From contig NZ_QANS01000006.1 in assembly GCF_003052265.1 (NCBI RefSeq), positions 4,758-68,757 on the forward strand: 64,000 bases of DNA. Direction: 5' to 3'. Under the pieces are notes generated by a model. It did not search any database. It was not told where the DNA came from and worked only from the letters and a program-made list of their open reading frames with translations. The DNA is from Stenotrophobium rhamnosiphilum. Lineage in GTDB: Bacteria; Pseudomonadota; Gammaproteobacteria; Nevskiales; Nevskiaceae. A program made the translations under genes and the position numbers. This document shows, piece by piece, positions 1 to 64,000 of the stretch (its first letter is position 1; every line of letters starts with the position of its first letter).

Positions 1-319
1 CGTTACCCGTGTTGGTAACCGTGTGCGGGAAGTAAACCGTAGTACCCGGTGCCGAGTTCACAGTCTGAGGTGCCGTCAGGCTAATACCAGCAACCTGAGC
101 AACGGTGGTTTCAACCAGGTTTGAAGTGGTTGAACGAGTAATACCAGCGTCGTCCTGATAGGTGGCGCTGGCTTGGTTGCCAATCGTCGTCCCTGCAGGC
201 GGCGCAGCCGCGTACGCAAACCCGGCCATTGTTAGCAGTGCTAACCAGAGCCAGATTCGAGCAGTAAACTGCCCCAACGCGCCGCGCGAAGGCGGTGCAC
301 TATTTCTGTAGCTATTCAT
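1..319 (-). CDS. DUF11-type repeat surface/secreted protein, N-terminal part (runs off window)
   Basis: Partial gene reading leftward off the window; 106 codons are visible. The start ATG at 319-317 is preceded by AGGGTGA. The first ~45 residues hold a basic stretch and a hydrophobic segment (IWLWLALLTMAGFAYAAAP) that looks like a signal peptide cleaved near AYA-AAP. The mature part reads GTTIGNQASATYQDDAG, then SNLVETTV and FPHTVTNTGN, the pattern typical of DUF11/conserved-repeat proteins built of tandem immunoglobulin-like domains. Such proteins are exported and often very long; size and anchoring cannot be seen here. Function unknown; a structural surface role is inference from the family. 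Confidence 0.72.
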   Translation of the reverse strand, partial: MNSYRNSAPPSRGALGQFTARIWLWLALLTMAGFAYAAAPPAGTTIGNQASATYQDDAGITRSTTSNLVETTVAQVAGISLTAPQTVNSAPGTTVYFPHTVTNTGN

Positions 320-674
320 AAAAATTTCACCCTATTTAAAGATGCCCCGAGCGGGCCAAAAATCCGGTTTGTCCCCGGAGCCAAAAAAATCAGCGCGGCA
401 ACTCCTGCACGCGCACGCGATACACAAAACGCTGCTCACCACCTGCAACAAGGGAAGACAAATTTATCCACAAGGAATATGCGGTGGGTCACACTTCCAG
501 CGATCCCAAAAACCAGTCTCGAACTCAACTGGCGAGCAGCCAAACTCCTCGCAAGTACGAATGCGCAAATTTGAGGGAATTTAGAAGGGATGCTTTGCTG
601 CTCTGAGGAGCGCGCTTGTCCTTTTCGGACCTTTTAACAGCGGCAGGACCTAAGCGCTGCAAAACCAACGGGCA
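320..674. other. Intergenic stretch without a convincing gene
   Basis: About 350 bp lie between the start of the DUF11-type gene and the terminator of the SWIB gene. The one open frame (342-584, +) has no ribosome-binding site, a composition unlike the real genes and no recognisable motif, so it is not called. The left end must hold the leftward promoter of the DUF11 gene; I could not pick out convincing -35/-10 boxes. Confidence 0.5.
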
Positions 675-702
675 TAAAAAAACGGGCGCATTAAGCGCCC
701 GT
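675..702 (-). terminator. Rho-independent terminator of the SWIB gene
   Basis: The stem ACGGGCGC/GCGCCCGT (682-702) with loop ATTAA is followed, reading leftward, by a run of six T. It lies 28 bp after the stop codon of the SWIB gene. Confidence 0.8.
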
Positions 703-729
703 CAGGTGTACCACTATCTCTTTTTAGCT

Positions 730-1161
730 TTAGCTAATGTGCTTGCTGACCAATTTGGTCATTTCAAACATGTTAACGCTGGCCTTGCCGCCAAAGATTT
801 TCTTCAGCTTTTCGTCAGCATTGATCTGACGCTTGTTCTTTTGATCTTGCAGGCCGAACTTCTTGATGTAGGCCCAAAGATTCTTGGTGATCTGGCCACG
901 CGGAATCGCCTTGTTGCCTACAACTTCAGCCAAGGTCGCGCTGGGGGTCACTGGCTTCATCAACGCTGCGCTAGGCTTACGCTTAGCTTTCTTCGCTGCT
1001 GGCTTCTTAGCTGCAACTTTCTTAGGGGCGGCTTTCTTAGGAGCTGCCTTCTTTGCTGCTGGCTTCTTAGCCGCAGGCTTCTTCTTTGCTACAACCTTCT
1101 TTGCTACTGCCTTCTTAGCTGCAGGCTTTTTGGCCGCAGGCTTCTTCTTTGCTTTTGCCAT
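730..1161 (-). CDS. SWIB/MDM2-domain protein with Lys/Ala/Pro-rich histone-like N-terminal arm
   Basis: 143 aa. Residues 1-60 are almost only K, A, P and V (repeats of the AAKKPAAKK type), like bacterial histone H1/AlgP tails. Residues ~62-143 form a SWIB domain: LAEVVGNKAIPRGQITKNLW, then IKKFGLQD, INADEKLKKIFGG and MFEMTKLVSKHI. The SWIB fold is a small protein-interaction module known from chromatin remodellers and from chlamydial and proteobacterial small proteins. Coupling to a polycationic arm suggests DNA binding or nucleoid compaction, which is inference. It lies directly downstream of a 52-aa pure H1-like protein with a hairpin between the two genes. High A/K codon use reflects composition rather than transfer. 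Confidence 0.88.
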   Translation of the reverse strand: MAKAKKKPAAKKPAAKKAVAKKVVAKKKPAAKKPAAKKAAPKKAAPKKVAAKKPAAKKAKRKPSAALMKPVTPSATLAEVVGNKAIPRGQITKNLWAYIKKFGLQDQKNKRQINADEKLKKIFGGKASVNMFEMTKLVSKHIS

Positions 1162-1180
1162 GTTACGTACTCCGTTTAAA

Positions 1181-1208
1181 GAAAACGCCCGGGTGGTATC
1201 CCCGGGCG
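1181..1208 (-). terminator. Hairpin terminator/attenuator between the H1-like and SWIB genes
   Basis: The stem CGCCCGGG/CCCGGGCG (1186-1193 with 1201-1208) has a 7-nt loop and is followed leftward by TTTTC. It sits 17 bp after the stop of the 52-aa gene and 25 bp before the SWIB start, so it probably ends or attenuates the first transcript. Confidence 0.72.
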
Positions 1209-1224
1209 GTTAATCAAGCGTCAT

Positions 1225-1383
1225 TTACTTCTTCTTTGCTGCTTTTTTGACGGCTTTCTTAGCAACTTTTTTGACGGCCTTCTTAGCAACTTTCTTGACG
1301 GCCTTCTTTGCGACTTTCTTTACGGCTTTCTTAGCAACTTTCTTAGCCGGGGCTTTCTTTGCAGCTTTTTTCTTAGCAACCAT
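1225..1383 (-). CDS. 52-aa histone H1-like Lys/Ala/Val-rich protein
   Basis: A very small gene: ATG at 1383-1381, TAA at 1227-1225, 52 residues. The protein is MVAKKKAAKKAPAKK followed by three near-perfect 8-residue units (AVKKVAKK) and AVKKAAKKK. Apart from the initial Met and one Pro it contains only K, A and V. Upstream CGGAGATTCACA gives a GGAG ribosome site 6 nt before the ATG. The composition matches bacterial H1-like nucleoid proteins and the tails of AlgP/HctB. No acidic or aromatic residue is present, so it is expected to be unfolded in solution and to bind nucleic acid by charge (inference). The next gene (SWIB) carries a related arm. Confidence 0.85.
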   Translation of the reverse strand: MVAKKKAAKKAPAKKVAKKAVKKVAKKAVKKVAKKAVKKVAKKAVKKAAKKK

Positions 1384-1610
1384 TGTGAATCTCCGCTTGT
1401 GATGGAGGCTAGAATTTACCCGACATTAATAAGGAATTTCAAACATGACGCTTTAAGCCTGTTTTACGAGGCTTTAAAACTTCATCTGAAAATTGCCCTT
1501 GATGTAGCTCATAAAAAACCCACGTATCCACAGCTTGTTCAGAATGCGAAAAATTATTTTCCCTAGGGAAATACGTGTTTTTAAGCTCGCAATTACACAA
1601 ATTGAAACAA
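1384..1610. other. Promoter-side intergenic region of the H1-like gene
   Basis: An A+T-rich gap with no plausible gene. It contains an imperfect inverted repeat, TTTAAGCCT (1452-1460) with AGGCTTTAAA (1469-1478), about 70 bp upstream of the H1-like start. This could be an operator or part of a leader. No clear promoter boxes could be assigned. Confidence 0.4.
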
Positions 1611-1644
1611 ACAAAAACGCCGCGTTATGTGCTAGCGCGGCGTT
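1611..1644 (-). terminator. Terminator of the marR-nodT-emrA-emrB operon
   Basis: Arms AACGCCGCG (1616-1624) and CGCGGCGTT (1636-1644) flank an 11-nt loop; leftward the stem runs straight into GTTTTTGT. AATTTTTG on the other side makes it potentially bidirectional. It lies ~95 bp beyond the emrB stop. Confidence 0.75.
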
Positions 1645-1737
1645 AATTTTTGTCGCTTTTTGGGCTAAAAATCGGCTGAAATTCGATGCGCAAAATTTTC
1701 TTGGTTTTGGAAATTTTGCGCAGACTTCGCCCCATTT

Positions 1738-3285
1738 TTAATGCGCACCCTCCGCACCCTTGCTTCCAAATGGTGGTTTTGTCAGCCATAAAATTGGAAT
1801 GATGACGATGAAAAGCACGCCATAAAATCTGAACATATCGTTAGCTGCCATCGTCATCGCTTGCTTCATCGTGACGCTTTCGACATAGCTCATCATGTTG
1901 CCCGCAGTGATGCCCATCGACTGCAAATGCGATTGATATTGCTCCCACCCAGCAGACTGCGTATTCACATGCTCAGCTAATACAGTGTGGTGATACCTGC
2001 CGCGGTCTTCCCACATCCAAGTACTGACTGCAGTGGAAATGCTGCCGCCAATCGTGCGTACGAAACCCGATAGACCTGATGCAGCTGCAATCTCGTGCGG
2101 CCTGAGGTCCGACATGATGACTTGGCTAATCGGCACGAAGAAGAACGCGATACCCACTCCCTGGAAGAATCGCGGCATCGCGTACTGCACGAAGCTCGCC
2201 TGATCTGTGCGCGTTGCCGCCCAGAACGATGAGATTGCGAATATTGAAAAGGAGAACGTGAGGGCGTAACGCAAATCCACGCGATTGATGTTCTTGCCAA
2301 CAATCGGCGCAAGTATCACTGGAAGAATACCGACGACCGCCGTCGCCAAACCTGCATTTGAAGACGTGTACCCAATCGTGGTTTGCAACCAAAGCGGGAA
2401 AATCACGCTGATGCCGAAGAAGCCAAAGATGCCCAAGCCCATTCCAATGAGACCAAATCGGAAATTGCGGTGCTTGAACAAACTTAGATCCACCACCGGG
2501 TGCTTCTCAGTGAGCTCCCATGCGATCAGGAAGGTCAGCGCAATCACAGCTGTCACGCCCAAGGCCACGATGACTGGTGAGCTGAACCAGTCGAGATCAT
2601 TACCGTTGTCCAACATGAACTGCAGGCTGCCGACGCCTAGAAACAGCAGACACAGTCCCACAGCATCAATCGGCATCTTAACGATGGTCGATTCGCGTTT
2701 GCGCATGAACGACCAAGTGACGACCGCAGCGAAGATGCCAATCGGCACGTTGATATAGAAAATCCACGGCCACGAAAAATTATCGGTGAGCCAACCGCCC
2801 ATGATCGGCCCGAATACCGGCGCAACGATGACCGTAACGCCCCAGATGGCTAAACCCATCCCGCGCTTTTCCGGCGGATAGTTGGACATTATTAAAGACT
2901 GCGACAGCGGCACCATTGGCCCCGATACCAAGCCCTGCATCAGTCGGAAGAACACCAACATGTGCATCGATGTGGCTAAACCGCAAAGCATCGAGAAGAT
3001 GACAAACATCAGCACTGAAACCGTAAACGTACGGACTTCGCCATAGCGTTTAGCGATCCAGCCCGTCAGTGGCTGCATCACCGCTGCTGCCAGCGAGTAA
3101 GAACTGATCGCCCAAGTTCCTTCTGTTGGGCTTACGCCCAAGCTACCTGCGATATTGGGCACCGACACATTGACGATGGTGGTGTCGAGCACTTCCATGA
3201 ACACGGACAGCGCGATACCCACCGTCAGTAAAACCAACGGCGCGCCTTTCAGCGGAACAGGAGCAGTTTGTGCAGCGGTGCTCAC
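1738..3285 (-). CDS. emrB: DHA2-family MFS multidrug efflux permease (EmrB/QacA type)
   Basis: 515 aa, inner membrane, 14 predicted hydrophobic segments. It exports drugs or toxic organics by proton antiport and works with a periplasmic adaptor and an outer-membrane channel. Visible family motifs are LDTTIVNVSVPNIAG in helix 1 (motif D1, residues ~33-47), AVMQPLTGWIAKRYG (motif A) and GWRWIF-like SWPWIFYINVPIG (motif C area). The start is GTG at 3285-3283, with GAG 6 nt upstream, only 7 bp after the emrA stop, so translation is probably coupled. The operon order marR-nodT-emrA-emrB is the usual tripartite EmrAB set; substrate unknown. Confidence 0.93.
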   Translation of the reverse strand: MSTAAQTAPVPLKGAPLVLLTVGIALSVFMEVLDTTIVNVSVPNIAGSLGVSPTEGTWAISSYSLAAAVMQPLTGWIAKRYGEVRTFTVSVLMFVIFSMLCGLATSMHMLVFFRLMQGLVSGPMVPLSQSLIMSNYPPEKRGMGLAIWGVTVIVAPVFGPIMGGWLTDNFSWPWIFYINVPIGIFAAVVTWSFMRKRESTIVKMPIDAVGLCLLFLGVGSLQFMLDNGNDLDWFSSPVIVALGVTAVIALTFLIAWELTEKHPVVDLSLFKHRNFRFGLIGMGLGIFGFFGISVIFPLWLQTTIGYTSSNAGLATAVVGILPVILAPIVGKNINRVDLRYALTFSFSIFAISSFWAATRTDQASFVQYAMPRFFQGVGIAFFFVPISQVIMSDLRPHEIAAASGLSGFVRTIGGSISTAVSTWMWEDRGRYHHTVLAEHVNTQSAGWEQYQSHLQSMGITAGNMMSYVESVTMKQAMTMAANDMFRFYGVLFIVIIPILWLTKPPFGSKGAEGAH

Positions 3286-3292
3286 TACAATC

Positions 3293-4489
3293 TCAGCGCT
3301 TGTTGCCAGAAGGCATGTTGGCGCGAATCACAGCGTCGGCTTCTGCTTCTGCTTTTTCCAGATCCTGCACATAGACTTCCGTGCTCGCTACTGCCTGCGC
3401 TGCCGATGCAACCGCAAGCACAGAACCAGAACGATCACTGGTATCGACTTTCACTGTCGTCGACAAACCAATGCGTAGCGGATATTTCTGCAATTGCTGC
3501 TCATCTAATGTGATGCGCACAGGCACACGCTGAACGACTTTGATCCAGTTACCTGAAGCGTTCTGTGGTGGCAGCAACGCAAACGCGCTGCCCGTACCTG
3601 CGCCAAGCCCTGCAACCTTGCCTTGGAATTTAACGCTGCTGCCATAAGCATCCGCATCAACCTCAACGGGCTGCCCAATACGCAGATGTTTCAGCTGCAC
3701 TTCTTTAAAGTTCGCATCGATCCACAAATTATGTAGCGGGATCACACTCATCAAAGCCTGGCCTGGCTGCACATGCTGGCCAACTTGCACCGCACGCTGA
3801 GCCACATAGCCCGTCACCGGCGACACAATCGCAGCGCGCTGTGCGCCGATCCATGCATCGCGGAAGACAGCTTTGGCCTGCAACACGGATGGATTTTCGG
3901 CTAACGAGGTGCCATCAACCAAAGCGTGTGCACCAGCGCTTTGGCGCTTAACCATATCGAGCGCGGCATTGGCATTTTTTACAGCCTCCCGCGCGTGTGC
4001 GACTTCTTCAGGTGAGATCGCACGTGCAGCGAGCAAGGGCTCGCGACGCGCCAAATCTGCTTGCGCGCGATCCAGATCAAGCTGACGACTCGTCAGCGCG
4101 GCATCGTTCTGCCCGGCTACCTCCACCAACTGACGCGCCTGACGCACAGCTTGCCCCAATGCACTCTTGGCTTTCGCAAATGACACCTGTGCATCGGTAG
4201 GATCGAGCTTCACCAACACCTGCCCGGCTTTCACCATCTGCGTGTCATCAGCAAAAACCGCAATCACCGTACCCGGCACCTGCGTAGAAATCGAAACCTG
4301 ATTGCCTGCGACGTAAGCATCGTCGGTGGTCTCGCGCTTGGAGAACACAAACAACCAAAGCAGCAACCAGATGATGCCAATCGTGAGAAAGATCGTGCCA
4401 ATGATCAGCAGTACGCGTTGGCGCTTGCCATTGCTTGGTTCAGCAGCATTGGCGGCAGATTCGTTGGCGGTATGAATGTTGTTACGCAT
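3293..4489 (-). CDS. emrA: HlyD-family periplasmic adaptor, EmrA type
   Basis: 398 aa. One N-terminal membrane anchor (LLIIGTIFLTIGIIWLLLWL, residues ~27-46) is followed by KRETTDDAYVAGNQVSISTQ, the hallmark start of EmrA adaptors. Then come a lipoyl half-motif (VPGTVIAVFADDTQMVKAGQ), an alpha-helical hairpin (~95-190), the second lipoyl half (IVSPVTGYVAQRAVQVGQ), and a beta-barrel with WIDANFKEVQLKHLRIGQ. It bridges the inner-membrane EmrB and the NodT-type outer channel encoded upstream. It lies 19 bp after the nodT stop and 7 bp before emrB. Confidence 0.93.
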   Translation of the reverse strand: MRNNIHTANESAANAAEPSNGKRQRVLLIIGTIFLTIGIIWLLLWLFVFSKRETTDDAYVAGNQVSISTQVPGTVIAVFADDTQMVKAGQVLVKLDPTDAQVSFAKAKSALGQAVRQARQLVEVAGQNDAALTSRQLDLDRAQADLARREPLLAARAISPEEVAHAREAVKNANAALDMVKRQSAGAHALVDGTSLAENPSVLQAKAVFRDAWIGAQRAAIVSPVTGYVAQRAVQVGQHVQPGQALMSVIPLHNLWIDANFKEVQLKHLRIGQPVEVDADAYGSSVKFQGKVAGLGAGTGSAFALLPPQNASGNWIKVVQRVPVRITLDEQQLQKYPLRIGLSTTVKVDTSDRSGSVLAVASAAQAVASTEVYVQDLEKAEAEADAVIRANMPSGNKR

Positions 4490-4508
4490 GGGAATATTCC
4501 GGACTAAT

Positions 4509-5936
4509 TCAGTTTGTTTGTTCAGGCTTTGTCGAAGGGACGTAACCGCCGCCTAGCGCTTTAGCCATTGCGATGTCTGCAGAGATCGCTTGTGTGTTGA
4601 GGACCAACATCGCGTCGAGCTGCTGCTGATACGTCACATCAACTTGCAGCGGCACACGCAAATCCGTGAGCCCTTGTTTCTCGCGCGCCAGCGCGCTGTC
4701 GAACTGCGCCTTGGCTGCGACCAACTGCGTGTTGCGCTCTTGGCGCAGCGCATTGATCTGCTGCGCGGTGAGCGCTTGCGTCGCGAGATCGCGTGCGGCA
4801 TCCAGCAAGGTTGTGTTGTACGAGGCCACCGCTGAGTCGAGCTGCGCCTGGCTGATGCCATAACGCGCACGGATCAATCCGCCATCAAAAATCGGAAGAT
4901 GCAGCGCTGGACCAAAATTGAACACGCTGCTTGATGCACGCATCAGCTTGCTCATGTCGATCGCAGAAAGACCGGCCAAAGCATTAATCGTGATATCTGG
5001 AAAGAACTCCGCGCGCGCTTGATCAACACTGCGTGCGGCGGACTCCACTTGCCAACGGCTGGCGATGATGTCGGGACGACGTGCGATCAGATCGATGCTG
5101 ACATTGGCGGGCAGTTGCGCATCAACAATCGGCAGCGGTTTTGACTGCAATGCCGGCAACTGCTCAGGCGAGACGCCGACGAGTGCTGCGAGTGCTACAC
5201 GACGCAACTTGGCAGAGCCTTCCAACTGCACGATCTGCTCACGTGCCAATGCAACATCAGAATCCGCTTGAGACAAATGATCCTGCGGATCGATGCCACT
5301 CTTAACGCGCAGTTCGCTCAATTCACGAATCTTCACCGCGCCGCGTGTTACGACCTGCGCCACTTCAAGGCGCGCTTGATCGGACTGCAAACCGAAATAA
5401 GCGTCTGCAACGGCCGTCGTCAGTGCTAGCCCAGCTGCTGCGTTCTCTGCTTCTGCCGCGTGCATTTGATCGACGACCGATTCAATCTGCGCATGCTGCT
5501 TGCCCCACCAATCAAAGGTGTAGCTGAATTTCAAACCGAGGTCGGCCTGCGAGTACCAATTGAACCCAAGGAACTGCGGCGGGATCAAACCACTGTCGCT
5601 GATGCGCTGACGCGTCCACGTTGCATTGGCATCTGCACGCACGCCTGCTGCTGCACTCGCAGCACGCACGGTTTGCACAGCACTGTCAAAACGCGTTTGT
5701 GCCGCAGCGAGTGTTGGCGAACCTTTCAAAGCCAGATCAATCAGTGCATCCAATTGCGGATCGTTGTAACGCTTCCACCACTGCGCATCGGGCCACTTGC
5801 CGTTCGCAGGCGTGTTGACGCCCGCCATAGGCACTTCCTTATTAAGCTTCGGCGGCTGCGGTTTGCCCGGCAGGCCCGCGCAAGCAGCGAGCATCGCGCT
5901 AGCGGCTGTAGCCACCAGCAGCTTTTTGTTGATCAT
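4509..5936 (-). CDS. NodT-family outer-membrane efflux channel lipoprotein
   Basis: 475 aa. The signal peptide ends in a lipobox, MLAAC (Cys19), so it is lipid-anchored. Two TolC-type repeats follow: WWKRYNDPQLDALIDLALKGS opens the first and GLDLRVPLQVDVTYQQQLDA-like sequence closes the last. IARRPDIIASRWQVESAAR is diagnostic of the OprM/NodT family. A trimer would form the outer-membrane exit duct for EmrAB. Its ATG overlaps the marR stop by 4 bp (ATGA), with GGAGGAAAATC as ribosome site inside marR, so the two are translationally coupled. Confidence 0.92.
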   Translation of the reverse strand: MINKKLLVATAASAMLAACAGLPGKPQPPKLNKEVPMAGVNTPANGKWPDAQWWKRYNDPQLDALIDLALKGSPTLAAAQTRFDSAVQTVRAASAAAGVRADANATWTRQRISDSGLIPPQFLGFNWYSQADLGLKFSYTFDWWGKQHAQIESVVDQMHAAEAENAAAGLALTTAVADAYFGLQSDQARLEVAQVVTRGAVKIRELSELRVKSGIDPQDHLSQADSDVALAREQIVQLEGSAKLRRVALAALVGVSPEQLPALQSKPLPIVDAQLPANVSIDLIARRPDIIASRWQVESAARSVDQARAEFFPDITINALAGLSAIDMSKLMRASSSVFNFGPALHLPIFDGGLIRARYGISQAQLDSAVASYNTTLLDAARDLATQALTAQQINALRQERNTQLVAAKAQFDSALAREKQGLTDLRVPLQVDVTYQQQLDAMLVLNTQAISADIAMAKALGGGYVPSTKPEQTN

Positions 5937-6475
5937 GATTTTCCTCCGCGTGCGCTCGCTTCCAGCGAGGCCGCGATTTTCTTAAGCCCTTCAGTCATCG
6001 TCTCCTTCTCATCGACAGACAAGATCGAGAGAAACGACGAGAGCTTGGGATGAAACTGCGGCAACAAGCGCTTCACCAGCGCCTCACCGTCCTGAGTGAT
6101 AGCGAGCACGATGCGCCGACGATCGACATCACTCGCATAACGCGTGACCCAACCGCGCTCAACTAAAGAGTCGACAATGCGCGTCATATTGGTACGGCTC
6201 TGCGTCGCGAACTGACTCAAGTCACTCGGATGCGCCTGGCCTTCCGGACTGCAGAACAACTGCATCAGCGTGCGGAAGTCGGTCTCGTTGAGACCATGCG
6301 GCCGCAACATGCCGTCAAAGCGCGCAGACATATCCGCGGCGACGTTATGAATCAATCGCACGAGACGAATATCGTCCTTCGGCGCACCGGGAATGATGGC
6401 GCTGACGCGCCTCACTGCGGAGTCGATCTGCTCAACAACCGCGCAGGTCGTAGATGGGGAATCGGGTTTGGACAT
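5933..6475 (-). CDS. MarR-family transcriptional regulator of the efflux operon
   Basis: 180 aa. The winged-helix core is visible: LSQFATQSRTNMTRIVDSLV (recognition helix) then ERGWVTRYASDVDRRRIV, with the D-x-R-R wing signature at DVDRRR. The ~30 residue N-terminal extension precedes IRLVRLIHNVAADMS. Its own start lies 11 bp from a near-perfect 26-bp palindrome (6486-6511), so autorepression and repression of the downstream efflux genes, relieved by a phenolic or other aromatic ligand, is the expected logic. This is a family inference; the ligand is unknown. Confidence 0.92.
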   Translation of the reverse strand: MSKPDSPSTTCAVVEQIDSAVRRVSAIIPGAPKDDIRLVRLIHNVAADMSARFDGMLRPHGLNETDFRTLMQLFCSPEGQAHPSDLSQFATQSRTNMTRIVDSLVERGWVTRYASDVDRRRIVLAITQDGEALVKRLLPQFHPKLSSFLSILSVDEKETMTEGLKKIAASLEASARGGKS

Positions 6476-6485
6476 GGTTTACAAA

Positions 6486-6511
6486 CTAATAATTCACTAA
6501 TGAACTATTAG
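6486..6511. promoter_or_regulatory. MarR-type operator palindrome
   Basis: Arms CTAATAATTCA (6486-6496) and TGAACTATTAG (6501-6511) are inverted copies with one mismatch, separated by CTAA. The site begins 11 bp upstream of the marR ATG, where a bound dimer would block transcription or ribosome loading. Length, A+T richness and position fit MarR-family operators; the pairing with this regulator is inferred. Confidence 0.8.
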
Positions 6512-6690
6512 CTTAACAACTGACATGCACCCAATCAACGATAAAAAAAGTGTAAATGCCTAGGGAAACTGGACTTATAAAGACCGTATAAAGATGACCT
6601 CCGGGCTCCGGAAGTTTTGTTTTTTAATATTTTCTATTTATTATATTTATTAATTAAATAAAACACTATGCGGGCAGCACTCGGAAAGCC

Positions 6691-6710
6691 GGTTACGCCT
6701 TCGGCTAACC
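6691..6710. repeat. Short REP-like hairpin after cysQ
   Basis: GGTTA(c)GCC-TTC-GGC(t)TAACC folds into a hairpin 12 bp beyond the cysQ stop. It has no T-tract on the expected side, so it is more likely a dispersed palindrome than a strong terminator. Confidence 0.4.
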
Positions 6711-6721
6711 CGCTCTACGGT

Positions 6722-7513
6722 TTATTTTAGGTAAGTTTCCCAGCCGTACTGCGGATCACCAATCACAACGAACCCGGGATTGAGCAGGCTGTCTTTCTGG
6801 TTGTAACGCAGCGGCGTTAATTCCGGCAGACGCAAAATCTTTCCGCCAGCTTCGTCGACCACACAGTGACCGGCAGCTGTGTCCCACTCAGACGTCGGGC
6901 CTGTGCGCGGATACAAATCGGCATCGCCTGCTGCAACCAAACAAATCTTCAACGCGCTACCGCGACTCACTGCTTCATGCGCGGGCAATTTCTCGAGCAA
7001 AGCGTCTAACGCCGCATCTCGATTGTTGCGCGTAATCACAAAGTACGGCACCGCTGGAACTGGCGAACGAATATGGATACGACGCTCAACACCTGCATTT
7101 AATTCAAACGCACCCGCACCGCGCGCAGCGTAGTAACTAATGTTGAACACCGGCACATGCACCACACCGATGATCGCTTCACCATCTTCAACTAATGCAA
7201 TGTTGACGGTGAAGTCGTCGTTGCGCTTCACAAACTCGCGCGTGCCGTCGAGTGGATCGACCAACCAATAGCGCTTCCAGCTTTTGCGAACTTCATAAGG
7301 AATGTTCGCCGCTTCTTCAGATAGCACTGGAATATCTGGCGTGAGTTTTTCCAACGCGGCGCTGATGTACTTATGCGCAGCGAGGTCAGCTTGTGTCAGC
7401 GGTGAATCATCACTCTTCTGCGTCACCGTGAAACTAGTGCGGTAGAAACCCATGATGATCTCACCCGCCTCTTGCGAGATGGCGACAATTTTCTTGGCGA
7501 GGTCCAAATTCAT
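6722..7513 (-). CDS. cysQ: 3'(2'),5'-bisphosphate nucleotidase CysQ (inositol-monophosphatase fold)
   Basis: 263 aa. Hydrolyses 3'-phosphoadenosine 5'-phosphate (PAP) left from sulfotransfer and sulfate assimilation. All Mg-binding motifs are present in order: KSDDSPLTQADLAAH (~33-47), VLSEEA (~62-67), WLVDPLDGTREF (~83-94) and SEWDTAAGHCVVDEAGG (~204-220). The ATG shares one base with the stop of the upstream SDR gene (TAATG), indicating coupling. A PAP phosphatase fits a genome with a sulfotransferase gene (63.9 kb), though the two are far apart. Confidence 0.9.
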   Translation of the reverse strand: MNLDLAKKIVAISQEAGEIIMGFYRTSFTVTQKSDDSPLTQADLAAHKYISAALEKLTPDIPVLSEEAANIPYEVRKSWKRYWLVDPLDGTREFVKRNDDFTVNIALVEDGEAIIGVVHVPVFNISYYAARGAGAFELNAGVERRIHIRSPVPAVPYFVITRNNRDAALDALLEKLPAHEAVSRGSALKICLVAAGDADLYPRTGPTSEWDTAAGHCVVDEAGGKILRLPELTPLRYNQKDSLLNPGFVVIGDPQYGWETYLK

Positions 7514-8208
7514 TAAACGCGACCCGTCACCGGAATCAACGCGCCGGTGATTGCGCGCGCTTCATCTGAAAGCAGAAACACAATCACATCGGCGAGCGCT
7601 TCTGGCGCAACCCAACGACTGAAATCTGCGTCAGGCATATCCGCGCGGTTTTGCGGTGTGTCGATGACGCTGGGCAATACCGCATTCACGGTGATGCCGC
7701 GGTCTTTCACTTCTTCCGACAACGCTTCAGTCAAACGCGCGACGCCAGCCTTTGACGCCGCATAAGGCCCCATACCTGCGCCTGCTTTAGCCGATGCTGC
7801 AGCGCCGATGTTGACGATGCGGCCGCCGCCAACTGCACTGAGCAAATGTGGCAATGCAGCTTTCGATGTCGCGGCCGCGGTCTTGAGATTGATCGTGTGC
7901 AGAAAATCCCAAGTATCGAGACTGCCTTGCTCCAGCGTCTCCCAACGAAAAGTGCCTGCGATATTTACTAGCGCGTTTAGCCCGCCGAACGCGCTCACAA
8001 TTTTGGCAACAGCACCTTGCGCCTCCTCAAACGATGCGAGGTTCACACCGCCAAGCAATAGCGCACCTTCTGGCGTTCCACTTGCGGGCGCTGGCGCGCG
8101 ATCAATCAGCGCAACTTTTGCACCATGTGCAATTGCGACTTGAGCTACGGCGAGACCGAGATTGCCGAAGCCACCGGTGATCACGACTACTTTGCTTTTG
8201 AGTTTCAT
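7513..8208 (-). CDS. Short-chain dehydrogenase/reductase (SDR)
   Basis: 231 aa, classical SDR length. TGGFGNLG (residues ~11-18) is the cofactor glycine motif, LVNIAG replaces the usual NNAG, and the catalytic centre is GAAAS...YAASK (Tyr and Lys present). LIDRAP after the second beta-strand ends in Asp, favouring NAD(H). AAGGATCA precedes the ATG. It forms a two-gene unit with cysQ. Substrate is not deducible. Confidence 0.88.
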   Translation of the reverse strand: MKLKSKVVVITGGFGNLGLAVAQVAIAHGAKVALIDRAPAPASGTPEGALLLGGVNLASFEEAQGAVAKIVSAFGGLNALVNIAGTFRWETLEQGSLDTWDFLHTINLKTAAATSKAALPHLLSAVGGGRIVNIGAAASAKAGAGMGPYAASKAGVARLTEALSEEVKDRGITVNAVLPSVIDTPQNRADMPDADFSRWVAPEALADVIVFLLSDEARAITGALIPVTGRV

Positions 8209-8232
8209 TGATCCTTGCCCTTTATTACTTCC

Positions 8233-8293
8233 GTAGGAGCGCCTCTTAGGCGCGATGGGTCAATCGCCAATCGCGCCTAAGAGGCGCTCCTAC
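8233..8293. repeat. REPIN copy 1 (two REP units in inverted orientation)
   Basis: Two perfect 24-bp arms (8233-8256 and 8270-8293) begin GTAGGAGCG and each carry an internal hairpin GCGCCT-CTT-AGGCGC; the spacer is 13 bp. A second copy with identical arms lies at 56158-56218. Structure and GTAGGAGC head match REP/REPIN elements mobilised by RAYT transposases in pseudomonads and relatives. Confidence 0.85.
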
Positions 8294-8365
8294 AAGACAT
8301 ACATTGAATAAGCCCCATCGTACATTTGATTGCCGATAGATTGAGCGGGCTATAGACGGCAGCCC

Positions 8366-8401
8366 CAAAACAAAACCCCCGGATGTCGCCATCCGAGGGT
8401 T
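8366..8401 (-). terminator. Terminator of the first LuxR-type gene
   Basis: Stem AACCC(C)CGGATG / CATCCG(A)GGGTT (8374-8401), loop TCGC, followed leftward by TTTTGTTTT. It lies ~100 bp beyond the LuxR stop, after the structured repeat. Confidence 0.7.
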
Positions 8402-8448
8402 ATAGATTTCACCGCGCGCCACTCAACAACTTTACTTCGGCACGAAAG

Positions 8449-8498
8449 CCTCGGCTCCTGCGCATCCTGCGCCCGCCGAGGTACCGTACATCCTGTAC
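8449..8498. repeat. Structured repeat copy 1 (nested plus tandem hairpins with TCC loops)
   Basis: The outer stem CCTCGGC/GCCGAGG (8449-8455, 8475-8481) encloses GCGCA-TCC-TGCGC (8460-8472) and is followed by GTACA-TCC-TGTAC (8486-8498). It starts 3 bp past the LuxR stop. Copy 2 (16517-16566) keeps the inner elements but has a completely different, still complementary, outer stem. Confidence 0.75.
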
Positions 8499-8501
8499 AT
8501 A

Positions 8502-9722
8502 TTAACCGAGCGAGACCACGCTATTCAGCAACATGCGAACCAGCATCGTCTGACGCGTCACGCCGGTCTTGCAGAAGATCGAGCGCAGATGCGTACGTGC
8601 AGTGTTGCGCATCACGTTGAGCTGTTCTGCTGCTTCATCGAGCGTGAGGCCATCGGCCAGCAACAGCGCGAGTGCAGCTTCCATACGCGTGAGGCCGAAC
8701 AGACGACGCACGACTTCTTGCGAAGGCTGAGCACCGCTGGATTCTGCATCACGCAGGAAGATTGCCGCAGCAGGACGCTGCTTGCTCTCTGACCATTTAC
8801 CGATTGGAACTGCGCGAACCACGATACCGATCTTGGCGCGGCCAGAAGGACGCGTCACCGACATCGCTTCAACAACTGCTGGACCCGTGCCCGTCGCGCC
8901 GCCCGTCAGTGCCTGACGCAGCATGCGTTGCAGTTCGCGATTTTCTTGATTGCTCGACAGTGCAATGCCACTGCCGCTGCGGCTGATGCCGTCTTTCTCA
9001 CCGAGAATGCGTTGTGCTTCCTGGTTGAGTTCCAGAATCGAACCGTCCTGGCCAAAGCTGATCATGCCGAGCAGCATGCGATTGATTGCACCAGCAAACA
9101 GCTGACGATCGCATTCCAGATAATCGAGTCGTGCATGCAAACGCAGTGAGCGTTTCAGATGCGGCAACAAGAAACGACACAGCGCTTTGTCTTCTGGTGA
9201 GAACGTTGCAGCGTCATTAGGACGCGTCAAACGCAGGCGGCACTCAATGCCTTCCTTGGTGTAAATGTCCGCACCCATCAGATGGCGGATGTTCAGTGGG
9301 CGCAGATAGTCCTGATACATCGGACTCTTCAACCACTGTTGTTTGCCGATCAGTTCTTCGGCAGTGATGACTTCGCCTTCTGGCAAGCGCACGAAAGGAT
9401 CGAGCGCGAAGAAATGAGTTTCGTAAGACTCTGTGGCCTGCTGATTCACCTTGCCGGTGTTAATCATCACGCCCTGTGATTCGGAGGAAGGCGGACGCAG
9501 CATCAAAGTGACATGCGACGCTTCGAGCACATCACGCATCTGCTGAAGCGCGGTGGACCACGGTGGCGATTCCATCGGGCCTTCGTAAATCGCGCCGAGC
9601 AAACGGTCGAGCTTTTCGTAACCAACGTGCTTGCCCGCATCTTGCATCGACAAAATATCGTCGGCAGTTTCTTCCGTCACTGCTGCGGTACGGCCTTTTT
9701 CAGATTTCGCTAGTGTCAACAT
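8502..9722 (-). CDS. LuxR-type transcriptional regulator with GAF/PAS-like sensor region (paralogue A)
   Basis: 406 aa. Residues ~40-190 form a ligand-sensor-like region (HFFALDPFVRLPEGEVITAE; GIECRLRLTR). Residues ~225-330 look PAS-like (GMISFGQDGSILELNQEAQ then ILGEKDG). The C-terminus is a LuxR helix-turn-helix, LFGLTRMEAALALLLADG then LDEAAEQLNVMRNTARTHLR and FCKTGVTRQTMLV. It is clearly paralogous to the regulator at 25713-26927, with conserved blocks along the full length. It is divergent from the ketosteroid isomerase, with the dyad at 9870-9885 between them. It probably senses a steroid or aromatic intermediate (inference). No N-acyl-homoserine-lactone motif is evident. Confidence 0.88.
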   Translation of the reverse strand: MLTLAKSEKGRTAAVTEETADDILSMQDAGKHVGYEKLDRLLGAIYEGPMESPPWSTALQQMRDVLEASHVTLMLRPPSSESQGVMINTGKVNQQATESYETHFFALDPFVRLPEGEVITAEELIGKQQWLKSPMYQDYLRPLNIRHLMGADIYTKEGIECRLRLTRPNDAATFSPEDKALCRFLLPHLKRSLRLHARLDYLECDRQLFAGAINRMLLGMISFGQDGSILELNQEAQRILGEKDGISRSGSGIALSSNQENRELQRMLRQALTGGATGTGPAVVEAMSVTRPSGRAKIGIVVRAVPIGKWSESKQRPAAAIFLRDAESSGAQPSQEVVRRLFGLTRMEAALALLLADGLTLDEAAEQLNVMRNTARTHLRSIFCKTGVTRQTMLVRMLLNSVVSLG

Positions 9723-9869
9723 TCGCTATGTCCTCGAGCACATTACAAGCCGCTTATTTACTGCAGTCCTTGCAGCTAATGAATCCGACTCACTTCGCCG
9801 ATCATAGTCGAATAAGCTTATGCAGCCACGATCGGGGCGACAGTAAAATCGACTCCAGCCCTTGGCGTC

Positions 9870-9885
9870 TCATCCAAACGGATGA
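9870..9885. promoter_or_regulatory. Steroid-region operator motif, site 1
   Basis: TCATCC-AAAC-GGATGA is a perfect 6-4-6 dyad between LuxR paralogue A (start 9722) and the ketosteroid isomerase (start 9988). It is the most symmetrical of seven related sites in this window. Confidence 0.6.
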
Positions 9886-9987
9886 TCATTCAATGAGGCG
9901 GGCTCGCCATGATTCGGGCCCAATGGCCTGAAAGCCGCTGTTTTCACGGCAAATGCGGCCTTTATTACCCCGAACCGGACCCAAATC

Positions 9988-10368
9988 ATGCCCACCGAAC
10001 AAACCATGCGTCAGGCCATGCAGGCCTATATCGACCTCTTTAATGTGAGCGACTCCGCTGGCATCGCTGAGCTGTATGCCGAAGACGCCACCGTCGAAGA
10101 CCCGGTCGGCACCGAGCTGAAAGCGGGCAAGCCCGCAATTGCTGCCTTCTACAAAATGGCGGTTGCCACCGGCGCCAAGCTGAAACTGGCCGCACCGATC
10201 CGCGCTTCGCACGGCAATTCTGCTGCGATGGCGTTTGAAGTTGAGCTGAACATGCCCGAAGGCCGCGCGGTGATTCGCGTGATCGACGTGATGACGTTCA
10301 ATGACGCCGGCAAGTTCACCTCCATGCGCGCTTATTGGGGCAAGGAAGACATGGTGGTGCTGTCGTAA
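9988..10368 (+). CDS. ksi: Steroid delta-isomerase (ketosteroid isomerase)
   Basis: 126 aa, full length for the NTF2-fold isomerase family. It moves the double bond of 3-oxo-Delta5-steroids to Delta4 by intramolecular proton transfer. Active-site residues line up with the classical enzymes: Tyr14 (QAYIDLFN), Asp38 in the signature DATVEDPVG, and Asp100 in VIDVMTF. The protein is soluble with no signal peptide. The ribosome site is weak (GGACCCAAATC). It is transcribed away from LuxR paralogue A and lies 213 bp upstream of the KshA-type oxygenase, so a steroid role is well supported by both sequence and context. Confidence 0.9.
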   Translation: MPTEQTMRQAMQAYIDLFNVSDSAGIAELYAEDATVEDPVGTELKAGKPAIAAFYKMAVATGAKLKLAAPIRASHGNSAAMAFEVELNMPEGRAVIRVIDVMTFNDAGKFTSMRAYWGKEDMVVLS

Positions 10369-10379
10369 ATTCACCTGTG

Positions 10380-10464
10380 GGGCGCGCAATGCGCCCTACT
10401 TGTTCATCTGCCGCAGGGAAAACAGGTTTTCCCGCTACCCCCTCCTAATGGCGGGGGATAGCGG
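10380..10464. repeat. Three consecutive hairpins between ksi and kshA
   Basis: GGGCGC-GCAAT-GCGCCC (10380-10396), GGGAAAAC-AG-GTTTTCCC (10416-10433) and CCGCTA·CCCCC / GGGGG(A)TAGCGG (10432-10464) follow one another. None has a following T-run, so they look like a structured leader or dispersed palindromes; weak termination after ksi is possible. Confidence 0.5.
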
Positions 10465-10581
10465 CAGTTCATTCAAACGGGTGATGTAAGGCTTCTGGCG
10501 AATTCTCAAACTGACGCCATCGTGTGACGCGCGCGTCTGGCGCGCCGTCCACCTCTTAAAAAGCGTATTTGGAGCAGTACC

Positions 10582-11661
10582 ATGGCAACAGCGAAGGAAT
10601 ACGGACTCGGCGAATTCACCTTCCCGCGCGGCTGGTTCATGATCGGCGAATCCGCCAAGATCTCGGACAAACCGCAGGGCGTGAAATTCTTCGGCCAAGA
10701 GTTGGCGCTCTATCGCGGCAAGCAGAGCGGCAAAGTCATCTTGCTCGACGCCTACTGCCCACACATGGGCACGCACCTCGCTCGCAACAGCACCTCTTAC
10801 GTCGCGCAGGATGGCTCGGTTGAAGGCGATTCAATTCGCTGCCCCTACCACGCTTGGCGCTTTGGCCCAGATGGCCGTTGCAATCACATTCCTTATTCAA
10901 CCGGCCCGATTCCACCCGCCGCAAAAGTGCGTGCATGGAAAGTGGAAGAACACATGGGCGCCGTGTTTGTTTGGCACGACCCAGAAGGCGGCGAGCCCGA
11001 CTACGCAGTGCCGGTGATTGCGGAAATGAGCGACCCTTCGTGGGTGCCTATCGCATTTGATGATCTGGGCATCGTCAATTGCCACACGCAAGAAATCGTC
11101 GACAACATCACCGACGTCGCTCACTTCGGCCCAGTGCATGGTTCGATCACCAAGTACTTCGAGAACGAGTTCAAAGGCCACGTTGCAACGCAGCGCATGG
11201 GCGGCGGACATCGCACGCTGACGACCGCTGACGGCCCGATGCTGGAAACCGAAGCGGTCTACACCGGCCCAAGCATCCTGATCACCAAGATGACCGGCAC
11301 ACACGATTCCTACATCTTCATCGCGCACACGCCCGTTGAAGATGGCAGCGCGTATGTTTGGCACGGACTGATGGTGAAATCACCAACCGGCCAAGCCAAA
11401 TACAATGAACAGGACGTTGAGATTGCGCGTCAGTACCAGTCGATGGCACTCGCCGCATTCGCGCAGGATTTTGAAGTGTGGAAGCACAAGAAGCCTTGCT
11501 TCAAGGGTCTGTTTGTTCAGGGCGATGGCCCATTCATCAAGCAGCGCGCTTGGTATCGCCAGTTCTACAACCCGCGTTCGCAGCGTGATGAAATTTTGAA
11601 GAGCGTTGATGGCATTCATCTCGCTCGTGGATTTGAAGGCAAGCCTGCTCAGGCTGCCTAA
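10582..11661 (+). CDS. kshA: Rieske non-haem iron oxygenase, 3-ketosteroid 9alpha-hydroxylase KshA type
   Basis: 359 aa. The Rieske centre ligands are Cys59-x-His61 (YCPHMGTH) and Cys87-x2-His90 (RCPYHAWRFG). The catalytic iron site is NITDVAHFGPVHG (His181, His186) with Asp296 in AQDFEVWKHK. WHDPEGG and the region around YFENEFKGHVATQ resemble KshA, which hydroxylates C9 of 3-ketosteroids and leads to opening of ring B. GGAG lies 7 nt before the ATG. The reductase partner KshB is absent from the window, so it is encoded elsewhere or another reductase serves. A different position on a steroid cannot be excluded. Confidence 0.82.
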   Translation: MATAKEYGLGEFTFPRGWFMIGESAKISDKPQGVKFFGQELALYRGKQSGKVILLDAYCPHMGTHLARNSTSYVAQDGSVEGDSIRCPYHAWRFGPDGRCNHIPYSTGPIPPAAKVRAWKVEEHMGAVFVWHDPEGGEPDYAVPVIAEMSDPSWVPIAFDDLGIVNCHTQEIVDNITDVAHFGPVHGSITKYFENEFKGHVATQRMGGGHRTLTTADGPMLETEAVYTGPSILITKMTGTHDSYIFIAHTPVEDGSAYVWHGLMVKSPTGQAKYNEQDVEIARQYQSMALAAFAQDFEVWKHKKPCFKGLFVQGDGPFIKQRAWYRQFYNPRSQRDEILKSVDGIHLARGFEGKPAQAA

Positions 11662-11670
11662 CGAGTACTT

Positions 11671-11734
11671 GTCATCGCGAGGGATCTTGCCTTAGTTCTT
11701 CAACTGCAAGATTCCTCACTACGTTCGGAATGAC
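11671..11734. repeat. Dispersed inverted repeat, degenerate copy
   Basis: The right arm GATTCCTCACTACGTTCGG plus AATGAC matches the arm of the repeat at 13256-13327. The left arm is eroded to GTCATCGCGAGGGATCTTG. The two copies bracket the NTF2/SDR gene pair. Confidence 0.6.
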
Positions 11735-11752
11735 AATAAAAAGCTAACAATA

Positions 11753-11776
11753 AAAAAGCCCGCTATGCGGGCTTTT
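11753..11776. terminator. Bidirectional terminator between kshA and the NTF2-like gene
   Basis: AAAAAAGCCCGC-TAT-GCGGGCTTTTTT serves converging transcripts from kshA (+) and the gene ending at 11795 (-). Confidence 0.88.
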
Positions 11777-11794
11777 TTATTGCAGCAGAAAACT

Positions 11795-12289
11795 TTAACC
11801 AGGCTGTTTCGTACCAACCTTAGCCAGCATGTGCGCCGTGATGTTCGGCGTTTCGGTGACTGGCGTCACGATCTCGTAAATGCGCTCATACGTCGCACGC
11901 TTGATCAGCCACTTGCCGTTCTGCTTCACGTAAGTATCGCGATACAGCGCGGTGCCGTCGGTGATGATCTTGTGCTTGAGATCAAGGAACCAATCCTTCA
12001 GATACCAAACGCCGGTCGCTTCGGTAGCCGACAGCAAATCAATTTCCGGATGATTGACGTGATGCATCGCGATGGCTTCAGCGTGGAAGGCATAACGTAG
12101 CGCGTCCAGAATTTTGTCGCGGCCTTCGGTTTCAAAACGGTAGCTGCCGCCGACGTAGCAAACGCTGGCGTCTTCGGTAAACAGTTCTTTCAGGCCATCG
12201 ATATTGGCCGTATCGATGCAACGGCAATAGGCGTACTTGAGACGACGGATCAGTTCCAGATCTTCTAACTGCTGCAATGACAATGACAT
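11795..12289 (-). CDS. NTF2/SnoaL-fold protein (SnoaL_4 type)
   Basis: 164 aa. LQQLEDLELIRRLKYAYCRC then DGLKELFTEDASVCY is the typical opening of small SnoaL-like dehydratase/isomerase-fold proteins; ATGVWYLKDWFLD and DTYVKQNGKWLIKRATYERI complete the cone-shaped fold. The ATG at 12289 is preferred because AGGAG lies 6-7 nt upstream; the GTG one codon earlier would overlap that spacing. It is encoded 33 bp after an SDR gene on the same strand. Similar proteins serve as dehydratases or isomerases in steroid and polyketide pathways; the reaction here is unknown. Confidence 0.82.
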   Translation of the reverse strand: MSLSLQQLEDLELIRRLKYAYCRCIDTANIDGLKELFTEDASVCYVGGSYRFETEGRDKILDALRYAFHAEAIAMHHVNHPEIDLLSATEATGVWYLKDWFLDLKHKIITDGTALYRDTYVKQNGKWLIKRATYERIYEIVTPVTETPNITAHMLAKVGTKQPG

Positions 12290-12322
12290 CACTCTCTCCT
12301 TAAGTATTGATATGCGGACGGC

Positions 12323-13090
12323 TTAAATGCCGAAGCCGCCCGAAACATTGATCTGCTGACCGGTGACATAACCATTGGTTGCGAGGAACACTGCAGCGCT
12401 ACCGATTTCTTCTGGCTTGCCCCAACGCTTGAGCGGCAGCAGCTTCTGCGTTTCTTCAATCCACTTAGCGTCGAACACACCGCGCTGCAAGAGTTCGAGG
12501 AACATGCCTGCTTCGATCACGCCAACCAGAATGCTGTTAGCGCGAATGTTGTTGCGACCTTCTTCTTTTGCGATGCCTTTGCACAGCGCTTCGTTAGCGG
12601 CCTTAGGTACTACCGACAAACCATCTTTCGGTGGGAACCATGCGTGGCCTGCAGAACCGAGGTGCACATACGAACCGCCACCCTGCTCACGCAGATGCGG
12701 CAGCGTTGATTGAACAGCATTGAAGAAGCCATGCACTTCGATATCGATCGACTGCTTCCACAGCGCAGGCGTTGCATCGCCGAGCAGTACCTGCTCAACC
12801 ACAGGGCCAGCAGCCCACACCACCGTGTGAATGCGGCCGTGTGCCGCAACCGCTTCTGCAATAGCCGCCTTGAGCTGCGCAGGATCAGTCACGTCTGCAG
12901 CGTGCACCGTTGCTTTGCGACCGAGCGCACTGATCTCACCAGCAACGCGATCTGCAACTTCTTTTTTCTTGCGATAAACGATGGCGACATCCGTGCCAGA
13001 CTGACCAAAGAACTTCGCTACGCCTTGCCCGATACCGCCGCTGCCGCCAAACACCAGCACCGCGCCTTTCGGAAATTTGTTCAGCTCCAT
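12323..13090 (-). CDS. SDR-family protein lacking the catalytic tyrosine
   Basis: 255 aa. The N-terminal cofactor motif is intact (VFGGSGGIGQG), and VYRKKKE after beta-strand 2 suggests NADP preference. The expected Tyr-x3-Lys reads SVVPK (in DGLSVVPKAANEAL): the lysine is there but Ser replaces Tyr. The C-terminal GYVTGQQINVSGGFG is canonical. The ATG at 13090 has GGAG 6 nt upstream (TGGAGCGCGTA); the GTG four codons earlier is less likely. Either the chemistry differs from a normal SDR or the protein is a hydratase/isomerase or structural partner of the adjacent SnoaL protein (inference). Confidence 0.82.
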   Translation of the reverse strand: MELNKFPKGAVLVFGGSGGIGQGVAKFFGQSGTDVAIVYRKKKEVADRVAGEISALGRKATVHAADVTDPAQLKAAIAEAVAAHGRIHTVVWAAGPVVEQVLLGDATPALWKQSIDIEVHGFFNAVQSTLPHLREQGGGSYVHLGSAGHAWFPPKDGLSVVPKAANEALCKGIAKEEGRNNIRANSILVGVIEAGMFLELLQRGVFDAKWIEETQKLLPLKRWGKPEEIGSAAVFLATNGYVTGQQINVSGGFGI

Positions 13091-13152
13091 TACGCGCTCC
13101 ACCGTCTATTTATTGTGAGCGGCGATTATTTGTAGCTGGCGCGTTTGCGGCC

Positions 13153-13168
13153 TCATCCGATGAGACGA
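13153..13168. promoter_or_regulatory. Steroid-region operator motif, site 2
   Basis: TCATCC-GATG-AGACGA lies 63 bp upstream of the SDR start and within the divergent gap shared with the Kst4D-like gene. It also contains a short perfect palindrome CTCATCCGATGAG (13152-13164). Confidence 0.5.
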
Positions 13169-13255
13169 CAGTTCAATGTTGCGGCGCGACTACTCCGTAT
13201 GACGGTGGTTTAGCTGCGACAGCTAGATCAGGCTGAGGCAAGGAATAAGAGCTTT

Positions 13256-13327
13256 GTCATCCCGAACGCAGTGAGGGATCTCGCCGTGAGAATTAACAGC
13301 AGGATTCCTCACTGCGTTCGGAATGAC
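13256..13327. repeat. Dispersed inverted repeat, well-preserved copy
   Basis: The left arm GTCATCCCGAACGCAGTGAG and its near-perfect inverse (ending TGCGTTCGGAATGAC) enclose ~25 bp. It is related to the degenerate copy at 11671-11734. This palindrome type is scattered through many proteobacterial genomes. Confidence 0.7.
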
Positions 13328-13383
13328 AAAGTGAGTGTTATTAATGCCTATAAACCTATAAGTAAATAAATAATCACAATACT

Positions 13384-14862
13384 ATGACCAACGAAACCGC
13401 CGAATACTCACTCTCCCGCCCCTGCCGCAAAGTGCCGCAATGGGATATCGAAACCGATATCGCCATCATCGGCTTTGGCGCTTCAGGCGCATCCGCTGCG
13501 ATTGAAGCGGCGAGTGCTGGCGCGAAGGTGACGCTGTTCGAAGCAACTTCTGGCAACGGCGGTACATCCGCATTGTCTGGCGGCGAAATTTATCTCGGCG
13601 GCAACGGCGGCACGCCGATTCAAAACGCTGCAGGCTTTAGCGACGACACCGAAGCGCTCTATCAATACCTGTTGATGGCCGGCGGCCCCAATGCAGACGC
13701 CGCGAAAGTGCGACTCTACGCCGACAACAGCCTAAAGCATTACGAGTGGCTGCTCGCACAAGGCGTCGAATACAAGAATTCATTTATTCCACAACGCATC
13801 GTTGAACCCGATACCGATGATTGTTTGATCTGGAGCGGCAGTGAAGAAGCATGGCCGTTCTCAGAACAAGCCAAGCCCTGCCCGCGCGGCCACACGCCGA
13901 AGTTCATGGGCATGGGTGCTGGTCGTTACCTGATGGACAAACTCGCCGCACGCGTCACTGCGCTCGGCGTAGACGTGCGTTACGACTCGCGCGCAGTTGC
14001 GCTCATCACCGACGAATCGAGCCGCGTCATTGGCATCGTCATTCGCAATGCAGGCAAGGATTCCTACGTACGTGCACGCAAAGGCGTTGCGCTGTGCGCA
14101 GGCGGCTTCGTGATGAATCGCGAGATGGTGAAGAAAAACGCGCCGTGGATGCTGCAATCGAATCATCCGATTGGCACCGTCGATGACGGCTCCGGCATCA
14201 CCATGGGACAAAGCGTTGGCGGCGCTGCGATCAACATGAGCGAAGGCTTTGTAACGCTGCCTTGGTATCCACCAGAGTCGCTGATCAAAGGTATCTTCAT
14301 CAACGAACGTGGCCAGCGTTACATCAACGAAGACTGCTATCACGGCCGCACCGCCCATCACGGAATGCAGCAACGCTCCACACGTTTGTTTTCACTACAA
14401 GACAGCGAGACCTACGGCGAACCCTTATTTGGTCAGTTCGCAAAGATCGGCATTGCAGGCACCGGCGACACATGGGAAGAAGTCGAGAAAGAATTGGAGC
14501 TGCCCGCAGGTAGCCTCACGACGACGGTCGAGCTCTACAACCGCTTCGCCGCAGAAGGCAGCGATCTGCTATTCCACAAAGCCAAGAAGTGGCTCAAGCC
14601 TTTGAACAAGCCACCGTTCGTTGCACTGGATTGCCGCATCGACGTTTGCTTCTACCCAACCTTCACACTCGGCGGCCTCGACACCTTGCCAACCGGCGAA
14701 GTACTCAACGCAGATCGCAAACCGATCGCAGGTCTCTACGCTGCGGGCCGTACCGCCTGTGGCTTGCCACGTTGGGGCGAAGGCTATAGCTCTGGCATGT
14801 CGCTGGCGGATGCCACCTTCTTTGGTCGACAACTGGGCTCAAGAGTCGTGTCTGTTGCTTAA
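13384..14862 (+). CDS. FAD-dependent 3-ketosteroid dehydrogenase-like flavoprotein (Kst4D/KstD family)
   Basis: 492 aa. The dinucleotide-binding motif IIGFGASGASAAIEAASAG starts at residue 28 (GFGASG at 30-35), followed by NGGTSALSGGEIYLGGNGGT, a hallmark of the fumarate-reductase/KstD flavoproteins. PCPRGHTPKFMGMGAG and the C-terminal RTACGLPRWGEGYSSGMSLA line the FAD site. Length and the YLGG/PRGH blocks favour a 3-oxo-5alpha-steroid 4-dehydrogenase (Kst4D) over the longer 1-dehydrogenase KstD, but this is from memory of family features. It introduces a ring-A double bond, upstream of KshA chemistry. The start ATG has only a weak ribosome site. Divergent from the SDR at 12323. Confidence 0.72.
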   Translation: MTNETAEYSLSRPCRKVPQWDIETDIAIIGFGASGASAAIEAASAGAKVTLFEATSGNGGTSALSGGEIYLGGNGGTPIQNAAGFSDDTEALYQYLLMAGGPNADAAKVRLYADNSLKHYEWLLAQGVEYKNSFIPQRIVEPDTDDCLIWSGSEEAWPFSEQAKPCPRGHTPKFMGMGAGRYLMDKLAARVTALGVDVRYDSRAVALITDESSRVIGIVIRNAGKDSYVRARKGVALCAGGFVMNREMVKKNAPWMLQSNHPIGTVDDGSGITMGQSVGGAAINMSEGFVTLPWYPPESLIKGIFINERGQRYINEDCYHGRTAHHGMQQRSTRLFSLQDSETYGEPLFGQFAKIGIAGTGDTWEEVEKELELPAGSLTTTVELYNRFAAEGSDLLFHKAKKWLKPLNKPPFVALDCRIDVCFYPTFTLGGLDTLPTGEVLNADRKPIAGLYAAGRTACGLPRWGEGYSSGMSLADATFFGRQLGSRVVSVA

Positions 14863-14896
14863 ATAGCCTTGCACCGATTCAAGAGCGCAATGTCAT

Positions 14897-14912
14897 GCCC
14901 GCGCAGGCGGGC
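14897..14912. repeat. GC-rich hairpin after the Kst4D-like gene
   Basis: GCCCGC-GCAG-GCGGGC within TGTCATGCCCGCG, 34 bp past the stop. It is a common dispersed palindrome; there is no T-run, so termination is doubtful. Confidence 0.45.
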
Positions 14913-15002
14913 ACGACGGTCTGCGTAGAGTTTCCTTAAGATGCGACATGCGCGGAGACAAAACCTCTGCGCACTTCGCTCGCATCCTCAGGAGACTCAT
15001 CG

Positions 15003-15917
15003 ATGATTGTTCGTCCACTCCAGCATTGGCTACGCATGCTGTTCGTGTGGCGTGGCTCGGTGCTGGGACGCATCTTGCCGCAACTCGCAGTGGTGATCCT
15101 GTGGTCAATAGCCGTCGCCTTGGCGCAAGGCACAGTGCTCGGCTTCAAGATCGATCTGACGATTGCACCCTTTACGCTGCTCGGCATCGCCCTCGCGATC
15201 TTTCTAGGCTTTAGCAACAGCGTCAGCTACGACCGCTACTGGGAAGCACGAAAACTTTGGGGCGCACTGCTGAACGACTCGCGCTCGCTAACGCGACAGA
15301 TCATGAGTCTCGCTGATGTCGACGCCACCGTTCAGCGGCGCTTTGCCTACGGCGCAATCGCTTTTGTTCACGCACTGAAACACCAACTGCGTAATACCTC
15401 CGCCGAGGCCGATCTTGCGCGCTGCCTGCCGCCGGAATGGCAGGCACGAGTTCAATCTGCACAATTCAAACCTGCAGTGATTTTAGTTCTGCTGGCTGAT
15501 GTTGTTCGCGAGCTACGCCAGAATGGGCAACTGTCACCGATGTTGGTGCCAGCGATTGATCGCCACCTCAGCCAACTCAACGAAGCACTTGGCGGCTGCG
15601 AGCGGATCGCTGGCACGCCGATTCCCTTTGCCTACTCCGTCATCCTTCATCGCACAGCGTATCTATACAGCTTCCTACTGCCGTTTGGACTGGTGCATTC
15701 CATTGGCCTGCTGACACCGCTGATCGTCGCCTTTATCTCTTACACCTTCTTTGCGCTGGAAGCGCTGGCAGAAGAAATACAAGAACCTTTCGGCACCGAA
15801 CCCAACGATCTGGCACTCAAAGCCATGTCCGTCATGATCGAAAGCACCGTGCGCGAAATGCTCGGTGAAACTGATCTGCCGGAAGCCGTTGCAGCAAAGA
15901 ACTACATCCTCAGCTAA
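15003..15917 (+). CDS. Bestrophin-family anion channel protein
   Basis: 304 aa, inner membrane. The opening PLQHWLRMLFVWRGSVLGRI, the hydrophobic segments ~23-45 and ~56-75, and FLGFSNSVSYDRYWEARKLW (GF-x-N-x2-SYDRYWEGR-type signature) are characteristic of bacterial bestrophins (UPF0187). The C-terminal half holds two more helices (YLYSFLLPFGLVHSIGLLT; IVAFISYTFFALEALAEEI) and EEIQEPFGTEPNDLAL. AGGAG lies 8 nt before the ATG. It would form a pentameric chloride or cation channel. Nothing in the context ties it to steroid genes. Confidence 0.88.
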   Translation: MIVRPLQHWLRMLFVWRGSVLGRILPQLAVVILWSIAVALAQGTVLGFKIDLTIAPFTLLGIALAIFLGFSNSVSYDRYWEARKLWGALLNDSRSLTRQIMSLADVDATVQRRFAYGAIAFVHALKHQLRNTSAEADLARCLPPEWQARVQSAQFKPAVILVLLADVVRELRQNGQLSPMLVPAIDRHLSQLNEALGGCERIAGTPIPFAYSVILHRTAYLYSFLLPFGLVHSIGLLTPLIVAFISYTFFALEALAEEIQEPFGTEPNDLALKAMSVMIESTVREMLGETDLPEAVAAKNYILS

Positions 15918-15965
15918 AGCCGCTGGAGTAGACTGCGCGCATCCGCCACTTACCTGCGTACTAAT

Positions 15966-16214
15966 ATGTCCACCGAAAAATTCACACTCGACGGCGAATA
16001 CATCGAAGTCAATCTCTTGCTCAAACTCGTTGGCGTCTGCGATAGCGGCGGCGCGGGCAAGATGCTGGTCGCTAATGGCGAAGTTTCTGTTGATGGTGTT
16101 GCCGAAACTCGCAAGACCGCAAAAATTCGCGCCGGCCAGAAAGTCACTTGCGGCGATACCGAAATTCTTGTGGTTGCCGATCCCAAAGGCGGTGTCGACG
16201 GCCGAGTCAGATGA
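15966..16214 (+). CDS. S4-domain RNA-binding protein, YbcJ family
   Basis: 82 aa. EYIEVNLLLKLVGVCDSGG then GKMLVANGEVSVDG and ETRKTAKIRAGQ form a complete small S4 domain as in YbcJ, which binds RNA and is thought to act in ribosome or translation-related processes. The cytosolic protein is the first of two coupled genes: its TGA overlaps the ATG of the DUF1653 gene by 4 bp. Confidence 0.88.
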   Translation: MSTEKFTLDGEYIEVNLLLKLVGVCDSGGAGKMLVANGEVSVDGVAETRKTAKIRAGQKVTCGDTEILVVADPKGGVDGRVR

Positions 16215-16459
16215 ACATCGCTGAATTCAAGCCTGGCGTCTATCGCCACTACAAAGGCAACTACTACCTCGCGCTGGGCTTAGCACGCGAAGACGAAACC
16301 AACGAGACCGTTGTCGTTTATACACGCCTGTATCCGCGTGAAGGTTTGCCGATGAGTACGCGCAAGCTCAGCGTATGGAATGAAACGGTGCGCGTAGAGC
16401 CTGACGGCGCGTTGATGGCGCGCTTTGATTATGTCGGGCATGAGACGCCGAATATTTAG
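16211..16459 (+). CDS. DUF1653 protein
   Basis: 82 aa. FKPGVYRHYKGNYYLALGLA, then TNETVVVYTRLYP and FDYVG are the conserved blocks of DUF1653, a small beta-barrel family of unknown function. I start it at ATG 16211, inside the stop of the S4 gene (ATGA overlap), because family homology begins at residue 4; an upstream in-frame ATG at 16148 would add an Arg-rich tail that is the out-of-frame shadow of the S4 gene. Confidence 0.85.
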   Translation: MNIAEFKPGVYRHYKGNYYLALGLAREDETNETVVVYTRLYPREGLPMSTRKLSVWNETVRVEPDGALMARFDYVGHETPNI

Positions 16460-16516
16460 AGCGTTTTATTTTCGCTCTTGCGCGGCCAATTATTGATTTC
16501 TGTACTTGGGGAGAGA

Positions 16517-16566
16517 ATCCCGTTCCTGCGCATCCATGCGCCCACGGGATACAGTACATCCTGTAC
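16517..16566. repeat. Structured repeat copy 2
   Basis: The outer stem ATCCCGT/ACGGGAT (16517-16523, 16544-16550) encloses GCGCA-TCCA-TGCGC (16528-16541), then GTACA-TCC-TGTAC (16554-16566). The inner and tandem hairpins match copy 1 (8449-8498) while the outer stem differs compensatorily. Confidence 0.75.
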
Positions 16567-16570
16567 ATAA

Positions 16571-16603
16571 AAAGAACCCGCAGCCAAGGGAAGCTGCGGG
16601 CTC
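16571..16603 (-). terminator. Terminator of the DUF1302-DUF1329 operon
   Basis: CCCGCAGC (16577-16584) pairs with GCTGCGGG (16593-16600); leftward it is followed by TTCTTTTTATG. It lies ~135 bp beyond the DUF1329 stop. Confidence 0.72.
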
Positions 16604-16735
16604 AAAGGGAGCGGAGGTAGGGGAACCTCCTAGAGATCAGGGGGAGAGAATCTCGTGAAACCCAATCTACTCTTTCAAGCTGACTGTTAACTGAACAAAT
16701 AGCAGAATGATCTTCTTAAAAAAGTTCAATTAAAT

Positions 16736-18100
16736 TTAATGCCCGCTGCGCTGTGCCGCATCGGGTGCAAACATATCAGCAGTGATATCGCCAACGTTCA
16801 AACGCCAACCTGCTTTAGATTGATTGACCATACGGTCTGCCAAATAAACATCTGCGTTGAGATCGTGATACAGCGCGATACCGGCTTGATATCCCTGAAT
16901 CGCTGGCGACCAGAAATGATTCACCATGCTGGCGCGCCATAGCTGACCGCGTGCGTCGTAGTTATCGACCCAGATTGCGTGCCAGCTATCTTCATCAAGA
17001 TAGAAGCGGCGCTTGGCGTAAGCGTGACGGAAACCTTTTTTCACCGTTGCTTCCAACACCCACACGCGATGCAACTCATAGCGCATGTATTCCGGATTGA
17101 GTGAATTGACCGTCAGCAACTCGTTGTACTTGAGCGCAGGATCATTCATCTTGAATGTGTTGTACGGAATATAAATTTCCTGCTTGCCGACCAGCTTCCA
17201 GTCGTAACGTTCAGGCGAGCCGTTGAACAAACGATCGTCATCTACCGTACGGAAACCACCCGCACCTTGTGGCGTATCAAAACCAAATTCAGGTGCCTGA
17301 CGTACACGACGCGTGCCTGGGCTATAGAACCAAGTCTGACGATCCAATGAATTGTCGTTCGGCGTCCAGCCGGTGTAGATCGAACCCTTGTCGCGTTCAG
17401 GCAACAGCGTCAGCACGTTGAAGTAGCTGTTGATCTTGTCCTGATTGCTGCCGCGATGATTGGGATCATTCCACGGCGACAGAATGCGGTAGTAAACGCG
17501 GCCAAATGTTTTGCTGCCATTGGCGTAGATCACAGCCTGATCTTGCGTGGCTTCTTCAGTCCATGCGCGATGTGGATACTGCATATTCCACTGCGCTTCG
17601 ATGCCCGCTTTAGGAAATGGAAACGGCGTAGCGCCCGTGGTGCCGGTGATGCCCAGACCATTGCTCACCACTTCAGCAGTGGTGGCATTTTTCTTTGCTG
17701 CATCACAGACCCAATCCGGATAACGGAAATCGCGATGACTCTGATAAACCGGAATGCGATAAGTTTTTGGATAACGTTTCAGCAGCGCTTTCTGTCCTTC
17801 GGTTAAACGCGCTGCGTACTGCTCAACATTCTGTTCGGTGATTGTGAACAGTGGTTTCTCCGCAGCGTAAGGGCCCGGATCATAACCACCGCCCTTGGAT
17901 GCATCAGACCAAGCGCCCTGCCACTTTCCTGAGAAAGCGGGGATTGAGCCGTCGGCATTACCCGCACGCTCAGCGCCGATACACGTGAGCTTGTCGCTAC
18001 CGAGTTGCGCGGCTTCTTCAGCGGTTGTTTTTGCAAAAGCAGATTGCGTGAGCAAGCTGCTAATCACTGCACAAGACAATAGGATGTGTTTCATCGTCAT
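16736..18100 (-). CDS. DUF1329 exported protein (first copy)
   Basis: 454 aa. Signal peptide MKHILLSCAVISSLLTQSAFA then KTTAEEAAQLGSDKLTCIGAERAGN, the conserved N-terminus of DUF1329. Further family blocks are YPKTYRIPVYQSHRDFRYP, DKGSIYTGWTPNDNS, WFYSPGTRRVRQAPEFGFD, FNGSPERYDWKLVGKQEI and YELHRVWVLEATVKKGFRHA. The fold is related to LolA/LolB-type lipoprotein carriers, suggesting a periplasmic lipid- or steroid-handling role together with the DUF1302 barrel encoded 16 bp upstream (inference). Start 18100 was chosen over a longer frame because AGGAG lies 6 nt upstream and the extension overlaps DUF1302. Confidence 0.88.
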   Translation of the reverse strand: MTMKHILLSCAVISSLLTQSAFAKTTAEEAAQLGSDKLTCIGAERAGNADGSIPAFSGKWQGAWSDASKGGGYDPGPYAAEKPLFTITEQNVEQYAARLTEGQKALLKRYPKTYRIPVYQSHRDFRYPDWVCDAAKKNATTAEVVSNGLGITGTTGATPFPFPKAGIEAQWNMQYPHRAWTEEATQDQAVIYANGSKTFGRVYYRILSPWNDPNHRGSNQDKINSYFNVLTLLPERDKGSIYTGWTPNDNSLDRQTWFYSPGTRRVRQAPEFGFDTPQGAGGFRTVDDDRLFNGSPERYDWKLVGKQEIYIPYNTFKMNDPALKYNELLTVNSLNPEYMRYELHRVWVLEATVKKGFRHAYAKRRFYLDEDSWHAIWVDNYDARGQLWRASMVNHFWSPAIQGYQAGIALYHDLNADVYLADRMVNQSKAGWRLNVGDITADMFAPDAAQRSGH

Positions 18101-18116
18101 GGTGTTCTCCTGACGT

Positions 18117-19721
18117 TTAGAAGCTGTACTTGAGATTGATCGCGGCATAGTCACGATCCGCGTAAGGACGCTTGGCGAGATCGCCAGATCCGAGGAATGC
18201 GCTGTAACCCACACCTAGCTGGAAATTCTGCAGATAGGTGAAATTGGCAAACAGACTGGCACGTTGATCGTGCTCGCCATACAGACTGCCGAATGAACCC
18301 GACATCGCTGGCGTGCCTTTAGCAATCACGGCATACGTCACCGGCACGGCTAAATCCCAACGTGGAAATACATTGCGATAGTTCAACGTTGCGCTGGTCG
18401 ACACAGCCCATGAGTTAACGTCACTCACTAACGCTGCCTTGCCGCCATCAACGCCGTTAACGTGTACATAACCTGCTTCGCCAACGAGATTAATTTCTTG
18501 CGACAAAGCATTCGGGCTCACGGTGTAGATTGCAGACATCAGGGCCTGAGTCATACGGCCACGCGTTGCCACTGGGCCGCCAACACTGCTCACCAACATA
18601 TCTACGCCACTGCGATAGCTGACTTCACCTGCGACATTGGCTCCGCCAAGTCCGGTCGAGAAACTTGCACCGGCCATGTGAATGCCTTCGAAGTAATCAA
18701 CGTGATAAGCCGTTGGCACAAACACGCCAGGTGCAACTTCTGCAATATCAAAACTGACACCCGCAGGATTGGTGCTGTGATAACGCAGCCAGTAAAGACC
18801 AACGCTTGTCGCGTCCGTCGCTTGATACTTAAGACCGACGCCGTACTGACCATGATCGGTCGGCTGATTGTCCGCGCCGCGTGGAATATCAAATCCGACT
18901 GCTGCATGAATCATTTCTGCGCCCGGGCCTACAACATCACTCGTCGACAGAAAGCTGCCAACAGGTTGCAGCTCTGTTGCTTCATACCGCAGTTTGTAAT
19001 GTGCCATCAGACTCAAGCCATTGTTGAATCCAAGTTGCATCGCAATCTGCTCAACGGGTAACAGAATCGTTTTAAGTTCTGCACCGGGCACGCTAGATTT
19101 CGTGGCGTCTGCAGGACCTTGTGCGCTGGCGATGCCAGAGAAGAACAAACTCTCGCCCCAAGCAACAACTTGGCGGCCTACGCGCACATTCAGATGTGCC
19201 GCTTTGCCAAGATTGAAATCTGTATATGCGTAAGCATCCAACAAACGCATACGCTGTCCGTTGTACTTGCGCGTCAAGCTAGTGAACTCGTCGTTGTCGC
19301 CGCTCTTGTTGACCGTTGCTGCGGAGTCATTGTCATTGCGACCGCGGTAAACGTTGTCGTAAAACGCATCACCACGCAGAACCGCGCCATAGTTTTTAGC
19401 GCTCAGTGAAAACTCTCCGAGCGCGCTGATGCGATTGTTGACCAAGCTGCCAGATTTAAAATTGCGATCACCATCATCGCCATTCACAGTCGTGGGCAAA
19501 CCCGTCGCCGGATCTATCGGCCCATTCGCGAGGCTGTCGGATGGACTCTCTGTACGCATCGCCAAGGCATAGCCCAGCGTCATCGTGTACTGAGCATTGA
19601 TTCCGCTAGTGCCCAAATCAAAAGAACCTGCCAAAGCTGCGCCGCTAAATCCGGCACTAGCACAAAGCAGTGCTACAGCGACTCGTCGCGTAGCGGGATT
19701 GGTATGTTGTAGGTAGTGCAT
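18117..19721 (-). CDS. DUF1302 outer-membrane beta-barrel protein
   Basis: 534 aa. Signal peptide VAVALLCASAGFSGAALA, then GSFDLGTSGINAQYTMTLGY and NRISALGEFSLSAKNYGAVL as in DUF1302 proteins. The C-terminus DRDYAAINLKYSF ends in Phe, typical for Bam-dependent outer-membrane barrels. Alternating amphipathic strands run through the protein. GGAGGAGACCTC precedes the ATG at 19721; the open frame continues upstream but without a signal. DUF1302/DUF1329 pairs recur in bacteria that grow on steroids, fatty acids and other hydrophobic compounds, and an uptake role is inferred. The operator motif at 19781-19796 lies 60 bp upstream. Confidence 0.9.
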   Translation of the reverse strand: MHYLQHTNPATRRVAVALLCASAGFSGAALAGSFDLGTSGINAQYTMTLGYALAMRTESPSDSLANGPIDPATGLPTTVNGDDGDRNFKSGSLVNNRISALGEFSLSAKNYGAVLRGDAFYDNVYRGRNDNDSAATVNKSGDNDEFTSLTRKYNGQRMRLLDAYAYTDFNLGKAAHLNVRVGRQVVAWGESLFFSGIASAQGPADATKSSVPGAELKTILLPVEQIAMQLGFNNGLSLMAHYKLRYEATELQPVGSFLSTSDVVGPGAEMIHAAVGFDIPRGADNQPTDHGQYGVGLKYQATDATSVGLYWLRYHSTNPAGVSFDIAEVAPGVFVPTAYHVDYFEGIHMAGASFSTGLGGANVAGEVSYRSGVDMLVSSVGGPVATRGRMTQALMSAIYTVSPNALSQEINLVGEAGYVHVNGVDGGKAALVSDVNSWAVSTSATLNYRNVFPRWDLAVPVTYAVIAKGTPAMSGSFGSLYGEHDQRASLFANFTYLQNFQLGVGYSAFLGSGDLAKRPYADRDYAAINLKYSF

Positions 19722-19780
19722 GAGGTCTCCTCCTCTGAACAGTGCGGATTGATGGTAGGAGTCGCGCACTGCAACAAACC

Positions 19781-19796
19781 TCGTCCGAATTGAGAT
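19781..19796. promoter_or_regulatory. Steroid-region operator motif, site 3
   Basis: TCGTCC-GAAT-TGAGAT lies between the divergent DUF1302 gene (start 19721) and the VOC gene (start 19870). It matches TCRTCCG exactly, with a weak right arm. Confidence 0.5.
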
Positions 19797-19869
19797 GCAT
19801 AAAGCGATGAGGAAACTTGCGGGGCAAACGCTCAGCATTCACGGCGTAATCATCCGTGGAGTCCCTGTT

Positions 19870-20205
19870 ATGGCCCTTCATTCACTGTTTTACCCAGCAC
19901 AGTCGCTTGAGACGGAGCTGCAGTTCTTTCAGCAAGGACTAGGCCTTGCCGCACGCTTCCGTGACGGACAGCGCTACGCCGCACTTGATGCGGGCGGCCT
20001 GACGATCGGTATAGCTGCGGAGGATGAACGGATCTGCACGCAAGCCGCTGCGGTATTTCGCGTCGCAGACATTGAGCAATCACTTGCATTGCTGATGGCC
20101 GCAGGTGCGACCTTGTTAAGACCTCTTGAACGCGGGCCACACGAGTGGCGCGCCGTTGTTGCCAGCCCAGCCGGGCACCACCTAATTCTTTCATCCAAAC
20201 TCTGA
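19870..20205 (+). CDS. VOC-superfamily (glyoxalase/bleomycin-resistance fold) protein
   Basis: 111 aa, one VOC module of beta-alpha-beta3 repeats: SLFYPAQSLETELQFFQQGL, then RYAALDAGGLTIGIA, AAVFRVADIEQSLALLMAAG and PAGHHLILSS. It is too short for an extradiol dioxygenase such as HsaC (~300 aa). I start it at ATG 19870, with GGAG 8 nt upstream, rather than the frame opening at 19795 that reaches into the divergent promoter. Ends 10 bp before the flavin reductase gene, so a two-gene operon is likely. Reaction unknown. Confidence 0.75.
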   Translation: MALHSLFYPAQSLETELQFFQQGLGLAARFRDGQRYAALDAGGLTIGIAAEDERICTQAAAVFRVADIEQSLALLMAAGATLLRPLERGPHEWRAVVASPAGHHLILSSKL

Positions 20206-20215
20206 GGGCCGTGAT

Positions 20216-20740
20216 ATGAACGCGATCTCAAATATTGATCCCCGCGAATTCCGCAACGCGCTAGGCGCTTTTGCCACTGGTGTCACCATCATCACCACAC
20301 GCGCTGAAGACGGCACGCCGATTGGCATTACAGCCAATAGCTTCAACTCAGTGTCGTTGGATCCGCCGATGGTCCTATGGAGCCTGGCCAAAACCTCGCA
20401 AAGTCTTTCGGCATTTGAGACTGCGAAACACTGGGCCGTTCACATCCTCTCTGAAGAGCAAGAAGAGCTCTCGAATCGCTTTGCACGTCGCGGCGCGGAC
20501 AAGTTTGCAGGCGTCGACAGCAGCGAAGGCATCGCAAGATTGCCGCTGCTACCCGATTGCGCGACACGCCTTCAGTGCATGACCACCGCAGTTTACGAAG
20601 GCGGCGATCACTGGATCTTTGTCGGTCAGGTGTTGGACTTTGATCGTAACGATCTTCCACCTCTGGCCTTTCATGCAGGCGGTTACGCCGTCGTTACGCG
20701 TAAGGCCTGCGCTGCACAACAAATCGCACGCGCTGCTTAA
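20216..20740 (+). CDS. Flavin reductase of the HpaC/HsaB family
   Basis: 174 aa. RNALGAFATGVTIITTRAED, GITANSFNSVSLDPPMVLWS and WAVHILSEEQEELSNRFA are the FMN/FAD-binding blocks; HAGGYAVV lies near the C-terminus. Such enzymes supply reduced flavin to a two-component monooxygenase; in steroid catabolism HsaB serves HsaA (3-HSA hydroxylase). No HsaA-like gene is in the window; the luciferase-like monooxygenase at 23311 could also be a partner. GAGGG precedes the ATG. Specific assignment to HsaB is contextual. Confidence 0.85.
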   Translation: MNAISNIDPREFRNALGAFATGVTIITTRAEDGTPIGITANSFNSVSLDPPMVLWSLAKTSQSLSAFETAKHWAVHILSEEQEELSNRFARRGADKFAGVDSSEGIARLPLLPDCATRLQCMTTAVYEGGDHWIFVGQVLDFDRNDLPPLAFHAGGYAVVTRKACAAQQIARAA

Positions 20741-20745
20741 AACAA

Positions 20746-20776
20746 ATACGGCGCGGATAATCCGCGCCGCATTTTC
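20746..20776 (+). terminator. Terminator after the flavin reductase gene
   Basis: GGCGCGGA (20750-20757) and TCCGCGCC (20761-20768) with a 3-nt loop, then GCATTTTC. Converging transcription from the SDR at 20797 may use the other face. Confidence 0.75.
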
Positions 20777-20796
20777 AAACCCGTATCTTCAAATCG

Positions 20797-21615
20797 CTAA
20801 ATCGCCCAAGGCAACAGCGGCGTACTACGCGACAAAATTCCTTCCGTACGCGCACGCAATGCATCGTCGAGCGCCTCCGGCTGAGGAATCAGCCAGAAAC
20901 GATTGTCCGCAATACCTGCGAACGCTCGCTCAGCCAACTCTTCTGGCGAGATGCCGTACTGCTCCGTCATCTGCACCAGTTGCGTCACAAACCCACGGGT
21001 TGCATCACCGGCTTCCGGCCCACAAGGATCACGGAAGATGCCGGTCTTCACAGGACCTGGCGCGAGTAAGGACACACTGATTGGCGCGCCAATAAATTCC
21101 ATTTCCGCACGCAGAGATTCCGTTAACGCGACCACTGCAAACTTTGCCGCCGAGTAAGGCGCCATCAAGGGGCTCGCAAGAAAACCTCCGACAGAAGAGG
21201 TGTTGACGATGCGTGCGGGTTTTCCCGCCGCCAGCATGCGCGGTACAAAACTACGAATGCCGTGCAACACACCAAACAGATTGATATCGATAACACGACG
21301 CCAACGCTGAGGATCAATCTCCCAGCTATTGCCCGCCGCCATCACGCCGGCGTTGTTGAACAAGAAATCGACTTGGCCATATTCCGCATAAGCACGTATT
21401 GCCAATTGCTCAACGGATTCAGCGTTGGAAACATCCGTCACAACAGCCAGCGCATTCACTTCTTGCGCTAGCGCCTGCAACGATTCAGCACTGACATCGG
21501 CCAGCACCAAGCGCATGCCCAATGCATGCGCTTTACGTGCGAGGCCCGAACCGATACCGCTAGCCGCACCGGTGATGACCGCAACCTGTCCATGGAAATT
21601 ACTGTGCGTAGGCAT
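20797..21615 (-). CDS. SDR-family oxidoreductase
   Basis: 272 aa. AVITGAASGIGSGLARKAHA (glycine motif), LADVSAES (Asp favours NAD), FLFNNAGVMAAG, and VNTSSVGG...YSAAKFAVVALTESL with the catalytic Ser-Tyr-Lys. The C-terminal ~70 residues extend the substrate lid. Start 21615 is chosen because AGGA lies 5-6 nt upstream and homology begins there; the gene overlaps the end of the lipoprotein gene by 17 bp. It is the last gene of a leftward operon with the luciferase-like monooxygenase, SurE and lipoprotein genes. Confidence 0.85.
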   Translation of the reverse strand: MPTHSNFHGQVAVITGAASGIGSGLARKAHALGMRLVLADVSAESLQALAQEVNALAVVTDVSNAESVEQLAIRAYAEYGQVDFLFNNAGVMAAGNSWEIDPQRWRRVIDINLFGVLHGIRSFVPRMLAAGKPARIVNTSSVGGFLASPLMAPYSAAKFAVVALTESLRAEMEFIGAPISVSLLAPGPVKTGIFRDPCGPEAGDATRGFVTQLVQMTEQYGISPEELAERAFAGIADNRFWLIPQPEALDDALRARTEGILSRSTPLLPWAI

Positions 21616-22222
21616 AGAAATCCTGAATCGCTGTGCCGTTATCAACAACGATATGAATGTCGGCATTGGCAGCATCTGCATCGACAAAAGCGACGCCGTT
21701 GTAATTGCCAGTGATCGGTCCGCATTGCTCAAAGCGCAGTTTCACTCTGGCTGCTGGCTGACCAACAGCACTATTTAGTTTTCCACTAACCTGACATCCG
21801 CTAGCACTCGCAACAATATTGCCGGTGGGCTGCAAGATGAAAGTGACAACGGCGTCGTTGAGCGAAGTGCGTAGCGTGGTGGCAGTCGACGGCAATGTTG
21901 GTGCGGTCGCTGCGTCAGCCTCGTTGAGCTGCACTGCAAGTATTGGGCTTTCAGTTGTCTCAGGCACACGACCCCAGCGTGCATTGCTTGAGCTGCGGCG
22001 ATACACCACCGTCGACGCAGCATTGCTATCGTTACCCAGCATCAGATAAGCCTTGCCATCTGCGCCGATCAGCGCCAGACCATTGCTGGCGGTGTCGCCA
22101 GAAACCACAACGTGGCGCGCTCCACTACCAAAGTCAGGCAGCTCAAATGTCTTCGCGTCGTTATGGCCACTACACGCGGCCAGCAGCAAGCTCGCCAGCG
22201 TAATGAAGATAATTAATCTCAT
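21599..22222 (-). CDS. Putative lipoprotein of unknown function
   Basis: 207 aa. Signal peptide MRLIIFITLASLLLAAC with lipobox LAAC (Cys17). The rest is Thr/Ala/Val-rich, probably beta-sheet, with two Cys (GCQVSG and FEQCGPITGNYNG) that may pair. The second half, LQPTGNIVASASGCQVSGKL to FVDADAANADIHIVVDN, looks like a lipocalin- or META-like beta domain, but I do not recognise the family. GAGGAG lies 6 nt before the ATG at 22222. It is encoded 10 bp after the exported SurE gene and overlaps the SDR gene, so the three are co-expressed. Confidence 0.72.
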   Translation of the reverse strand: MRLIIFITLASLLLAACSGHNDAKTFELPDFGSGARHVVVSGDTASNGLALIGADGKAYLMLGNDSNAASTVVYRRSSSNARWGRVPETTESPILAVQLNEADAATAPTLPSTATTLRTSLNDAVVTFILQPTGNIVASASGCQVSGKLNSAVGQPAARVKLRFEQCGPITGNYNGVAFVDADAANADIHIVVDNGTAIQDFYAYAQ

Positions 22223-22232
22223 GGCACACTCC

Positions 22233-23267
22233 TCAAGGTTGGTTGAAGAGTGTGTTGAGACGAATCTTGATTGTGTCTTCGTTGCTACGGCGAGCTTGCG
22301 GCACACCTTCTACCACGCTGACTGCAATTGCACCCGTCACAACCACATTGCGCTCAGAGCTTGCAGCCGTGTCGTTCGGCACCACGACACCAGCGGGCGG
22401 CGTGATCGAGTTATTCACGAATGAGATGCCTGGAAACGGCACGCCTGCTCCGTAGCCCACAGCTACAGGACTGTTTGACAAGCTTTCGTAGAACACCGGC
22501 TGATAATCCGTAGCAACGCCCAAGCGCGAAAACTTGAATGCTGGCGTGACGCCATCTACAAGCACCGGAATGTTGACGTTAAGACCAACACCTAGAGGCA
22601 ACAAACGTCCGTCACTTCCTTTCTGCGCATCCAGTCGATTGACGAGCTGCATCACAATGTCGGCAACGCGATATTCAACAGCGCCATCAGTTAATGCCGT
22701 GTATGAGCGTCCTGTTGTACCGCTATAGCTGACAGCAATTGCCGGAACACCGCGATTGATTGCATAAAGCGCGTTGTTGAATGTGCCAGATGAGTTATTG
22801 ATCGCACCCAAGTTAGCGCCTTCATTCGGACCAGAGATCACCAAATCCGGCTGACCACCCCAACGCTTTGCGGCTACAACATCCAAGCCATACAACATTG
22901 CCATCACCGGCGTGCCATCAACGTAGAACACGTCCGCATCGCTAGGACTTACGCCCGCACCCGCAGCGCCTGCTTTCACCGTCGCAAAGCGCGTGTCTTT
23001 CGTCAGCGGCGTTACTGGCGCCAGAAAATTCATCGCGCCGCCTTTACCGCTGTTGTTCTGCGTGGGGCCAGACAACACAACGTCATGACCTGCTGCTTTT
23101 AAACGTTGATACAGCGCATGGATATTCGCGGTCTCAAAGCCATCATCGTTCGACAGCACAATATTCAGCGCCCAGCTTTGCTGCGGCAACATCACCATCA
23201 GGCTCATAGCTACAAGCCCTAATATTCGACGGATGGCGGGAACGGTTACACCTGACATATGAATCAT
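22233..23267 (-). CDS. Exported SurE-family 5'/3'-nucleotidase-like protein
   Basis: 344 aa; longer than cytosolic SurE (~250). Signal peptide ILGLVAMSLMVMLPQQSWA, then LNIVLSNDDGFETANIHALY: the NDDG metal site. GPTQNNSGKGGAMNF matches the Asn/Ser metal loop (P-x3-Q-S/N-G) and DLVISGPNEGANLG the S-G-x-N-x-G motif, so the phosphatase site looks complete. Fully periplasmic or extracellular SurE proteins are less common than the stationary-phase enzyme. GAGGAG lies 9-10 nt before the ATG. The operon context (monooxygenase, lipoprotein, SDR) suggests action on a substrate or product of steroid catabolism rather than nucleotides (inference). Confidence 0.85.
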   Translation of the reverse strand: MIHMSGVTVPAIRRILGLVAMSLMVMLPQQSWALNIVLSNDDGFETANIHALYQRLKAAGHDVVLSGPTQNNSGKGGAMNFLAPVTPLTKDTRFATVKAGAAGAGVSPSDADVFYVDGTPVMAMLYGLDVVAAKRWGGQPDLVISGPNEGANLGAINNSSGTFNNALYAINRGVPAIAVSYSGTTGRSYTALTDGAVEYRVADIVMQLVNRLDAQKGSDGRLLPLGVGLNVNIPVLVDGVTPAFKFSRLGVATDYQPVFYESLSNSPVAVGYGAGVPFPGISFVNNSITPPAGVVVPNDTAASSERNVVVTGAIAVSVVEGVPQARRSNEDTIKIRLNTLFNQP

Positions 23268-23310
23268 CGCTTGCTCTCCTCTGTAGTTTTAGTTTTTGAC
23301 GCTGGGTAAA

Positions 23311-24462
23311 TCAGGCCCGCTGCGCAACGCGCACCGTGGCTTCATTGCGGAAATGTGGAATCACGTACTTGCCGATGTTCTTCAGCGTTTCCAGCTGCGC
23401 CCACTGCGGCACCGTGCCCATCTGGCAGATGAACAGAATCTCGTCGGCACCAGAATCAATCAGACGCTGCACATAGCCGATGCAATCTTCGACGGTGCCG
23501 TAAGCGTGGTTCGGATTCATCAGCATCATGTTCGGATCGCTGAAATCGAAAGCGATCTTCTCTGACGCAAAGTTCGTCCGGATCACGTCCTTGCCTTCCG
23601 CATCTTGCGAAGTGACGTTGTCATCCCACTTGCTTGGATCAGGCTTGGGGCCCGCGCCATACCAATGGCCGAGCGACTCCATGAAGTAACGCTGACCTTT
23701 GATGCCGATCTTGCGTGCCTGCAAACCATCTTCGAGCACAATCGTTGGGCACAGCGCGGCGAGATGTTGCGTAGGGCGGAAGCCGACTTGATCTTCCGCA
23801 CGGCGCGTCGCCCAAGCCTGGCGATAAACCGAATTCTTCTTCGCCACATCTTCTGGACCACCAAAGCCGAGGACTAACGCGCCCATGCCGCGTTCACCTG
23901 CACGCGTCAGCGTGTCGGTGTTGGTGCAAGCCAGATACATCGGCGGATGCGGATCCTGATAAGGCTTCGGATGAATCGGGCGACGTGGAATTTTGATGTA
24001 AGTGCCGTCGTGTTCGATCTCGTCCTGCGTCATGATCTTGGGGATCAGATACATCGCTTCATCGATCTGCGGATACAAAGTATTCAGGTCGTAGCCGAAG
24101 GTGCCTGCTTCTTGCTGCGTGCCGCCTTTGCCCACGCCGAAGTGCACGCGACCATGCGACAACAAATCCAGCGTCGCGATGCGCTCTGCCACTTTCACCG
24201 GATGATTCATCGCAGGCGGCAAACACACCACGCCATGGCCCAGATGAATGCGACTGGTCTTGCCAGCCAAGAACGCCAACACTGTTTCTGGCGCGCTCAT
24301 ATGTGCGTAGTTGGTTAAGGCGGTGTGCTCGACGCACCAGATCACGTCGAAACCCATCTGCTCAGCCAGTACGGCTTGCTCAACGATTTCGTCGAAGATT
24401 CTGCGGTCGCCTTCGCGTGAAGCATCGGTGGTCTGTGCTTCGTAGATCAGTGAAAATTTCAT
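23311..24462 (-). CDS. LLM-class flavin-dependent (luciferase-like) monooxygenase
   Basis: 383 aa, full TIM-barrel length. LAEQMGFDVIWCVEHTALTN (residues ~32-51), AFLAGKTSRIHLGHGVVCLP, HPVKVAERIATLDLLSHGRV, FGVGKGGTQQE and PPMYLACTNTDTLTRAGERG are the conserved bacterial luciferase blocks. It needs reduced FMN from a reductase such as the one at 20216. GAGGGTAAAGAC precedes the ATG. It heads a leftward four-gene operon (monooxygenase, SurE, lipoprotein, SDR), with the operator motif at 24569-24584 about 107 bp upstream. Confidence 0.87.
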   Translation of the reverse strand: MKFSLIYEAQTTDASREGDRRIFDEIVEQAVLAEQMGFDVIWCVEHTALTNYAHMSAPETVLAFLAGKTSRIHLGHGVVCLPPAMNHPVKVAERIATLDLLSHGRVHFGVGKGGTQQEAGTFGYDLNTLYPQIDEAMYLIPKIMTQDEIEHDGTYIKIPRRPIHPKPYQDPHPPMYLACTNTDTLTRAGERGMGALVLGFGGPEDVAKKNSVYRQAWATRRAEDQVGFRPTQHLAALCPTIVLEDGLQARKIGIKGQRYFMESLGHWYGAGPKPDPSKWDDNVTSQDAEGKDVIRTNFASEKIAFDFSDPNMMLMNPNHAYGTVEDCIGYVQRLIDSGADEILFICQMGTVPQWAQLETLKNIGKYVIPHFRNEATVRVAQRA

Positions 24463-24568
24463 GTCTTTACCCTCACTCTGTGTTCATGGAATCCGGCACC
24501 GGCATGGTTTGCCGGGCATGGACCAGAGTTTGGTGAGGCCGGAGGGGCTCAGCCTCGTCCAAGGCCAT

Positions 24569-24584
24569 ATCTTCAAACGGACGA
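24569..24584. promoter_or_regulatory. Steroid-region operator motif, site 4
   Basis: On the minus strand TCGTCC-GTTT-GAAGAT; 14 bp to the left a further TCGTCC (24555-24560, plus strand) makes a wide inverted arrangement. It sits between the divergent monooxygenase (24462) and esterase (24636) genes. Confidence 0.55.
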
Positions 24585-24635
24585 TCCCGCGGCCGAATTG
24601 CGAGCCGACAATCGGGTCCATGCCCCTGCAGCCCC

Positions 24636-25637
24636 ATGGACCGTTTCATGACGCTAGACCCTCAAGTTCAGACCATCGTTGACGCTTACTCGGCGATGCC
24701 TAAAGTCGATTTATCCGCGATTCCTGCTGCAATCTTTCGTGCGGCGATGAATACGCCGTCGCAGTTCGCGCCCGGCGATGAAGTGGCGCAAATCGAGGAT
24801 CGTGAAATTGCAGGCCCCGGTGGCCCACTGCGTATTCGCATTTACAGACCGAAGACATCGGGTCGATTGCCAGTGACGCTGTACTTCCATGGCGGGGGCT
24901 TCGTGATCTGCAGTCTCGATACGCACGACAATATTTGTCGCTGCATTGCGCAGCGCGCAGAAACTTTGGTGGTGTCGGTGGACTACCGTCTCGCGCCAGA
25001 AGCGAAATTCCCTGCCGCAGTGGAAGACGCCTGCGCAGCACTGCGTTGGGTGCACACGCACGCTGCAGATATCGATGGCGACGCAACACGTCTTGCCGTT
25101 GCTGGTGACAGTGCGGGCGGAAATCTTGCCGCCGTCACCGCGCAGTGGGCGCAGCAGCAAGACATTCCACTACGTCAACAACTCTTGCTGTATCCCGTCA
25201 CCGACTGCGCTTGCAGCAGCACGAGCTATCGCGAATTCGGTGAAGGCTATGTGTTGACGGCTGACATGATGCGCTGGTTCATCGGCCACTACTTGCCGAA
25301 TGAACAGGCGGCCGATGATCCGCGCGCTTCGCCGCTACGTCAGACTGATCTGACAGACATTGCGCCCGCCACCATCTTTACTGCTGCGTGCGATCCGCTG
25401 CGCGATGAAGGCGAGGCTTATGCCGCTGCACTGAATAAAGCCGGTGTTGCAGTGAACTTGCAGCGCTGGCCCGGACAAATTCACGGCTTCATCAGCATGT
25501 TGGGCGCAATCACGGCAGCAGATGATGCATTGACCGAAGCCGCGCTCGTACTCAGAACAGCGTTTCGCAAAACAGGCGCGTCACCTGCAAACCGGACAGC
25601 GCAAACCATTCATCAGTCCGGACGAAGCCCGGCCTAA
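24636..25637 (+). CDS. Alpha/beta hydrolase of the HSL/acetyl-esterase family
   Basis: 333 aa, cytosolic. The oxyanion motif YFHGGGFVICSLDTHD, then SVDYRLAPEAKFPAAVEDAC and the nucleophile elbow AVAGDSAGGNLAAV; acid in ACDPLRDEGEAYA and His in PGQIHGFISM complete the triad. Family members cleave short acyl esters, including steroid esters. Two starts are possible (24636 and ATG 24648); neither has a clear ribosome site. The last codons overlap the operator-like site at 25610-25625. Divergent from the monooxygenase operon. Confidence 0.85.
   Translation: MDRFMTLDPQVQTIVDAYSAMPKVDLSAIPAAIFRAAMNTPSQFAPGDEVAQIEDREIAGPGGPLRIRIYRPKTSGRLPVTLYFHGGGFVICSLDTHDNICRCIAQRAETLVVSVDYRLAPEAKFPAAVEDACAALRWVHTHAADIDGDATRLAVAGDSAGGNLAAVTAQWAQQQDIPLRQQLLLYPVTDCACSSTSYREFGEGYVLTADMMRWFIGHYLPNEQAADDPRASPLRQTDLTDIAPATIFTAACDPLRDEGEAYAAALNKAGVAVNLQRWPGQIHGFISMLGAITAADDALTEAALVLRTAFRKTGASPANRTAQTIHQSGRSPA
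25610..25625. promoter_or_regulatory. Steroid-region operator motif, site 5 (inside end of esterase gene)
   Basis: On the minus strand TCGTCC-GGAC-TGATGA, ~88 bp upstream of LuxR paralogue B. It overlaps coding sequence, so it is the weakest case of the seven. Confidence 0.35.
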
Positions 25638-25712
25638 AGCTTGTACTAGACTCGAATACGCAGGCACTGGTCGTTTGTAGATTACCCAGTCAAAAGCGTG
25701 CAAGGAGGCACC

Positions 25713-26927
25713 ATGGTCCATCTCATCAAAACGCAAAGCAGCTCCGCGAAATCGCGAATGGGCCCGGCGTCTTTGAATCCGGATTTACCCGCTGTTGCAG
25801 GCTTGGGCAGCTTTGAAAAACTCAATGGTTTCTTCAATGCAATTTACGACGGCCCGACTGAAGATCCACCTTGGCATTCTGCACTCAATCTCTTGTGCGA
25901 AACACTGCACGCCAAACACGTCACGCTGATTCTCAAACCGCCTTCGCCCGTGTCCACCGGCATTCTCGTCAATACGGATGCCGTTGCTCACGATGCGACG
26001 GAGGCTTACCAGAATCATTTCTTCACGCTCGATCCTTTTGTGGGTTTGCCAGAAGGCCAAGTCGTAACGCCTGAAGAATTGGTGGGCGACAAAGTCTGGA
26101 AGCAAAGCACGCTGTATCGCGAATACCTGAAGCCACTCGATGTGAAATTTCTGATTGGCGCAGATATTCAAACCGCTGATGGCATTGAGTGTCGCTTCCG
26201 CGTTTCGCGTGGCGGGGATATTCCATTTTCCGCCGATGACATCGCACTGTGTCGCTTGCTGCTGCCGCATATGCGTCGTGCATTGCAATTGCACTCACGT
26301 CTCGATGGCTTGGAAACAGAACGCCAACTCTTTGCAGGCGCGGTCAATAGCATGCAACTCGGGACGATCAGTCTTGCGCATAACGGCGCAGTGATTGATC
26401 TCAATCCAGAAGCGCGTCGCATTCTTGCCGAGAAAGATGGCATTCAAATCAGCAATAACGTGCTGTGCACCGACAACCGGCGCGAAGGCCATGAACTGCA
26501 ACGTCTGATCAAAGAAGCGCTTTCAGGCAGCGCGGGCAAGAAAGGTCCGGGCCTGGTTGAGGCACTGGCACTCACGCGCCCTTCTGGCCGCTCTAGCCTT
26601 GGCATTTTGGTGAAAGAAATTCCGCCAAGCCCTTGGACGGTGAATCGTCAGCGCGCTGCCGCTGTTATTTTTATTCGTGATCCCGAAGCCAGCGTCGCAG
26701 AAACATCGCAGAAGATTGTGCAGCAGTTATTCGGCCTCACGCGCATCGAAGCGGCGATGGCCTTGTCACTCGCCAACGGCAGCACGATCGAAGAGACCGC
26801 TGAAAATCTTGGCCTTAAGAAAAACACCGCGCGCACTTATTTGCGCTTCATCTTCAATAAAACTGGCGTCACGCGTCAGACGATGCTGGTGCGAAAGCTG
26901 CTCGGCAGCGTTGCATCGCTAGGCTAG
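25713..26927 (+). CDS. LuxR-type transcriptional regulator (paralogue B)
   Basis: 404 aa. Same architecture as the protein at 8502-9722: sensor region with HFFTLDPFVGLPEGQVVTPE and GIECRFRVSR, a PAS-like middle (TISLAHNGAVIDLNPEAR then ILAEKDG), and the LuxR helix-turn-helix LFGLTRIEAAMALSLANG, ETAENLGLKKNTARTYLR, NKTGVTRQTMLV. By eye about half the residues are identical, so a duplication with diverged ligand specificity is likely. The ATG at 25713 follows AAGGAGG by 4 nt; the upstream in-frame GTG would place that site inside the gene. An SDR gene follows 29 bp downstream. Confidence 0.88.
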   Translation: MVHLIKTQSSSAKSRMGPASLNPDLPAVAGLGSFEKLNGFFNAIYDGPTEDPPWHSALNLLCETLHAKHVTLILKPPSPVSTGILVNTDAVAHDATEAYQNHFFTLDPFVGLPEGQVVTPEELVGDKVWKQSTLYREYLKPLDVKFLIGADIQTADGIECRFRVSRGGDIPFSADDIALCRLLLPHMRRALQLHSRLDGLETERQLFAGAVNSMQLGTISLAHNGAVIDLNPEARRILAEKDGIQISNNVLCTDNRREGHELQRLIKEALSGSAGKKGPGLVEALALTRPSGRSSLGILVKEIPPSPWTVNRQRAAAVIFIRDPEASVAETSQKIVQQLFGLTRIEAAMALSLANGSTIEETAENLGLKKNTARTYLRFIFNKTGVTRQTMLVRKLLGSVASLG

Positions 26928-26956
26928 TTTCTGCAAACAATTTAATTCAGGTCCCT

Positions 26957-27718
26957 ATGAAAGAACTTACGAACAAGGTCGCCCTCATTACTGGCGCCAC
27001 GGGCGGCATCGGCCGTGCAGCGGCTTCTCGCTTTGCTGAAGAAGGCGCCAAGTTGGTGTTGGCAGATTTGAATGAAGACGCTGGCGAATCACTCGCCAAA
27101 GAAATTCGTGAACTCGGAACCGATGCGATCTTTGTGCGCACGGACGTCGCGAAACCTCACGATCACGAAAGATTGGTTGCAGCGGCGATGATCAACTACG
27201 GTCGACTCGACGCTGCCTTCAATAACGCCGGCATCTCTGATGGCCCCATTCCTCCGGGCTTCATCGACTATCCGCTGGAACTGTGGGATCGCTTGATCGC
27301 AGTCAATCTCTCAGGCGTGTTCTACGCGATGCGCGCACAGATTCCAGCGATGCTTAAACACGGCGGCGGCAGCATTGTGAACACAGGCTCGATCGCGAGC
27401 CAGATTGGTTTCGCTGGCGTGCCCGGCTACGTTGCTGCGAAGCACGGTGTATTTGGCCTAAGCAAAGTTGCGGCGATTGAGTACGGCAGCAAAGGTATCC
27501 GCTGCAATGTGCTTGCACCCGGCATCATCGAGACGCCAATGACGCAGGCCATTCTTCAGAATAAACAAGCGCACGATATGACTACGGGCGGAATTCCTGC
27601 GGGACGCGTGGGGCGCCCGGAAGAAATTGCTGACATGGCACTGTGGCTCTGCTCAGCGCGATCCAGTTATGCCAACGGCGCCTGCTTTACCGTTGATGGC
27701 GGCTATCTGGCTCAGTAA
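26957..27718 (+). CDS. SDR-family oxidoreductase
   Basis: 253 aa classical SDR. LITGATGGIGRAAASRFAEE, LADLNEDAG (Asp, NAD-type), AAFNNAGISDGP, and GSIASQIG...YVAAKHGVFGLSK with an intact Ser-Tyr-Lys set; LAPGIIETPMTQAI and SYANGACFTVDGGYLAQ end the fold. Sequences like this are annotated as glucose or hydroxysteroid dehydrogenases; the surroundings favour a hydroxysteroid substrate, but sequence alone does not show it. It probably shares a transcript with LuxR paralogue B. Confidence 0.87.
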   Translation: MKELTNKVALITGATGGIGRAAASRFAEEGAKLVLADLNEDAGESLAKEIRELGTDAIFVRTDVAKPHDHERLVAAAMINYGRLDAAFNNAGISDGPIPPGFIDYPLELWDRLIAVNLSGVFYAMRAQIPAMLKHGGGSIVNTGSIASQIGFAGVPGYVAAKHGVFGLSKVAAIEYGSKGIRCNVLAPGIIETPMTQAILQNKQAHDMTTGGIPAGRVGRPEEIADMALWLCSARSSYANGACFTVDGGYLAQ

Positions 27719-27721
27719 AAA

Positions 27722-28681
27722 TCAGAACGTCAGCACGATGCGTTGAGCCGTCTTGCTGGTCCAAGCGGATTCAACTTCACGCATCGGCATCGCTACGGCA
27801 TCGACCTTGAGTTTTGCAGGACCGATGGCGCGCAGGAGTTCGCCAACGACCTTCACCAAATCAGCATGCGACACACTGCCAAGGCCACTGCCCATCAACT
27901 CCAATCCAGAGCTGCGCAAACCACCAGCCGCCATTGGAATCGATAGACCTGCCATGGAGCCGATGTTGACGAAACGAATTCGTCGCGCCGCTTCGCCACT
28001 GCCATGTCCGGCGACTGCGTTGATGAAACTCTCGGCAGGCATGCCCCACAGGTAATCCAGCACCACACCAACGCCCGGCGCGTGGATCTGCTCACGAAAT
28101 ATTGGAGTCAGCGCTTCAGGGGTTTGATCGAGTCCAATGAATTCATCGGCGCCCAGCGCACGCAATTCAGCTTCGACTGCACGGTTTCGCGCCGCGGCAA
28201 CAACACGGCCTGCGCCAAGATGCTTGGCCACCTGAATCGCAAGACGACCCGATGCACCCGCCGCACCGAGGATCAACACAGATTCCCCACGCTTCATATG
28301 CGCGCGATGTGTCAGCGCTGCCCACGAAGACATTCCTGGATTGGCAATCGCAGCAGCGGTGACGTCATCAACTTCTGCCGGGACTTCGGCAACCTGCGCT
28401 GCTTTCACCGCCACCGTTTCAGCCATTGCGCCAATCGGCCCACGCGGAAACGCAAAGTAAACACGGCGGCCATCGGCGAGCAAACCAACGCCATCTACAC
28501 CTGGCACCATGGGTAAGATTTTGCCGCTGCTGTAATGCTTGCCGGAAGCCTGCACGCGCACCAGTTGACTCAGCGCTGCCGCGCGAGTGGAGACCAGCAC
28601 TTCACCATCGAGCGCTACTGGCGCTGCGATTTCACCAAATTTTGGGGGCTGGGCAAAGTTATCAACTAGAGCGGCTTGCAT
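27722..28681 (-). CDS. MDR-family zinc-free alcohol dehydrogenase/quinone oxidoreductase
   Basis: 319 aa. PMVPGVDGVGLLADGRRVYF (N-terminal GroES-like domain) and SVLILGAAGASGRLAIQVAK (Rossmann glycine motif at ~150) with AAARNRAVEAELRALGADE mark the quinone-oxidoreductase branch; no catalytic or structural zinc cysteines are seen. ATG 28681 was chosen because homology starts there; the longer frame runs into the intergenic region. It is the last gene of a leftward series SDR, sulfatase, FGE, MDR. Substrate unknown. Confidence 0.83.
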   Translation of the reverse strand: MQAALVDNFAQPPKFGEIAAPVALDGEVLVSTRAAALSQLVRVQASGKHYSSGKILPMVPGVDGVGLLADGRRVYFAFPRGPIGAMAETVAVKAAQVAEVPAEVDDVTAAAIANPGMSSWAALTHRAHMKRGESVLILGAAGASGRLAIQVAKHLGAGRVVAAARNRAVEAELRALGADEFIGLDQTPEALTPIFREQIHAPGVGVVLDYLWGMPAESFINAVAGHGSGEAARRIRFVNIGSMAGLSIPMAAGGLRSSGLELMGSGLGSVSHADLVKVVGELLRAIGPAKLKVDAVAMPMREVESAWTSKTAQRIVLTF

Positions 28682-28754
28682 AAACGTTCTCGCAACAATC
28701 AGAACGCCGATGGTAAACCACCCCAATGCACCTGCATCCGTCTTTACGGAAAAT

Positions 28755-29768
28755 TTAGTTCTTGCTGATTGTGCGAAAGCCCAGATGCGATGCAGGCAAA
28801 TCGGATTCTTGTGGCTGACGCGACGAAGCACGTGCACGCACGCAGTAATCTGCCGAGCAGAGATACGAACCGCCTTTAATCACTCGCAGCGCCGCAGTAC
28901 CACGCGCTGGAATCGCGGTGAGTTGATCACTCAAATTCGCGGTCTCACCACGGCGTTCGCTGTAGACATCTGAAGTCCATTCCCAAACGTTGCCAACCAT
29001 GTCGTGCAGACCATAAGGATTGGCTGCAAAACATCCGGCGGGCGCGCGCCCTGGAAAGCCGTCTTCGTCGTTGTTCGAAAATGGGAAGAGGCCTTGCCAG
29101 AAATTGGCTAAAGGATTTCCCTTTGCATCACGCAGAGAATGATCAGACTGCTCATTGCTGCGACCGCCCTTGGCGGCGTATTCCCACTGCGCTTCTGTCG
29201 GCAACTCGCGACCGAGCCAATGCGCGTAAGCCAGTGCATCGGCGTAACTCACGTCAACAACGGGCTCGTGCTCGTGGCCCGCGATATCGCTGTCCGCGCC
29301 TTCGGGATGACGCCAGTTGGCTTCCTTGATCAGATGCCACCAACTGCCTTCTGCAACTTTTCCATCCGTAACTTCTGGCGTCTTAAAAATTGCAGAGCCG
29401 CCGGACTTTTCGGCGTCGGTGACATAGTTGGTCGCAGCAACAAACGCAGCGAACTGCGCATTCGTTACTTCCGTGCGATCAATCCAGAACGAATCAATCC
29501 GCGTGAATTGCAGTGGACGCTCATCGGCATAACCGCGTTCGCTGCCGAGTTGAAACTCGCCACCGTTAATCTTGACCATGCCCGCGTGCTTGGCCTTGCC
29601 CCACGCCAAGGGCAAGCCTTTGTAGGCCTCGCAATTAGCACGCGTGCCAAGCGCAACCTGAGACTTAATTGCAGAGACATCCTTCAGCGAATTCACCGCC
29701 GCAAAGGCAACTCCAAGAACAACGACCGCGAGTAAGCCAACGCGAACGGTAGGTCCGTGAATCTTCAT
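28755..29768 (-). CDS. Formylglycine-generating enzyme (sulfatase-modifying factor)
   Basis: 337 aa. Oxidises the active-site Cys of sulfatases to formylglycine. After an N-terminal membrane anchor or signal (VGLLAVVVLGVAFAAV), the FGE-sulfatase domain runs from GMVKINGGEFQLGSE to the end, with ELPTEAQWEYAAKGG, NPYGLHDMVGNVWEWTSDVY and VIKGGSYLCSADYCVRARAS. Cys304 and Cys309 match the copper-binding cysteine pair of aerobic FGEs, so it should be active. Its ATG overlaps the sulfatase TGA by 4 bp (ATGA), a direct indication that the neighbouring sulfatase is its client. Confidence 0.92.
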   Translation of the reverse strand: MKIHGPTVRVGLLAVVVLGVAFAAVNSLKDVSAIKSQVALGTRANCEAYKGLPLAWGKAKHAGMVKINGGEFQLGSERGYADERPLQFTRIDSFWIDRTEVTNAQFAAFVAATNYVTDAEKSGGSAIFKTPEVTDGKVAEGSWWHLIKEANWRHPEGADSDIAGHEHEPVVDVSYADALAYAHWLGRELPTEAQWEYAAKGGRSNEQSDHSLRDAKGNPLANFWQGLFPFSNNDEDGFPGRAPAGCFAANPYGLHDMVGNVWEWTSDVYSERRGETANLSDQLTAIPARGTAALRVIKGGSYLCSADYCVRARASSRQPQESDLPASHLGFRTISKN

Positions 29769-31615
29769 GGCTGGATAAATTTCAAGAGGTACTGTTGCAA
29801 TTGTGAAGACGTCAGTTGTGCTTCCAGCTGCTGCACGATTGGCAGCGGCAATGCGGGCAACTGTGGCGGCAATAAAGGCGCGACATAAGCAACGCGTTGT
29901 GCGTAGGCATCCCACTCTGCGGTTAGCTCAGCAACAATCTCCGGATGCTGCGCGGCGACATCAACATTCTCGCCACGATCCGTATCCATGTTGTAGAGCT
30001 GCCAGTTGTGATTGAGGAACTCGGCAGCCGACGGCAGCATGTAGTTGCGAATCTGCGTCATCTTCCATGAGCCTTTACGCACGACGCGGATGTCGTTGAC
30101 TTCGTCAGCGATGACTTCATCCGGCCCATGAACCGCACCAGCTTTTCCTTGCAGCAATGGTTTCAGCGAAGTGCCTTCAAGCTGCGCGATGGCCTTGCCC
30201 TGATACTGCGCGCCAGGCGCTGCGACATCGGTATACGCGAGGATGGTGGGCACCACATCACGCAGCGTTGCAAACTCTCCGCTCCTCGGCTCGCCACCCG
30301 ATTGCTTGGGCACACGCATGATCGTTGGCACGGCGGTGCCGCCTTCTGCGGTAAAGCTCTTGAACAAACGGAACGGCGCAGTGCCGACTTCTGCCCAACG
30401 CGTGCTGCGGAACAGGAATGAGCTGCGCTTGCCGTAATTGGCCAGAGAATTATCAATGCTCAACACGCTCGCAGGATTGCTCAGATCGGTGTACGGAATA
30501 AATCCGTAACCCATGCCATCGGCGCCGTTATCCGACGTGAAGATCACCAGCGTGTTGTCGTACTGACCAGTCTTCTTGAGATATTTGATGACGCGCCCGA
30601 CGTTGTCATCGAGATTGACCAACATGCCTGCGTACACTTCCATCAAGCGTGCTTCGCTCTGCTTGTCAGACGCCGACAGTGAATCCCATGACGGATTGGT
30701 CAGAACGCCGGGCTGACCGAAACGAATCATTGTCGTTTCGCTGCCAGGATTCGGATTGAAATCCTGCGGGATGATGCCGAGTGATTTCATGCGCGTGATA
30801 CGCGCATCGCGGACCACCTGATAGCCAGCGTCGTATTTTCCCTTGTAAAGATCGAGATACTTGTCCGGCGCCTGCAATGGAAAGTGCACCGCTTGGAAAG
30901 CTAGATAAGCGAAGAACGGCTTGCCGTCGCGACGATCTTTTTCAAAGAAGCTGAGCAGCTTGTCGACGAAATAATCGCTGGAGAAGAAATCATCCGGAAT
31001 CTCTGCTTCCTTGCCGTTTTCGAGATAGGCCTTTGCTGAAGATTCTGGGTTGGCGCTGGTGGCTTTGAAGTTGCTGCCAAACGCAGCGCTGTAATCCATC
31101 GCAAACGATTGCTCGAAACCAACTGCGTTCGGACCGTCACCGCCGAGATGCCACTTGCCACTCATATAGGTGTGATAACCGGCATCGCGCAAAATCTGGG
31201 CAACCGTCGGCGCGCCATCGTTGAGCACGCCTTGGTACTGTTCGTTGCCCGGATAAAAATAACTGGTGTCCGACATCGCGCCGACGCCGATCAAGTGATG
31301 ATCAACGCCCGTCAGCAATTCCGAACGTGAAGTTGCGCAGAGTGGCGTCGCATGGAAATTGGTCAGCACGCGACCTTCGCTCATCAACGCATCGATGTTC
31401 GGCGTCTGAATTTCGCTACCGAATCCACTGAGATCTGCGTAACCGAGATCATCAGCCAAAATCACCAAAACGTTAGGCTTGCCTTTGGCAGCATTACTCG
31501 CATCGACGCCATTGGAGCGACTGCAACCTGCCGCTACAACGCTTGCCGACATAGCCAAGATCATTGCCCAGCGTCCAGCAATCGCAAGCGTTGCGGATTG
31601 GTTTTTCGACTTCAT
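29765..31615 (-). CDS. Lipoprotein sulfatase (type I, formylglycine-dependent)
   Basis: 616 aa. Hydrolyses a sulfate ester. Signal peptide with lipobox VAAGC (Cys31) anchors it in the envelope. The metal site starts with LVILADDLGYADLSGFG (Asp55, Asp56) and the modification motif is PLCATSRSELLTG (Cys93 to become formylglycine, Arg97); the third motif position is Thr instead of the usual Pro or Ala. Further family blocks are GKWHLGG, FFAYLAFQAVHFPLQAP and IFTSDNGADG. AAGGGGA precedes the ATG at 31615. With the coupled FGE and the surrounding steroid genes, desulfation of sulfated steroids outside the cytoplasm is an attractive, untested role. Confidence 0.92.
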   Translation of the reverse strand: MKSKNQSATLAIAGRWAMILAMSASVVAAGCSRSNGVDASNAAKGKPNVLVILADDLGYADLSGFGSEIQTPNIDALMSEGRVLTNFHATPLCATSRSELLTGVDHHLIGVGAMSDTSYFYPGNEQYQGVLNDGAPTVAQILRDAGYHTYMSGKWHLGGDGPNAVGFEQSFAMDYSAAFGSNFKATSANPESSAKAYLENGKEAEIPDDFFSSDYFVDKLLSFFEKDRRDGKPFFAYLAFQAVHFPLQAPDKYLDLYKGKYDAGYQVVRDARITRMKSLGIIPQDFNPNPGSETTMIRFGQPGVLTNPSWDSLSASDKQSEARLMEVYAGMLVNLDDNVGRVIKYLKKTGQYDNTLVIFTSDNGADGMGYGFIPYTDLSNPASVLSIDNSLANYGKRSSFLFRSTRWAEVGTAPFRLFKSFTAEGGTAVPTIMRVPKQSGGEPRSGEFATLRDVVPTILAYTDVAAPGAQYQGKAIAQLEGTSLKPLLQGKAGAVHGPDEVIADEVNDIRVVRKGSWKMTQIRNYMLPSAAEFLNHNWQLYNMDTDRGENVDVAAQHPEIVAELTAEWDAYAQRVAYVAPLLPPQLPALPLPIVQQLEAQLTSSQLQQYLLKFIQP

Positions 31616-31708
31616 CGCACATCCCCTTCGCACTATTTCTACAACCGCTCACTATAAGCAGTCGTTATTAATTTTGACGTTCTATTCTTAGATGAATTGA
31701 GCCGTGGC

Positions 31709-32473
31709 TCACGGCTTGTTAACCGTCGATGCATCCAGAAACGCAGGGCGCTCACCACCGCCGTGCAACACAATGTTGATGCCCGAAACATAAGCAGCGC
31801 CCGGCGAGCTGAGCCACACGCAGGCGTTGCCGATGTCGATTGGATTGGCGAGGCGCTGCATCGGAATCGTTTTTGCCACAGCAGCAACACCTGCTGCATC
31901 GCCGTAGTGCAGATCCGCTTGTTCGGTCAGCACAGGGCCCGGGCTGACTGCACTCACGCGAACTTTAGGTGCCCACTCCACACCTAGCGATTGCACCAAG
32001 CTCAGCACTGCCGCTTTAGATGCGCCATAAGCCGCAGTGCCGGGCGAAGGACGCAATGCCGATACGCTGCCAATAAAAATGATGCTGCCGCCTTCGGCCT
32101 GCGCTTGCATCAGCGCATTGGCTTTCTGTGCAAAGTGAAATGGCGCGAGCAGATTCAGTGCGAAGATTTTTTCGTGAAAACGTGGCGAGGCTTTATCCGC
32201 CATCGCAAATGGCGAACCGCCGGCGTTGTTGACCAACACATCGAGACGACCAAAGCGCTCGGCAATTCCGGCGAACAAGGCATCGACAGCAGTGGTATCG
32301 CGCACATCGGTGGCAATGAACTCGGCTTTGTTGTCGCCAACGGCAGGGAGTTCGGCGGGCTGTTCACGACCACAAACCAGAACTTTGGCGCCAGTGGCCA
32401 GAAAAGCTTCGCTAATACCGCGGCCAACGCCTTTGGCGCCGCCGGTGATGAGGATGACGTGTTGTTTCGACAT
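31709..32473 (-). CDS. SDR-family oxidoreductase
   Basis: 254 aa. LITGGAKGVGRGISEAFLAT, VCGREQP, VLVNNAGGSPFAMADK and IGSVSALRP...YGASKAAVLSLVQ with full Ser-Tyr-Lys; SGINIVLHGGGERP near the C-terminus. First gene of the leftward sulfatase operon (93-bp gap to the sulfatase) and divergent from the hsaD-like operon, with the operator motif at 32584-32599 between. Likely a (hydroxy)steroid or CoA-ester dehydrogenase by context only. Confidence 0.86.
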   Translation of the reverse strand: MSKQHVILITGGAKGVGRGISEAFLATGAKVLVCGREQPAELPAVGDNKAEFIATDVRDTTAVDALFAGIAERFGRLDVLVNNAGGSPFAMADKASPRFHEKIFALNLLAPFHFAQKANALMQAQAEGGSIIFIGSVSALRPSPGTAAYGASKAAVLSLVQSLGVEWAPKVRVSAVSPGPVLTEQADLHYGDAAGVAAVAKTIPMQRLANPIDIGNACVWLSSPGAAYVSGINIVLHGGGERPAFLDASTVNKP

Positions 32474-32493
32474 GGAAAATGACTCGATTTTCT

Positions 32494-32519
32494 CCCTCGC
32501 CCCGCTTGCGGGGAGAGGG
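32494..32519. repeat. Dispersed CCCTCnCCCCGC palindrome
   Basis: CCCTCGCCCCGC-TT-GCGGGGAGAGGG, followed by AGGGTGAGGGG, is a palindrome widespread in proteobacterial intergenic DNA. A truncated half-copy (CCCTCTCCCCGCAAGC) occurs at 47640-47655. Confidence 0.65.
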
Positions 32520-32583
32520 CTAGGGTGAGGGGAGCTAACTATTTGCTGATGATGACATTAAGTCATTGACTGAGCTCAATCAC

Positions 32584-32599
32584 TCATTCAATCGGACGA
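32584..32599. promoter_or_regulatory. Steroid-region operator motif, site 6
   Basis: On the minus strand TCGTCC-GATT-GAATGA, a good dyad, 84 bp upstream of the hsaD-like start and 111 bp upstream of the divergent SDR/sulfatase operon. Confidence 0.6.
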
Positions 32600-32682
32600 T
32601 GCCCCAAAACAGCCATTTACTCCATGATTCACTGCGGATTTCTCCCTGCCGCACTGACTCCTAAAGCCGGATTCCACCGACC

Positions 32683-33513
32683 ATGTCGAACAAGCCTGTT
32701 CCCGAAGGAAAATACGTCAGCCTGCCCAACGGCTACCGCATCCATTATCTGGATGAAGGAACCGGCCCGGTCGTGGTGTTTTTGCATGGCTCCGGCACCG
32801 GCGCTTCCGGTTACAGCAATTTCAAAGGCAACTACAAGGAACTGGCGCAGGCCGGTTACCGCGTGATCCTGCCGGACTTGATCGGCTTTGGTTACTCGGA
32901 CAAGCCGGACAACGTCGAATATCCGCTGGCCTTCTTCGTCGAGTGCCTGAAGCAGGCGCTGGATGCGATTGGCGTCAGCAAATACACCGTGATCGGCAAC
33001 TCACTCGGCGGCGCGGTTGCGCTGGGCTTTGCACTGGCCCATCCAGAGAACGTTGAGAAACTCGTGCTGATGGCGCCGGGTGGCGTCAGCGACATGCCGG
33101 ATTATCAAGCGATGCCAGGCATGGCGGCGCTGTTTGCACATCTGGGCACGGGCAAGCCGTTTACGCATGAAACGATGAAGGCATTCTTCATCAAAGCTTT
33201 CGTGGTTGATCCTGCCGTCGTCGATGACCAACTAGTTACCGAGCGCTTGGAAATGGCGAAGCTGCAGAACCCGCAGGTGATGAAGACCCTGCAGGTCCCG
33301 AACATCACTGCGCGTCTCGGCGAGATCAAAGCACCGACACTGACGCTGTGGGGCATCAACGAAAACATGATGCCGGAGAACGGCATTCTGCGATTGGCCA
33401 AGGGCATTCCCAATAATCGCGTCGTGCTGATACCCAACTGCGGTCACTGGGTGATGATGGAACATCGTGATTTGTTCAATCGCACCGTTATTGATTTCTT
33501 GAAGAACAACTAA
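32683..33513 (+). CDS. hsaD: Meta-cleavage product hydrolase-like alpha/beta hydrolase (HsaD/BphD family)
   Basis: 276 aa. HGSGTGASGYSNFKGNY (oxyanion region), LPDLIGFGYSDKP, the nucleophile IGNSLGGAVALG (Ser107) and PNCGHWVMMEH (His255) mark the family that hydrolyses C-C bonds of ring-cleavage products (4,9-DSHA in steroid catabolism). The acid position, Asp in most homologues (WG-x2-D), is Glu227 here (LWGINENMMPENG). First gene of a four-gene operon with the hydratase, dehydrogenase and aldolase, so the pathway role is strong although the extradiol dioxygenase HsaC is not nearby. Confidence 0.85.
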   Translation: MSNKPVPEGKYVSLPNGYRIHYLDEGTGPVVVFLHGSGTGASGYSNFKGNYKELAQAGYRVILPDLIGFGYSDKPDNVEYPLAFFVECLKQALDAIGVSKYTVIGNSLGGAVALGFALAHPENVEKLVLMAPGGVSDMPDYQAMPGMAALFAHLGTGKPFTHETMKAFFIKAFVVDPAVVDDQLVTERLEMAKLQNPQVMKTLQVPNITARLGEIKAPTLTLWGINENMMPENGILRLAKGIPNNRVVLIPNCGHWVMMEHRDLFNRTVIDFLKNN

Positions 33514-33516
33514 GCC

Positions 33517-34314
33517 ATGGCACTTTCCGAAACCCGCATCCACGCCCTCGGCGACGAACTGTTCGCCGCCCTGCGCGCACGCAGCGTGATTGAACCGCTG
33601 ACCAATCGCGAAGCCGACATCACGATTGAAGACGCTTACAACATCTCGCTGCGCTTTCTTGAGCGTCGCAAAGCTGAAGGCGAGCGTATCGTCGGTAAAA
33701 AAATTGGCGTCACCAGCAAAGCCGTGCAAGACATGCTCGGCGTGCATCAGCCGGACTTTGGCTTTCTCACGCACACGATGGAAGTTGCCGATGGCAGCAG
33801 CGTGTCATTGAAGAAAGCGGGCTTGATCCAGCCACGTGCTGAAGGCGAAATCGCTTTCGTGCTTCGCAAAGATTTGCGTGGCCCCGGCATCACTGAAGAA
33901 CAAGTGCTCGATGCAACCGACTTCGTCGTGCCTTGCTTCGAAATCGTCGACAGCCGCGTGCGCGACTGGAAGATCAAGATTCAGGACACCGTTGCAGACA
34001 ACGCTTCTTGCGGCGTTTATGTACTCGGCCGTGATCGCGTCAAGCCACACGATCTCGATTTAGCTGCGGTGAAGATGGACATCCGCAAGAACGGCGAACA
34101 CGTTGCCAGCGGTCTCGGCTCTGCAGTGCAAGGACATCCAGCAACGGCTGTTGCGTGGCTTGCTAACACGCTTGGGAAATACGGCATTCCTTTTCTCGCT
34201 GGCGAAGTCATTCTCTCCGGCTCACTCGCACCGCTGCTTCCTGCGTTGCCGGGCGACCGCTTTGAAATGACTTTGCACGGTATTGGTAACGCTTCGATTT
34301 CTTTCGAAGCTTGA
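33517..34314 (+). CDS. hsaE: 2-hydroxypenta-2,4-dienoate hydratase (HsaE/TesE-like)
   Basis: 265 aa. Adds water to 2-hydroxyalka-2,4-dienoate to give 4-hydroxy-2-oxoalkanoate. VGKKIGVTSKAVQDMLGVHQ, PDFGFL, PRAEGEIAFVLRKDL, VVPCFEIVDSRVRDWKIKIQ, DTVADNASCGVYVLG and WLANTLGKYGIPFLAGEVIL are the full set of conserved blocks of the FAH-like hydratase family, including the metal-binding E-x-E (AEGEIAF). The start lies 3 bp after the hsaD stop, indicating tight coupling. Confidence 0.93.
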   Translation: MALSETRIHALGDELFAALRARSVIEPLTNREADITIEDAYNISLRFLERRKAEGERIVGKKIGVTSKAVQDMLGVHQPDFGFLTHTMEVADGSSVSLKKAGLIQPRAEGEIAFVLRKDLRGPGITEEQVLDATDFVVPCFEIVDSRVRDWKIKIQDTVADNASCGVYVLGRDRVKPHDLDLAAVKMDIRKNGEHVASGLGSAVQGHPATAVAWLANTLGKYGIPFLAGEVILSGSLAPLLPALPGDRFEMTLHGIGNASISFEA

Positions 34315-34334
34315 TTCACTGATTCAGAGATCTC

Positions 34335-35252
34335 ATGAAAAAAATTAAGTGCGCCATCATCGGGCCCGGCAACATCGGCACCGATCTGATTTACAAACTC
34401 AAGCGCAGCCCAGTGCTGGAGCCAGTGTGGATGGTCGGCATCGACCCCACCTCCGAAGGTCTCGTCCGTGCTCGCGACATGGGCCTCAAGACCACGTCCG
34501 AAGGCGTCGATGGTTTGCTGCCACACGTGCTGGCTGACGAAGTGCAGATCGCCTTCGATGCGACCAGCGCTTACGTTCACAAGTCGAACTCGGACAAACT
34601 CAACGCGCTCGGCGTGTTGATGGTTGATCTCACGCCTGCTGCCATTGGCGGCCTCTGCGTGCCGCCGGTGAATTTGGAGACGCACGCCAAGGCACAGGCG
34701 ATGAACGTCAACATGATTTCTTGCGCCGGTCAGGCAACGATCCCGATGGTCAATGCAGTTTCACGCATTCAGTCGGTCGGTTACGCCGAAATTATTGCGA
34801 CGGTGTCTTCGAAGTCGATTGGCCCCGGTACACGTGCCAATCTCGACGAATTTACTTACACGACTTCAAACGCAGTCTGCGCCGTCGGCGGCGCACGCAC
34901 CGGCAAGGCGCTGGTCATCATCAACCCTGCTGATCCTCCGATGATCATGCGCAACACCATTTACTGCCTGACCGACGAAGAGCCGGATCAGGAACGCATC
35001 CGTGCATCGGTGCTGGAGATGGTGAAAGAAGTGCAGAAGTATGTGCCGGGCTATCGCTTGGTCAACGGCCCCGTGTTCGACGGCAAGAAAGTCGCGACGT
35101 TCATGGAAGTTGCAGGCCTCGGCGATTACCTGCCGACCTACGCAGGCAATCTCGACATCATGACCGCTGCAGCTGCACGCACCGCTGAAATGTTTGCAAC
35201 AGAAATTCTGGCTGGCCGTTATCAGCTCAAGCCAGTGAAGGAGGCCGCGTAA
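34335..35252 (+). CDS. hsaG: Acetaldehyde/propionaldehyde dehydrogenase (acylating), HsaG/TesF-like
   Basis: 305 aa. Converts the aldehyde released by the aldolase to acyl-CoA using NAD and Co[21 protein letters not shown] is the Rossmann motif, [19 protein letters not shown] carries the catalytic Cys, and [20 protein letters not shown] and [15 protein letters not shown] are family blocks. It works as a channeling complex with the aldolase encoded immediately after it; the two share one base (TAATG), with AAGGAGG as ribosome site for the aldolase inside this gene. Confidence 0.94.
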
Positions 35253-36298
35253 TGAGCGAGCTTAAGAATGTGAAGGGCCGCAAGGTCCTCGTACACGACA
35301 TGGCGCTGCGCGATGGCATGCACGCCAAGCGCGAGCAGATTTCCACCGCGCAGATGATCGAAGTTGCGACCAAACTCGATGACGCTGGCGTGCCACTGAT
35401 TCAAGTTGCACATGGCGGCGGTCTTGGCGGCAACTCGCTGCAGCACGGCTTTGCCATGCACAGCAACGAAGAATATTGGGATGCAGTAATTCCCAAGATG
35501 AAGCAGGCCAAGGTTTCGGTGCTGCTGATTCCAGGCCTCGGCACGATGAAGGAATTGCAGAGCGCGTATGACCATGGCGTTCGCAGCGTTCATGTTGCTA
35601 CGCATTGCACGGAAGCTGACACCAGCCCGCAGCACATCGCCTACGCACGCAAGCTCGGCATGGACACGACGGGCTTCCTGATGATGGCCCACCTCAACGA
35701 TCCCAAAGGTCTCGCCACGCAAGGCAAGCTGATGGAATCCTACGGCGCGCAAACCATCTACATCACCGACTCCGCTGGTTATATGTTGCCTAGCGATGTC
35801 GTCGCACGCGTACGCGCGCTGCGTGAAGTGCTGAATCCAGAAACCGAAATCGGCTTCCACGGCCATCACAATCTTGGCATGGGCATCGCCAACTCCATTG
35901 CAGCGATTGAAGAAGGCGCAAGCCGTATCGATGCTTCAGTCGGCGGCCTCGGCGCTGGAGCAGGCAACACGCCACTCGAAGTGTTCGTCGCCGTTTGCGA
36001 TCGCATGGGCATCGAAACCAACTGCGATCTGTTCAAACTGATGGACCTCACGCAGGACGTCATCTTCCCAATGATGGATCACATCGTGCGCGTCGATCGC
36101 TCCTCGCTGACGCTGGGCTTCGCCGGTGTTTACTCCACGTTCTTGCTGCACGCAGACCGCGCTGGCAAGAAGTACGGCCTGCCTACGCGTGACATCCTCG
36201 TCGAACTCGGTCGCAAGAAAATGATCGGTGGTCAGGAAGACATGATTGAAGACACCGCGCTGACGATGGCTAAAGAGCGTGGCTTGCTGAAAGCCTAA
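35252..36298 (+). CDS. hsaF: 4-hydroxy-2-oxovalerate/oxohexanoate aldolase, HsaF/TesG-like
   Basis: 348 aa. Cleaves 4-hydroxy-2-oxoacids to pyruvate plus acetaldehyde or propionaldehyde. [18 protein letters not shown] (R-D-G metal site), [35 protein letters not shown] (His metal ligands) and [19 protein letters not shown] are the DRE-TIM aldolase motifs; the C-terminal ~70 residues form the communication domain. Last gene of the hsaDEGF-like operon; a stem terminator follows 25 bp downstream. Confidence 0.95.
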
Positions 36299-36323
36299 AG
36301 CTTTAAGTTGTTATTGTTTTACG

Positions 36324-36350
36324 GAAACGCCGCTCATTGAGCGGCGTTTC
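36324..36350 (+). terminator. Terminator of the hsaDEGF-like operon
   Basis: GAAACGCCGCT/AGCGGCGTTTC around CATTG (36324-36350), followed by TCG; the T-tract is mostly within the stem. Confidence 0.7.
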
Positions 36351-36474
36351 TCGTAGTGCATCTACATTGACGGCTCAGCACTTAAGCATAGACTGCTGGC
36401 AGAACGTTAAAACAAACTCACTGCAGCACTTGCTGTAAACCCGCACCCTTCTACAGCGGGACATCGACCGTCCA

Positions 36475-36497
36475 CTCAAATGCATATCGCATTTGAG
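36475..36497. promoter_or_regulatory. Inverted repeat upstream of the GFA gene
   Basis: CTCAAATGC (36475-36483) and GCATTTGAG (36489-36497) are perfect inverted arms around ATATC, ending 23 bp before the GFA start. Candidate operator; the binder is unknown. Confidence 0.5.
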
Positions 36498-36520
36498 AAC
36501 GCTGTTTATGGAGACCACTC

Positions 36521-36949
36521 ATGAGCAAGACATATCAAGGCAGCTGCTTTTGCGGCGCTGTGCAATTCACGGTCACTGGCGCGCCCGAAGGCATGGGCTA
36601 CTGCCACTGCGAATCGTGTAGAAGTTGGTCCGCAGGCCCGGTAAACGCCTTCACGCTTTGGAAGCCTGAAGCGGTAAAAATTACCAAGGGTGCTGACAAC
36701 ATCGGCAGCTACAACAAGACCGAGAACAGCTATCGCAAATGGTGCAAAACCTGCGGCGGCCACATCTTTACCGAACATCCAGGCATGGGTCTTACGGATG
36801 TTTACGCCGCTGTGATTCCAGATTTCCCCTATGCAGCTGGCGTGCATGTGAACTATCAAGAAACTCGATTGCACATCAAAGACGGCTTGCCGAAGTTGAA
36901 GGATTTCCCCAAAGAACTAGGTGGCTCCGGAGTAGCAATAGCAGAATAA
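36521..36949 (+). CDS. GFA/CENP-V-domain zinc protein
   Basis: 142 aa. GSCFCGAVQFTV and YCHCESC (the Cys-x-Cys and Cys-x2-Cys zinc ligands), then WCKTCGGHIFTEHPGMGL complete the glutathione-dependent formaldehyde-activating fold. Many members are not formaldehyde enzymes but act on glutathione adducts of unknown nature. GGAG lies 7 nt before the ATG. A MAPEG-family membrane protein follows 71 bp downstream, a second glutathione-linked family. Confidence 0.87.
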   Translation: MSKTYQGSCFCGAVQFTVTGAPEGMGYCHCESCRSWSAGPVNAFTLWKPEAVKITKGADNIGSYNKTENSYRKWCKTCGGHIFTEHPGMGLTDVYAAVIPDFPYAAGVHVNYQETRLHIKDGLPKLKDFPKELGGSGVAIAE

Positions 36950-37020
36950 TCACAGGTCCCTTTAATCTCCAATCAATCAATGTAGGATGCTCTGCGCATC
37001 AAATTTTTTGGAGATTAAAG

Positions 37021-37413
37021 ATGACCACTGATTTATGGATGCTGGTTGCAACCGCGTTGCTGTGTTTATCAAATCCCGTTGTGTATGCCATTGGTCGCTT
37101 TTCAGTGCCCGGCGGCTATTCATGGTCCGTAGGCAATCGCGATAAAACGTTGAGTATTCCTGCGTGGACTGCACGTGCAGAGCAAGCGCATCGAAACATG
37201 ATTGAGAACATCGCCGCGTTTGCGATTTTGGTTTTGGTGGCGCACGTGTCTGGTAAAGCCAATGAAACGACTGCGCTCGGCGCAACGATTTTCTTCTGGG
37301 CTCGCGTGGCTTATCTGGCGATTTACACCGCGGGCGTTCCTTATCTTCGTAGTGCTGCTTGGTTTACGGCCTGGGTCGGTGGCGCGATGATTTTGGTGCA
37401 GCTATTTAATTAA
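37021..37413 (+). CDS. MAPEG-family membrane protein
   Basis: 130 aa, four hydrophobic helices: LWMLVATALLCLSNPVVYAI, MIENIAAFAILVLVAHVSG, ALGATIFFWARVAYLAIYTA and AAWFTAWVGGAMILVQLF. RAEQAHRNMIENIAAFA is the MAPEG signature (E-R/QxH-N-x2-E). Family members are glutathione-dependent transferases or peroxidases of membrane lipids. The start follows GGAGATTAAAG; the reading frame is open upstream through the GFA gene, but the ribosome site and family start point to 37021. Confidence 0.88.
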   Translation: MTTDLWMLVATALLCLSNPVVYAIGRFSVPGGYSWSVGNRDKTLSIPAWTARAEQAHRNMIENIAAFAILVLVAHVSGKANETTALGATIFFWARVAYLAIYTAGVPYLRSAAWFTAWVGGAMILVQLFN

Positions 37414-37430
37414 CCCGTGGGCCGTCACTC

Positions 37431-37512
37431 GTAGGGTGGGTAGAGCGCAGCGAAACCCACCGTTGTTCGCGCATCAAAGACGGTGGGTTTCGCTGCGCTC
37501 TACCCACCCTAC
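37431..37512. repeat. Perfect 33-bp inverted repeat between converging genes
   Basis: Left arm 37431-37463 (begins GTAGGGTGGGTAGAGCG) and right arm 37480-37512 are exact inverses around a 16-bp loop. The right arm contains the TAG stop of the MocR gene (37509-37511). It may serve as a bidirectional terminator, and it looks like a dispersed palindromic element. Confidence 0.85.
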
Positions 37513-38966
37513 AATAATGCGGCGGCCAACTTTCCGAGTGTGCGCAAGGCCTGTTCCAACGCAGGCGTCCACGACACCGCGCAGTTCAAGCGAATGTGAT
37601 GGTGATAACGGCCATCCGCTGAATACAAAATCCCCGGACTGATCGCGATACCTTGCTGCGCCGCACGCCGGAACATCTCCATCGCATCAATCTGCTTGGG
37701 CAATTCGATCCACAGAACAAAGCCGCCTTGCGGTCGCGCCACGCTGGTGCCGACAGGAAACTCGCGCAGCACTGCATCAGAGATACGCGCTACCGAACGT
37801 GCAAGTTCTGATCTCAGCTTTCGCAGATGACGTTCGTAGCCGCCCGTTTCGAGATAGCGACTGACGATAAGCTGCGGTAATGATGCGGTGGCGCAAGACG
37901 TGGTGAATTTTCTTCGGCTCAATTCGCGGTGATGACGTCGGCTGAGCACCCAACCCACGCGCAGGCCTGGCGACAAAGTTTTGCTGAAAGATCCGCAATG
38001 CAGAACGCGATCATCTTCATCGAAAGCTTTGAACGGAGTCGCGCGAACGCCAGAGAATCCAATCTCGCCATAGATGTCATCTTCAATCAGCGGAATCTCT
38101 GCAGCATTGAGCAGACTCACCACTTCACGCTTGGCTGCGTCCGGCATCACGCTGCCTGTTGGATTATTGAAGTTCTGTACGAATAGCGCGGCGCTGATGC
38201 GATGTCGTTGGATCGCGCGACGCACGTCATCGGGATCAATCCCGTGCACGGGATCATTCGGCAGCTCGACCACGCGCAGGCCGCATTCTTCAGCGATTTG
38301 CAGCAGGCAGTAATAGGTCGGCGATTCCATCAGCAAGGTATCGCCGGGTCGCGTCAGCATGCGAATACAAAGATGAATCGCTTCGAGCGCGCCAGTGGTA
38401 ATCACCACATCGTCTGCAACTGCAGGCACGCCGCAAGCGCTGAGTCGTCCTGCGATTTGCTGACGCAGTCGTTCAAGCCCGGGTGACATCATGTAAGACA
38501 GCGACTGTTCGGGCTGCTCTTTAATCAGATTGCGCGCGATGCGATTCAGCGCCGCGACCGGCATCAACTCCGGTGCCGTCGTCGCGTGACTAAGCTGCAA
38601 CAGACCTGGCTGCGAAACGGTGTCGAGCACGGATGACACCAAATCGGCAGAGATCAGACTCGGCTGTAATTGCGGCGAAGAGTGAATGGTTTGCGGCAAG
38701 GTGCGCACAGCGGCGGGTACCGCGCGAACGAAATATCCCGAGCGCGGCCGTGATTCAACCAAACCCAGCAGTTCCAGATGTTCATAGGCGCGAAGAACGG
38801 TGGTGACGCTGTAACCACTTTGCGCACCCAGCTCACGTACAGAAGGAACGCGGTCACCCGGCCTCAGCTCGCCAACCGCGATTCGGGTCTGCAGGCCCTG
38901 CGCCAAAGCAACATAGCGCGCGCCCTGTGGGTCGACGGATTCTGTATCTGTATTTGACTCAAACAT
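37509..38966 (-). CDS. MocR-type GntR regulator with aminotransferase domain
   Basis: 485 aa. N-terminal winged helix GNTR domain: RIAVGELRPGDRVPSVRELG, AQSGYSVTTVLRAYEHLELL then GLVESRPRSGYFV. After a linker, a fold-type I aminotransferase-like domain includes GALEAIHLCIRMLTRPGDTL, NFNNPTGSVMPDAAKREVVS, IEDDIYGEIGF and the PLP lysine region HCGSFSKTLSPGLRVGWVLS. Such proteins sense PLP or an amino acid and control a neighbouring, usually divergent, gene; here that is the 55-aa membrane protein. The stop codon lies in the 33-bp inverted repeat. Confidence 0.92.
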   Translation of the reverse strand: MFESNTDTESVDPQGARYVALAQGLQTRIAVGELRPGDRVPSVRELGAQSGYSVTTVLRAYEHLELLGLVESRPRSGYFVRAVPAAVRTLPQTIHSSPQLQPSLISADLVSSVLDTVSQPGLLQLSHATTAPELMPVAALNRIARNLIKEQPEQSLSYMMSPGLERLRQQIAGRLSACGVPAVADDVVITTGALEAIHLCIRMLTRPGDTLLMESPTYYCLLQIAEECGLRVVELPNDPVHGIDPDDVRRAIQRHRISAALFVQNFNNPTGSVMPDAAKREVVSLLNAAEIPLIEDDIYGEIGFSGVRATPFKAFDEDDRVLHCGSFSKTLSPGLRVGWVLSRRHHRELSRRKFTTSCATASLPQLIVSRYLETGGYERHLRKLRSELARSVARISDAVLREFPVGTSVARPQGGFVLWIELPKQIDAMEMFRRAAQQGIAISPGILYSADGRYHHHIRLNCAVSWTPALEQALRTLGKLAAALL

Positions 38967-39022
38967 GGCAGAAACTCATGGCTGATACCCTGAATAAGGG
39001 GATTTAAAGCCATTCTGTACTC

Positions 39023-39059
39023 TATCTGTGCTTGTGTAAATTCAATTTTGTGTATCTGT
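39023..39059. promoter_or_regulatory. Direct repeats TATCTGT, candidate MocR operator
   Basis: TATCTGT occurs at 39023-39029 and 39053-39059, 30 bp apart, in the divergent region; a third copy lies at 38945-38951 in the start of the MocR gene. Spaced direct repeats are typical for MocR dimers, which read two half sites. Confidence 0.45.
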
Positions 39060-39110
39060 TATTTATCAGAGCGATCCGCAAAATAAGCGCTCCAATGATG
39101 GAGTAAAGCC

Positions 39111-39278
39111 ATGACCTCGCAGACCTACCAGAACCAGCCCACCCCGCTAACCGCCGACCGGCCTGCAGCGCCCGCAAGCCGTAAGCCCAGCATGCTGGAG
39201 CACGGCCAGTTCGCGGTGGTCGTGCTCAGCATTTTTGTCGGCCTCTACTACATCGCCCGCGCGTTGCTCGCGGGCTAA
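39111..39278 (+). CDS. 55-aa single-pass membrane protein divergent from mocR
   Basis: ATG at 39111 preceded by GGAG with 7-nt spacing; TAA at 39276-39278. The N-terminal ~33 residues are polar and Pro/Ala/Thr-rich (NQPTPLTADRPAAPASRKPS), followed by a transmembrane helix FAVVVLSIFVGLYYIARALL and AG at the end. No family recognised. Codon use is more G+C-rich than in the flanking intergenic DNA, supporting a real gene. Its divergent position suggests control by the MocR regulator. Confidence 0.65.
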   Translation: MTSQTYQNQPTPLTADRPAAPASRKPSMLEHGQFAVVVLSIFVGLYYIARALLAG

Positions 39279-39288
39279 TGTCAGTTCG

Positions 39289-39618
39289 CTACCAATGCGT
39301 TGGCTTGGGATTGCGCTCTTCAAAATCGCGCTGATGCCAGTAGGGATAGATCGGCCTTTGCTGACTAGCCGCGTCGAGTCTGGCGACCTGTTCTTTCGTC
39401 AGATTCCAACCGAGCGCGCCAAGATTTTGCCTGAACTGCTCTTCGTTGCGCGCGCCGATCACGATGTTGCTCACCGTCGGACGTTGCAGCAGCCAGTTGA
39501 GCGCAACCTGCGGAACCGTCTTGTTCACGTCCAGCGCGACTTGCTCAATCGCGTCGATGACTTTGTACAAATACTCGTCTTCAACAATCGGGCCGCCGGT
39601 GGCAGACAGGGCCGCACT
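39289..39618 (-). pseudogene. C-terminal remnant of an aldo/keto reductase
   Basis: An open frame of ~110 codons matches only the last third of AKR11/12-type aldo/keto reductases: GGPIVEDEYLYKVIDAIEQV, NKTVPQVALNWLLQRPTVSN, IVIGARNEEQFRQNLGALGW and DAASQQRPIYPYWHQRDF. Full proteins are ~330 aa. Upstream the frame meets a stop at 39619-39621 soon after homology ends (~39600), and no N-terminal part with the catalytic Asp-Tyr-Lys-His is found nearby; the SDR gene occupies that place. A TTG start at 39570 exists but without a ribosome site. The piece is most simply a deletion remnant. Confidence 0.75.
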
Positions 39619-39661
39619 TCACGCGGCACAATACAAATTGGTTCCAAACACCGAGCGCAAC

Positions 39662-40735
39662 ATGGCCAAGTGGTCTCCTAAAGACATTCCCTCTTTGAAA
39701 GGCAAAATCGCCATCGTGACCGGCGCCAATAGCGGTCTCGGCCTCGAAACTTCTGCCGGTCTCGCAGCAGCAGGTGCAACGGTGGTGATGGCTTGTCGCG
39801 ATCCGAAGCGCGCCGAAGATGCGTTGACTGATGTGCAGCGTCGCGCACCGAAAGCAAAAGTCATCACGATGGCTTTGGATCTTGCTGACCTCGCATCGGT
39901 CCGCAAGTTTGCGGCAGCATTCAAACGCAAGTTTAAGAAGCTCGACATCCTCTGCAATAACGCAGGCGTAATGCATCTGCCGTTTCAAAAAACGCGTGAT
40001 GGTTTTGAGATGCAGATGGGCACCAATCATCTTGGCCACTTTGCATTAACCGGCTTGTTGTTCGATCTGCTCGATGCAACGCCGAACTCACGCATCGTCA
40101 GCGTCGCCAGCATCGCGCACAAATTCACCAAGGGTCTTGATCTGAGTGATCTCAACTGGGAGCGTCGCAGCTACAACAAGGCCGACGCTTACGGTAAGAG
40201 CAAGCTGGCCAATCTGATGTTCCATTACGAACTTGATCGTCGCCTGCAAAAGCGCGGCAGTTCAGCAATGGCGGTTGCCGCGCATCCAGGCTATTCAGCG
40301 ACGAATATTGGTTTCGGCACCAAAGAAAAAACGCCGCGATTGAAACGTCTGGCGATGAATGCGGGCAATCGATTCTTCGCGCAGCCTGCAGACATGGGCG
40401 CGCTGCCTTCGCTGTATGCGGCAACCGTTCAGCACGTGCAGCCGGGCGATTACATTGGCCCCGATGGTTGGTTCATGCAGTTTCGTGGACATCCCACTAA
40501 TGTCGCTGCGCGCCCTGCGGCGCGCGATCCTAAGCAAACCGAAAAGCTGTGGGCGCTTTCCGAGAAACTTACTGGCGTGACGTTTCTTGGCCCAGTCTCT
40601 ATCGCGGCAAAGAAGAAGCCTGCAGTGAAGAAGAAAGCTTTTAAGAAAGCAGCGGTCGCGAAGAAGAAACCTGCCGTGAAAAAGAAGGCTGCGGTGAAAA
40701 AGAAAGCAGTTTTGAAAAAGAAAAAAGCCCGGTAA
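39662..40735 (+). CDS. SDR (retinol-dehydrogenase-like) with histone H1-like C-terminal tail
   Basis: 357 aa. Residues 1-~310 are a complete SDR of the WWOX/retinol dehydrogenase type: AIVTGANSGLGLETSAGLAA, ILCNNAGVMHLPFQKTRDGF, MQMGTNHLGHFALTGLLFDL and YGKSKLANLMFH (Tyr, Lys present). Residues ~315-357 switch to a tail of AAKKKPAVKKKA-type repeats, ending KKKKAR, with only K, A, V, P, F, L and R. This resembles the H1-like protein and SWIB arm at 0.7-1.4 kb. The tail is in frame with no sign of a frameshift. The ribosome site is weak. A terminator overlaps the last codons. Confidence 0.88.
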   Translation: MAKWSPKDIPSLKGKIAIVTGANSGLGLETSAGLAAAGATVVMACRDPKRAEDALTDVQRRAPKAKVITMALDLADLASVRKFAAAFKRKFKKLDILCNNAGVMHLPFQKTRDGFEMQMGTNHLGHFALTGLLFDLLDATPNSRIVSVASIAHKFTKGLDLSDLNWERRSYNKADAYGKSKLANLMFHYELDRRLQKRGSSAMAVAAHPGYSATNIGFGTKEKTPRLKRLAMNAGNRFFAQPADMGALPSLYAATVQHVQPGDYIGPDGWFMQFRGHPTNVAARPAARDPKQTEKLWALSEKLTGVTFLGPVSIAAKKKPAVKKKAFKKAAVAKKKPAVKKKAAVKKKAVLKKKKAR

Positions 40736-40747
40736 AAGGCTTTTTTC
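40720..40747. terminator. Terminator overlapping the end of the SDR gene
   Basis: GAAAAAAGCC (40720-40729) pairs with GGCTTTTTTC (40738-40747); the loop contains the TAA stop. It can also serve the converging gene ending at 40755. Confidence 0.8.
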
Positions 40748-40754
40748 GAAACCG

Positions 40755-41198
40755 CTAGTGCAACTGCTGACGAATCTCGCGTATCTCGCCGTAGTGCTTG
40801 AGCACACCTTCATAGTGACGCTCTAACAATTCGTGAATCTGCGGCGGCGTGTCTTCGCGAACAGCGCGAGCCAAACTTTCGGCAGCGATGCGCTCGTCTT
40901 CGGCAATTTCATCGAGCAACACGTCTTCGTTATGCCCTTGCGCGCTTGAACGCAGATGCAACCAAGTGCGATGCAAAGTATTGGCGAATGTGCCGAGAGC
41001 CTTCGGAGCGCCACCCAGATCTTTCACAGCATGTTGCAACTCGGTGGCCGCCTCGCCAAAAAAGCGCGAGTAAGACATCAAGGAATTTTTAAGCACCGGG
41101 TGATAAGCCTCTTCTGCCGCTGCACGTAAGCTGCTCTCGCCGTCCTTAGAAACAACAATCAGACGGTTAAGCATCGTGATGGTGTCGAGATTGTTCAT
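40755..41198 (-). CDS. PA2169-family four-helix-bundle protein
   Basis: 147 aa. NNLDTITMLNRLIVVSKDGE, YSRFFGEAATELQHAVKDLG, GTFANTLHRTWLHLRS and DEIAEDERIAAESLARAVRE are the four helices of the DUF2383/PA2169-like ferritin-like family; conserved acidic and His residues could bind metal. Function unknown, often stress-related in annotation. ATG 41198 has GAGGAG 7 nt upstream; the longer frame to 41258 lacks a site. Confidence 0.85.
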   Translation of the reverse strand: MNNLDTITMLNRLIVVSKDGESSLRAAAEEAYHPVLKNSLMSYSRFFGEAATELQHAVKDLGGAPKALGTFANTLHRTWLHLRSSAQGHNEDVLLDEIAEDERIAAESLARAVREDTPPQIHELLERHYEGVLKHYGEIREIRQQLH

Positions 41199-41380
41199 GG
41201 CATTACTCCTCATTTGTGCCAAGCCGGACCGCACCTGACGCAAGCCACGAAACGCCACAACCCGCGAGTAACCTGCGGATCACGTTGCGACAGCGCAGGA
41301 CGGCTGATTTGAGCCTAGCGCGATCCCCAAGGCAGTCAAAGCCGGGCTGACCAACGGTACAACCTTGACCGGCCCGGCCC

Positions 41381-42145
41381 ATGGCCCGATCATCCCGCCC
41401 CTTGAACGACACGCCTGCCACCACCAAAACCTCAAAAGCCCAAGACTGGCGCGGCGAACTGCTGCGCGACGGCCACACCTTTTTGCGCGCGACGCAGTTG
41501 CAGCCTTTACTGGAAGCGCAAGGCAGTCTTGGCGATTGGTATGCCTTTGCCGCCAGTTGGGGCGACATGCCGGTCGACACTTACATGGCCGATGGCGGGC
41601 GCTATCGTCGTCGTCGACACGCCGTGTTTGCGATTAGCGCGGATGGCCGCATCGAACGTCAGCCGCATCAGCCGCACTATCAGAGCCGCGACTACAACAC
41701 GCTCAATGGCGGCGTTGAACGCTGGTTTGAACCCGTACAAGAAAGCATCGGCGCGAGTAGCAGTCTTCATGCGATCTTGCGATTTTGCAGCGCAGTTTTT
41801 GGCGCGCTCGCACCACAAGTAAAAAGCTGGCACGTCGAGACACATCAGTTCCGCATTGAGGCACGCGCCGATATGCAGGGCTTACCAACACCAGAAGGCA
41901 TGCATCGCGATGGCGTTGACTACGTGCTCGTGCTGCTCGTGCGCCGTCACAACATCGCCAGCGGCACGACAACGATTCACGCACCCGATGGCAGCAGCCT
42001 CGGCAGCTTCACGCTCACTCATGCTTTCGACGCCACGCTGATTGATGATGCGCGCGTGTTTCATGGCGTGACGGCAGTTGAACCGCTGGACGCAGCACAG
42101 CCTGCACATCGCGACGTCCTCGTCGTCACCTTCCGTCGCCAGTGA
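41381..42145 (+). CDS. 2OG-Fe(II) dioxygenase family protein (PF10014-like)
   Basis: 254 aa. Fe ligands are visible as GMHRDGVDYVLVLLV (His-x-Asp) and DARVFHGVTAVEP (distal His), with HRDVLVVTFRR carrying the oxoglutarate Arg. WHVETHQFRI precedes the jelly-roll core. Members hydroxylate free amino acids such as isoleucine, or unknown small molecules. No strong ribosome site at the first ATG; an alternative start further in is possible. The stop overlaps the GTG start of the pseudouridine synthase by 4 bp (GTGA). Confidence 0.82.
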   Translation: MARSSRPLNDTPATTKTSKAQDWRGELLRDGHTFLRATQLQPLLEAQGSLGDWYAFAASWGDMPVDTYMADGGRYRRRRHAVFAISADGRIERQPHQPHYQSRDYNTLNGGVERWFEPVQESIGASSSLHAILRFCSAVFGALAPQVKSWHVETHQFRIEARADMQGLPTPEGMHRDGVDYVLVLLVRRHNIASGTTTIHAPDGSSLGSFTLTHAFDATLIDDARVFHGVTAVEPLDAAQPAHRDVLVVTFRRQ

Positions 42146-43026
42146 AATCGTCTCTGCCGCTGCGCGACGGCGTCGGTGCCAGCAGCGTTCAATTGCCACG
42201 CGGGCCGTGGACAACCGTGCTGGAATTTCTTGAAGCGCGCTTTCCTGAAATCAGTCTCGCCGAATGGTGGTCACGCTTTGAACGTGGCTTAGTTGTCGGC
42301 GATGATGGCGCACCGATTGCTACGAATAGCGTCTACGTTGAAGGCCTCAACGTGCACTACTACCGCGAGCTTGCAGAAGAAACGGCCATCCCTTTTCAAG
42401 CCGAAGTGCTTTATCAGGATGAGCACTTGCTCGTCGCGGACAAGCCACACTTTTTGCCGGTGATGCCTGCGGGTCGGTTCTTACAGCAAACACTGCTCGT
42501 GCGACTCAAGCGTGAATTCGGTTTGGACCATTTGGTGCCGCTGCATCGCATTGATCGCGGCACCGCAGGCGTTGTGGTTTTTTCAAAAAATCCACAAACG
42601 CGCGGCGCGTATCAAACGCTGTTTCCGCGACGCGAAGTGGAAAAGTTTTACGAGGCACTCGCGCCTGCACTGCCCGACGTGAAATTTCCGCTGACGCGTC
42701 ACAGTCACATTGGCGAAGGCGAGCCGTTCTTTCGCATGTGTGAAATGGATGCCGCCGCAAACAGCGAAACGCATATCGACGTGATCGCCACGCGCGGTGC
42801 TTTAAGCCTTTATGGCTTACGGCCCATCACCGGACGCAAGCATCAACTCCGCGTACATCTGGCCGCGCTCGGCGCAGCAATCGTCAACGATGATTTTTAT
42901 CCGACGCTGCGCGAAGAGGCAGAAGACGATTTCTCTCGTCCATTAAAACTGCTGGCACGCGCAATCGAATTTGATGATCCGATTACGGGCCAGCATCGCC
43001 GCTTTGAGAGTCGCAGAAGCCTTTAA
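42142..43026 (+). CDS. RluA-family pseudouridine synthase
   Basis: 294 aa. Isomerises uridine to pseudouridine in structured RNA. LVPLHRIDRGTAGVVVFSKN holds the catalytic Asp in the H-R-I/L-D-x-x-T-S/A-G motif; LYGLRPITGRKHQLRVHLAA is the second family motif. The N-terminal ~80 residues are not a normal S4 domain but RGPWTTVLEFLEARFPEISL resembles a degenerate one. Starts at GTG 42142 within the upstream stop. Target RNA unknown. The end overlaps the converging FMN reductase gene by 4 bp. Confidence 0.88.
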   Translation: MKSSLPLRDGVGASSVQLPRGPWTTVLEFLEARFPEISLAEWWSRFERGLVVGDDGAPIATNSVYVEGLNVHYYRELAEETAIPFQAEVLYQDEHLLVADKPHFLPVMPAGRFLQQTLLVRLKREFGLDHLVPLHRIDRGTAGVVVFSKNPQTRGAYQTLFPRREVEKFYEALAPALPDVKFPLTRHSHIGEGEPFFRMCEMDAAANSETHIDVIATRGALSLYGLRPITGRKHQLRVHLAALGAAIVNDDFYPTLREEAEDDFSRPLKLLARAIEFDDPITGQHRRFESRRSL

Positions 43027-43592
43027 CCCTTGGCGTTCGTCTCAACCCAAGCCGCAAATGCATCCGCGTATTTCTTCAAGAAACTCGCGGTGCCTTCGTT
43101 ATTGAGCTTGCCATCAGCGCCAAACAATTTATCGGCAGCACCGATATAAGCTTCTGGCTGCTGCAAAACGGGCATATCCAAAAACACCAGCGACTGACGC
43201 AGGTGATGGTTGGCACCAAAGCCACCGACCGCGCCAATCGACGAACTGATTACTCCGCAAGGCTTGCCACTCCAAGCGCTCTGACCATAGGGGCGTGAGC
43301 CCACATCAATTGCATTCTTCAGCGCAGCAGGCACTGAGCGGTTGTATTCCGGCGTTACGAACAACACGGCATCCGCAGCTTTCACCTGCTTGCGAAATGC
43401 AGTCCACGCTGCAGGCGGCGTGATTTCTCCGCCTTCAAGATCTTGGTTGTAAAAAGGCAGATCACCGATTTCGACGATCTCGAACTTAAGCGTTGATGGC
43501 GCAACTGCGGCCAGCGCATGCGCGATCTTGCGGTTGAAGGATTCTTTGCGAAGGCTGCCGACGATAACGGCAACGGTGCGAGTCGTGCTCAT
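43023..43592 (-). CDS. NADPH-dependent FMN reductase (ChrR/YieF-like)
   Basis: 189 aa flavodoxin-like quinone/chromate reductase. AVIVGSLRKESFNRKIAHAL (phosphate loop), LFVTPEYNRSVPAALKNAID (P-E-Y-N signature) and GKPCGVISSSIGAVGGFGAN. ATG 43592 has AGGAG with 7-nt spacing; the ATG two codons earlier overlaps that site. Cytosolic, involved in two-electron quinone or xenobiotic reduction. Confidence 0.9.
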   Translation of the reverse strand: MSTTRTVAVIVGSLRKESFNRKIAHALAAVAPSTLKFEIVEIGDLPFYNQDLEGGEITPPAAWTAFRKQVKAADAVLFVTPEYNRSVPAALKNAIDVGSRPYGQSAWSGKPCGVISSSIGAVGGFGANHHLRQSLVFLDMPVLQQPEAYIGAADKLFGADGKLNNEGTASFLKKYADAFAAWVETNAKG

Positions 43593-43716
43593 GAACATAC
43601 TCCTGTGGGGGTTCGTGCTCGCTTGATATCGCGTGCACTCACCTCAGAGTAGCTCGACAGACCGCCAATACTCAACGCAGGCAACGCGCCGTTGCGTGCC
43701 CACGTTGATTCAAGCG

Positions 43717-44052
43717 TTAGTAACTCGCTTGAATAAGGCCATCGTCGTTGACGGCTCGTACACCATTGACGCGACGTGCCAGTTCTATCGTTCGATAGAT
43801 CATGGCAACGGTTTCAACACGACCACTCAGACTCACGATGCCACGCGAAGTCGACACTTCAAGACGAGTGCCGCGGATGCGCTGATCCGCGGAAATTACA
43901 GCAGCGATCTGCTGACTGATTGCTGCATCATCAGGCTGCGCTGCCGAAACACTGGCAACCGCTACTTGAGCAGCTGGCACTGCAAACGCTGTGAGCATGA
44001 GAGTGACGCCCAGCGTGGCGGCGACACTGCGATGGATGAACTTGATCGACAT
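43717..44052 (-). CDS. Exported BON-domain protein
   Basis: 111 aa. Signal peptide SVAATLGVTLMLTAFAVPAA, then a single BON domain: DDAAISQQIAAVISADQRIR, LEVSTSRGIVSLSGRVETVA and ARRVNGVRAVNDDGLIQ. BON modules bind phospholipid or peptidoglycan surfaces in the periplasm and contribute to envelope stress tolerance. ATG 44052 has AGGAG 8 nt upstream; the longer frame to 44190 is not supported. Confidence 0.88.
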   Translation of the reverse strand: MSIKFIHRSVAATLGVTLMLTAFAVPAAQVAVASVSAAQPDDAAISQQIAAVISADQRIRGTRLEVSTSRGIVSLSGRVETVAMIYRTIELARRVNGVRAVNDDGLIQASY

Positions 44053-44356
44053 AATTTGTTCTCCTGTTGAGATGAAGCCGGGAGCGCTCAACAGCGCGCC
44101 TCCGCGCGACAACACGAAGCAGTGTTGCCGTCTCATGTAGTTACGCGGCCGATGCCGCAACAGATGCCACATACATTCAGTTGAACGCACACGACGTTTA
44201 TATTTGTATTGTTATGAATTTAAATTCAATATATAAAAACAATTTTCATCGATTTATTTATAGCGGCACTTTCCAGCTAGACACTGGTCTACCCTGCGTC
44301 TTGATAAAATCTTTACGTCCCACAGTTTCTCCATATCTCATCGTTCTGGAATCCCC
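44053..44356. other. A+T-rich divergent promoter region with a 14-bp palindrome
   Basis: Between the BON gene (-) and the YqhA gene (+). TGAATTTAAATTCA (44215-44228) is a perfect palindrome in strongly A+T-rich DNA. Otherwise no gene is seen. Promoters for both genes must lie here. Confidence 0.5.
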
Positions 44357-44950
44357 ATGAAGTCCGACGCACCAACGCGCGCGCTGTCCCCACTCCCCAC
44401 TCTGATCTTTTCATCCCGCTGGTTGCAGCTGCCGTTGTATCTCGGCCTGATCATTGCGCAGGGCGTTTATGTGGTGCTGTTCGTTAAAGAACTGTCGCAC
44501 CTGATTCATGGCGCGTTTGAACTCAACGAGCAGCAAGTGATGCTGATCGTTCTCGCGCTGATCGACGTAGTGATGATTTCCAACCTGCTGATGATGGTTA
44601 TCGTCGGCGGTTACGAGACTTTCGTTTCGCGCCTACGCTTGGAGAATCACCCGGATCAACCCGAATGGTTGAGCCACGTGAATGCCTCCGTGTTGAAGGT
44701 AAAACTGGCGATGGCGATCATCGGCATCTCCTCCATCCATCTGCTCAAGACCTTCATCGAAGCAGGCTCACTCGGCGCGTTGCCTCCATGCGCCACCGCT
44801 GCCGCCAGAGTCGCTTGCAGCACCACCACCGAAGCTGGCGTGATGTGGCAGACCATCATTCACATGGCCTTTATTGCTTCGGCCATCGGCATTGCGTGGA
44901 CGGATCGCCTGATGCTCGCGACCGCGGCACACGGCAAACCTGCTCACTAA
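44357..44950 (+). CDS. YqhA/UPF0114-family inner-membrane protein
   Basis: 197 aa. Four helices: LPLYLGLIIAQGVYVVLFVK, VMLIVLALIDVVMISNLLMM, VKLAMAIIGISSIHLLKTFI and TIIHMAFIASAIGIAWTDRL. MMVIVGGYETFVSRL is the family signature. Function unknown. The protein has an inserted Cys-containing loop (ALPPCATAAARVACSTTTEA). A hairpin terminator follows. Confidence 0.9.
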   Translation: MKSDAPTRALSPLPTLIFSSRWLQLPLYLGLIIAQGVYVVLFVKELSHLIHGAFELNEQQVMLIVLALIDVVMISNLLMMVIVGGYETFVSRLRLENHPDQPEWLSHVNASVLKVKLAMAIIGISSIHLLKTFIEAGSLGALPPCATAAARVACSTTTEAGVMWQTIIHMAFIASAIGIAWTDRLMLATAAHGKPAH

Positions 44951-44969
44951 TTCCCGGTCATGCGTTAAA

Positions 44970-45003
44970 GAAAGCCGGCCATCAAGCCGGCTTTCGTGTT
45001 TTT
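44970..45003 (+). terminator. Terminator after the YqhA gene
   Basis: GAAAGCCGGC (44970-44979) / GCCGGCTTTC (44986-44995), then GTGTTTTT. Confidence 0.78.
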
Positions 45004-45109
45004 CGGTGCCATTCTCTAGATGCCTACGGCGATGAGCCGCATATAATTAGCCAGATTCGGGCACCTTCATTTTAGGTTTTGCCCTGTTAAAGCGCCCTTC
45101 GGAGGGCCC

Positions 45110-46336
45110 GTGAAAACCATCAAGAAGTCCAACAAGCTGGCCAATGTTCTCTACGACATCCGTGGACCCATCACGGACGCCGCCAAGAAAATGGAGGACG
45201 AAGGCCAAAAGATCATCAAGCTGAACATCGGCAACTTGGCCGCGTTCGGTTTCGATGCGCCTGAAGAAATTCAGCAAGACATGATTCGCAATCTGCCGAC
45301 GTCGGCAGGTTATTCCGATAGCAAAGGCGTTTTCGCAGCACGCAAAGCCGTGATGCATGAAAGCCAAAAGCAAAACATTGCGGGCGTCACGCTAGACGAT
45401 ATTTATCTGGGCAACGGCGCCAGCGAGTTGATCGTGATGGCGGCGAATGCGCTGCTCAACGACGGCGACGAACTGCTCGTGCCGATGCCTGACTATCCAC
45501 TGTGGACCGCATCCGCCAGCCTCGCAGGCGGCAAGCCCGTGCATTATCTCTGCGATGAGAACAATGGCTGGATGCCTGATCTTGCAGACATCCGCGCCAA
45601 GGTCACGCCGAACACCAAAGGCATCGTGGTGATCAACCCCAACAATCCGACAGGCGCACTGTATTCGGATGAATTGTTGTTGGGCCTCATCGCGATTGCA
45701 CGCGAACACGGCCTAGTGCTGTTGGCCGACGAGGTCTACGACAAGGTTCTGTACGACGGCGTTAAACACACCGCGATTGCGAGTCTCTCAACAGACGTAC
45801 TCACGCTGACGTTCAACTCGCTGTCGAAAAGCTATCGCTCATGCGGCTATCGCGCAGGCTGGATGATTGTGTCCGGCGACAAATCCGCCGCACGCGATTA
45901 CATCGAAGGCTTGAACATGCTCTCGAACATGCGCCTCTGCCCCAACGTACCGGGCCAGTGGGCTGTGCAGACCGCACTCGGCGGATATCAAAGCATCAAC
46001 GATCTCGTCGGCGAAGGCGGCCGCCTGCGTCGTCAACGTGATCTGGCTTACGAACTCATCACCGCGATTCCCGGCATCAGCTGCGTCAAGCCACAAGCGG
46101 CGCTGTATATGTTCCCCAAGCTTGATCCAGAAATTTATCCGATCAAAGATGATCGCCAGTTTTTCTTGGAAGTGCTGAAAGAAACAAAAGTGATGCTGGT
46201 GCAAGGCACCGGTTTCAATTGGACCGCACCGGATCATTTCCGAATCGTGTTTCTGCCACACGAAGATGATCTGCGCGAAGCGATCGGACGTATTGCAAAG
46301 TTCTTGGAAGGTTATCGGAATCGTCACGCCAAGTAG
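45110..46336 (+). CDS. alaA: Alanine/valine-type aminotransferase, AlaA family
   Basis: 408 aa. Fold-type I PLP enzyme that makes alanine from pyruvate and glutamate. LNIGNLAAFGFDAPEEIQQD, YSDSKGVFAARKAVMHESQK, GNGASELIVMAANALLNDGD, VVINPNNPTGALYSDELL, DEVYDKVLYDG and TFNSLSKSYRSCGYRAGWM (PLP lysine in SLSKS) follow the AlaA pattern. The start is GTG at 45110 with GGAGG 4-5 nt upstream. Stand-alone gene between two terminators. Confidence 0.92.
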   Translation: MKTIKKSNKLANVLYDIRGPITDAAKKMEDEGQKIIKLNIGNLAAFGFDAPEEIQQDMIRNLPTSAGYSDSKGVFAARKAVMHESQKQNIAGVTLDDIYLGNGASELIVMAANALLNDGDELLVPMPDYPLWTASASLAGGKPVHYLCDENNGWMPDLADIRAKVTPNTKGIVVINPNNPTGALYSDELLLGLIAIAREHGLVLLADEVYDKVLYDGVKHTAIASLSTDVLTLTFNSLSKSYRSCGYRAGWMIVSGDKSAARDYIEGLNMLSNMRLCPNVPGQWAVQTALGGYQSINDLVGEGGRLRRQRDLAYELITAIPGISCVKPQAALYMFPKLDPEIYPIKDDRQFFLEVLKETKVMLVQGTGFNWTAPDHFRIVFLPHEDDLREAIGRIAKFLEGYRNRHAK

Positions 46337-46341
46337 CGTAT

Positions 46342-46370
46342 AAAAAGCCGGCCACGTGGCCGGCTTTTTT
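46342..46370. terminator. Terminator after alaA
   Basis: AAAAAGCCGGCCAC directly joined to GTGGCCGGCTTTTTT: a strong stem with T6 on the plus side and A5 on the other. Confidence 0.88.
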
Positions 46371-46429
46371 ATAGTCGCAAGCTTGCCTCGGCTTGTTAAT
46401 TCGCATCAATAATCACCATCCGGCATCTC

Positions 46430-47629
46430 ATGATCAATGTTCGCCACGCTGCGCTTCTGTTCTTCCTCACGCTTTGTGCCTGTGGCCGAAGCGAACAGTC
46501 CAGACAAGAAGAGACCCACACGCCGTCGCCGGGGACCGTTCCGTCAGAGCCGCCCGCGAGCCTCACAAAAGGCATTTGGATGAAGGGCGACTTGCACGTT
46601 CACTCGCGGCACAGCAACGATTCCACCAACAACCCGGTGGCCAAAATCGTGGCGCTAGCCGAAACCGTGGGAATGGACTATCTGTTGATTTCCGATCACG
46701 ACAACCATGTCGACGGCGATGTTGCCTCACACACTTGGGCCGACCCTGAGTTTCGCTCCGACTCCGTTCTGCTGCTCTATGGCGCCGAGTGGACCACGCA
46801 ACGAGGCCACGGCACCGCAATGTCGGCGCGGCCTTACGATCACAAGCGCTTCTACGATGTGCGCGATGCTCGTGATGCCAAGGTGATTGCCACCAAGAAG
46901 GCGCTGGGAATCTTCGTCGCCGCAAACCACCCAATGGCGGCTGACCACTTTGGCTTCTCCTATGATCTGGTCGACTCCATGGAAGTGTGGAGCTCGGCGA
47001 TCTGGTCCAGCAATACCACCGCACTGACGGTCTGGGACGACATGCTGAAGTCCGGTCGCCGCATCGCGGCCAATGGGGGCAGCGATTCCCACCATGGCTA
47101 TCCTGACTCTCCCGACGCAGAACTCGATCCCAACAACGTGCAAGCAGGCGGCAACAACGTTGGGACCCCCACGACCTGGGTATATGGCAGCTCGCACAAC
47201 TCAGAAGCAGTGTTTGCCGCACTCAAGGCCGGTCGCAGCTCGGTCAGCGCCAACCCTTTCAGCCCGCGCGTGGAGTTCACCGCCGATCTCGATGGTGATG
47301 ACACTCCGGACGGCATGATGGGCGACAACCTTGCTGGTCGCGGTCTGCCTGTCCGGTTCCGCGTGTTACTCGGCAACGCCAACCTGCCACTGCCCTACCA
47401 GGTGAAAGTCATCAAGGACGGCGCAGAGTTAGGCACCTATACCGCCAGCGGCTTCCCGCCAGTCGCATCGTTCACCGACACGCCTGCAGCTGGCAGTCGC
47501 AGCTACTATCGCGTGGAGGTAACGGGGACGATCACGCCCTATCCACAGGTACCGGCTTCAGCCTTGCTGAGTGGCAACATGGTGGGGCTCAGTTCGCCGA
47601 TCTACTTCAACTTCGATCCATCGTTCTGA
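46430..47629 (+). CDS. CehA/McbA-family PHP-domain metallohydrolase, lipoprotein
   Basis: 399 aa. Signal peptide AALLFFLTLCAC with a probable lipid Cys near residue 18. The PHP metal motifs are KGDLHVHSRHSNDST, MDYLLISDHDNHVDG, AANHPMA and NGGSDSHHGYPDS. The C-terminal third is a beta-rich domain (AYVxF-like GRSSVSANPFSPRVEFTADL). Family members hydrolyse phosphoesters or carbaryl-type esters; the substrate is unknown. No strong ribosome site. It is followed by a clear terminator. Confidence 0.85.
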   Translation: MINVRHAALLFFLTLCACGRSEQSRQEETHTPSPGTVPSEPPASLTKGIWMKGDLHVHSRHSNDSTNNPVAKIVALAETVGMDYLLISDHDNHVDGDVASHTWADPEFRSDSVLLLYGAEWTTQRGHGTAMSARPYDHKRFYDVRDARDAKVIATKKALGIFVAANHPMAADHFGFSYDLVDSMEVWSSAIWSSNTTALTVWDDMLKSGRRIAANGGSDSHHGYPDSPDAELDPNNVQAGGNNVGTPTTWVYGSSHNSEAVFAALKAGRSSVSANPFSPRVEFTADLDGDDTPDGMMGDNLAGRGLPVRFRVLLGNANLPLPYQVKVIKDGAELGTYTASGFPPVASFTDTPAAGSRSYYRVEVTGTITPYPQVPASALLSGNMVGLSSPIYFNFDPSF

Positions 47630-47656
47630 TCTCAACTGACCCTCTCCCCGCAAGCA

Positions 47657-47688
47657 ATGCCCCGACCAAAGTCGGGGCATTTTTTTGC
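47657..47688 (+). terminator. Terminator after the PHP hydrolase gene
   Basis: ATGCCCCGAC-CAAA-GTCGGGGCAT followed by T7. It is preceded by a truncated CCCTCTCCCCGC repeat half. Confidence 0.9.
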
Positions 47689-47769
47689 CAGCTTGATGCG
47701 CTTGAGCAGCGCTCCCGCAACACCGCGCTGCCTGAGACGCCCAACCGCCGAATTAGCCTGAGAAAAATT

Positions 47770-48579
47770 TCAGGAACAACGAATAAGCGTGATAACGGCT
47801 GGATCGATCACTGCTGACGGATTCCAGCCAAAAACTTCGTTGAAGGCACGCCCGAGATGGGCAAGATCGTAAAAGCCCACTTCATGCGCGATATCGGTCA
47901 GTGGCTTGCCTTGCTTCCACAAATGAGTGGCGCGCCATACCGCGACCCAGCGCGCGTAGTGGCTTAGGTTACAACCCGTCTGCTCTTTGAAAAGATGCCG
48001 CAGACGCGAGGGCGACACATGCAAACGCTCACTCAATAATTCCAGCGTGACTTCGTTGAACGGCAGATCCTCAATCAGCGCCATCGCTTTCTCGATGCGC
48101 GGATCCAACTCGCGCGCGACGGGCTCACGTCCGCAGGCTGCGAGCACGGCTGATTTGAATAGCTGATCCACTTCTTCGCTATTGAGTGTGTCTTGCGCCG
48201 CGCGCTTGATCAGCGATTCCAGCGGAGCGAAGCGCTCGAAATCCAAAGGCAGGATTTTTCTTGATTCAAGCGTCGACTCTAGTGCGGTGTATTCCGGCGA
48301 GCCGACTGGGATATCGAAAATGACGAGGTCGCTATTCAAAGCGATGGTGCGTCGACGCAAAACATTAGGCGCAATCAAAACTGCGCGCGTTTCAATCGGG
48401 GCTTCGTCACCGGCTTCGAGACGGAGCGGCTTGTTGCAAGCGATCAGCAGAGTCGCCGAAAGCCTCCGATAAGGATTGGCGACGCGATCCATCAGGTAAG
48501 TCTGGGTCAGCAGCAAGAAACGGCGGCGGCCGTAGTAGGCCTTGAGCCCTACTGGAAATACTGATTGCCCCTCGCTCAC
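47770..48579 (-). CDS. AraC-family transcriptional regulator
   Basis: 269 aa. The N-terminal ~165 residues are a divergent effector domain. The C-terminal domain has two helix-turn-helices: EVTLELLSERLHVSPSRLRH and LTDIAHEVGFYDLAHLGRAF with FNEVFGWNPSAV. GTG start at 48579, with GGAG 10 nt upstream, opening MSEGQSVFPVGLKAYYG. Divergent from the exported hydrolase at 48733; a 22-bp tandem repeat lying between them (48611-48654) is the expected operator. Likely activates the hydrolase gene (inference). Confidence 0.88.
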   Translation of the reverse strand: MSEGQSVFPVGLKAYYGRRRFLLLTQTYLMDRVANPYRRLSATLLIACNKPLRLEAGDEAPIETRAVLIAPNVLRRRTIALNSDLVIFDIPVGSPEYTALESTLESRKILPLDFERFAPLESLIKRAAQDTLNSEEVDQLFKSAVLAACGREPVARELDPRIEKAMALIEDLPFNEVTLELLSERLHVSPSRLRHLFKEQTGCNLSHYARWVAVWRATHLWKQGKPLTDIAHEVGFYDLAHLGRAFNEVFGWNPSAVIDPAVITLIRCS

Positions 48580-48610
48580 TGCTTTAGTTCTCCTCTCCTT
48601 GGAATGCGAA

Positions 48611-48654
48611 GAATAGCCTTTTCATCCAAATGGAATAGCCGTTACGTCCAAGTG
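48611..48654. promoter_or_regulatory. Tandem 22-bp direct repeats, probable AraC operator
   Basis: Units 48611-48632 and 48633-48654 share GAATAGCC-N4-C-R-TCCAA-R-TG and match at 18 of 22 positions. Abutting direct repeats of two helical turns are how AraC/XylS regulators bind. They lie 32 bp from the AraC start and 79 bp from the hydrolase start. Confidence 0.75.
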
Positions 48655-48732
48655 CATACAGATTGCGCTACGTAGAGTCGCCAGTCATCAGCAACAACGC
48701 TGAGTTTGTAAAACAAAATAAGAGGAGTTCAT

Positions 48733-49560
48733 ATGCGTCGTTTCCTTTTCGTAGCTGCGCTGGCTTTAACCACCGCCAATGCTCAAGCCGGCGTTTGCAC
48801 AGATACCGTCACTGGTACCTCGCACACGCTGAGCTGCCCCTATAAATCTAAAGTTGTTACTTCGTCCTATGGCATCCCGCGCACGGTGCGCTATCAGGTT
48901 CCGGCTGGCACTCCGCCGATCGGTGGCTGGCCTGCTGTGCTGTTGTTCCAACCCAGCGTGTTCCCGATTTTCTGGAGCATTCCGGATTACACCCCAGCTG
49001 GCGCCTATCATCAGGTAGAAACGATTGCTGCGCTGCTAGACGCTGGTTACGCAGTAGTCGAGCCACCGACAAACTATTTGCGTGGCTTTCAGTACTGGGA
49101 TACCAACCAGCCAGGCATGGACACGGCCCAGCCGTACACGACGACTGATGACTATGGCTTCTTGAACAAAGTCTTCAATGGCGTAGTGTCGGGTCAGTAC
49201 GGGCCGATCAATGGCAGTCGCTTGTATGCCACCGGCATGTCTAGCGGCGGCTACAACACCTCACGTATGGCAGTGAGTTTTCAGGGTCGCTTCCGCGCAC
49301 TAGCCGTTCAATCGGGTTCGTACGCAAGCTGCCTCGGTTTCATGTGCACGATACCGTCCACGCTGCCCGCAAATCATCCAGCAACACTGTTCCTGCACGG
49401 CAGCGACGACAACACCGTGCCGGTCAATACGATGGAGGCCTACTACAACCAGCTTCAATCACAAGGCATCGACACCAAGAAGGTGATTGCACCGGGTCTG
49501 TCGCACGAGTACCTGCCACAGGCACCGTCCGAAATTGTTGAGTGGTTTAATCATCACTAA
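48733..49560 (+). CDS. Exported alpha/beta hydrolase, PHB-depolymerase/LpqC-like
   Basis: 275 aa. Signal peptide RRFLFVAALALTTANAQA cleaved before GVCTDTV. The core contains GGWPAVLLFQPS, the nucleophile YATGMSSGGYNTSRMAV (Ser), HGSDDNTVPVNTMEAYYNQL (Asp) and APGLSHEYLP (His). Short-chain polyhydroxyalkanoate or feruloyl-type esterases share this order; the substrate is not certain. Two Cys pairs may form disulfides. GAGGAG lies 5 nt before the ATG. Divergent from araC with the tandem operator between them. Confidence 0.8.
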   Translation: MRRFLFVAALALTTANAQAGVCTDTVTGTSHTLSCPYKSKVVTSSYGIPRTVRYQVPAGTPPIGGWPAVLLFQPSVFPIFWSIPDYTPAGAYHQVETIAALLDAGYAVVEPPTNYLRGFQYWDTNQPGMDTAQPYTTTDDYGFLNKVFNGVVSGQYGPINGSRLYATGMSSGGYNTSRMAVSFQGRFRALAVQSGSYASCLGFMCTIPSTLPANHPATLFLHGSDDNTVPVNTMEAYYNQLQSQGIDTKKVIAPGLSHEYLPQAPSEIVEWFNHH

Positions 49561-49660
49561 GTGATTGCGTATCGCCCGCGCGCAGCACTCAGCTGCGCGC
49601 GGGTTCTTCATTTTTGTTTCAGGCAAACGACATTTAGATCGTTCTAGGGAGAAGAGATTT

Positions 49661-50953
49661 ATGGACTTCAGGGCATTGCAGAGAACTGCATTTACTCAAA
49701 TACTGATTTGCGCTTGTGTGCTTTCGACTGCAGTACTTTCTGCATGTGGCGAAGAATCGTCAGAAGTAACAGCTACGAATGCCGTTCCGTTTGCGCCAAA
49801 ACCAGATGCTGACGAGTTTTATGCGCAGCCAAACCCGATGCCGAAACTTGCTCTCGGCACAATTCTAAAATCGCGTGCTGTCACGTTCGCTCCAGTGGGT
49901 AGCGTTCCGATGAGCAATGCCGCATGGCAGCTACAATTCATATCTCGCGACGTCAACGGAAAATCGATCGCAGCAATTGCGACCGTAGTTAAACCCACAG
50001 TCGCTGGAACTGGTCCGTCGCCTCTACTCGCGTTTCAATATGCAGAAGATAGCCTTGGCAGTCATTGCGCGCCTTCGCATACGCTAACAGGCAGCACTGC
50101 CAACTCCGTCAGTCAGCTCGAAAGTACTCAACCCTTGCTTGGCCTCGCTGCAGGTTGGACCGTGGTGTATCCCGATCACGAAGGCCCGTATTCCGCCTAC
50201 GGCGCTGGCCGTCTTGCAGGACAAATTACGCTAGATAGCATCAGAGCCGCATTGAGCTTTCAACCACTCGGGCTATCTTCAAATACACAGGTTGGCATGT
50301 GGGGATATTCTGGCGGTGCTATCGCAACTGCGTGGGCAGCGTCACTTCAAAAAGCTTATGCGCCCGAAATTAATATCGTTGCCGTCGCAAGTGGCGGCAC
50401 ACCAGCAGATGTACTTGGCATTGCAAAAAATCTCGACGAGAGCCCTGCTACCAATGCACTTTTCTTCCCGCTGATTCTTTCCGCCATCGAAGGGATTAAC
50501 CGCAGTTACCCGAATCTGGTCACGCCCATTCTTAACGATAAGGGACGCGCTGCATTCGAGTCTTTAAAGGACGGATGCGTAGGCGATACATCTGACGGAT
50601 CAAGTGCTCCATCAGGTCACTTAGCGGATTACACGACCACGCCTGATCCATTAAATGCGCCGAATGTATTGGCCACGAGTCCGTTAATTACTTTGCCATT
50701 AGCTGGGAACAGCCCTATCGCCGATACATTCGTTTATCACTCAACAATAGATGAACTTATTCCTGTCGCAGGAGCAGTTGCACTCGTAAAAGCGTGGTGC
50801 GCTGCGGGCAGTCATGTGGCTTATTACCAAGGCGTTACGGGCGAACACCTGCTGTTCGAAGTTACGACAGCACCATTGGCAATCGCGTATTTAACGAGCA
50901 GATTCACTGGCACGCCAACGGTTACACCGCCGACAACGACAACCTGTAATTAA
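49661..50953 (+). CDS. Secretory lipase (LIP family) lipoprotein
   Basis: 430 aa. Signal peptide ILICACVLSTAVLSAC with a lipobox (Cys at ~28). FNYAED-like LAFQYAEDSLGSHCAPSHTL, TVVYPDHEGPYSAYGAG, the nucleophile GMWGYSGGAIATAWAASL, YHSTIDELIPVAGAV (Asp) and GVTGEHLLFEV (His) follow the secretory lipase family known from Candida and many bacteria. ATG 49661 has GGGAG 9-10 nt upstream. The gene and its downstream flank look more A+T-rich than the neighbours by eye, so transfer is possible but unproven. Confidence 0.83.
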   Translation: MDFRALQRTAFTQILICACVLSTAVLSACGEESSEVTATNAVPFAPKPDADEFYAQPNPMPKLALGTILKSRAVTFAPVGSVPMSNAAWQLQFISRDVNGKSIAAIATVVKPTVAGTGPSPLLAFQYAEDSLGSHCAPSHTLTGSTANSVSQLESTQPLLGLAAGWTVVYPDHEGPYSAYGAGRLAGQITLDSIRAALSFQPLGLSSNTQVGMWGYSGGAIATAWAASLQKAYAPEINIVAVASGGTPADVLGIAKNLDESPATNALFFPLILSAIEGINRSYPNLVTPILNDKGRAAFESLKDGCVGDTSDGSSAPSGHLADYTTTPDPLNAPNVLATSPLITLPLAGNSPIADTFVYHSTIDELIPVAGAVALVKAWCAAGSHVAYYQGVTGEHLLFEVTTAPLAIAYLTSRFTGTPTVTPPTTTTCN

Positions 50954-51184
50954 GAAAATTACCCGCGCGGGAGTGAAAGTAATTGTGACTACTAGAGTAG
51001 CAAACGGCAGTAAGCGCGCCTTAAAAGCTACATTCACCAATCCGTTTCTTATTGCTTCGATCTATTCCAGTGGTTCGCTAGATGTGCACTTGCCCATTGG
51101 GCTGACTCAATGTTTATTCCATCAATCGTAGTGCTTCGAACCCCGCTTTTTTGCGGGAATTTTCTTGAACAGGAGAGTTGACTC

Positions 51185-51877
51185 ATGAGTGAGAAACCTA
51201 CAATCGTCCTCGTACACGGCTTCTGGGGTGGTGCTGCACACTGGAGCAAGGTGATCATCGCGCTATCACACAGGGGATACACCAAGCTACGCGCTGTTGA
51301 GTTGCCACTGAGCTCACTGGCTGACGATGCCGAGAGAACGCGCAAGATGGTGGCACAGCAATCCGGGCCAGTGCTGTTAGTCGGACATTCCTACGGCGGC
51401 GCCGTGATCAGTGAAGTAGGCGATATGCCCAACGTGATTGGTCTCGTCTACATCGCGGCCTTCGCTCCAGACGCCGGCGAGAGCCCCGGCGGTATTACCC
51501 AAGGCAATCCACCGGCCGCAATCGCCAATGTTATCCCCGACAGCGACGGCTATCTCTGGATCAAGAACGATAAATATCGAGAAAGCTTCTGCCAAGATCT
51601 GGAGCCAGACGAGGCGCTAGTGATGGCGATAACGCAGAAAGCGCCATTGGCGACGACATTTGGCAACAACGTCTCAGCGCCTGCCTGGAAGAAGAAGCCT
51701 TGTTGGTATCAGATTTCCAGCGAGGATCGAATGATCAATCCTGAAAATCAGAAAATGATGTCGGCCAGAATGAACCCTCGTAAGGTTATTACGCTGACCA
51801 CAGGCCACGCGTCGCTGGCTTCGAAGTCCGACGAGGTGACTGCACTAATCGTGGAGGCCGCCAGTCAAGCAAGTTAA
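51185..51877 (+). CDS. Alpha/beta hydrolase
   Basis: 230 aa. IVLVHGFWGGAAHWSKVIIA (oxyanion HG), VLLVGHSYGGAVISEVG (Ser nucleophile) and LTTGHASLASKSDEV (His). SSEDRMINPENQKM holds the likely Asp. Small single-domain enzyme with few lid helices, similar to proteins annotated as methyl-esterase or salicylate-esterase-like. Cytosolic. AGGAG 9 nt before the ATG. Strong terminator 55 bp after the stop. Substrate unknown. Confidence 0.83.
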   Translation: MSEKPTIVLVHGFWGGAAHWSKVIIALSHRGYTKLRAVELPLSSLADDAERTRKMVAQQSGPVLLVGHSYGGAVISEVGDMPNVIGLVYIAAFAPDAGESPGGITQGNPPAAIANVIPDSDGYLWIKNDKYRESFCQDLEPDEALVMAITQKAPLATTFGNNVSAPAWKKKPCWYQISSEDRMINPENQKMMSARMNPRKVITLTTGHASLASKSDEVTALIVEAASQAS

Positions 51878-51931
51878 GTCGCCGCAGCAGATTCACTGGC
51901 GCGTTGGCGTATCGACGCTAATAACGACATC

Positions 51932-51966
51932 CACAAAAAAGCCGGCCGCAAGCCGGCTTTTTTGTG
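51932..51966. terminator. Terminator after the alpha/beta hydrolase
   Basis: CACAAAAAAGCCGGC (51932-51945) / GCCGGCTTTTTTGTG (51952-51966); long stem with T6. Confidence 0.9.
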
Positions 51967-52031
51967 GGCAGCGCCAGACCTAGCACTTACGAACGTGCGA
52001 TCTCGGCCCCTGTTCGATTCACTCATACCAA

Positions 52032-52050
52032 ATAATACTTAGTGTATTAT
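52032..52050. promoter_or_regulatory. Palindrome upstream of the GH1 gene
   Basis: ATAATAC (52032-52038) and GTATTAT (52044-52050) are inverted around TTAGT in an A+T-rich region ~95 bp before the GH1 start. Candidate operator or promoter element. Confidence 0.4.
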
Positions 52051-52144
52051 CATTTTATTGGAATTTTTTAGTTGGATTCCACGCTCAGGGACATGTACGC
52101 ACCCTCGATCCTGCTTGATGTAAGGCTTTTGATAAGAGGCATAA

Positions 52145-53410
52145 ATGCGAACCTTCTTTAAAGTATTTGTCGTACTGATTCTGTGCCTGTTCGCATGGCT
52201 TGCTTGGTCTTTCAAGCAGCCGGCAAAGATTCCTGTCGTTGCAGCGGAAGCTTTGCCTGCGGACTTTATTTGGGGCGTGTCGTCTTCTGCGTATCAAAGC
52301 GAAGGCGGAGAAGTCGACAGCAACTGGAGTCGCTGGAACGCGTCTCAGCCGACGCAGGATCGTTACGGCAAGGCGATCGACTTTCGTCATCGCTATCGAG
52401 AAGACGTCGCTCTCGCACGCGACTTGGGCGTCAACACTTTCCGTCTCGGAATAAATTGGGCGCGTATCGAGCCCAACAAGGGCCAGATTGATCAAGCCGA
52501 GTTGGCGTATTACGACGATCTGATTCTTGCGATCAAGCAAGCTGGGATGAAGCCCTTAGTCACACTCGATCATTTCGTTTACCCAGGCTGGATTGCTGAT
52601 CAAGGCGGCTGGGTGAATCCGCAAACCGTCAATGATTTCCTGAACTACACCAACTTAATTGTTGGCCGTTATCAAGCTGATGTGGACTTATGGATCACGT
52701 TTAACGAAGCAGCGTTCGGCGTCGGTGGCGAGAAAAATATTCGTCAGCTCAATTGGACCGATACCGGACACGTGCGCGACAACATCGCAGCCGCTCACCG
52801 GCAAGCTTACGATCTGATCCATCGTCTCGACAATCACGCGACAGTTACCTCCAACATTTACTGGATGGGTGATCGCTTTGGCAGTGGCGCAATCAACGGT
52901 CTGCTCGACTGGACATTCTTTGATTCGGTCGCGGACAAGTGTGACGTCATTGCCGTCGACTACTACGCAGCGGACATCCCGAAGGTCATGCGCGCCGGAG
53001 TGGAAACGCATTGGAACTGGCCTGTAGATCCTGCCGGCCTTTATCGCGCACTCAAGATCCTGCAAACGCGCTATCCGAACAAACCACTGCTGATTGCCGA
53101 GATTGGCATGTCCACGCAAGACGGCGCGCCACGTACCGATGGAACAAAGCGTGAAGACATGATCCGCGATACGGTGTACTGGACCCAGCGCGCAAAGGCA
53201 GACGGCGTCAACGTCATCGGTTACATGGTCTGGTCATTGACGGACAATTTCGAGTGGGGCAGCTATACGCCACGCTTCGGGCTCTACACAGTGAACGCAC
53301 TCAAAGATCCCGACTTGAAGCGCATCCCGACAGCGGCAGTGCCTGCTTATAAAGAGGTGATCCGCAATCACGGTGTAGGAGCCGATTATCGTCCAGTGCT
53401 GCCGCAATAA
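52145..53410 (+). CDS. Membrane-anchored GH1-family beta-glycosidase
   Basis: 421 aa. An N-terminal hydrophobic segment FFKVFVVLILCLFAWLAWSF anchors or exports it. The catalytic barrel shows DFIWGVSSSAYQSEGG, NTFRLGINWARIEPNKGQ, LWITFNEAAFG (acid/base Glu; Ala replaces Pro of the usual N-E-P) and KPLLIAEIGMSTQDG (nucleophile Glu in a variant of I/V-T-E-N-G). YMVWSLTDNFEWGSYTPRFG is the diagnostic C-terminal GH1 block. It is short for GH1 (~450). Extracytoplasmic glycoside cleavage is likely; the sugar is unknown. Confidence 0.87.
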   Translation: MRTFFKVFVVLILCLFAWLAWSFKQPAKIPVVAAEALPADFIWGVSSSAYQSEGGEVDSNWSRWNASQPTQDRYGKAIDFRHRYREDVALARDLGVNTFRLGINWARIEPNKGQIDQAELAYYDDLILAIKQAGMKPLVTLDHFVYPGWIADQGGWVNPQTVNDFLNYTNLIVGRYQADVDLWITFNEAAFGVGGEKNIRQLNWTDTGHVRDNIAAAHRQAYDLIHRLDNHATVTSNIYWMGDRFGSGAINGLLDWTFFDSVADKCDVIAVDYYAADIPKVMRAGVETHWNWPVDPAGLYRALKILQTRYPNKPLLIAEIGMSTQDGAPRTDGTKREDMIRDTVYWTQRAKADGVNVIGYMVWSLTDNFEWGSYTPRFGLYTVNALKDPDLKRIPTAAVPAYKEVIRNHGVGADYRPVLPQ

Positions 53411-53418
53411 CAGCGCAC

Positions 53419-53450
53419 AAAAAAGCCGGCTTAATCGCCGGCTTTTTATT
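53419..53450. terminator. Bidirectional terminator between GH1 and crotonase genes
   Basis: AAAAAAGCCGGC (53419-53430) / GCCGGCTTTTT (53437-53447). Confidence 0.88.
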
Positions 53451-53472
53451 CTCGATAGTAAAGTATCGCTAG

Positions 53473-54183
53473 CTAGTCAGGCACTTTGCACATCGCACGG
53501 AACAAGGTGTGATCCTGCTCAATCGCAGCGCGCAGTGCTTTATGCAAAGGCTCACGCACCAATGTCTTGGTGCCGAGATAAGCATTCATATTAAGCTTGG
53601 CCAAGCGTGCGGCGTAGGCATGAGCTTCTGCAAGAACATCCGCTTCTGGCACTACGCGGTCGATGAATCCTGCAGCGACAGCATCCGCAGGACGATAAAT
53701 TTCTGAAGTCATCATCGCGCGGTTGAAATGGGCTGGCGCCAAGCGTGCGCGGCAAATTTCGACGGCAGCGCGGGGCATGACCAAACCAATGGCGACTTCG
53801 TTGGCGCCGATTTTGTAAGCACCATCAGCGCCGATCACGTAGTCGCCGCAGGCGAGAAGAAAAACGCCCATGGCTAATGCGTGACCGTTGCTCACGATGA
53901 CGACGGGCTTTGGAAACGACAACAAGCGCTCGGCAATTTCAAAACCGCCTGTGAGCATTTTCACTGCGGTAAGCCCGCCTGCCATCAGAGTTTGCAGATC
54001 AAAGCCTGCGCAGAAGGTTCCTTTTCTGCCCGTCAGCACAACCACCGCTTTATCTGCACGCGCCTGATCCAAGGCCGAATTCAATTCCAACTGCATCGCA
54101 GGTGAAAGTGCATTGGCCTTGCCATCATCCATCGTGATGGTGGCAACGCCGTCCTTGAATTCATACGCAACCAATGTGTCCAT
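53473..54183 (-). CDS. Crotonase-fold enoyl-CoA hydratase/isomerase family protein
   Basis: 236 aa. ATITMDDGKANALSPAMQLE, LTGRKGTFCAGFDLQTLMAG (first oxyanion strand), PVVIVSNGHALAMGVFLLAC (second oxyanion Gly) and GLVMPRAAVEICRARLAPAH. The usual catalytic Glu position is occupied within NEVAIGLVMPRA, so activity is plausible, but the exact reaction (hydratase, isomerase or thioesterase) cannot be read. GGAG 7 nt before the ATG. Confidence 0.87.
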   Translation of the reverse strand: MDTLVAYEFKDGVATITMDDGKANALSPAMQLELNSALDQARADKAVVVLTGRKGTFCAGFDLQTLMAGGLTAVKMLTGGFEIAERLLSFPKPVVIVSNGHALAMGVFLLACGDYVIGADGAYKIGANEVAIGLVMPRAAVEICRARLAPAHFNRAMMTSEIYRPADAVAAGFIDRVVPEADVLAEAHAYAARLAKLNMNAYLGTKTLVREPLHKALRAAIEQDHTLFRAMCKVPD

Positions 54184-54242
54184 GGCAAAACTCCGGAATG
54201 AAAAGATGATGCCGCGGACTATAGGGAACGCATTTTTAGGCT

Positions 54243-54266
54243 GTCACCATACGGGCGTATGGTGAC
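54243..54266. repeat. 10-bp perfect palindrome upstream of the crotonase gene
   Basis: GTCACCATAC-GGGC-GTATGGTGAC lies 60 bp before the crotonase start and 18 bp after the MAPEG stop. The T-run is on the plus side, which has no gene to terminate, so it may be an operator. Confidence 0.45.
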
Positions 54267-54283
54267 TTTAATTTTTAGCTCGC

Positions 54284-54727
54284 CTAGCCTCGAATGAGCA
54301 GCCAGATGATGTCCAGCATCAGCCCAATCGTTGCGAGCCCACCGATGATGAAGAAGATCGAACGCCAAGGTTGCTTACCCTTTAGATAAACAAACGTATG
54401 CGCGAGGCGTGCGGCAACGAAGATGCTGAAAATGATTTGGGCTACACACGCGGAGCCCCCAGCCAACACAAATACCAATCCAAGAAACAGGAACGGATAG
54501 ATGTTGGCTTGTGCATTGGTATGTGCGCGCAAAACGCGAGCCACTTCAGGCGGATCAGACTCGACTAACGTGCCACCAAACTTGGCGGCATCTTCTGGAT
54601 TGATTGCTGTCTTAGTTTTGCCACGTGTTGCGCCGCTGAACGCCCACAGAAAAATCAGATTCGTGCTGAGTATTAAACAAGCGATGGCATAGGCGATGAA
54701 TGCCGGATTGCTCTGCAAACTATTCAT
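54284..54727 (-). CDS. MAPEG-family membrane protein
   Basis: 147 aa. Helices FIAYAIACLILSTNLIFLWA, IYPFLFLGLVFVLAGGSACV, IFSIFVAARLAHTFVYLKG and IFFIIGGLATIGLMLDIIWL. VARVLRAHTNAQANIYPFL matches the microsomal glutathione S-transferase 1/PGES branch (E/V-R-x2-R-x-H-x-N-x2-E). ATG 54727 has GGAG 6 nt upstream; the earlier ATG overlaps that site. Co-directional with the crotonase gene (100-bp gap). Confidence 0.88.
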   Translation of the reverse strand: MNSLQSNPAFIAYAIACLILSTNLIFLWAFSGATRGKTKTAINPEDAAKFGGTLVESDPPEVARVLRAHTNAQANIYPFLFLGLVFVLAGGSACVAQIIFSIFVAARLAHTFVYLKGKQPWRSIFFIIGGLATIGLMLDIIWLLIRG

Positions 54728-54759
54728 AGCGCTCTCCATTTAACTTGATCAAATCAATC

Positions 54760-56124
54760 TTAATGCCCTTTACGTGTTGCGGCTTCTGGGCTGAACATCA
54801 TTTGATGCATGTCGGTGCGATTCAATCGCCACCAGTCTTTGCCCGCTTCGTTAACCAAGTAGCCGGCCTCATACGCACCTGACATCAGATCGTGATACAC
54901 CGATACGCCGCGTTGCCATGCTTGTGCATCTGGTGCGTAGCGGAAATTAACGTAGGACGCGCGCCAGAGTTGTCCGCGCACGTCGTAGTTATCTGCCCAC
55001 AGTGCATGCCAGGTATCTTCATCAACGTAGAGCACCCGGCGTCCATAGATGTGGCGCAAACCGGTTTTCAGTGTGGCCTCAATTACCCATACGCGATGCA
55101 ATTCATAGCGCATGAAATCGGGATTGAAAGTATCGGGTGTCAGCAGTGTTTTGTACTTGACCGCTGGATCATTCACGCGAAACGCGTGGTAAGGCACCAG
55201 CATTTCTTTTTTGCCAACGAGCTTCCAGTTGTAACGCTCCGGCGAGCCGTTAAACAATGCGTCGTCATCAACCGTTCGCAAGCTAGAAGGCGGCGTCAGG
55301 TAATCAAAGTTGATATCCGGCGCTTGGCGCACACGGCGCGTGCCCGGATTGTAGGCCCACACATGCGTGCTGCCGTCTTTGAAATCGGTCGGCTGAAAGC
55401 CCACGCCAATGCTGCCTTTGTCGCGCTCTGGCAATAACACTTCGCCATAGAAATATGCGGCAACCGTGTCTTGCGTCGACATACGCTTTTTAGGGTCCGC
55501 ATATGGACTCAGCGTCATATAACGTTGTTTGCCCCAAGCGATGCGGCCACTCGGAAATACGTCAGCGATATCCACCACCGCAGTTTCGTTCCACGGGCCG
55601 CTGCTAAGAATCACATTCCAGATGGCTTCGAGGCCAGTCGTAGGAAACGGAAATGCAATCGCACCGGTGGTTGCCTGCGTACCCAAACCGTCGTGCACCA
55701 ACTGTGCGCTCTCTGCATTTTTCTTGACGACATCGCAGGCCCAAACGGGCATGCCGAAATCGCGATGACTCGGATAAACAGGGATGCGGAAAGTCTTGGG
55801 ATATTTTTTCAGCATCGCCTTCTGCCCTTCGGTGAGCTTGCTGGCGTACTGCGTCATATTGTCGACGGTGACGGTGTAGAGCGGCTTTTCTGCTGCGTAT
55901 GGGCCCGGCGTGTAAACCTTGGGATCACCCAAGCCCGGCCATGTGTCTAACCACTTTCCGGTGTACGCCGCGACACCGCTCGCAGTGCCTGCACGTTCAG
56001 CGCCGATGCAATTGAGTTTGTCGCTGTTGAGTTGAGCAATTTGATCGGGCGTTGCTTTTGCGTTTACAACACCGCTGCAAAAAACTAGCGCCAGCACTGC
56101 ACTGAATTTTATTTTAAACCGCAT
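54760..56124 (-). CDS. DUF1329 exported protein (second copy, without DUF1302 partner)
   Basis: 454 aa, exactly as long as the copy at 16736-18100, and clearly paralogous: DQIAQLNSDKLNCIGAERAG, YPKTFRIPVYPSHRDFGMP, LPERDKGSIGVGFQPTDF, YNPGTRRVRQAPDINFD, NGSPERYNWKLVGKKEM and YELHRVWVIEATLKTGLRHI. Signal peptide FSAVLALVFCSGVVNA. No DUF1302 gene adjoins; it either uses the barrel at 18117 or one elsewhere. Start 56124 fits the signal peptide; ATG 56151 is an alternative. REPIN copy 2 lies directly upstream. Confidence 0.88.
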   Translation of the reverse strand: MRFKIKFSAVLALVFCSGVVNAKATPDQIAQLNSDKLNCIGAERAGTASGVAAYTGKWLDTWPGLGDPKVYTPGPYAAEKPLYTVTVDNMTQYASKLTEGQKAMLKKYPKTFRIPVYPSHRDFGMPVWACDVVKKNAESAQLVHDGLGTQATTGAIAFPFPTTGLEAIWNVILSSGPWNETAVVDIADVFPSGRIAWGKQRYMTLSPYADPKKRMSTQDTVAAYFYGEVLLPERDKGSIGVGFQPTDFKDGSTHVWAYNPGTRRVRQAPDINFDYLTPPSSLRTVDDDALFNGSPERYNWKLVGKKEMLVPYHAFRVNDPAVKYKTLLTPDTFNPDFMRYELHRVWVIEATLKTGLRHIYGRRVLYVDEDTWHALWADNYDVRGQLWRASYVNFRYAPDAQAWQRGVSVYHDLMSGAYEAGYLVNEAGKDWWRLNRTDMHQMMFSPEAATRKGH

Positions 56125-56157
56125 GATTCTCACTACATTAGTTGGCAGCATTAGCCT

Positions 56158-56218
56158 GTAGGAGCGCCTCTTAGGCGCGATAGTTCAATCGCCCATCGCG
56201 CCTAAGAGGCGCTCCTAC
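56158..56218. repeat. REPIN copy 2
   Basis: Arms 56158-56181 and 56195-56218 are identical to those at 8233-8293; the 13-bp spacer shares TCAATCGCC with copy 1. It sits between the DUF1329 gene and the SnoaL-like gene on the same strand. Confidence 0.85.
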
Positions 56219-56241
56219 AAAACAGATAAAGATGAGATGAC

Positions 56242-56700
56242 TTATTTCATCTTGAGCGCGACTTTCATCCACTCTGGCATGTTGAAGTCGTAACTCTTTT
56301 TCTCAACGCGTTCGCTGATGCGCCAGCCCTTCGGCGTGCGCACATATTTGTCGATGTACCAAAGACCGAGAAACATCGTGTCTTTGCCGCCTTCAGGATT
56401 CGGCACCACCATCGGATTGAAGCAAGCCATCTTTCCCGTGGCCGTGTCGCCCGTGATGTCGCAGGAAAAATTGCCGTTGAGGTGCATAAAGTCTGGGAAC
56501 GCAGCCAAAGCCTGCCCCAGCCATTCCTTCACTTTCGGATATGAGCCATCAATGCCACCCATGGCGCGATAGTCGATGTATGCGTCCGGCGTAAACACAG
56601 CATCAAGATTATCGAGAGCGCGCTCATCAATCGCGTAGGCGTAGTCCACCGTCAGGCGTTCCAGCTCCATACGATCGGAGATTTCTTGCAGAGTCAGCAT
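56242..56700 (-). CDS. NTF2/SnoaL-fold protein
   Basis: 152 aa. EISDRMELERLTVDYAYAID, LDNLDAVFTPDAYIDYRAMG (conserved D-x-Y/A core), FMHLNGNFSCDITGDTATGK and LWYIDKYVRTPKGWRISERV. The type is common in Rieske-oxygenase and steroid clusters, where members act as dehydratases, isomerases or small subunits. GAGGAAG precedes the ATG. It follows another NTF2-like gene by 10 bp. Confidence 0.83.
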   Translation of the reverse strand: MLTLQEISDRMELERLTVDYAYAIDERALDNLDAVFTPDAYIDYRAMGGIDGSYPKVKEWLGQALAAFPDFMHLNGNFSCDITGDTATGKMACFNPMVVPNPEGGKDTMFLGLWYIDKYVRTPKGWRISERVEKKSYDFNMPEWMKVALKMK

Positions 56701-56710
56701 GGTAGCTTCC

Positions 56711-57208
56711 TCAGGCTGCGAGTTGTGGATTGCCCGCGAACAGCACCTTCGCGATGCCCTCGCTCATATCCATCGACAGCGTCGAAGTCACGATGAAGCG
56801 CGTGCTGGTGATCTTCCAATCTTTGCCGAACTTGCGGTACTCGTCTTCGTAATAACCGCCGAGCTGGGTAAAGCCTTTGGATTTTGTTTCGAGCAAGCAG
56901 TAATGCAGGCTGCAAGTAGCGCGCGCGTGATCGGCGCTGATCAGTTCAATCTGCGGATCTGCGCTGTGGTGCATCTCCACCATATTCGGATGGCAGGCGA
57001 CTTCGGTGTAGAGCGCAACCAGCGTGTCGGCGTTATCAAACGTGCCGACGATGCCGTAGTCGATATGAACCTTGCCGTCTGCAAAACAGGCGCGCATCGT
57101 GGCCGGGTCTTTACGGTCACAGGCGAAGAGGTAACGGGCCTTGAGACTGCGGATCGCCTCCAGACTTTCCAAAGCGGCAATTCGCTGTTCCAGACTTGCG
57201 TTGTCCAT
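56711..57208 (-). CDS. NTF2/SnoaL-fold protein (SnoaL_4)
   Basis: 165 aa. ESLEAIRSLKARYLFACDRK, DPATMRACFADGKVHIDYGI, PNMVEMHHSADPQIELISAD and YYEDEYRKFGKDWKITSTRF. First of the leftward pair of NTF2-like genes, with AGGAGAAGAGA before the ATG and the operator motif at 57271-57286 upstream. It differs clearly from the copy at 11795. Reaction unknown. Confidence 0.83.
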   Translation of the reverse strand: MDNASLEQRIAALESLEAIRSLKARYLFACDRKDPATMRACFADGKVHIDYGIVGTFDNADTLVALYTEVACHPNMVEMHHSADPQIELISADHARATCSLHYCLLETKSKGFTQLGGYYEDEYRKFGKDWKITSTRFIVTSTLSMDMSEGIAKVLFAGNPQLAA

Positions 57209-57270
57209 TCTCTTCTCCTAATTAGATTTATTGCGATGCCGCAGTTCACCGTAGTGGCAGGCGGACCGAA

Positions 57271-57286
57271 TCCTCCGTTTGGCTGA
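57271..57286. promoter_or_regulatory. Steroid-region operator motif, site 7
   Basis: TCCTCC-GTTT-GGCTGA, 63 bp upstream of the NTF2-like gene at 57208. It shares CTCCGTTTGG and TGAG with site 1 (minus strand), with two arm substitutions. Confidence 0.45.
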
Positions 57287-57367
57287 GAGAGGCATATTTA
57301 CGCCGTTTTTCTAATGCAGTCAGACGATGTAATGCCCATGTAAATCATTGACCGTAAGGGGTGTTTT

Positions 57368-57384
57368 TAGGCGACAATCGCCTA
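57368..57384. promoter_or_regulatory. Palindrome upstream of the histidine kinase gene
   Basis: TAGGCGA-CAA-TCGCCTA, perfect 7-bp arms, 72 bp before the kinase start. Candidate operator. Confidence 0.45.
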
Positions 57385-57455
57385 TTGACGTCTAAAGCAG
57401 GCAATCAGACCTGTTCATCTATAAAAAGCGTTCGCGAAGTACATGGGGGTAAACG

Positions 57456-59279
57456 ATGAAATTTAAGCTGCTGTTGCCAGCAATTGCTGCTGTTATTGCG
57501 ATTGGTATTTTAGGTTTCTTGCTGAAGATGACGCAGAGCGTCGATAGCAACCTGCATCGCGCTCGTCTTGAAAACATCCGCGCAGTCGACAACCTCGACA
57601 TCGAATTGAACCGCATGTTCACGCAGACCCGCGCTAGCTCGCTTGCCGGCTCCGCTGCGGACCGCACCAAAATCACGCAACGTCTGGGCAAAGATCTCGA
57701 CGCACTCGACAAAGGCCCAACGGCCCTGCGCGGTCTGAACAAAGATCTGGACAAGAAACTCGACCAGTTCCTCGACACCATCGAAGCCAAATTCGAATTG
57801 GGCTTCGACTTTGAAGCACGCAACACGCTGTTGAACCAGGGCTTGGTCAACAACATGGACGCCGTGCCATTCAATAGCGATGCCGTACTCGCTGCTGCGC
57901 CAGCCGCAAAGCAGGAAATGCTGAAGCCACTCATCATGCAGCTCAAAACCGAGTTGCTGACGCTCAGCGTTACGCCCGCACCAAACAACGCCGGAACCAT
58001 TCGCGATTTGATTTCGCAGATGAAAGCCGGAACCGAAGCGCCGTCAGAAGCCTTCACCGCAGCGATGGAAAGCCTCAACGGCAACTGCGAAGAAATTATT
58101 CAAGACAAGACTGAAATGCTCGACAAGCTGAGCTCATTCTTGGGTCGCCCAACCGGCGCACAATTGCAGGCTGTAGAACAGGCTTACACCGCTTGGTATC
58201 AAGGCGAAGTAGCCAACGCCAACCAGTATCGCGTCATCCTCGTCGGCTACGCCGCGTTGCTGCTTTTGATTCTGGCTTGGTTGGGTATTCGTCTGCGTCG
58301 CAGCTACGGCGAACTCGACAAGGCCAACGGCAAGCTGGTGGACGCCAACGAACACTTGGAAGATCAGGTTGAAGCACGTACCAAGGATCTCTCCAGCGCT
58401 TTGAGCGATCTGCGTAACTCGCAGGCTCAGCTGATTCAATCTGAAAAAATGGCTTCGCTCGGTCAGATGGTTGCCGGCGTTGCACATGAGATCAACACGC
58501 CGCTGGGTTACGCACGCAGCAACGCGTCCATCGTGCGCACCACGCTCGCAGACATTCGCGATCTTTGCTCTGCACAAGATCGCGCACTCACGCTGATGAC
58601 CTCGGCTGATGCGTCGGACGAAGAAGTCGCTAACGCATTGAGCGATGCAGACGAACGCCGTCAGCTCGTCAACCCAACTGAAGTGATGGGCGATCTCGAC
58701 AATCTGCTCGAAGACACTGACCACGGTCTGGTGCAGATCGCAGATCTGGTCTCCAGCCTTAAAGACTTCTCGCGCGTCGACCGTTCACGCAATGATCAGT
58801 TCAGAGTCAACGACGGCATCGATACCGCACTCAAGATCTGCCAGAACCAACTCAAGAATCGCGTTGAAGTCATTCGTCAGTTCGGCGATCTGCCAGAGAT
58901 TGAATGCTCGCCATCCAAGCTCAATCAGGTGTTCCTCAACCTGTTCACCAACGCCGCTCAGGCGATCAGCGACACCGGCAAGATCTTTGTGCACACGTCG
59001 GCGGAGCAAAACGGTGTCAGCATTCGCATCATCGACAACGGTTGTGGCATGACCGACGAAGTTCGCCAGCGCATCTTCGAACCGTTCTACACCACCAAAC
59101 CGGTCGGCAAAGGCACGGGCTTGGGCCTGTCCATCGTATTCCGCATTATTGAAGAGCACGGCGGTACAATCGACGTACATTCCGTGGTCGGCAAGGGCAG
59201 CGAATTCACCATTCGCCTGCCACTGAAACAACAACGTCCGGCTGATAACGAAACAGCCCCGTCACTCGCAGCCGCTTGA
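57456..59279 (+). CDS. Membrane sensor histidine kinase with helical (DAHL-like) sensor domain
   Basis: 607 aa. TM1 LLLPAIAAVIAIGILGFLLK, a ~230-residue helical periplasmic domain, TM2 VILVGYAALLLLILAWLGIR, a coiled coil (VDANEHLEDQVEARTKDLSS), then SEKMASLGQMVAGVAHEINT with phospho-acceptor His344. A ~90-residue helical insert separates the first and second dimerisation helices. The ATPase domain has CSPSKLNQVFLNLFTNAAQA (N box), IIDNGCGMTDEVRQRIFEPF and GKGTGLGLSI (G box). The twin-receiver gene follows 16 bp downstream, so they form one system. The signal is unknown. Confidence 0.92.
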   Translation: MKFKLLLPAIAAVIAIGILGFLLKMTQSVDSNLHRARLENIRAVDNLDIELNRMFTQTRASSLAGSAADRTKITQRLGKDLDALDKGPTALRGLNKDLDKKLDQFLDTIEAKFELGFDFEARNTLLNQGLVNNMDAVPFNSDAVLAAAPAAKQEMLKPLIMQLKTELLTLSVTPAPNNAGTIRDLISQMKAGTEAPSEAFTAAMESLNGNCEEIIQDKTEMLDKLSSFLGRPTGAQLQAVEQAYTAWYQGEVANANQYRVILVGYAALLLLILAWLGIRLRRSYGELDKANGKLVDANEHLEDQVEARTKDLSSALSDLRNSQAQLIQSEKMASLGQMVAGVAHEINTPLGYARSNASIVRTTLADIRDLCSAQDRALTLMTSADASDEEVANALSDADERRQLVNPTEVMGDLDNLLEDTDHGLVQIADLVSSLKDFSRVDRSRNDQFRVNDGIDTALKICQNQLKNRVEVIRQFGDLPEIECSPSKLNQVFLNLFTNAAQAISDTGKIFVHTSAEQNGVSIRIIDNGCGMTDEVRQRIFEPFYTTKPVGKGTGLGLSIVFRIIEEHGGTIDVHSVVGKGSEFTIRLPLKQQRPADNETAPSLAAA

Positions 59280-59295
59280 ACGCAGGACTTCACTC

Positions 59296-60237
59296 ATGAC
59301 CGCTAGCACCACCGCCAAAGCGCGCATCCTCTTCGTCGATGACGAGCCGCGCATTCTGACGACCATGCGTATGCTGTTTCGCAGTCAGTACGAAGTATTT
59401 TTTGCTGAGAGCGGCCAAAAAGCGCTCGACCTGCTGAAAGTTCAGGCTGTAGACGTCATCGTCAGCGATCAACGCATGCCCGGCATGACCGGTATTGAGC
59501 TGCTGCGCACCGCGCGCGATCTCAATCCGAATGCAATGCGCATCCTGCTCACCGGCTACTCCGACCTCAACGCGATTATTGGCTCGATCAACGAAGGCGA
59601 AATTTTCCGCTTCGTGAATAAGCCTTGGTCCAACGAAGATTTGTCTGTCACCGTCGCACGCGCCGTTGCTGCTGCACGCACCAGCGCCGCACTCAGCGCC
59701 GCAACCGCCGACAACATTGGTGCGCCTGCTGGTCCGCAACCTGGCGTGTTGGTACTGGACGACGATCCTTCTGTGCCAACCAAAGTGCAGAGCATCCTCG
59801 GCAGCGATTACCGCGTATTCGGCGCCACGACGATGGAAGAAGCCGTGAACCTGATGGAACGCGAGCGCATTGGCGTGGTGCTGTCTGACACGCGTGTGCA
59901 GGACCATCCTGTGATCAGCCTGATCGGCACGCTCAAACAACATCACCCAGAATTGGTGTCCGTGATCCTCACCGATCGCGCGGACGCAGGTCAGGCGATT
60001 GAACTGATCAACCAAGGCCAGATCTATCGCTTTATCACCAAACCTATTCACGACAACCAGTGCAAGATCACGGTGAACTCCGCGCTCAAGCAGCACGAAC
60101 GTCTGTCGCAGAATCCTGAGCTGCACAAGCGCTACGAAGTCGAAGCGACGACCACGCCACCGCCGACAGCCACCACCGGCACTGGCAAATTCCTGGATCG
60201 CATTCGTTCACTGCGCTCATGGGTTAAGCGCGCTTAA
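59296..60237 (+). CDS. Response regulator with two receiver domains and no output domain
   Basis: 313 aa. Receiver 1 (~8-130): ILFVDDEPRILTTMRML, VIVSDQRMPGMTG (Asp58), ILLTGYSDLNAII, FRFVNKPWSNED. Receiver 2 (~148-270): VLVLDDDPSVPTKVQSIL, GVVLSDTRVQDHPV (Asp198), VILTDRADAGQAIE, YRFITKPIHDNQ. An Ala-rich linker joins them and a ~45-residue Thr/Pro-rich, then basic tail (FLDRIRSLRSWVKRA) ends the protein. Receiver 1 resembles RpfG/HD-GYP-type receivers, but no HD-GYP follows. Output probably goes through a protein partner (inference). Confidence 0.9.
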   Translation: MTASTTAKARILFVDDEPRILTTMRMLFRSQYEVFFAESGQKALDLLKVQAVDVIVSDQRMPGMTGIELLRTARDLNPNAMRILLTGYSDLNAIIGSINEGEIFRFVNKPWSNEDLSVTVARAVAAARTSAALSAATADNIGAPAGPQPGVLVLDDDPSVPTKVQSILGSDYRVFGATTMEEAVNLMERERIGVVLSDTRVQDHPVISLIGTLKQHHPELVSVILTDRADAGQAIELINQGQIYRFITKPIHDNQCKITVNSALKQHERLSQNPELHKRYEVEATTTPPPTATTGTGKFLDRIRSLRSWVKRA

Positions 60238-60254
60238 ATTTTTCGTTTTTAAAA

Positions 60255-60286
60255 TCAACGCCGACGAGAGATCGTCGGCGTTTTTG
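60255..60286 (+). terminator. Terminator after the two-component genes
   Basis: AACGCCGACGA / TCGTCGGCGTT (60257-60267 with 60272-60282) followed by TTTGTTTG. Confidence 0.88.
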
Positions 60287-60302
60287 TTTGTGCGCCACGG
60301 TG

Positions 60303-60320
60303 CTGTCACCAAAGCATCAT
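60303..60320 (+). promoter_or_regulatory. Possible Pho box upstream of phoX
   Basis: CTGTCAC-CAAA-GCATCAT resembles two 7-bp PhoB half-sites with a 4-bp spacer; the first half has one mismatch to CTGTCAT, the second three. It lies 82 bp before the phoX start. No good -10 box at the usual distance was found. Confidence 0.4.
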
Positions 60321-60401
60321 GAATCTGCAATGGAACCGCCGCCGCTTCGTCATTCGTGCTCACTAGATTTCGCAGTACCCAATTTTTAGTAGGTACTTAC
60401 A

Positions 60402-62576
60402 GTGCATAAGAACGACGAATTCACAGAAATCCCGCGCGCGATTGATCCCGCGGATCCCAAATACTTTGGCAACATTCTCAAAGCTAACCTGACGCGTCGC
60501 CAAGCTTTGCTCGGCAGCGCCAGCGCATTGGCCACGTTCACCTTGGGCGGCCTTGGCCTTACCGCTTGCTCAATCGACGACAATGGCGTCGACACCGATA
60601 CTCCCACCAACGCGCCTAAGCTGGGCTTTAATGCCACTGCAAAAAGCTTGGCTGACGTCGTCACCGTGCCCCCGGGTTATAGCGCCAATGTGCTCTATGC
60701 ATTGGGTGATCCGATTGCAGCAGGCGTAGCAGTTTACCTTGGCAACGGCAGCGAAACCGGTGCGTCTTACGCACAGCGCGCAGGCGATCATCACGATGGC
60801 ATGCATTACTTCGGCCTCGGTAACGATGGCAAATACAGCCTGACGGAATCTGGCCGCGGCTTGTTGGTGATGAACCACGAGAACATCACGCAGAGCTATC
60901 TGCACGCAGCAGGTCCAACCTCGGTTGGCGGCGTGCGTACGGTAGAAGATGAAATCATCAAAGAGATGAACTGCCACGGCGTTAGCGTAGTAGAAGTCAG
61001 AAAAAATCCCGCAGGTAAATTCGCGGTCGTGAGCGACTCAACTTTCAATCGCCGCATCACGCCATTCACCGACATGGACTTGAACGGTCCAGTGCGCGGC
61101 AGCAAATTCGCTGTCTCGAAACTCTCGCCTGCTGCCACGAAAACTCGCGGCACAATCAACAACTGCGCCAACGGCTACACGCCTTGGGGCACGTATCTGA
61201 CTTGCGAAGAAAACTGGAAGTTCTATTTCACGCGTGTCGCCGGTGACAACACCAACCCACTGCGTAGCGCCTCAGACAACGCAGCGTTCGCGCGTTACAC
61301 CATCAACCCAGGTCAGGTTGATAACTTTAATTGGGCCAGCATGGCCGGTGATCAATACCAGCGTTGGAACTGCTCTGTCACCGGCAGCTCCGCCAATGGC
61401 GCAGACGATTTCCGCAACTTGCCGCAAACCTACGGCTACGTGGTTGAGATTGATCCATTCAATCCAACCTCAACGCCACGCAAGCGCACCGCGCTCGGTC
61501 GCTTCGGTCACGAAGGTTGCTGGCCTGGAAAAATTGTCGCTGGCAAACCGCTGACCTTCTACATGGGCGACGACGTTGCCGGCGAATACATCTACAAGTT
61601 TGTTTCGACCGCAAACTGGGATCCAGCAGATGCCAACAAAGGCATGACCGCTGGCGACAAGTACATGGACAGCGGCACGCTCTACGTTGCGCGTTACGAC
61701 GCAGACGGCACGGGCCAGTGGCTCGAACTGACGCAGGGCAAGAACGGACTCAACGCCGACAACGCGTTGTTCCCTTTCACCTCGCAGGCTGCGGTTTGCG
61801 TTAACACGCGTCTGGCTGCTGACAGCGTTGGCGCGACCAAGATGGATCGTCCTGAGTGGGCTGCAGTCAATCCGCTCAACGGCGAAGTTTATTTCACGCT
61901 CACCAACAACAGCTCACGCGGCAACGCCAGCATGCCGCTGGATGCAGCGAATCCACGTCGCTACACCGGCACCGCTGCAGGCGGCGTTCCGGGCACCGGC
62001 GGCAACATCAACGGCCACATCATTCGTTGGCGCGAAACGGGTGATAACCCGGCAGCAACGTCGTTCACGTGGGACATCTTCTTGTTCGGTTCACGTGCCG
62101 GTTACACGAACCCAGCCGTCAACGCTTCCGAGCTCACCGCAGACAACGATCTGTCGAGCCCAGACGGTTTGTGGTTTGCGCCGAACGGCCAGCTTTGGAT
62201 TCAAACCGATGACGGCGCTTACACCGACACCACCAACTGCATGATGCTCGTCGCAGCACCAGGCAAAGTCGGTGATGGCGGCGCAGCAACGCTGAACGGT
62301 CAGTCGACGTTCAAAGGTAAGAGCCTCGGCACCGATCTGCGTCGCTTCCTCGTTGGCCCTAAGCAGTGCGAACTCACGGGCATCACGATGACGCCAGATA
62401 GCAAAGCGCTGTTTGTGCAGATTCAGCATCCGGGCGAAAACGGCAACATCGCAGCACCGGGCAGCAACTGGCCCAACGTCAGCGGCGATGCAACACAGGC
62501 GGGCACTGCAGGCGCCCGCCCACGTTCAGCCACCATCATCATCACCAAGAATGATGGCGGCGTGATCGGGGTCTAA
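60402..62576 (+). CDS. phoX: PhoX-family (DUF839) alkaline phosphatase, Tat-exported
   Basis: 724 aa. Ca/Fe-dependent phosphatase family. The N-terminus carries a Tat signal: LTRRQALLGSASALATFTLG ending LGLTAC (possible lipid Cys). The mature protein shows GLLVMNHENITQSYLH, NGYTPWGTYLTCEENWKFYF (Cys-Glu-Glu), GRFGHEGCWPG, FYMGDDVAGEYIYKFVS, FTLTNNSSRG and SSPDGLWFAPNGQLWIQTDD, the conserved PhoX beta-propeller blocks. The start is GTG at 60402 without a strong ribosome site. A possible Pho box precedes it. A terminator follows. Confidence 0.9.
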   Translation: MHKNDEFTEIPRAIDPADPKYFGNILKANLTRRQALLGSASALATFTLGGLGLTACSIDDNGVDTDTPTNAPKLGFNATAKSLADVVTVPPGYSANVLYALGDPIAAGVAVYLGNGSETGASYAQRAGDHHDGMHYFGLGNDGKYSLTESGRGLLVMNHENITQSYLHAAGPTSVGGVRTVEDEIIKEMNCHGVSVVEVRKNPAGKFAVVSDSTFNRRITPFTDMDLNGPVRGSKFAVSKLSPAATKTRGTINNCANGYTPWGTYLTCEENWKFYFTRVAGDNTNPLRSASDNAAFARYTINPGQVDNFNWASMAGDQYQRWNCSVTGSSANGADDFRNLPQTYGYVVEIDPFNPTSTPRKRTALGRFGHEGCWPGKIVAGKPLTFYMGDDVAGEYIYKFVSTANWDPADANKGMTAGDKYMDSGTLYVARYDADGTGQWLELTQGKNGLNADNALFPFTSQAAVCVNTRLAADSVGATKMDRPEWAAVNPLNGEVYFTLTNNSSRGNASMPLDAANPRRYTGTAAGGVPGTGGNINGHIIRWRETGDNPAATSFTWDIFLFGSRAGYTNPAVNASELTADNDLSSPDGLWFAPNGQLWIQTDDGAYTDTTNCMMLVAAPGKVGDGGAATLNGQSTFKGKSLGTDLRRFLVGPKQCELTGITMTPDSKALFVQIQHPGENGNIAAPGSNWPNVSGDATQAGTAGARPRSATIIITKNDGGVIGV

Positions 62577-62618
62577 TTGGCGCTAAATTAGCTTCAAATT
62601 TGATGGCTGTAGCAAGCG

Positions 62619-62648
62619 AACAGGCCCGCATTTGCGGGCCTGTTTTTT
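62619..62648 (+). terminator. Terminator after phoX
   Basis: AACAGGCCCGC / GCGGGCCTGTT with loop ATTT, followed by TTTTT. Confidence 0.9.
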
Positions 62649-62764
62649 ATTGTCCCAAGATATGGCCGCTAAAGGGCTTTTCGCTACTACAAACAGGGGA
62701 AGTAAGCCCAGCCTGCGAGACCTACTGTCAGTAGATAGAAAACGACAGTATGGAGAGGTTGGTG

Positions 62765-63871
62765 ATGGCGGCCAAAGACGACGTAATTTCCGGCAAAGCG
62801 TGGGACGACTTTTGCGATGCGCTGAAGCACGCAGGCAATCAAATTCTGCGCCCGGAAGCACCAAGCGATGAACTGAGCCGCGCTGAAGGTTACCGCTACC
62901 TCACGCGTTTGCTGCGCATTGGTTTGGAAATGCATCTGGAATTTTCAGATCCGGATTTCCCCGGCTTCTTCCTGCCCTCGCATGAGACCGGCAAGATCGG
63001 CGCGGACAATCCAGACAATCTTTACTACTTCGCCAAAATTAACGGCGCGAACGACTATGTGATTCGCGGAACACGCGGCACGGTGTTTTATTTGTCGATT
63101 GGCACGCAGAAAGGTGGCTACGAAACCAACGGTAAGATGGAGCAGACCGGCTTCATTGATGCAGCGAACATCAAGATGGACGCTGAAGGCCGCTTCGAGT
63201 TGATCCTCAGTCAGAAAGAACAGCCCGGCAATTGGGTGCGCCTCGAACCGGGCAGCAATGCCGTCATCGTTCGCCAGACTTTCCTTGATCGCAAAACTGA
63301 GCGTCCTTCGCAGTTGAAGATCGAACGCGTTGGCAGCGATGCAGCACCGAAGCCCCTCACCGCTGAACGCTTGCAGGCCAGCCTCGGCAATGTCGCCAAG
63401 TTTGTTGAAGGCACCGCAACCGTGTTTGCCAACTGGGCGCAGAGCTATCTGCCGCACCCGAATGAAATTCCGCCTGCGAACCAAGCTGTGTGTCAGGCCG
63501 CTGGTGGTGATCCGAATATTTTCTACTACCACTCGTACTGGCAGCTCGCCGAAGACGAAGCGATGGTGGTGCACATTCCACGCATTCCGGAATGCCGTTA
63601 CTGGAACCTGCAGATCAACAACTGGTGGATGGAGTCGCTCGACTACCGCTATCACCGCATCTGCCACAACCAGAACTCCACACAGCTTGATGCTGATGGC
63701 GGCGTGACGTTGGTGCTGTCGCACAAGAATCCCGGCGTTGCCAACTGGCTGGAAACTGCAGGCCACGATCGCGGCACATTGTGCTTCCGTTGGGTCGGCG
63801 CCAAAGAACACGTTCACCCGCAGACGCGCGTTGTGAAATTGAATTCGTTAATTGAGGAGAAGCGCGCATGA
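62765..63871 (+). CDS. DUF1214 protein
   Basis: 368 aa, soluble. The conserved C-terminal block is visible: YHSYWQLAEDEAMVVHIPRI, PECRYWNLQINNWWMESLDY and GGVTLVLSHKNPGVANWLET then CFRWVGA. An N-terminal ~200-residue part (LMHLE-like LEMHLEFSDPDFPGFFLPSH) belongs with it. Function unknown; relatives are common in sterol- and steroid-degrading bacteria. ATG 62765 has GGAGAGG 6 nt upstream; the ATG at 62750 would contain that site. The stop overlaps the sulfotransferase ATG by 4 bp (ATGA), so the two are coupled. Confidence 0.82.
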   Translation: MAAKDDVISGKAWDDFCDALKHAGNQILRPEAPSDELSRAEGYRYLTRLLRIGLEMHLEFSDPDFPGFFLPSHETGKIGADNPDNLYYFAKINGANDYVIRGTRGTVFYLSIGTQKGGYETNGKMEQTGFIDAANIKMDAEGRFELILSQKEQPGNWVRLEPGSNAVIVRQTFLDRKTERPSQLKIERVGSDAAPKPLTAERLQASLGNVAKFVEGTATVFANWAQSYLPHPNEIPPANQAVCQAAGGDPNIFYYHSYWQLAEDEAMVVHIPRIPECRYWNLQINNWWMESLDYRYHRICHNQNSTQLDADGGVTLVLSHKNPGVANWLETAGHDRGTLCFRWVGAKEHVHPQTRVVKLNSLIEEKRA

Positions 63872-64000
63872 GCGCCGCGACACTGAACCCCGATGCACTC
63901 GAGCGCGCCGCGCTTGAACAAGCCGCAGGCCTGAAGAACTTCGGCGATCCAACATATCGCAAGGGTCTTGAAGTGCTTTGCGATTCGCTGAACACCGAAG
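63868..64000 (+). CDS. Sulfotransferase-family protein, N-terminal part (runs off window)
   Basis: 44 codons visible from ATG 63868; GAGGAG 10 nt upstream lies inside the DUF1214 gene. The sequence (LEQAAGLKNFGDPTYRKGLE then VLCDSLNTE) matches the N-terminal helices of bacterial PAPS-dependent sulfotransferase-family proteins, which usually open with A-x-x-x-T/A-G-L-x-D/N-F-G-D. The PAPS-binding loop lies beyond the window. A sulfotransferase next to DUF1214 contrasts with the lipoprotein sulfatase at 29.8 kb. Confidence 0.65.
   Translation, partial: MSAATLNPDALERAALEQAAGLKNFGDPTYRKGLEVLCDSLNTE

Follow-up and report, generated by a model that had tools for sequence, protein, structure and literature searches.

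We identified a dispersed repeat of about 54 nt in Stenotrophobium rhamnosiphilum whose copies abut intrinsic terminators in one orientation and whose two hairpin loops follow the A(N)GGAN pattern on one strand. We read it as a mobile, REP/MITE-like palindromic repeat that carries paired CsrA-type hairpins and lies behind terminators, a reading in which CsrA binding, transcription and mobility are what we infer and to which, taken whole, we give slightly less than an even chance (about 0.47).

The window analysed here is a 64,000-nucleotide stretch of DNA (assembly GCF_003052265.1, contig NZ_QANS01000006.1, positions 4,758-68,757). It contains two copies of the repeat, listed below with their parts and neighbours in window coordinates.

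8374..8401, minus strand: intrinsic-terminator-like stem-loop of 12 pairs with a T-rich tail, 3' of copy 1 in the minus sense
8449..8498, minus strand: repeat copy 1, with GGA loops in the minus sense (the first-pass annotation gave its orientation as plus)
8449..8455, plus strand: copy 1 outer-stem left arm CCTCGGC, partner of 8475-8481, present in the fold
8460..8472, minus strand: copy 1 inner hairpin GCGC-AGGAT-GCGC (minus sense) with a CsrA-type loop, from sequence and fold
8475..8481, plus strand: copy 1 outer-stem right arm GCCGAGG, from sequence
8486..8498, minus strand: copy 1 second hairpin GTAC-AGGAT-GTAC (minus sense), from sequence and fold
8502..9722, minus strand: LuxR-type regulator ORF with its stop codon 3 bp from copy 1
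16517..16566, minus strand: repeat copy 2, from sequence, fold and covariance model
16517..16523, plus strand: copy 2 outer-stem left arm ATCCCGT, partner of 16544-16550, present in the plus-strand fold
16528..16541, minus strand: copy 2 inner hairpin GCGC-ATGGAT-GCGC (minus sense), from sequence and fold
16544..16550, plus strand: copy 2 outer-stem right arm ACGGGAT, from sequence
16554..16566, minus strand: copy 2 second hairpin GTAC-AGGAT-GTAC (minus sense), replaced by a register-shifted hairpin in the predicted minus-strand minimum-free-energy (MFE) structure
16569..16603, minus strand: intrinsic terminator adjoining copy 2, with a stem-loop at 16574-16603 and five T at 16569-16573
16736..18214, minus strand: DUF1329 gene, the nearest minus-strand gene upstream of copy 2's terminator

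On the plus strand, copy 1 reads CCTCGGC / TCCT / GCGCA-TCC-TGCGC / CC / GCCGAGG / TACC / GTACA-TCC-TGTAC and copy 2 reads ATCCCGT / TCCT / GCGCA-TCCA-TGCGC / CC / ACGGGAT / ACA / GTACA-TCC-TGTAC. The letters bear out the first-pass annotation in describing a shared GCGCA/TGCGC inner hairpin and a shared GTACA-TCC-TGTAC hairpin, outer stems that differ while staying complementary, and a regulator stop codon 3 bp from copy 1 (TTA at 8502-8504, minus strand, in the LuxR-type gene). Its statement that every hairpin has a TCC loop holds for three hairpins but not for the inner loop of copy 2, which is TCCA. The annotation had not seen the high copy number, the patchy distribution, the terminator adjacency or the CsrA-type loops on the opposite strand. 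The sole Pfam match of the regulator ORF is GerE, at 23.0 bits just below the family cut-off of 23.5. The stem-loop at 8374..8401 would place copy 1 inside the 3' UTR of this gene. The terminator adjoining copy 2 folds at -24.3 kcal/mol (z -5.9).

A covariance-model search of the genome and its relatives, as the first-pass annotation had proposed, places the repeat at 53 positions in the S. rhamnosiphilum genome at E<=0.01 (54 are listed at E<=1) and at further positions in other genomes. Within the window the model finds exactly the places of the two copies, at 81.9 and 62.8 bits, both of them intact members of the family; its seed contains copy 2 and leaves out copy 1. The genome contains the 13-mer GTACATCCTGTAC 23 times and its reversed control 0 times, and TCCTGCGCATCC 34 times, again with a control count of 0; the repeat thus exceeds chance. 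Its spread among genomes is patchy. The model found three copies in a same-genus genome and no copies in 34 of the 41 genomes searched with it, and a sample of the class, for which no more than 15 candidates were scored in each genome, has the unit in 63 of its 369 genomes at E<=1e-4.

All three stems of the unit covary, and the outer stem is the most variable. Among 50 distinct S. rhamnosiphilum rows, two-sided changes affect 7 of 7 outer, 2 of 5 inner and 3 of 5 3'-hairpin pairs, and the covariation score was reached by 0 of 500 shuffles of an alignment that is itself fitted to the model. Five of 22 aligned rows, copy 1 included, were kept out of the model seed, so that one covariation count rests on chosen rows. 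A search free of pairing gave the same picture: outer arms match at a mean of 6.25 of 7 bases in 12 S. rhamnosiphilum copies against 4.5 for swapped arms (best of 200 swaps, 5.4), and at 4.55 against 3.70 in 29 copies from other genomes (best swap, 3.97). Unpaired outer arms and random fragments are not the rule, with 91.9% of outer-stem cells paired and a single fragment (L228) among the 50 rows. The compensatory change that the first-pass annotation took as a sign of selection on RNA or DNA structure is thus real and extends past the outer stem, but stem substitutions do not by themselves decide between RNA and DNA, since outer pairs 1-5 have as few G-T as A-C cells (6 of each among 585 cells from 117 anchored copies, with 535 Watson-Crick).

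The predicted plus-strand folds of the two window copies are those that the first-pass annotation had drawn (z -4.7 and -4.8). On the minus strand the drawn fold is recovered for copy 1 (z -3.8), and the MFE structure of copy 2 (z -4.0) has a register-shifted second hairpin, favoured over the drawn one by 1.1 kcal/mol. A register shift of the second hairpin is found in 10 of 14 S. rhamnosiphilum rows with an ACA spacer, the spacer of copy 2. Both GGA cores are unpaired on the GGA strand in 28 of 44 S. rhamnosiphilum rows, copy 1 included and copy 2 not; fold and loop counts exclude rows longer than 58 nt.

The loops of the GGA strand follow A(N)GGAN, two per unit; their spacing is 23 nt in copy 1 as in copy 2. 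When pairing alone defines the stems, a GGA core is found in 358 of 390 loops. A hairpin readable in two registers may count twice in this tally, loci L054-L166 had been retrieved by an exact 17-mer in which the loop of the second hairpin is fixed, and the covariance model lowers the score for a loop change of any kind, whichever side it is on. An A precedes the GGA core, directly or with one base between, in all 358; 353 of these read A(N)GGAY, with Y standing for T in 316, C in 22, A in 13 and G in 2, and the remaining five are AGGA closed by C-G. The A is kept in 37 loops whose facing base has changed, and the converse was not seen. Several of the 32 loops with other cores are register-shifted readings, and three S. 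rhamnosiphilum copies have a CGA-type core in the second hairpin's loop. At the level of sequence, the A(N)GGAN rule is the recognition pattern of CsrA/RsmE. The SELEX consensus for CsrA is given as RUACARGGAUGU, in which ACA and GGA are invariant and a hairpin loop holds the GGA, in the passages cited from PMC4347634. The second hairpin of copy 1 equals this consensus without its second R, and a tandem second unit beside the S. rhamnosiphilum locus L193, which reads GTACAAGGATGT, matches it exactly. The GGA strand looks like a docking site for the global RNA regulator CsrA, as a prediction.

The S. rhamnosiphilum genome has one csrA (5.6e-23), in favour of the CsrA reading, and a csrA match is present in 58 of the 63 unit-carrying genomes of the class sample; the five carriers that gave no match count against it, four of them being 55-77% complete and the fifth (G162) 95% complete. 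Among well-assembled genomes the unit is present in 53 of 280 with CsrA versus 1 of 34 without (Fisher p = 0.015, uncorrected for kinship), and over all 369 genomes the association has p = 0.085. We also considered additional CsrA-like hairpins around the S. rhamnosiphilum units and set them aside: outside the units, these flanks hold 8 GGA-loop hairpins versus 4.6 after shuffling, with no clear enrichment, and 10 TCC-loop hairpins versus 3.6. On the GGA strand of flanks in other genomes, TCC loops outnumber GGA loops (72 versus 38, where shuffling gives 11 and 10); oppositely oriented units are therefore frequent in the neighbourhood.

Placement at terminators is non-random. When read along the GGA strand, 35 of 48 S. 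rhamnosiphilum copies and 61 of 118 other copies begin immediately behind the T-tract of an intrinsic terminator, and the identical test at the opposite end of the unit gives 0 of 48 and 3 of 118. Transcription of the gene on the terminator side runs towards the unit in 27 of the 32 S. rhamnosiphilum copies found by a fixed pattern (a subset of the 53) and at 65 of 76 sites in other genomes, where tandem neighbours are counted separately; 37 of 113 other and 9 of 23 S. rhamnosiphilum sites were set aside in the gene-orientation count as lying inside ORFs according to a crude ORF caller. One copy is flanked by a ferritin-family gene, and in all 16 relatives compared at this locus, which are other genera restricted to those in which the gene end was read, no unit lies within 140 nt of the gene end; five of them show a terminator by eye. 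A layout of the E. coli Rr type, with a second terminator behind each unit, was rejected: a strict scan up to 160 nt downstream of the unit gave none in 49 S. rhamnosiphilum and none in 109 other regions, where the same scan misses the imperfect terminator behind copy 1 and detects only 24 of 49 upstream terminators.

This placement looks like the outcome of directed insertion of a REP/MITE-like element. The repeat would then be a dispersed, probably mobile gammaproteobacterial element that lands behind terminator T-tracts in one orientation, insertion being the presumed cause of its position. Each unit may offer two A(N)GGAN loops to the dimeric RNA-binding protein CsrA/RsmE, with stem sequence free as long as it pairs. 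A transcript reading through the terminator, or a 3' UTR as with copy 1, would therefore contain a CsrA docking module of two sites; titration of CsrA or marking of that transcript could be the result. A position behind a terminator would at the same time mean that little GGA-strand RNA is made, which counts against the CsrA reading. It is rather unlikely, in our estimate, that selfish palindromes inserting behind terminators spread CsrA/Rsm sites through gammaproteobacterial genomes on a scale at which read-through, added up across dozens of loci, would act as a distributed sponge for this global regulator, with the Bacillaceae-1 and TwoAYGGAY RNA motifs as sister branches.

The most serious competitor, which we hold to be possible if doubtful, is a mobile palindrome that acts purely at the DNA level, moved in single-stranded form by a hairpin-recognising, HUH/Y1-like transposase or another recombinase whose need for the hairpins keeps the stems paired, its likeness to CsrA sites being coincidental. 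Patchy, lineage-specific amplification and the orientation-specific location at terminator T-tracts both speak for such an element, as do tandem arrays (for example, 5.1 copies of 52 nt at L065) and inverted pairs of units that flank interiors (L261-L264). Ordinary RNA helices carry G-U, and the near-absence of G-U cells in these stems, with few wobble cells on either strand at outer pairs 1-5, is unlike them and would also fit a DNA-level hairpin. In 11 of 44 S. rhamnosiphilum rows, moreover, the MFE structure of the GGA strand lacks the second hairpin as drawn. Against this explanation stands the A(N)GGAN rule, in which the A is fixed and its partner free: this is the rule of CsrA/RsmE and requires no DNA enzyme.

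A search for a mobilising enzyme also bears on the DNA-level explanation, and its Y1_Tnp and RVT_1 results speak against it. The single Y1_Tnp gene of the genome (C16:92652-92933) is more than 11 kb from any model hit, the nearest on its contig being at 54 kb and 105 kb, and an origin from a RAYT was rejected on this ground. Group II intron-like enzymes target terminators; retro-insertion by such an enzyme was likewise rejected, as no RVT_1 match was found in the S. rhamnosiphilum genome. The ORF lists of L155, L172, L263 and L264, read without a family library, show no transposase between neighbouring copies.

An RNA element of the plus strand with TCC loops, for instance one lying between the left-hand gene and a bidirectional terminator that stabilises a 3' end or serves as a processing site, appears improbable. 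Plus-strand folds are as stable as those of the minus strand, both window copies take the drawn fold there, and 15 of the 32 S. rhamnosiphilum copies follow a plus-sense gene. The left-hand gene nevertheless appears to be oriented at random (16 reverse, 15 forward, 1 uncalled), against a right-hand gene that is reverse in 27 of 32, and the T-tract of the right-hand terminator lies on the minus strand. Outer pair 6 also argues against it, with 40 A-C cells on the plus strand, equivalent to G-U on the minus strand, and no G-T, although a single common inherited form dominates these cells. This position supplies 40 of the 46 A-C cells that face 6 G-T cells over the 117 copies, all of which fit an anchored pattern; over 58 distinct stems the counts are 14 A-C versus 5 G-T (p = 0.064), and a smaller count on core stems, which parsed 73 of 207 distinct rows, gives 7 G-T and 4 A-C. 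Choosing the strand by wobble pairs was set aside as not decisive.

Re-copying of the stems by template switching (quasi-palindrome correction) at each copying, with pairing as a mutational by-product and not a result of selection, would suit the 28 distinct arm pairs in 36 parsed S. rhamnosiphilum copies (a few of them mismatched or misparsed) and the scarcity of half-changed intermediates, but leaves the invariant loops and the terminator placement unexplained, sits poorly with mismatched intermediates such as CTCCGC/GCGAAG, and appears improbable.

If the GGA strand of the repeat binds CsrA, intergenic repeats that seem inert would supply RNA that binds a regulator, in an amount that varies among species with copy number (53 copies in S. 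rhamnosiphilum against 3 found in the genome from the same genus), and a testable explanation would be at hand for two Rfam motifs whose function is unknown. Without such binding, the repeat would remain a structured and probably mobile element that sharply prefers terminator T-tracts and for which no transposase was found here.

Among the known systems close to the unit is the Bacillaceae-1 RNA (RF01690), with which it shares an outer stem of 7, an inner hairpin, a three-base spacer and a second hairpin, both loops being UCC. The unit aligns to this model over its full length (1-67, cmscan) with stem and hairpins in the same order, and the four best Bacillaceae-1 matches of the genome (22.5-28.0 bits) are copies of the unit, the top two scoring 28.0 and 27.4 bits, with copy 1 second at 27.4. 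Copy 2 scores 17.9 bits, a level that unrelated families equalled; no copy reaches the gathering score of 35 bits, and Rfam at gathering threshold gives 0 matches over the whole window. Since 12 of 14 control genomes also give matches at the loose E<=10 of the genome search, the informative part is the coincidence of the best matches with copies. Bacillaceae-1 differs in being described as an RNA, whereas the unit here is a repeat behind terminators, and in being placed in Bacillales and Lactobacillales in the cited part of PMC4333381. The same part proposes CsrA binding for TwoAYGGAY and for the reverse complement of Bacillaceae-1 (PMC4333381). Among the open-licence papers that our searches listed, we found none in which such repeats are linked to CsrA or the element appears in print as a repeat.

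The TwoAYGGAY RNA (RF01731), recorded from Gammaproteobacteria among others in the portion cited of PMC2864571, likewise has two hairpins with A-Y-GGA-Y loops. It differs in its 168 positions, long stems and other architecture; the S. rhamnosiphilum genome gives 12 sub-threshold matches, none on a listed copy, and at locus L091 a sub-threshold match of 39.4 bits is separated by 15 bp from a weak unit and by 90 bp from a strong one.

By layout, the unit resembles RrA, RrB and RrF of the E. coli rRNA operons, which also lie directly behind the first terminator with GGA in hairpin loops and are, in the passages cited, CsrA-bound read-through products (PMC8144298). These are three loci with a second terminator, whereas the unit is a dispersed repeat. 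REPs associated with RAYTs (TnpA-REP) share with it short, intergenic, high-copy palindromes, varied stems and tandem and inverted arrangements. Most REPs are defined by GTAG/CGTC tags, according to the cited section of PMC3733652; the unit differs in having two hairpins plus an outer stem and no end tag. In 50 distinct S. rhamnosiphilum rows neither end has a conserved GTAG/CGTC tag, and these letters occur sporadically inside the variable arms. Several GGA-loop hairpins are also found in the CsrB/RsmZ sponge RNAs, and the loop core of the unit, CAGGAUG, resembles the CsrB repeat. CsrB gathers about 18 CsrA sites within one RNA, as stated in the excerpt cited (PMC8144298), whereas here the sites come two per unit over 53 places.

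Both repeat copies in the window belong to a dispersed palindromic unit of about 54 nt. It represents a new repeat family, or a subfamily, that has CsrA-type loops and sits behind terminators. On the plus strand the unit reads N7 - TCCT - [GCGCA TCC(A) TGCGC] - CC - N7' - AC(C/A) - [GTACA TCC TGTAC] - ATAA; its TCC loops read GGA on the opposite strand (the GGA sense, minus for both copies). The relevant window features are:

8231-8295, both orientations: inverted GTAG-type REP pair (GTAGGAGCGCC...GGCGC, then its reverse complement), BIME-like
8374-8401: terminator following copy 1 in the GGA sense
8449-8498, GGA sense minus: copy 1
8502-9722, minus: LuxR-type regulator gene
16517-16566, GGA sense minus: copy 2
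16569-16603: terminator behind the DUF1329 gene
16736-18214, minus: DUF1329 gene
16736-19838, minus: adjacent DUF1329 and DUF1302 genes (family matches)

The first-pass annotation had proposed a structured repeat here and had based its structural argument on a co-varying outer stem. The first observation was borne out by a covariance model seeded with 17 chosen rows (copy 2 included, copy 1 left out), which found both window copies as intact units. This model places the unit at 53 positions of the 3.96-Mb genome at E<=0.01 and at 54 at E<=1, and an exact search with the 13-mer of the second hairpin gives 23 occurrences, its reversed control 0. The structural argument holds as well: in 12 copies from this genome located by loops alone, prior to any model, the outer arms match at a mean of 6.25 of 7 positions versus 4.5 with arms swapped. 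In a model-fitted alignment of 50 distinct rows from this genome, 94.4% of cells are paired, 12 of the 17 pairs have changed on both sides, and the covariation score is 0.479 versus at best 0.085 for slid versions of the structure. Second-hairpin stems occur as GTAC, GGCC, GTCC, GGGC, GAAC, GCAC and GTGC, the complement always matching; there is little variation in the loops, the spacers and the terminal ATAA. Outer pairs 1-5 contain 6 G-T and 6 A-C among 585 cells, a scarcity that fits DNA hairpins and RNA equally.

Six copies in this genome (L211, L172:2556-2656, L220, L223, L216 and L226) carry a module of about 48 nt nested within the inner hairpin (CGGCAACTGCTCCTGCGTTGCTCTACTTCGGGCATCCATGCCCTCACC and variants), which has a TCC-type hairpin loop of its own. 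Other dispersed hairpins of this genome, with ATGGAT loops and outside the unit's family (L287, L288, L290, L294 and L296), surfaced as sub-threshold TwoAYGGAY matches; some have flanks in common.

With stems set by pairing only and loops read in the GGA sense, GGA stands at the expected place in 358 of 390 loops, preceded in all 358 by an A that either adjoins it or is separated from it by any single base. Facing this A, the 353 A(N)GGAY loops have T (316), C (22), A (13) or G (2); the remaining 5 of the 358 are AGGA closed by a C-G pair. The A is thus kept in 37 loops in which the facing base has changed, with no case of the opposite. Were the two bases a structural closing pair, both would be expected to change; a protein that reads A(N)GGAN would produce the pattern observed, and CsrA reads RNA in this way. 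Loci L054-L166 were retrieved with a 17-mer in which the second loop is fixed, a bias that touches neither the inner loop nor the own-genome and class-sample sets. In three copies of this genome, one loop has a core of CGA type. The two GGA lie 23 nt apart in both window copies, within the range that a CsrA dimer bridges. In the predicted GGA-strand folds, neither GGA is paired in 28 of 44 rows from this genome, copy 1 included; among rows with the ACA spacer, a register-shifted hairpin is favoured in 10 of 14 predicted folds (by 1.1 kcal/mol in copy 2). A SELEX study gives the CsrA consensus as RUACARGGAUGU, in which ACA and GGA are invariant and the GGA sits in a hairpin loop (PMC4347634). 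Additional GGA loops are not clearly enriched in the flanks of this genome's copies; in other genomes, opposite-orientation units are common nearby.

Read in the GGA sense throughout, a stem-loop with T-tract directly abuts the unit start in 35 of 48 own-genome copies and 61 of 118 elsewhere, a test that copies inside tandem arrays would be expected to fail; at the unit's far end, the same test gives 0 and 3. Transcription of the terminator-side gene runs towards the unit in 27 of 32 own-genome copies, and the opposite-side gene has no preference (16 reverse, 15 forward, 1 uncalled). Elsewhere, the terminator-side gene points towards the unit in 65 of 76 sites between called ORFs (113 sites in total, from a crude ORF caller and with tandem neighbours counted separately). 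A strict scan for a second terminator up to 160 nt downstream of the unit found none in 49 own-genome and 109 other regions; it also misses the imperfect terminator behind copy 1. Inspected terminators vary between loci and therefore look native, the unit looking added. Behind a ferritin-family gene, the unit is absent in 16 of 16 relatives with a readable gene end, and five of these, judged by eye, still have a terminator there. As all 16 belong to other genera, the comparison falls short of a clean empty site.

Copy 2 has the usual layout, behind the DUF1329 gene's terminator. Copy 1 is atypical: it directly follows the regulator's stop codon and precedes the terminator, and would therefore lie inside the regulator gene's 3' UTR. 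DUF1329/DUF1302 gene pairs often accompany degradation of steroids and related compounds. The REP pair, whose sequence differs from that of the unit, is separated from copy 1 by about 150 bp. Copies at L002, L011 and L045 adjoin another repeat (AGATTCCTCACT..GTTCGGAATGAC) in place of a terminator.

Matches at E<=0.01 occur in 7 of 41 genomes of relatives, this one included (53 copies here, 3 in a same-genus genome, 1 to 3 in five others). In the class sample, 63 of 369 genomes have a match at E<=1e-4 (own included), with at most 15 candidates scored per genome, which makes the copy numbers minimum values. Scanning GTDB genomes with a 17-mer returned at least 113 stretches, by their titles mostly Gammaproteobacteria; among the matches listed are Marinobacterium, Colwellia, Nitrincola, Rheinheimera, Solemya symbionts and others. 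Chance probably accounts for some exact matches, such as those in Bacteroides or Chitinophaga. Tandem arrays occur in other genomes; one in a Colwellia holds 5.1 copies of 52 nt. This patchy spread is the behaviour of an amplifying repeat, unlike that of a conserved gene; a search of this genome found no mobilising enzyme for the unit. Opposite-orientation pairs flank interiors of about 270 bp in genome G049 (L261, L262) and 0.6-1.5 kb in G125 (L263, L264), with further GGA hairpins outside these pairs, as larger composite elements.

A CsrA match is present in 58 of the 63 class-sample carriers; one carrier, 95% complete, has none (G162). Among good assemblies, the unit is carried by 53 of 280 genomes that have CsrA and by 1 of 34 that lack it (p = 0.015, with no correction for kinship); the p value over all 369 genomes is 0.085.

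The four best own-genome matches to the Bacillaceae-1 model, which others built from Bacillales and Lactobacillales, are full-length matches to unit copies, copy 1 among them. Their scores of 22.5-28.0 bits fall short of the cut-off, 35, in a search that scored 150 of 789 candidates and in which 12 of 14 control genomes also match at E<=10. In another genome, a near-threshold TwoAYGGAY match (L091:3897-3985, minus strand; 39.4 versus 43 bits) lies 15 bp from a weak unit and 90 bp from a strong one, in a stretch with several units; a TGTAA-AAGGAA-TTACA hairpin is nearby. The RMfam paper proposes that CsrA binds TwoAYGGAY and also Bacillaceae-1 in reverse complement (PMC4333381), the latter being the strand favoured here. 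The E. coli RrA/B/F RNAs, as one report describes them, are CsrA-bound read-through products from behind the first of two terminators and have only modest effects (PMC8144298); a small role is therefore the sober expectation for the unit. The unit fits no single family's definition in full; it resembles REP/MITE elements in its spread and, by its loops, a CsrA-binding RNA.
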